Part shown: positions 1 through 10,225 of the stretch, piece after piece | Position numbering within the stretch: position 1 is the first letter of the stretch | Layout: each line of letters begins with the position of its first letter | Origin: an archaeon | GTDB taxonomy: Archaea > Thermoplasmatota > Thermoplasmata > Methanomassiliicoccales > Methanomethylophilaceae | Direction: 5' to 3' | NCBI GenBank assembly: GCA_024399225.1 | Contig: JAKSHV010000022.1 | Location: 1 to 10,225, forward strand | Length of the DNA stretch: 10,225 nt | Program-made: the position numbers and the translations under genes | The notes under the pieces: generated by a model | What the model was told of the DNA's origin: nothing | Seen by the model: the letters and a program-made list of their open reading frames with translations, nothing else | Database searches by the model: none

Positions 1-224
1 GTTACAAGCTCGGATACCACAAGGCCGCAAAGATGGCGGAGATTGCCACCTGGGCAAAGATCTGTGCAGTTACCGACCTCGATCCCGAGATCATCAGTTC
101 CGCGAACATGACTCCCTACAAGTCTGTCGCAGATGCAGTTTCAGACGCACTTGCAGCCAACCCCGAGGCCAAGGTCATGGTCTTCATGGAAGGCAGTGTC
201 ACCATCCCCAAACCCATGGAGTGA
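1..224 (+). CDS. LarA-like protein (lactate racemase family), C-terminal fragment
   Basis: This is the 3' end of a gene that enters from the left edge; the first full codon is at 3 and about 73 residues are visible. The fragment begins with a Y-K-L-G-Y-H-K-A-A-K stretch and ends in a V-M-V-F-M-E-G-S-V-T-I-P segment. Both resemble the C-terminal domain of the LarA (DUF2088) family as I remember it. Family members include the nickel-pincer-cofactor lactate racemase and related 2-hydroxyacid racemases or epimerases. The catalytic N-terminal domain is outside the window, so substrate and cofactor use cannot be judged. The TGA stop lies 5 bases before the ATG of the HdrD-like gene, suggesting co-transcription and perhaps a shared role in 2-hydroxyacid metabolism. 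Recognition is by pattern memory only. Confidence 0.6.
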   Translation, partial: YKLGYHKAAKMAEIATWAKICAVTDLDPEIISSANMTPYKSVADAVSDALAANPEAKVMVFMEGSVTIPKPME

Positions 225-229
225 ATCAA

Positions 230-1342
230 ATGAGCAGCACCGTATTCACAACTCAGAACATCGACCTCATCAGGAGCGCACTCTCGTCCTGTACCCAGTG
301 CGGATTCTGTAAGAGCGTCTGCCCCTCCTTCAAGGCAATCAACTGGGATACCGACCTTTCCAGGGGACGTATCGCACTGACCTACGGTCTCGCCACCGGT
401 CAGCTCCAGGCAGACGAGTCCGTCGTCAACAGCATGTACACCTGCACCACCTGTGCGGACTGTGTCAGGAGATGCCCTTCCAAGGTCAAGATCGTCGACA
501 TTATCGAACTTGCACGTGCAGACCTTGTAGCAAACGGATTCGCACTTCCCAAGCACAAGCAGATGTGCGAGAACATCATCAACTACAACAACCCCTTCGC
601 AGAGAAGGAGACCGTTGCAGAAGTCTTCAAGAAGATGGGATACGAGCCCCACGCCGCACCCGTCGCATACTTTGCAGGATGCACCGCAACCTACAGGGCA
701 AAGAAGACTGCACAGGCATCCCTTTCCATTCTCAAGAAGCTTGGAGTGGACTTCACAACTCTCGATGAGATCTGCTGCGGTTCCGTTATGGGACGTGTCG
801 GATGGTCTGAGGAAGAGCTCGTGAAGATCTACAAGAAGAACATCGATGCCATCGTCAAGCTCGGAGTCAAGACCCTCGTCCTCTCCTGTGCAGGATGCTA
901 CAGGATGTTCAAGATCGAATATCCCAAGCATGTCGAGGTCCCCTTTGAGGTCCTCCACATGACAGAATTCCTTGCAAAACAGAAACTCCAGCTCAAGTCC
1001 CTCGGAGATGTCAAGGTCACCTACCACGACCCCTGCCACCTCGGAAGGCACTGCGGAGTCTTCGATGCACCCAGGGACGTCATCAACATGTTCCCCGAGG
1101 TTCAGTTCAAGGAGATGAAGTACAGCAAGGCGACCAGCCACTGCTGCGGTGGAGGCGGAGGAGTCCGTGCTGCATTCCCCCAGGAATCTGCAGACATTGC
1201 AAACACCAGGCTCGATGAGGCTGTCTTCGCAGACCTTCTCATCACCACCTGCCCCTTCTGCGTCACTAACCTGTCCGCACAGGTCGGAGACCGTAAGATC
1301 AAGGTCGTCGACCTTACCGAACTGGTCGATGAGTACCTTTGA
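230..1342 (+). CDS. HdrD/GlcF-like (Fe-S)-binding oxidoreductase subunit
   Basis: This 370-residue soluble protein belongs to the family of heterodisulfide reductase subunit D and the iron-sulfur subunits of glycolate and lactate dehydrogenases. The N-terminus holds two [4Fe-4S] ferredoxin motifs: C21-C24-C27-C31 and C72-C75-C78-C82, each followed by Pro. Two complete CCG domains follow: C151, C182-C183, C220, C223 and C269, C305-C306, C341, C344. In HdrB/HdrD these domains bind the noncubane clusters that cleave the CoM-S-S-CoB heterodisulfide. I chose ATG 230 over GTG 221 because 230 sits behind GAGTGAATCA, as at other junctions here. The gene overlaps the start of folP by 4 bases. It may be a true HdrD accepting electrons for heterodisulfide reduction, or the iron-sulfur partner of a FAD-linked 2-hydroxyacid dehydrogenase, which the LarA-like neighbour would favour. 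Sequence alone does not decide. Confidence 0.88.
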   Translation: MSSTVFTTQNIDLIRSALSSCTQCGFCKSVCPSFKAINWDTDLSRGRIALTYGLATGQLQADESVVNSMYTCTTCADCVRRCPSKVKIVDIIELARADLVANGFALPKHKQMCENIINYNNPFAEKETVAEVFKKMGYEPHAAPVAYFAGCTATYRAKKTAQASLSILKKLGVDFTTLDEICCGSVMGRVGWSEEELVKIYKKNIDAIVKLGVKTLVLSCAGCYRMFKIEYPKHVEVPFEVLHMTEFLAKQKLQLKSLGDVKVTYHDPCHLGRHCGVFDAPRDVINMFPEVQFKEMKYSKATSHCCGGGGGVRAAFPQESADIANTRLDEAVFADLLITTCPFCVTNLSAQVGDRKIKVVDLTELVDEYL

Positions 1343-2142
1343 GTCTAAGGGCTGTTGATTTACTCAGACGCGGGGCATCCCGCCCCGCGTTAATGGGGAT
1401 CCTCAATGTGACCCCCGATTCGTTCTCTGACGGAGGACTCTGGAACAATCCGGAAAGTGCCAGAAGTCATGCATTTGATCTAGTGGAGCAAGGTGCGGAC
1501 ATTATCGATATCGGTGCGGAATCCACCCGTCCCGGGGCCGACCCGGTCTCGGAGAAAGACGAACTTGCCCGTCTGATTCCCTCACTGAATGGATTTGCAA
1601 GCAGCGTGGATGTTCCGATATCTGTTGACACGATGAAGGCCTCTGTGGCCCGTTCCGCCATCGAAGCGGGGGCCCATATCATCAATGACGTCAGTGGGTT
1701 CTCCGATCCTGATATGCCGCATGTCGCAGCAGAACTTGATGTTCCGCTGATCATCATGAACAATTACGGAACACCCAAGACTTTCAATTCCGATTTCATA
1801 CAGGGCGACATTTTAGACGTCGCCATGACCTACCTTTCTGAAAAGATTGATATCGCCCTATCTGCCGGTGTGAAGGAACACAACATAATCCTCGATCCCG
1901 GACTTGGGTTCGGAACAACCATGGAACAGTGTGTGACTATCATCGAGAACAGTTCGCTCTTCTCTATGGGTGGCAAATATCCTGTACTTATCGGCCCCTC
2001 CAGAAAGAGGTTCCTGGCACACGCCTATCCCGGAATGGATAAGGATGAGGCCACTGCCGAATCATGTGTAAAAGCAGCCGCAGGCGGTGCGGACATCTTA
2101 CGTGTCCACAACGTCGCCTGCGTTGCAAAGAAGTTTTGTTGA
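1339..2142 (+). CDS. folP: Dihydropteroate synthase
   Basis: This TIM-barrel enzyme condenses hydroxymethyl-dihydropterin diphosphate with p-aminobenzoate, or in methanogens possibly a ribosylated aminobenzene, to make the pterin cofactor precursor. The 267 residues carry both DHPS signatures: N23-V-T-P-D-S-F-S-D-G-G and D57-I-G-A-E-S-T-R-P-G. Residues matching the E. coli active site are present: T63, R64, D97, N116, the Asp of DPGLGFG, K223, R255 and H257. Two usually conserved positions differ: the LMHM-type strand reads I-M-N-N-Y-G-T-P, and the C-terminal RVHD reads R-V-H-N. The start is TTG 1339, overlapping the upstream TGA by 4 bases. It is the only upstream start left by an in-frame TGA at 1330; the next candidate, ATG 1393, would leave only one residue ahead of the first barrel strand. 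The protein stops about ten residues after RVHN, slightly shorter than E. coli FolP. Confidence 0.92.
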   Translation: MSLRAVDLLRRGASRPALMGILNVTPDSFSDGGLWNNPESARSHAFDLVEQGADIIDIGAESTRPGADPVSEKDELARLIPSLNGFASSVDVPISVDTMKASVARSAIEAGAHIINDVSGFSDPDMPHVAAELDVPLIIMNNYGTPKTFNSDFIQGDILDVAMTYLSEKIDIALSAGVKEHNIILDPGLGFGTTMEQCVTIIENSSLFSMGGKYPVLIGPSRKRFLAHAYPGMDKDEATAESCVKAAAGGADILRVHNVACVAKKFC

Positions 2143-2153
2143 ATGGTTTGTAA

Positions 2154-2732
2154 TCACTCTGCTTCGCGGAGTGCCTTCTTGTGCTCGAGAGCCCTCTTGT
2201 GCTTCTTGCGTGCTCCTGCAAATTCTCCGATGGGGATGAGGATAGCACATGCGAAGAGGAGGACTGCGAACTTGATCAGTCCCTCGAGTCCGATGGTGAG
2301 GTCATCGAGTCCGAGGTTGCTGATGGAGTCGGGCATTGCAAGGGAGGTGGATGCTCCCTGGAAGATCAGTACGAGCCACACGATGATGGCGATGCACTTT
2401 GCCACTCCGACGACCATCTTTCCGACGGTACCTTCTCCGAAGTAGACTCCGATACAGCTGATTCCGATGATAGGTAGATATCCGATCAATGCGTTGAATA
2501 GCATTCCGCCGGGTGCGAGATAGTCTTTGAACATGGTGAAGTCCAGGTGGAAGTTCTCCAATGTATGGTTCTCCATGTAGTACGCAACGACCATCATAAG
2601 GAGGAACATGAGGATGTACTCGACGATTCCGATGATGAGTCTCTGCATGACCCTTCCGGAACTGTTGAGGTACTTTTTCTCCTTCTTGTCCAGTTTGTCG
2701 GACTGTTTTCTGACTTTGTCCTCGTGGCTCAT
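2154..2732 (-). CDS. Four-helix membrane protein, unrecognised
   Basis: The 192-residue product starts with a strongly charged, lysine-rich cytoplasmic segment (residues 1-31). Four likely transmembrane helices follow at about 32-52, 76-98, 103-124 and 148-171. The C-terminal tail from about 174 is highly basic (K-K-H-K-R type) and is predicted to be cytoplasmic. The helix 1-2 loop is the largest extracytoplasmic stretch. The start is well supported by AGGAGGT five bases upstream of the ATG. That ATG overlaps the TGA of the upstream anchored-protein gene (ATGA, 4 bases), so the two are translationally coupled. The products may interact at the membrane, but no catalytic motif is visible and I do not recognise the family. 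The gene faces folP tail to tail with 11 bases between stops. Confidence 0.8.
   Translation of the reverse strand: MSHEDKVRKQSDKLDKKEKKYLNSSGRVMQRLIIGIVEYILMFLLMMVVAYYMENHTLENFHLDFTMFKDYLAPGGMLFNALIGYLPIIGISCIGVYFGEGTVGKMVVGVAKCIAIIVWLVLIFQGASTSLAMPDSISNLGLDDLTIGLEGLIKFAVLLFACAILIPIGEFAGARKKHKRALEHKKALREAE
2155..2173. terminator. Hairpin at the convergent folP / membrane-protein gene ends
   Basis: The segment CACTCTGC-TTC-GCGGAGTG can fold into an 8-bp stem (one G-T wobble) with a 3-base loop. It overlaps the last codons of the minus-strand gene and lies 13 bases after the folP stop. No clear T-run follows on either strand, so a role in bidirectional termination is only a possibility. Confidence 0.25.
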
Positions 2733-3649
2733 GCAAGACCTCCTGTGTTGTAGAGGGATTCGATCACTGCGATGAAGGTTGCAGTGTTCTCTGCATTCAG
2801 TGCGGGGAGGGGGTCGGTGTAGCCCACGATCGACAGATCGAGGGTTCCGTCGTCCTTGACAGAGTTCTTCATGATCTCCGCTGCAGTGTGTCCGTCTCCA
2901 CCGATGGCTTCGATGCTTACTTTGGTGGTGGATCCGGAATCATCGATGGCGATCTTGACCTGTGCATCACCGAAGTTGATGATTGCCTTTCCGTCGTCCT
3001 CGGGGTTGGTGTGGGTGAAGATCTCGGGGAACTGGGTTTTCAGGTTGGTTGCCGCATCCTCGAGGAGACCGCCCTTGGTGTCATCAAGGGTGATGTCGAC
3101 CTTTGCGTTGTCTCCAACGGTGGTGATCTCGGGTGTTGTACCTTCGAACTCGATGTAGTTCTTGAGAGTGACACTGAGATCGAGAAGATGGGAACCCTGC
3201 CACTCGAAGTACTTGAATCCGACCTTCATACAGAGGGGGATGGACATGACTCCGTCGTTGTTGGTAGAGGTTGCAGAATATGCAAGAAGTGCATAGATAG
3301 GCGCGTCGACCATTCCACTCAGGGGGGTGGGGACATCGGGGACGAGGGTTCCGACGTTGATGGTTCCCAAGTCGAGTTTCATGTTGCCTGCTCCGACGTA
3401 GAGCGTTACATACACGTCGGCGATATCTGCAGGAAGGTGGGACGTGATCATTCCACCTGTCATGGTCATTTTGAAGTTCATTCCGTCGCAGCTTCCGCTC
3501 AGAGTGGGAGCGTCGACTTCGAAGGGGTTGGCTGTTAGTTGTTCTAGTTCTTCCTGGCTCATAGGTAACGAAGTTACGATGGCACCATAGCAGCAATATG
3601 CTATGATCGCAACGACTGCGAGCTGGGCGACTAATTTACCTGCGTTCAC
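2729..3649 (-). CDS. Anchored extracytoplasmic protein, unrecognised
   Basis: The 306-residue product has one hydrophobic N-terminal segment (about residues 6-26, with a C-C pair) serving as a signal anchor or uncleaved signal. The remaining 280 residues are acidic, rich in Thr, Gly and Asp, and poor in Arg, consistent with an extracytoplasmic beta-rich domain. Two regions can be told apart, about 45-165 and 166-290, the first reminiscent of LEA-2-like beta sandwiches; this is a weak impression. No lipobox or catalytic motif was seen. The start is GTG 3649: it lies 26 bases from the centre of a TATA-like element and has no Shine-Dalgarno, which fits a leaderless transcript. The downstream four-helix membrane protein overlaps by ATGA, suggesting a two-gene unit with a joint envelope role. 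The function is unknown. Confidence 0.75.
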   Translation of the reverse strand: MNAGKLVAQLAVVAIIAYCCYGAIVTSLPMSQEELEQLTANPFEVDAPTLSGSCDGMNFKMTMTGGMITSHLPADIADVYVTLYVGAGNMKLDLGTINVGTLVPDVPTPLSGMVDAPIYALLAYSATSTNNDGVMSIPLCMKVGFKYFEWQGSHLLDLSVTLKNYIEFEGTTPEITTVGDNAKVDITLDDTKGGLLEDAATNLKTQFPEIFTHTNPEDDGKAIINFGDAQVKIAIDDSGSTTKVSIEAIGGDGHTAAEIMKNSVKDDGTLDLSIVGYTDPLPALNAENTATFIAVIESLYNTGGLA

Positions 3650-3670
3650 GGAATTAAGAATATTTTATTG

Positions 3671-3680
3671 CTATAAAAAA
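3671..3680 (-). promoter_or_regulatory. TATA box for the anchored-protein operon
   Basis: The minus strand reads TTTTTTATAG. Its centre is about 26 bases upstream of GTG 3649, the spacing expected between an archaeal TATA box and a transcription start at the first base of the start codon. The box lies just outside the stop of the upstream zinc-ribbon gene, so the anchored-protein gene probably has its own promoter. Confidence 0.55.
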
Positions 3681-3685
3681 GAGAA

Positions 3686-3883
3686 TCAGAAAAGATACCC
3701 TGCAACAAGAATCAATACGCATCCTGCGACGGCAACGACTGCCAAAACACGTTCCCTCAGCTTCTCCTTTTTCAGCCTTTCCTGGTCCTTGTAGTAGCAT
3801 TCGAGGGAGCAGTATGCCTGATCGAGAGGTACGGCATCTCCGCAGAAACGGCAGTGATCGTGTTCTGTCACATCGGCACACAT
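3686..3883 (-). CDS. DUF2116-like zinc-ribbon, C-terminally membrane-anchored small protein
   Basis: The 65-residue product has a compact zinc ribbon, C11-x2-C14 and C25-x3-C29, in a C-R-F-C-G-D-A-V-P context. A lysine/glutamate-rich amphipathic stretch (about 32-45) follows, then one hydrophobic helix at 46-64 ending at the C-terminus, so the ribbon should face the cytoplasm. The layout fits the archaeal DUF2116 family, whose function is unknown to me. A longer reading from ATG 3895 would add four residues, but ATG 3883 lies 25 bases from the centre of a symmetric TATA element and is preferred as a leaderless start. The gene diverges from the E1-Ubl-E2-MPN cassette and may share that element. 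A single four-ligand zinc site does not make it a RING-type E3. Confidence 0.72.
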   Translation of the reverse strand: MCADVTEHDHCRFCGDAVPLDQAYCSLECYYKDQERLKKEKLRERVLAVVAVAGCVLILVAGYLF

Positions 3884-3903
3884 GTCAAAAACCATATCGT
3901 TCC

Positions 3904-3913
3904 TATTATAAAG
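3904..3913. promoter_or_regulatory. Symmetric TATA element between divergent genes
   Basis: TATTATAAAG contains the palindrome TTATAA (3906-3911, centre 3908.5). On the minus strand the centre is 25 bases from ATG 3883 of the zinc-ribbon gene. On the plus strand the same distance falls near 3934, giving an 8-base leader that carries AGG ahead of ATG 3942 of the E1-like gene. One element may therefore serve both directions. No other convincing TATA box was seen in the 58-base gap. Confidence 0.5.
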
Positions 3914-3941
3914 TCACTATCCGATTTTCATTCAGGTTTCA

Positions 3942-4721
3942 ATGACCGATATGAGAACAGAAAATCGTTTCGACCGTATGGAACGTACGGATTGGATCGA
4001 TATGAGGAGAATACAATCTGCCAAGGTGTTCGTGGCCGGAGCGGGAGCTCTCGGCAACGAGGTCCTGAAGAATCTCGTTCTTGCGGGTTTCAGGGACATC
4101 ACCGTCGCCGATCCCGATGTGGTGGAGGTGAGCAACCTTAGTCGCTGCGTGCTTTTCCGCAACAGGGATGTCGGAAGGAACAAGGCAGAGGTTGCGGCAG
4201 GTTCGGTGATGGACATCTATCCCGAGGCTGTCGTGAAGCCTATCAAAGATCGGATACAGTCAGTGGATCTTGAAGGCTATGATATCTACCTCGGCTGTCT
4301 AGACAGCATAAGTGCCAGACTTCATCTGAACTCTCATGCAATGTTCTACCAAAGGCCCTACGTAGATGGATCTACGGATGGGTTCAGAGGAAAGATACAG
4401 GTGGTCCTTCCGGGAGGGCCGTGCATGGAATGTTCGATGAACCGTACGCATCTGAATGAGCTTCACCGCGTATTTTCATGCGATCCGGCAAAATCCGTGA
4501 AACCCTCCGAACCGATGATCCTGTCTTCCGGAATAACCACGACATCAGTGATAGCTGCTGTCTGTGTCCGTGAGGCGATAAAGATCGTGTGCGGGAAATC
4601 GGATTGCTGTCTTGACGGAGTCTGTTATTACGACGGTATGAAAGGAACCTTTGAAACGGTCGGACTGGAAGTCAATCCTTCCTGTCCCAACCATGGAGAC
4701 GGACTATGTCAATTAAATTAA
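3942..4721 (+). CDS. E1-like ubiquitin-like-protein activating enzyme (ThiF/UBA3-like)
   Basis: The 259-residue protein has a ThiF/MoeB/E1 adenylation fold. It should adenylate the C-terminal glycine of the adjacent ubiquitin-like protein and pass it to a cysteine. Visible landmarks are the nucleotide-binding G33-A-G-A-L-G-N, acidic D57, the N-L-S-R motif (R68), K81 in D-V-G-R-N-K and D121 in C-L-D-S-I-S-A-R. A zinc-site half C161-x2-C164 is probably paired with C248 and H251 or C256. C180, in V-F-S-C after the CxxC, aligns by eye with the catalytic cysteine of UBA3. The crossover S-V-I-A-A-V-C-V-R-E matches UBA3-type E1s closely. No UFD or large cysteine domain is present, so it is compact, like UBA5 or MoeB. 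The Ubl gene starts 16 bases inside its 3' end. It is the only gene in the window ending in TAA. A MoeB-like sulfur-transfer role is the main alternative, made less likely by the E2 neighbour. Confidence 0.9.
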   Translation: MTDMRTENRFDRMERTDWIDMRRIQSAKVFVAGAGALGNEVLKNLVLAGFRDITVADPDVVEVSNLSRCVLFRNRDVGRNKAEVAAGSVMDIYPEAVVKPIKDRIQSVDLEGYDIYLGCLDSISARLHLNSHAMFYQRPYVDGSTDGFRGKIQVVLPGGPCMECSMNRTHLNELHRVFSCDPAKSVKPSEPMILSSGITTTSVIAAVCVREAIKIVCGKSDCCLDGVCYYDGMKGTFETVGLEVNPSCPNHGDGLCQLN

Positions 4722-4945
4722 AACTGGTGAACGGAGGAGACAACTCCAGCATCACCACCGAGGTCGAGGAAAACGAATCGGTGGGAGATCTGTTGGTCTT
4801 CGCCGCCCAATATTGGAACAAGGACAATTATGCGTTCGTTATGAAAATAGGAAACAAACTGATTCCTGCAAACAAGGCTGTAGGTGATCTGGGTCTTTCC
4901 AATGGGGATGAGTTAACCATCGTTCCCGATCCTCAGGGTGGATGA
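4706..4945 (+). CDS. Ubiquitin-like modifier ending in Gly-Gly
   Basis: The 79-residue product fits a beta-grasp ubiquitin-like fold, close to the 76 residues of ubiquitin. Strand 1 is I3-K-L-K-L-V and strand 2 is about I16-V20. Helix 1 spans about 25-37. A G-N-K-L-I-P segment (49-54) matches the G-K-Q-L-E-D hairpin of ubiquitin, followed by V-G-D-L-G-L and the last strand D-E-L-T-I-V. The chain ends P-D-P-Q-G78-G79 with the stop directly after, so it needs no maturation protease. Six lysines (K4, K6, K39, K47, K51, K57) could take chain linkages. It starts inside the E1 gene (16-base overlap, GGAG nearby) and its TGA overlaps the first E2 ATG. MoaD/ThiS-like sulfur carriers and SAMPs also end in Gly-Gly, but the adjacent E1 and E2 favour protein conjugation. 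Confidence 0.88.
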   Translation: MSIKLKLVNGGDNSSITTEVEENESVGDLLVFAAQYWNKDNYAFVMKIGNKLIPANKAVGDLGLSNGDELTIVPDPQGG

Positions 4946-5385
4946 ACATGGGCATGGCTAAGCCCATTCTTCTGAGACGTCTGTCGAACGACCTGTCACG
5001 CGTCGGTCCCGGGATTTCCGTATCCGATCCTGGTGCCGATCCATCGTTCCCTATCATGCTGACAGTTCACGTGTCCGGTGTGGAAGGTCACACATCGTCG
5101 GACAATGTTTCGACGGAACACGAGTTTGTATTGGAGATCGGTGATGATTTTCCATATGAACGTCCTCGTGTCAGGTGGAAAACCCCGATTTTCCATCCCA
5201 ATATAATGCCTCCGGAAGAAGGAGGGATTGTTTGTGTAATGGGGATAGATCATTGGGATTTCAACACCGGACTAGACTCTTTCATAGGGGACATAACCGA
5301 TTTGATTAAGAATCCCAATCCCAATGATCCTCTCAGATCCAAGACCTGTGCGGCCGCGGCCGAATGGTTCCAGGATAGGATATGA
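4942..5385 (+). CDS. E2-like ubiquitin-conjugating enzyme
   Basis: The 147-residue product matches the UBC core. It has an N-terminal helix with L-L-R-R-L-S-N-D, central strands, then F-P-Y-E-R-P-R-V-R-W (70-79), H85-P86-N87 and the active-site-type C98 in G-G-I-V-C. W105 corresponds to the conserved tryptophan after the cysteine, and N-P-N-P-N-D-P-L (124-131) mirrors the D-P-N-P-D-D-P-L of eukaryotic E2s. The cysteine is 11 residues after the HPN asparagine, against 8 in UBE2D, implying a three-residue insertion (P-P-E-E region) in the active-site loop. The protein should accept the Ubl as a thioester from the E1 encoded two genes upstream. ATG 4942 overlaps the Ubl stop as ATGA; ATG 4948, six bases after GGTGG, is an alternative start that removes two residues. 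Confidence 0.92.
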   Translation: MNMGMAKPILLRRLSNDLSRVGPGISVSDPGADPSFPIMLTVHVSGVEGHTSSDNVSTEHEFVLEIGDDFPYERPRVRWKTPIFHPNIMPPEEGGIVCVMGIDHWDFNTGLDSFIGDITDLIKNPNPNDPLRSKTCAAAAEWFQDRI

Positions 5386-5389
5386 CCCA

Positions 5390-5797
5390 ATGAGCCAGAC
5401 AGAGGAAATTCCCCGCACCGTTCCCGGAGTAGAGCTGTTTTTCGGAGAGAGCGTCGCCCAGTATCTGGCGGAGATTTCCGAAGAAGCCTACAGTGCGGAA
5501 TCCTCTGCCGAAGGCTTCCTTCTGGGGAAACGTTTCACCGATTCCCAGGGCGAATATGCAGTGGTCAGCGGAGTCACACAGGATGTTGCAAAGGCCGGTC
5601 AGACCGTAGGGTGGTTCCGTTCCTCGGAATCCGGGAACGTCGTGACTCCGGGGGATCTCAGCAAGATCTACTCTCTGTTCGGATATTCACGTGTATACGT
5701 GATTATTATCGACAGTTCTGCTGAATCCATGGCGATGTACGTTGCGGAGAACGGTGTCGCAAGAAAAGTGAAGTCTGTTATGGTCGAGAATCTCTGA
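5390..5797 (+). CDS. JAB/MPN-like protein lacking JAMM metal ligands
   Basis: The 135-residue product has the outline of a JAB/MPN domain. G42-F-L-L-G matches the G-x-x-x-G strand-helix start. V73-G-W-F followed by S-S-E-S-G matches the V-G-W-Y-H-S-H-P-G region of Rpn11. T86-P-G-D89 matches S-x-x-D, and V102-Y-V-I-I-I-D108 and A115-M-Y match the later strands. Both zinc histidines are replaced (R77, S79), as is the following Pro (E80), and the catalytic Glu position before G42 is probably Ser39. It therefore looks like an inactive MPN- domain, comparable in kind to Rpn8 or eIF3f, not a peptidase. It is the last gene of the E1-Ubl-E2 run, starting 4 bases after the E2 stop, so a partner, scaffold or Ubl-binding role is a reasonable guess. 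The reading frame is intact, so it is not an obvious pseudogene. Homology rests on by-eye alignment. Confidence 0.68.
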   Translation: MSQTEEIPRTVPGVELFFGESVAQYLAEISEEAYSAESSAEGFLLGKRFTDSQGEYAVVSGVTQDVAKAGQTVGWFRSSESGNVVTPGDLSKIYSLFGYSRVYVIIIDSSAESMAMYVAENGVARKVKSVMVENL

Positions 5798-6334
5798 TCA
5801 GACCCAGATGGCGTGTTTGTTACGCATATCGGTCTCTGTGGATTCCATTTTGCGCATGAGTTCTGGCACGAGAGTGTCGAAGAAAAGCAGTGTGGCATCC
5901 TCGAAAATTGTTCCAAGGGGGGCATAGATGGATGCCTTCTCGTCCGATTTGGGTTTGACAATGATTACAGTATCGGAGTTCTTGGCAAGGTTGCTGCTTT
6001 TGTGGGCAGTAACCGATACCACATGGACCCCAAGGTGTCTGGAGATCTCTGCGGTCTTGACAACCGACATGGTCTTACCTGTATTGGAGATGAGAATCAT
6101 CAGATCGTCCTTCTCCAGGATGGGCGTGGTCATGTCTCCGACGAAATAAACCTTCAGACCAAGTTGTACAAGGCGGATTGCAAAGGTCTGTCCGACAAGG
6201 CCGGACCTTCCGACCCCGAATACGAAGATACGTTTCTTTGAAACGATGAGGTCGGTCAAAATGGTTTTTTGATCCTCGGAAATACCTGCCAGGGCTTCGG
6301 TGCAGCTCCTGGTCAGGTATTCGAGGGTGTTCAT
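5798..6334 (-). CDS. hxlB: 6-phospho-3-hexuloisomerase (SIS domain)
   Basis: The 178-residue protein consists of one SIS sugar-isomerase domain of the PHI (MJ1247-like) type. It interconverts 3-hexulose 6-phosphate and fructose 6-phosphate; in methanogens this works with hexulose-phosphate synthase to make ribulose 5-phosphate. Recognisable pieces are F-G-V-G-R-S-G-L-V-G (about 39-48), V-G-D-M-T-T-P, the phosphate-loop-like I-S-N-T-G-K-T, and the C-terminal H-A-I-W ending typical of the family. The S-G-S-G-E-T form common in PHI is here S-N-T-G-K-T. No hexulose-phosphate synthase gene is next to it. It starts 4 bases after the TIM-barrel gene behind a GTGATTTC sequence, and its stop abuts the stop of the MPN-like gene with no base between. 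Confidence 0.9.
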   Translation of the reverse strand: MNTLEYLTRSCTEALAGISEDQKTILTDLIVSKKRIFVFGVGRSGLVGQTFAIRLVQLGLKVYFVGDMTTPILEKDDLMILISNTGKTMSVVKTAEISRHLGVHVVSVTAHKSSNLAKNSDTVIIVKPKSDEKASIYAPLGTIFEDATLLFFDTLVPELMRKMESTETDMRNKHAIWV

Positions 6335-6338
6335 GAAA

Positions 6339-7454
6339 TCACTCGCTTTCAGGTTCTTCGGCGGCTGCCGCTTCCTGTTCCTCGAGTTTCTTCTTGTCCT
6401 CTTTGAGCTGTTTGGCGGCCTTCTTGGAAAGCACCCTCTCGGTGAGAGTCCTCATGTAGACCGCATCGTGCTCAAGAAGAGGTGAGGAGGAAATAAGGGT
6501 AATCTCGGGCTTGAGATCGGCAAGTGCCTCTGCAAGCCTCTCGAACCTAATCTCTCCTTTCTTCAGGGGAGTGAGCCATTTCTCGTTTCCTTCGGGGTCG
6601 AACTCGACGTTAGAGAAGGATGCGTAGACCCCCTTGTCACCGCAGAATGATGCGAACTCGCTGATGAGGTCGACGAAATCACTAGAGGTGTTGAGGGAAC
6701 CTTTGGTCCTGGCCTGATAGTGGGGGAAGTTGAGTACGGGGGTGAGACCCTCGATATCGTCACACAGCTGGAAGATCTGTTCGGTGGAACCGAATACGTC
6801 CTGCTGTCCGGTGACCTCGATTCCCAGACGGGGTTTGAGGCCGACGGAGGTCCACCAATCCATGATGTTTCCGAGATTGTTGTAGATGTTTTCCTCGGTC
6901 TGTTCCCTGCTCCTCTTCTTGTCGTCATACAGTCCGACATTGGTTACGACGATGTCTCCGTCGAGGGCATCGAGGATGACTCCTGCCTGCCTGACGGTCT
7001 CGAAGTACTGGTTTGCAAGGTTAGCCTCCTCCTCATTTTCGGAGAACATGTCGGAGCCGAGGTCCATGTAGTAAGGGGTGTGGAGAGACAGCTTGACATC
7101 ATGCCTCTTTGCCATCTGTCCCAGGGGGTAGAGATCATTGAAGCATGCAGCAACTCCTGCAGGCATTCTGACAAGGTTGTCCTCGTCTTCGATTATCTCA
7201 TCTGGGTCATAGATGATATCCACCATTCCGTCGACTTCTCTCTCGATACCGACGACGAATCCGGATTCTGCATCGAGATCCTTGATGGTCTTTCCGACCT
7301 CGAAGTCCTCATCGGGTGCATCGGGGTAGGTCTTGGGCCTGACCATCTGGATTTCAAGTGCTGTAAGTGCAAGATTGTGAACATCCTCAATTCCGTCTTT
7401 CAAGGTGCGACCTTTACAGGACAGCGGGATACCAGCGGGACCGTATCTTATCAT
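6339..7454 (-). CDS. Endonuclease IV-like / xylose-isomerase-like TIM-barrel protein
   Basis: The 371-residue protein begins Y-G-P-A-G-I-P-L-S-C-K-G and contains a TIM barrel related to endonuclease IV (Nfo) and sugar-phosphate isomerases. By eye, Nfo-type metal ligands are partly kept: H125 in S-L-H-T-P-Y, E213 in G-I-E-V-T-G and H245 in N-F-P-H. N172 stands where the second Nfo histidine is expected, N242 replaces the usual Asp, and no D-x-H pair is obvious near V-Y-A-S-F-S-N. It is about 90 residues longer than typical Nfo, with an acidic insertion at about 41-105 and a charged, probably disordered tail from about 347 (K/E then A/E rich). AP-endonuclease activity is therefore doubtful; another phosphosugar or hydrolase role is possible. 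It is the first gene of the unit with hxlB. The ATG follows GTGAT. Confidence 0.72.
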   Translation of the reverse strand: MIRYGPAGIPLSCKGRTLKDGIEDVHNLALTALEIQMVRPKTYPDAPDEDFEVGKTIKDLDAESGFVVGIEREVDGMVDIIYDPDEIIEDEDNLVRMPAGVAACFNDLYPLGQMAKRHDVKLSLHTPYYMDLGSDMFSENEEEANLANQYFETVRQAGVILDALDGDIVVTNVGLYDDKKRSREQTEENIYNNLGNIMDWWTSVGLKPRLGIEVTGQQDVFGSTEQIFQLCDDIEGLTPVLNFPHYQARTKGSLNTSSDFVDLISEFASFCGDKGVYASFSNVEFDPEGNEKWLTPLKKGEIRFERLAEALADLKPEITLISSSPLLEHDAVYMRTLTERVLSKKAAKQLKEDKKKLEEQEAAAAEEPESE

Positions 7455-7527
7455 GGATTATCACTAAGTACGCCCACAATGTGCCTGGGGTATTAATGTT
7501 TTGCACCAATGCACTCGTATTATTACC

Positions 7528-7535
7528 TATAATAA
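7528..7535 (-). promoter_or_regulatory. Possible TATA box for the TIM-barrel/hxlB unit
   Basis: The minus strand reads TTATTATA, which would start transcription near 7506 and leave a leader of about 50 bases. A second AT-rich stretch at about 7490-7500 could instead give a leader of about 14 bases. The choice is open. Confidence 0.3.
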
Positions 7536-7554
7536 GCTCGTACGCGCACATACC

Positions 7555-7562
7555 TTTATTAA
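7555..7562 (+). promoter_or_regulatory. TATA box for the ribosomal protein operon
   Basis: TTTATTAA is preceded by CC and sits 53 bases before ATG 7611. A start about 25 bases downstream gives a leader of roughly 27 bases containing GGGAG (7596-7600). The whole 156-base gap 7455-7610 holds only the divergent promoters of the flanking units; no gene was seen in it. Confidence 0.5.
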
Positions 7563-7610
7563 GAAGTCCACCATAGCGCGAGCTACCGATTTGTCGGGAG
7601 AGTCAGAAAA

Positions 7611-7976
7611 ATGAGCAACAACTGTTCTAAGACTAACCCCCAGCTTGTCGCCATGATCAACGATCTTAAGGCCAAGACTAGGGAGAACAACGCTGCAATC
7701 TGGCGAGACATCGCGCTTAGGCTCGAGGCACCCTCTAGGGTGTGGGCCGAGGCGAACCTCAGCAAGATTGAGAAACACGCCGCAGACGGAGAGACCATCA
7801 TCGTACCCGGTAAGGTCCTCGCAGCAGGCGAGATCAGCAAGAAAGTGAACGTTGCAGCCTACAGCTTCAGTGCAAAGGCCGCAGCAGCAATCGTCGCAGC
7901 AGGCGGAAAGACCATGACCATCTACGAGCTCATGGAAGAGAACCCTACTGGATCCAAAGTTAGGATTATGGGATGA
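7611..7976 (+). CDS. rpl18e: 50S ribosomal protein L18e
   Basis: The 121-residue protein is L18e (eL18), found in archaea and eukaryotes and related in fold to bacterial L15. Recognisable stretches are N-P-Q-L, A-I-W-R-D-I-A, the strand T-I-I-V-P-G-K-V-L-A-A-G and the alanine-rich A-Y-S-F-S-A-K-A-A-A-A-I. It opens the conserved archaeal cluster L18e-L13-S9-RpoN. Its TGA is part of GATGATTCA, which leads to the L13 start 5 bases later. Confidence 0.95.
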   Translation: MSNNCSKTNPQLVAMINDLKAKTRENNAAIWRDIALRLEAPSRVWAEANLSKIEKHAADGETIIVPGKVLAAGEISKKVNVAAYSFSAKAAAAIVAAGGKTMTIYELMEENPTGSKVRIMG

Positions 7977-7981
7977 TTCAA

Positions 7982-8407
7982 ATGGTTACCGTAATCGATG
8001 GAAAAGCACTCATCTACGGAAGGCTTGCAAGCGAAGTCGCAAACAAGATCCTTGCAGGTGAGGAAGTTGTCGTCCTCAACGCTGAGCAGATCATCGTCAC
8101 TGGTGAGAAGAGCGAGGTCTTCGCCGAGTTCAAGCACAAAGTTGACGTCGGAGAGGTTACCAAGAGGAAAGGACCGTTCTACCCCCGCAGGGCAGACCTT
8201 CTCTTCAAGAGATGCGTCAAGGGAATGATCCCCCGCTACACCACCACTGGAAGGGAAGCATACAGGGCACTTCATGTCTTCGTAGGAATCCCCAAACAGT
8301 TCGAGACCGCAGACAAAGTCAAGGTCGACGCAGCAGTCAAAGCACCTCAGTGCAAATACGTAACCCTGGGAGAGATCTCTGAGTACCTGGGTTCTAAGAT
8401 TAGGTGA
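7982..8407 (+). CDS. rpl13: 50S ribosomal protein L13
   Basis: The 141-residue protein is archaeal L13 (uL13). It has V-I-D-G-K-A-L-I-Y-G-R-L-A-S at the N-terminus, K-R-K-G-P-F-Y-P-R-R-A-D in the middle and R-G-M-I-P-like K-G-M-I-P-R-Y. ATG 7982 is preferred over ATG 7973 (three residues longer, overlapping the L18e stop), because the same ATTCAAATG context marks the starts of S9 and, with one change, the HdrD-like gene. Its own TGA is embedded in AGGTGATT, the likely Shine-Dalgarno of S9. Confidence 0.94.
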   Translation: MVTVIDGKALIYGRLASEVANKILAGEEVVVLNAEQIIVTGEKSEVFAEFKHKVDVGEVTKRKGPFYPRRADLLFKRCVKGMIPRYTTTGREAYRALHVFVGIPKQFETADKVKVDAAVKAPQCKYVTLGEISEYLGSKIR

Positions 8408-8412
8408 TTCAA

Positions 8413-8811
8413 ATGGATGCAGTCAACACTAGTGGAAAGAGGAAGACCGCAATCGCCAGGGCAGTCGTAAAAGAGGGAACCGGAAAGGTCACCATCAACA
8501 AGACTCCCCTCGCTATCTACACCCCTGAGCTCGCAAGGCTCAAGGTCGAGGAACCCCTCCAGCTTGTTCCCGAGAAAGCCGCAAAGGTCGACATCGCCGT
8601 CCTCGTTCAGGGCGGAGGAGTCATGGGACAGGCAGCAGCCATCAGGACCGCAGTCGCAAGGGGACTCGTCGCATACTACAAGGACGAGGAACTTGAGGCA
8701 CTCTTCAGGGCATACGACAGGACCCTCATCGTCAACGATGACAGGAACAAGATGCCTAAGAAGCCCATGGGACCTGGCGCACGTGCAAAGAAGCAGAAGT
8801 CCTACAGGTGA
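8413..8811 (+). CDS. rps9: 30S ribosomal protein S9
   Basis: The 132-residue protein is archaeal S9 (uS9). The N-terminus has S-G-K-R-K-T-A-I-A-R, the middle V-Q-G-G-G-V-M-G-Q-A-A-A-I-R, and the end G-A-R-A-K-K-Q-K-S-Y-R, the conserved tail that reaches the P-site tRNA. ATG 8413 is chosen over GTG 8404 because AGGTGATT lies just upstream of it. The stop TGA is in turn part of AGGTGATTT before RpoN. Confidence 0.95.
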   Translation: MDAVNTSGKRKTAIARAVVKEGTGKVTINKTPLAIYTPELARLKVEEPLQLVPEKAAKVDIAVLVQGGGVMGQAAAIRTAVARGLVAYYKDEELEALFRAYDRTLIVNDDRNKMPKKPMGPGARAKKQKSYR

Positions 8812-8817
8812 TTTCGC

Positions 8818-9009
8818 ATGATAATACCGGTGAGATGCTTTACTTGCGGAAAAGTGGTCGGTTCTGCCTACCCCGAGTACGATAAGCGCGTCAAAATGGG
8901 CGAGGACGCAAAGTCCGTCCTCGATGAAATGGGTTTCGAGAGATACTGCTGCCGCAGGATGATCGTCGCCCACGCCGATCTCATCGCCGATATCGCCAAA
9001 CTCGGATGA
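8818..9009 (+). CDS. rpoN: DNA-directed RNA polymerase subunit N (Rpo10)
   Basis: This 63-residue subunit, homologous to eukaryotic Rpb10, binds one zinc through C7-x2-C10 and the adjacent C44-C45, all present, in the family motifs R-C-F-T-C-G-K and R-Y-C-C-R-R-M. It closes the visible ribosomal protein cluster, following S9 by 6 bases with AGGTGATTT as the likely ribosome binding site. RpoK and enolase, which often follow in other archaea, are absent here; a tRNA gene follows instead. Confidence 0.95.
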
Positions 9010-9023
9010 AACCCATCCGGGTT
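9010..9023 (+). terminator. Small hairpin after rpoN
   Basis: AACCC-ATCC-GGGTT forms a 5-bp stem with a 4-base loop starting directly after the rpoN stop. No T-run follows, so a terminator role is weakly supported. Confidence 0.2.
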
Positions 9024-9038
9024 CGGCACACGTAAACT

Positions 9039-9047
9039 ATTTAAACT
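9039..9047 (+). promoter_or_regulatory. TATA box for tRNA-Pro
   Basis: TATTTAAAC is centred about 29 bases upstream of the first tRNA base, giving a transcript with only a few extra 5' bases. This is the strongest TATA-like element in the 62-base gap after rpoN. Confidence 0.6.
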
Positions 9048-9071
9048 AAACCACTTATCCAGTCTTTACAC

Positions 9072-9147
9072 GGGCCCTTGGGGTAGCTTGGTATCCTTCA
9101 TGCTTGGGGTGCATGTGACCCCGGTTCAAATCCGAGGGGGCCCACCA
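9072..9147 (+). tRNA. tRNA-Pro (anticodon GGG)
   Basis: The 76 bases fold as a cloverleaf. The acceptor stem is GGGCCCT/GGGGCCC with one T-G wobble, and the discriminator is A. The D loop has AGCTTGGT. The anticodon stem CATGC/GCATG closes a 7-base loop TTGGGGT with anticodon GGG, which reads proline codons CCC and CCT. The T arm is CCCGG-TTCAAAT-CCGAG with one C-A mismatch (position 50 to 64). The 3' CCA is encoded. No intron is present. Confidence 0.95.
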
Positions 9148-9148
9148 C

Positions 9149-9153
9149 TTTTT
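9149..9153 (+). terminator. T-run after tRNA-Pro
   Basis: Five T residues start two bases after the encoded CCA end, the usual form of an archaeal T-stretch terminator for a short stable RNA. The following 58 bases up to 9211 contain only the next gene's promoter. Confidence 0.5.
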
Positions 9154-9184
9154 AAAATTCTCTGATTGATTCTTCATTCGGTTC

Positions 9185-9189
9185 TTATA
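9185..9189 (+). promoter_or_regulatory. TATA box for the five-helix membrane protein gene
   Basis: TTATA in the context TTCTTATAC is centred 25 bases before ATG 9212. This supports ATG 9212 as a leaderless start rather than the in-frame GTG at 9197. Confidence 0.5.
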
Positions 9190-9211
9190 CTGTTGTGTGT
9201 TTTCGGGATTT

Positions 9212-9874
9212 ATGGCACGTGAAGGGATACTTTCCCGCTTGGATCCGGAATTGGTGATCCAGGAGGCTATGTATGGCTTCATCATGGCATTGACCTTGGT
9301 GACCACTGCACAGCTGGGTATATTCACTTATGCGAGCCGTTACGACCTCATCCTTGCGATTATCGGAATGGATTTTGTATGGGGTGCGATAGACATGTAC
9401 ATCTTTTACAGAGGGGACGTCATGGCATATCACCGTAGACTGAAGAAGTACTCCGAAGCAGTAGCCTTAGAATCTGATACAGCTAAGAAAGACATGCTTC
9501 GTGATGAGTTCCACGGGACAATGTTCGAGTTCGCCGATGACTTGAGTCGTGATAAGATACTTGATACATTTTTGTCGGCGGACTTCACTGATTTTGAGAA
9601 TCTCAGCCGCAGCAAACGTCACTATCTCTTCAACGCGATAACCGCATTCTTTGTCACAATGCTAACTGTCGTTCCATCCATTGTTGCTCTCTGGTTCTTC
9701 GAGGACTACACTACTGCACTTTTCTGTTCATCAGTGGTGTCTGCATTTGCATTGTTCTTCACTGGGTATCTCATGGCTCCCGATACTACTCTCAAAGTAC
9801 GTGTGACAACCGGTCTGGTGACCGCAGGCATCGCACTGCTTTTCACTATATTTGCAGCCTATTTCGGGGGATGA
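9212..9874 (+). CDS. Five-helix membrane protein, possibly VIT1/CCC1-like
   Basis: The 220-residue product has likely transmembrane helices at about 17-37, 45-66, 142-163, 169-189 and 199-218. A soluble acidic/charged region of about 75 residues lies between helices 2 and 3. The N-terminal L-D-P-E-L-V-I-Q-E-A-M-Y-G and D-F-V-W-G-A-I-D motifs around helices 1 and 2, and the overall layout (two helices, cytoplasmic insert, three helices), recall the VIT1/CCC1 iron/manganese transporter family. In VIT proteins the insert holds metal-binding glutamates; here E99, E106 and E129 are candidates. The family call is tentative. ATG 9212 fits a leaderless start, while the GTG 9197 reading would add five residues. 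No operon partner is evident: a tRNA lies upstream and a separately promoted gene downstream. Confidence 0.6.
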   Translation: MAREGILSRLDPELVIQEAMYGFIMALTLVTTAQLGIFTYASRYDLILAIIGMDFVWGAIDMYIFYRGDVMAYHRRLKKYSEAVALESDTAKKDMLRDEFHGTMFEFADDLSRDKILDTFLSADFTDFENLSRSKRHYLFNAITAFFVTMLTVVPSIVALWFFEDYTTALFCSSVVSAFALFFTGYLMAPDTTLKVRVTTGLVTAGIALLFTIFAAYFGG

Positions 9875-9879
9875 TTTAT
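9875..9879 (+). promoter_or_regulatory. TATA-like element for the nitroreductase gene
   Basis: TTTAT, directly after the stop of the membrane protein gene, is centred 26 bases before ATG 9903, again the spacing of a leaderless start. The element is short, so support comes mostly from spacing. Confidence 0.4.
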
Positions 9880-9902
9880 GTGACAATCCGTAATGTAGTA
9901 AC

Positions 9903-10225
9903 ATGGACTTCAAAGAACTGATCTCCCGCAGGCAGAGCTGCCGTTCATTCGACCCCACCAAGGATGTTGAGGACGACAAGCTCATGGCATGTATCGAAGC
10001 AGCCAAACTTGCACCTTCTGCAGTAAACGACCAGCCTTATGATATCTGGGTGGCAAAAGGCGAGAAGGCAGCAGCACTTTTCGAGACCTTCTCTGGATTC
10101 AACAAGTTCGCCAAGAACTGTCCTGTATTCGTCGTATTCACCGACGCCCCCTTCAAGTGCGAGCGTCTCGGTGAGCCCGGCGGATCCGGTATCGATTACC
10201 ACGCACAGGATGTCGGAGAGAGCAT
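9903..10225 (+). CDS. Nitroreductase-family protein, 5' part
   Basis: At least 107 residues are visible and the frame stays open to the window edge. The N-terminus has I-S-R-R-Q-S-C-R-S-F (about 6-15), the FMN-phosphate-binding arginine motif of the NfsA/NfsB-like flavoprotein family, followed by A-P-S-A-V-N-D-Q-P-Y, another family hallmark. Such proteins bind FMN, act as dimers and transfer hydride from NAD(P)H or other donors to varied substrates. The substrate cannot be predicted, and whether a ferredoxin domain or other extension follows is outside the window. No Shine-Dalgarno precedes ATG 9903; the TATA spacing suggests a leaderless message with its own promoter. Confidence 0.88.
   Translation, partial: MDFKELISRRQSCRSFDPTKDVEDDKLMACIEAAKLAPSAVNDQPYDIWVAKGEKAAALFETFSGFNKFAKNCPVFVVFTDAPFKCERLGEPGGSGIDYHAQDVGES

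Follow-up and report, generated by a model that had tools for sequence, protein, structure and literature searches.

Among archaea, E1-E2-RING cascades are described, in the literature found, for Caldiarchaeum subterraneum and the Asgard group. This cascade comprises ubiquitin, E1, E2, a small RING protein and Rpn11, with tailed ubiquitin precursors and a compact gene cluster, and the Caldiarchaeum Rpn11 cuts off a 9-residue ubiquitin tail that blocks E1 (PMC5654768, available part). The SAMP/UbaA system of Haloferax has a MoeB-sized E1, a Gly-Gly ubiquitin-like modifier (Ubl) and a JAMM partner. SAMP conjugation is reportedly independent of E2 and E3 (PMC11354881, available part). E1, E2 and JAB enzyme classes also occur in Bil operons and in type II CBASS (Cap2/Cap3).

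The locus analysed here lies in a 10,225-nucleotide stretch of DNA (the window), probably from a gut methane-making archaeon. Like the Caldiarchaeum/Asgard cascade, the putative system to which it belongs has an E1, an E2, a Ubl and an RPN11-like JAMM protein, with tailed Ubl precursors and a compact clustering of genes; its finger protein is RING-like, and the model of the window Ubl matches Caldiarchaeum ubiquitin. It differs in an E1 without a Ubl-like part at the C-terminus and in a JAMM gene that closes the operon on the same strand. Its RING-like protein, with zinc ribbons and usually a hydrophobic stretch, is longer, unlinked and encoded near PsmA. In the window's genus the JAMM site is dead. 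The features named above for SAMP/UbaA recur, but, judging from genes alone, an E2 is conserved here and is tracked by the RING-like protein. In contrast to Bil and CBASS, E1 and E2 are separate proteins, and the window holds no nucleotidyltransferase or effector. The eukaryotic ubiquitin-proteasome pathway provides the best PDB profile matches (UBA1/UBA3, UBE2A, RPN11 and polyubiquitin), and the E3 candidate is encoded near a proteasome gene; however, each cassette has a single short E1 and a single E2, and no sign of chains or of a 19S lid was seen. The best reading is a distinct Thermoplasmatota variant working like the Caldiarchaeum/Asgard system, known so far from its genes. No description of such a variant was found, and the available parts of PMC10989744, PMC7613761, PMC7203096 and PMC11188069 hold nothing on this cassette.

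Composition of the cassette

The features are listed in Table 1. Along positions 3942-5797, the genes follow one another with a 16-bp overlap (E1/Ubl), a 4-bp overlap (Ubl/E2) and a 4-bp gap before the last ATG. An earlier sequence-only reading had seen here four overlapping or 4-bp-spaced genes for an E1, a Gly-Gly-ending Ubl of 79 residues, an E2 and an MPN-type protein, which was confirmed by open reading frames, Pfam, structure models and profiles.

Table 1. Coordinates of the four cassette genes in the window
Feature	Position	Strand	Remarks
E1-like Ubl-activating enzyme, adenylation domain only	3942..4721	+	259 aa; Pfam ThiF
Ubiquitin-like modifier (Ubl)	4706..4945	+	79 aa; beta-grasp; Gly-Gly end
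E2-like conjugating enzyme	4942..5385	+	147 aa; Pfam UQ_con, HPN, candidate Cys
MPN-fold (JAB family) protein, JAMM histidines lost	5390..5797 (start probable)	+	model; orthologues in this slot with intact JAMM

The ThiF match of the E1 (166.4 bits, cut-off 28.1) occupies residues 20-249, and a C-terminal ubiquitin-like domain is absent. Against the PDB, the best matches of the family profile were UBA1 (2e-43), UBA3 (1.7e-41) and MoeB (1.7e-30); the enzyme, noticed previously for UBA3-like features, is UBA1/UBA3-like. In an alignment of 29 chosen E1 sequences (A4), the GxGAxGN motif, D57, D59, K81, D121, C161, C164, C180, C248 and H251 are invariant. The candidate catalytic residue is Cys180 (codon 4479-4481, within RVFSC). 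Since MoeB/ThiF-type E1s likewise carry a cysteine near this position, C180 is no proof of E1 thioester transfer.

The Ubl ends exactly at Gly-Gly (VPDPQGG-stop, Gly-Gly codons 4937-4942), and P74, D75, P76, G78 and G79 are invariant among 54 chosen Ubl sequences (A2). Its family profile matches polyubiquitin (1.8e-20), and its model (mean pLDDT 87, pTM 0.70) resembles SUMO and Caldiarchaeum ubiquitin with a TM of about 0.85 by query length. Pfam gave no match at E 1 for either the window Ubl or the fourth protein. The E2, proposed before to have an HPN motif and an active-site-type cysteine, proved to be just that: it matches UQ_con with 46.7 bits (cut-off 27), its family profile matches UBE2A (1.1e-13), and HPN, GG, Cys and Trp are invariant in 24 chosen E2 sequences (A1). 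The candidate catalytic cysteine is encoded at 5233-5235, within GGIVC.

For the fourth protein, the expected MPN-like fold stood, with two corrections, one on its JAMM site and one on its listed start. The model (mean pLDDT 95) matches MPN domains of the BRCC36 complex, Mov34 and P. furiosus JAMM1 (E 3e-6 to 2e-5, TM 0.5-0.65), and the family profile matches RPN11 (1.4e-25). However, the JAMM pattern (HxH...D) is absent from the window protein, which has VGWFRSS (about 5606-5626) against VGWYHSH in relatives. With the JAMM histidines gone, it is MPN-like but no predicted protease, and probably acts as a non-catalytic partner. The start in the list of open reading frames, 5324, falls within the E2, and relatives favour 5390, which is probably the true one.

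Distribution, neighbourhood and loss

The four genes stand side by side in 60 of the 61 loci examined; such recurrence of one gene order is more than chance, and chance reading frames were set aside. The E2 is present in 79 of 101 genomes (the window's own and its relatives), and similar operons with an intact JAMM occur outside the order, elsewhere in the phylum. The survey agrees with the initial view of a compact cassette in a Methanomassiliicoccales-type genome, placed beside housekeeping genes and with no defence partners in the window, and adds that the whole order shares it and that it reappears elsewhere in the phylum. Among 86 loci, the neighbours kept beside the cassette are SIS (74 loci), TIM-barrel (69) and ribosomal-protein genes (50 to 52); no proteasome gene is among the conserved neighbours. 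Some loci from outside the order also have the SIS, TIM-barrel and ribosomal-protein neighbours. Two 10-base stretches (L213 and L214) were of no use.

A first marker tree comprised 50 taxa and a second 68. The latter showed six maximal clades of loss, four of them trusted; support was weak for G074/G088 (0.24) and G065 (0.51). Being absent or reduced in several lineages, the cassette is dispensable.

An unlinked RING-like protein tracks the E2

No small RING gene is found among the window's cassette genes. Across the order, a RING-like/zinc-ribbon protein is encoded at an unlinked locus, and its occurrence follows that of the E2: of 101 genomes, 74 have both, 5 only the E2, 2 (G050 and G086) only the RING-like protein and 20 neither, the corresponding numbers for the 65 genomes at least 90% complete being 50, 0, 1 and 14. 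The five genomes with E2 and no RING-like protein are exactly those 5 of 23 tested that had no PsmA match at E 1e-50. PsmA was present in all 18 tested of the 20 genomes with neither, none of which has the RING. The assembly that holds the window, 68.6% complete, yielded neither RING nor PsmA. Of 20 fetched loci, 17 have PsmA roughly 1 kb downstream of the RING gene (one Pfam-checked), in a stretch that also contains SBDS and Rrp4 genes. The expectation of a minimal set holds in part: the cassette is compact, but the RING-like protein that tracks it from an unlinked locus makes it probably only a portion of the system.

The protein was counted if its match to profile A5 had E of at most 1e-17 and started at or before model position 75, a cut set post hoc; among the matches listed, the next ones (E 1e-12 and weaker) start at 112 or later, the RING spanning about 83-118 of the model. 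Some A5 match occurs in 99 of the 101 genomes because the zinc-ribbon part matches generic zinc-ribbon proteins. With the wider profile A6 (RING at about 61-96), 24 of the 25 RING-negative genomes gave a zinc-ribbon match, starting at 88 or later among the matches listed. The RING pattern, present in 17 of 19 A6 members, was absent in four fetched zinc-ribbon proteins (G010, G052, G016 and G002). In all 19 members C58, C61, C73, H80, C83, C89 and C92 are invariant, and L255 and L262 have another residue in place of a further zinc ligand, the second Cys of CxCG. For zf-RING_2 and Prok-RING_1 of Pfam, the scores of the order's RING proteins stay under the cut-offs, and PF13639 alone misses diverged ones: G012, G006 and G072 were negative, yet found with A5. 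Of 19 proteins, 15 contain a hydrophobic stretch, defined as 19 residues with a mean Kyte-Doolittle value of at least 1.6; it is N-terminal in most of those examined.

Proposed pathway and its alternatives

The cassette probably encodes the core of a pathway that conjugates the Ubl by way of E1, E2 and a RING protein, uses a JAMM protein as processor/deconjugase and plausibly supplies the proteasome, with the JAMM step dropped in the window's genus. In this putative protein-modification system, the Gly-Gly end of the Ubl would be adenylated by E1 and handed via the conserved E1 cysteine to the catalytic cysteine of E2. The RING-like/zinc-ribbon protein would act as the E3, placing the Ubl on lysines of its substrates, and the JAMM protease, whose gene closes the operon, would trim tailed Ubl precursors and take the tag off. 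Some tagged proteins may go to the proteasome, a route for which the position of the RING gene near PsmA is suggestive only.

This last step has the strongest competitor, namely that conjugation is real and the tag a non-degradative signal in the manner of UFM1 or SUMO, the RING gene standing near proteasome genes incidentally. We regard it as unlikely, albeit with real points in its favour: PsmA, SBDS and Rrp4 within one stretch make for neighbours of mixed function, the frequent hydrophobic stretch could mean a membrane role, and proteasome genes are missing from the conserved surroundings of the cassette itself. The regular spacing of the RING gene upstream of PsmA speaks against incidental placement.

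The JAMM metal site is intact in 53 of 61 loci and lost in all 7 E2-bearing loci of the window's genus. Ubls with 1-10 residues past Gly-Gly occur in 33 of the 53 JAMM-intact loci and in none of the 7 JAMM-lost ones; the two lineages behind this association (Fisher 0.0023 with ancestry ignored) are the window's genus and G053. Two genus mates (G004 and G011) retain only degenerate E1-like and MPN-like reading frames and another (G010) an MPN-like one, and in G007/L036 the E2 start is aberrant, with Ubl and E1 missing upstream. With a dead JAMM and genus mates lacking E1, E2 or Ubl, loss of function is possible in the window too, and its cassette might be a decaying, now non-functional remnant. 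This is improbable. The window E1, Ubl and E2 retain the residues invariant in A4, A2 and A1; RING proteins with zinc ligands persist in five E2-bearing genus mates (G003, G005, G006, G007 and G012); and nonsynonymous change is lower than synonymous in genus pairs, with dS near or beyond saturation. For the JAMM-dead protein, a simple NG86 count gave dN 0.063 and dS 0.713 between L036 and L038. On the conjugation reading, the genus has a Ubl gene ending at Gly-Gly and a lost JAMM site, and would keep the MPN protein under constraint in a non-catalytic role, while reversal, if any, could be performed by a second, unlinked JAMM protein.

A sulfur-carrier role, in which the Ubl would be thiocarboxylated to serve tRNA thiolation or cofactors, like ThiS, MoaD or SAMP, and the E2-like protein would be an accessory, is very improbable. 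The E1 is as short as MoeB, and in NCBIfam it matches ThiF best, followed by MoeB and UbaA, each far under cut-off. However, the E2 active site is complete, the RING-like protein tracks the E2 and the JAMM of relatives is RPN11-like; Pfam found no sulfurtransferase among the four genes, and a further ThiF match over the cut-off exists in all 7 cassette-bearing genomes (16 genomes searched). Equally remote is an antiphage module of Bil or CBASS type, which has the enzyme classes in common, partial matches of PADLOC E1-E2 models to the window E1 (best 52.8 bits) and weak ones of L066 relatives to PADLOC JAB (24.8 bits) and BilD (20.5 bits) in its favour, yet the window Ubl, E2 and MPN protein have no PADLOC match at E 0.01, and SIS, TIM-barrel and ribosomal-protein genes stay beside the cassette.

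More broadly, and tentatively, the conjugation reading may extend to Thermoplasmatota, among them at least one rumen methanogen that is probably in culture. The ubiquitin-like E1-E2-RING-JAMM pathway would be old and vertically inherited there, with its E3 encoded together with the proteasome, and would amount to a ubiquitin-proteasome route beyond Asgard and Aigarchaeota. Stepwise loss of the pathway (first the JAMM site, then E1/E2 and Gly-Gly) would leave behind MPN-like proteins and Ubl-like proteins without GG, which may serve a second, non-covalent function. Because the cassette recurs and is usually kept or lost with a likely partner encoded near a proteasome gene, a simple version of our own protein-marking system may exist here. 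With the cassette shared by an order whose methanogens live in gut and sediment, and found again elsewhere in the phylum, the question whether archaeal E2-dependent tagging already fed the proteasome would become testable by proteomics in culture, and lineages in which cassette and RING were repeatedly lost together offer ready minus controls. The JAMM-dead genus further illustrates a deubiquitinase-type protein turning into a pseudoenzyme.

Further observations

A DUF2116 treble-clef protein was considered as E3 and dropped; its gene adjoins E1 in 30 loci and in 0 of 25 outside the order. L215, which also lies outside the order, encodes a protein with a RING-like end directly upstream of the Ubl.

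Identity and conservation of the cassette genes

The window derives from an archaeal genome of 1.21 Mb assembled length and 68.6% completeness, and its four cassette genes are listed in the table. In searches against PDB sequences, the top matches of the E1 family profile were UBA1 (2e-43) and UBA3 (1.7e-41), followed by MoeB (1.7e-30), and that of the E2 profile was UBE2A (1.1e-13). Together with the Pfam assignments, these matches bear out the sequence-only reading of an E1 with UBA3-like features and an E2-like protein with HPN and an active-site-type cysteine. The Ubl and MPN-family profiles matched best polyubiquitin (1.8e-20) and RPN11 (1.4e-25), respectively. Searched against PDB as single sequences, the window's Ubl and MPN protein gave nothing meaningful (best E 1.4 and 0.021), so their identities rest on the family profiles and AlphaFold models. 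The Ubl model (pLDDT 87) resembles SUMO and shares a fold likeness with Caldiarchaeum ubiquitin, while the MPN model (pLDDT 95) resembles MPN domains at a moderate TM of 0.5–0.65. Thus, the JAB/MPN-like protein proposed earlier holds as to fold, but the JAMM pattern is lost in the window's copy.

Cassette genes of the window and the evidence for their assignment
Gene	Position	Strand	Evidence
E1	3942-4721	+	Pfam ThiF, 166.4 bits
Ubl	4706-4945	+	No Pfam match; family profile and AlphaFold model
E2	4942-5385	+	Pfam UQ_con, 46.7 bits
MPN-fold protein	5390 (best start) to 5797	+	No Pfam match; family profile and AlphaFold model

Among 29 chosen E1s, GxGAxGN, D57, D59, K81, D121, C161, C164, C180, C248 and H251 were invariant; among 24 chosen E2s, the same was true of HPN, the GG preceding the cysteine, the cysteine itself and W103. 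The C-terminus of 54 chosen Ubls, a set without the truncated Ubl of locus L180 and the Ubl remnants of E2-less genomes, reads PDP-x-GG, invariant except that x is E or Q.

Distribution and genomic context

Of 101 genomes, among them that of the window, 79 contain an E2 relative. Loci were fetched for 60 of the 78 other E2-bearing genomes, and these 61 loci, counting the window, held E1 in 60, Ubl in 60, E2 in 61 and MPN in 61. Gene order was constant and on one strand across them, some being interrupted at contig ends. The exception is L036 (genome G007; L036:6376-7906), where the E2 opens with ~40 unrelated residues and the ~1 kb of contig upstream contains no Ubl or E1; this arrangement may reflect a chimeric join or a deletion. 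A phylum-wide draw of 389 genomes gave 78 E2 matches, 37 inside Methanomassiliicoccales and 41 outside, five of the latter weak (E above 1e-20). Operon-bearing named records are titled Thermoplasmata/Thermoplasmatota, Euryarchaeota or Methanomassiliicoccales, including Methanomassiliicoccus and Methanoplasma; assignment to phylum and order rests on these titles, and several of the 80 named loci duplicate genomes counted among the 101. The 25 loci sorted as outside the order, one of which (L194) carries the title Methanomassiliicoccales, had a Ubl in 22, an MPN protein in 22 and an E1 nearby in 15.

Neighbors were named by Pfam family at 86 loci. A SIS-protein gene (HxlB-like, scoring just below the HxlB cut-off) lay near the cassette in 74, a xylose-isomerase-like TIM barrel in 69 (13 outside the order in both cases), L18e and L13 in 52 each (9 outside for each), S9 in 50 (7 outside) and RpoN in 46 (6 outside). 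In the window, as in most loci, the SIS and TIM-barrel genes (5798-7454) are convergent to the cassette; we know of no functional link between their products and it. A 69-aa DUF2116 (treble-clef) protein is encoded divergently from E1 at 3686-3895, its family being present at 30 of the 86 loci, all of them inside the order.

As to the suggestion that the system is undescribed, a search of open-access full texts found none describing, for Methanomassiliicoccales or Thermoplasmatota, a Ubl system that includes an E2, and none that contains both "ubiquitin-conjugating enzyme" and "Methanomassiliicoccus". The word "ubiquitin" is absent from the accessible portions of the text of a 243-genome study of the order (PMC10804542) and of PMC5011839 (ISO4-H5). 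PMC5654768 refers to a supplementary figure that shows a further gene cluster, "Cluster III", so an earlier notice is possible.

Ubl tails and the JAMM site

The JAMM pattern was intact in 53 of 61 loci and lost in the seven loci of the window's genus (the window itself and L033-L038) and in L062 (G053, a different genus). Where JAMM is intact, the Ubl extends 1–10 residues past GG in 33 of 53 loci and stops there in 20; where it is lost, all seven Ubls stop at GG, the eighth locus having no Ubl. According to PMC5654768, Caldiarchaeum Rpn11 cleaves off a nine-residue ubiquitin tail that blocks activation. The operon JAMM would similarly mature a Ubl precursor, and lineages whose Ubl gene already stops at GG could lose it; the simplest reading is that JAMM serves Ubl maturation and is dispensable where the gene ends at GG. 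Judged from sequence divergence, the JAMM-dead MPN protein is itself constrained, because dN is 0.063 against a dS of 0.713 between L036 and L038. A second, unlinked JAMM protein with an intact motif occurs in G000, G012, G003 and G006; it could serve tag removal and is not tied to the cassette, as it is also present in cassette-less G010 and G011.

A RING-like protein tracking the cassette

PF13639 matched, mostly under its cut-off, in cassette-bearing genomes and had no match in 13 cassette-less ones. The RING-like proteins, candidate E3s, combine a CxxC...CxCG..FHxxC...CPxC finger with zinc ribbons, and 15 of 19 have a hydrophobic stretch. Counting a RING at E ≤1e-17 with a start at or before model position 75, a cut chosen post hoc, 74 of the 101 genomes had both E2 and RING, five E2 only, two RING only and 20 neither; the corresponding numbers for the 65 genomes at least 90% complete were 50, 0, 1 and 14. 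Fisher values were 1.6e-14 and 2.5e-13, shared ancestry being ignored. A 68-taxon tree, including ten of the 20 genomes with neither gene, showed six maximal E2-loss clades, of which four are trusted.

The typical order in 20 fetched RING loci was HdrA-like (opposite strand, 19), RING, Pop5-like (17; labeled by eye, no Pfam match) and PsmA, the proteasome alpha subunit (17), with SBDS and then Rrp4 beyond PsmA in one locus checked by Pfam. The five E2-only genomes (G000, G008, G022, G048, G076) are the five without a PsmA match at E 1e-50 among 23 tested, and therefore the RING/PsmA stretch is probably unassembled there. Of the two RING-only exceptions, G050 and G086, the former also lacks the SIS neighbor, and its cassette site may therefore be missing from the assembly. 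PsmA was present in all 18 tested of the 20 genomes with neither gene, and none of these 18 PsmA loci had a RING match; 13 carried both HdrA-like and Pop5-like genes with no RING between them.

Partial sets in E2-less genomes

Remnants occupy the cassette slot in several E2-less genomes (L203-L209, L211). G004 and G011 retain a degenerate E1-like ORF together with one that is MPN-like (profile E at most 1.2e-23), and G010 an MPN-like ORF (5e-10) with a small ORF resembling Ubl by eye only. Ubl-like ORFs were found in G016, G028 and G052 (1e-6 to 4e-12; each with a weak MPN-like ORF, 5e-5 to 5e-4), G046 (1e-14; no MPN profile match) and G074 (1e-25), and PDPxGG was absent, by eye, from all five. 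G065 showed no remnant at the slot, and G077 has merely ~0.9 kb of contig past the SIS gene. Given how weak the MPN remnants are beyond the window's genus, we put at slightly below even the chance that an old E1-E2-RING-JAMM pathway, its E3 co-encoded with the proteasome, was kept vertically in Thermoplasmatota and lost stepwise.

Variants outside the order and further sets

Three E2 genes (L219:5279-5788, L220:5258-5806 and L221:5242-5799; G140, G173) lie on fetched stretches where the profiles of E1, Ubl and JAMM matched nothing. Outside the order, L215 encodes, directly upstream of the Ubl, a long protein whose C-terminus carries a RING-like finger. L231:3917-8344 and L234:1421-6486 have Ubls with long N-terminal extensions (zinc ribbon plus DUF835 in L234), JAMM proteins with long C-terminal extensions, and E1 last in the operon. 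Ubl-E2 fusions whose E2 is altered at the cysteine position (by eye) occur at L223:4831-5508 and L224:4908-5594, each adjoining a 1454-aa protein that ends in a RING-like finger. A distinct set of Ubl-E2 fusion, JAMM and E1 (L226:4672-6645; G101) neighbors SIR2-like and HerA-like genes, identified by eye, and may be a defence module.
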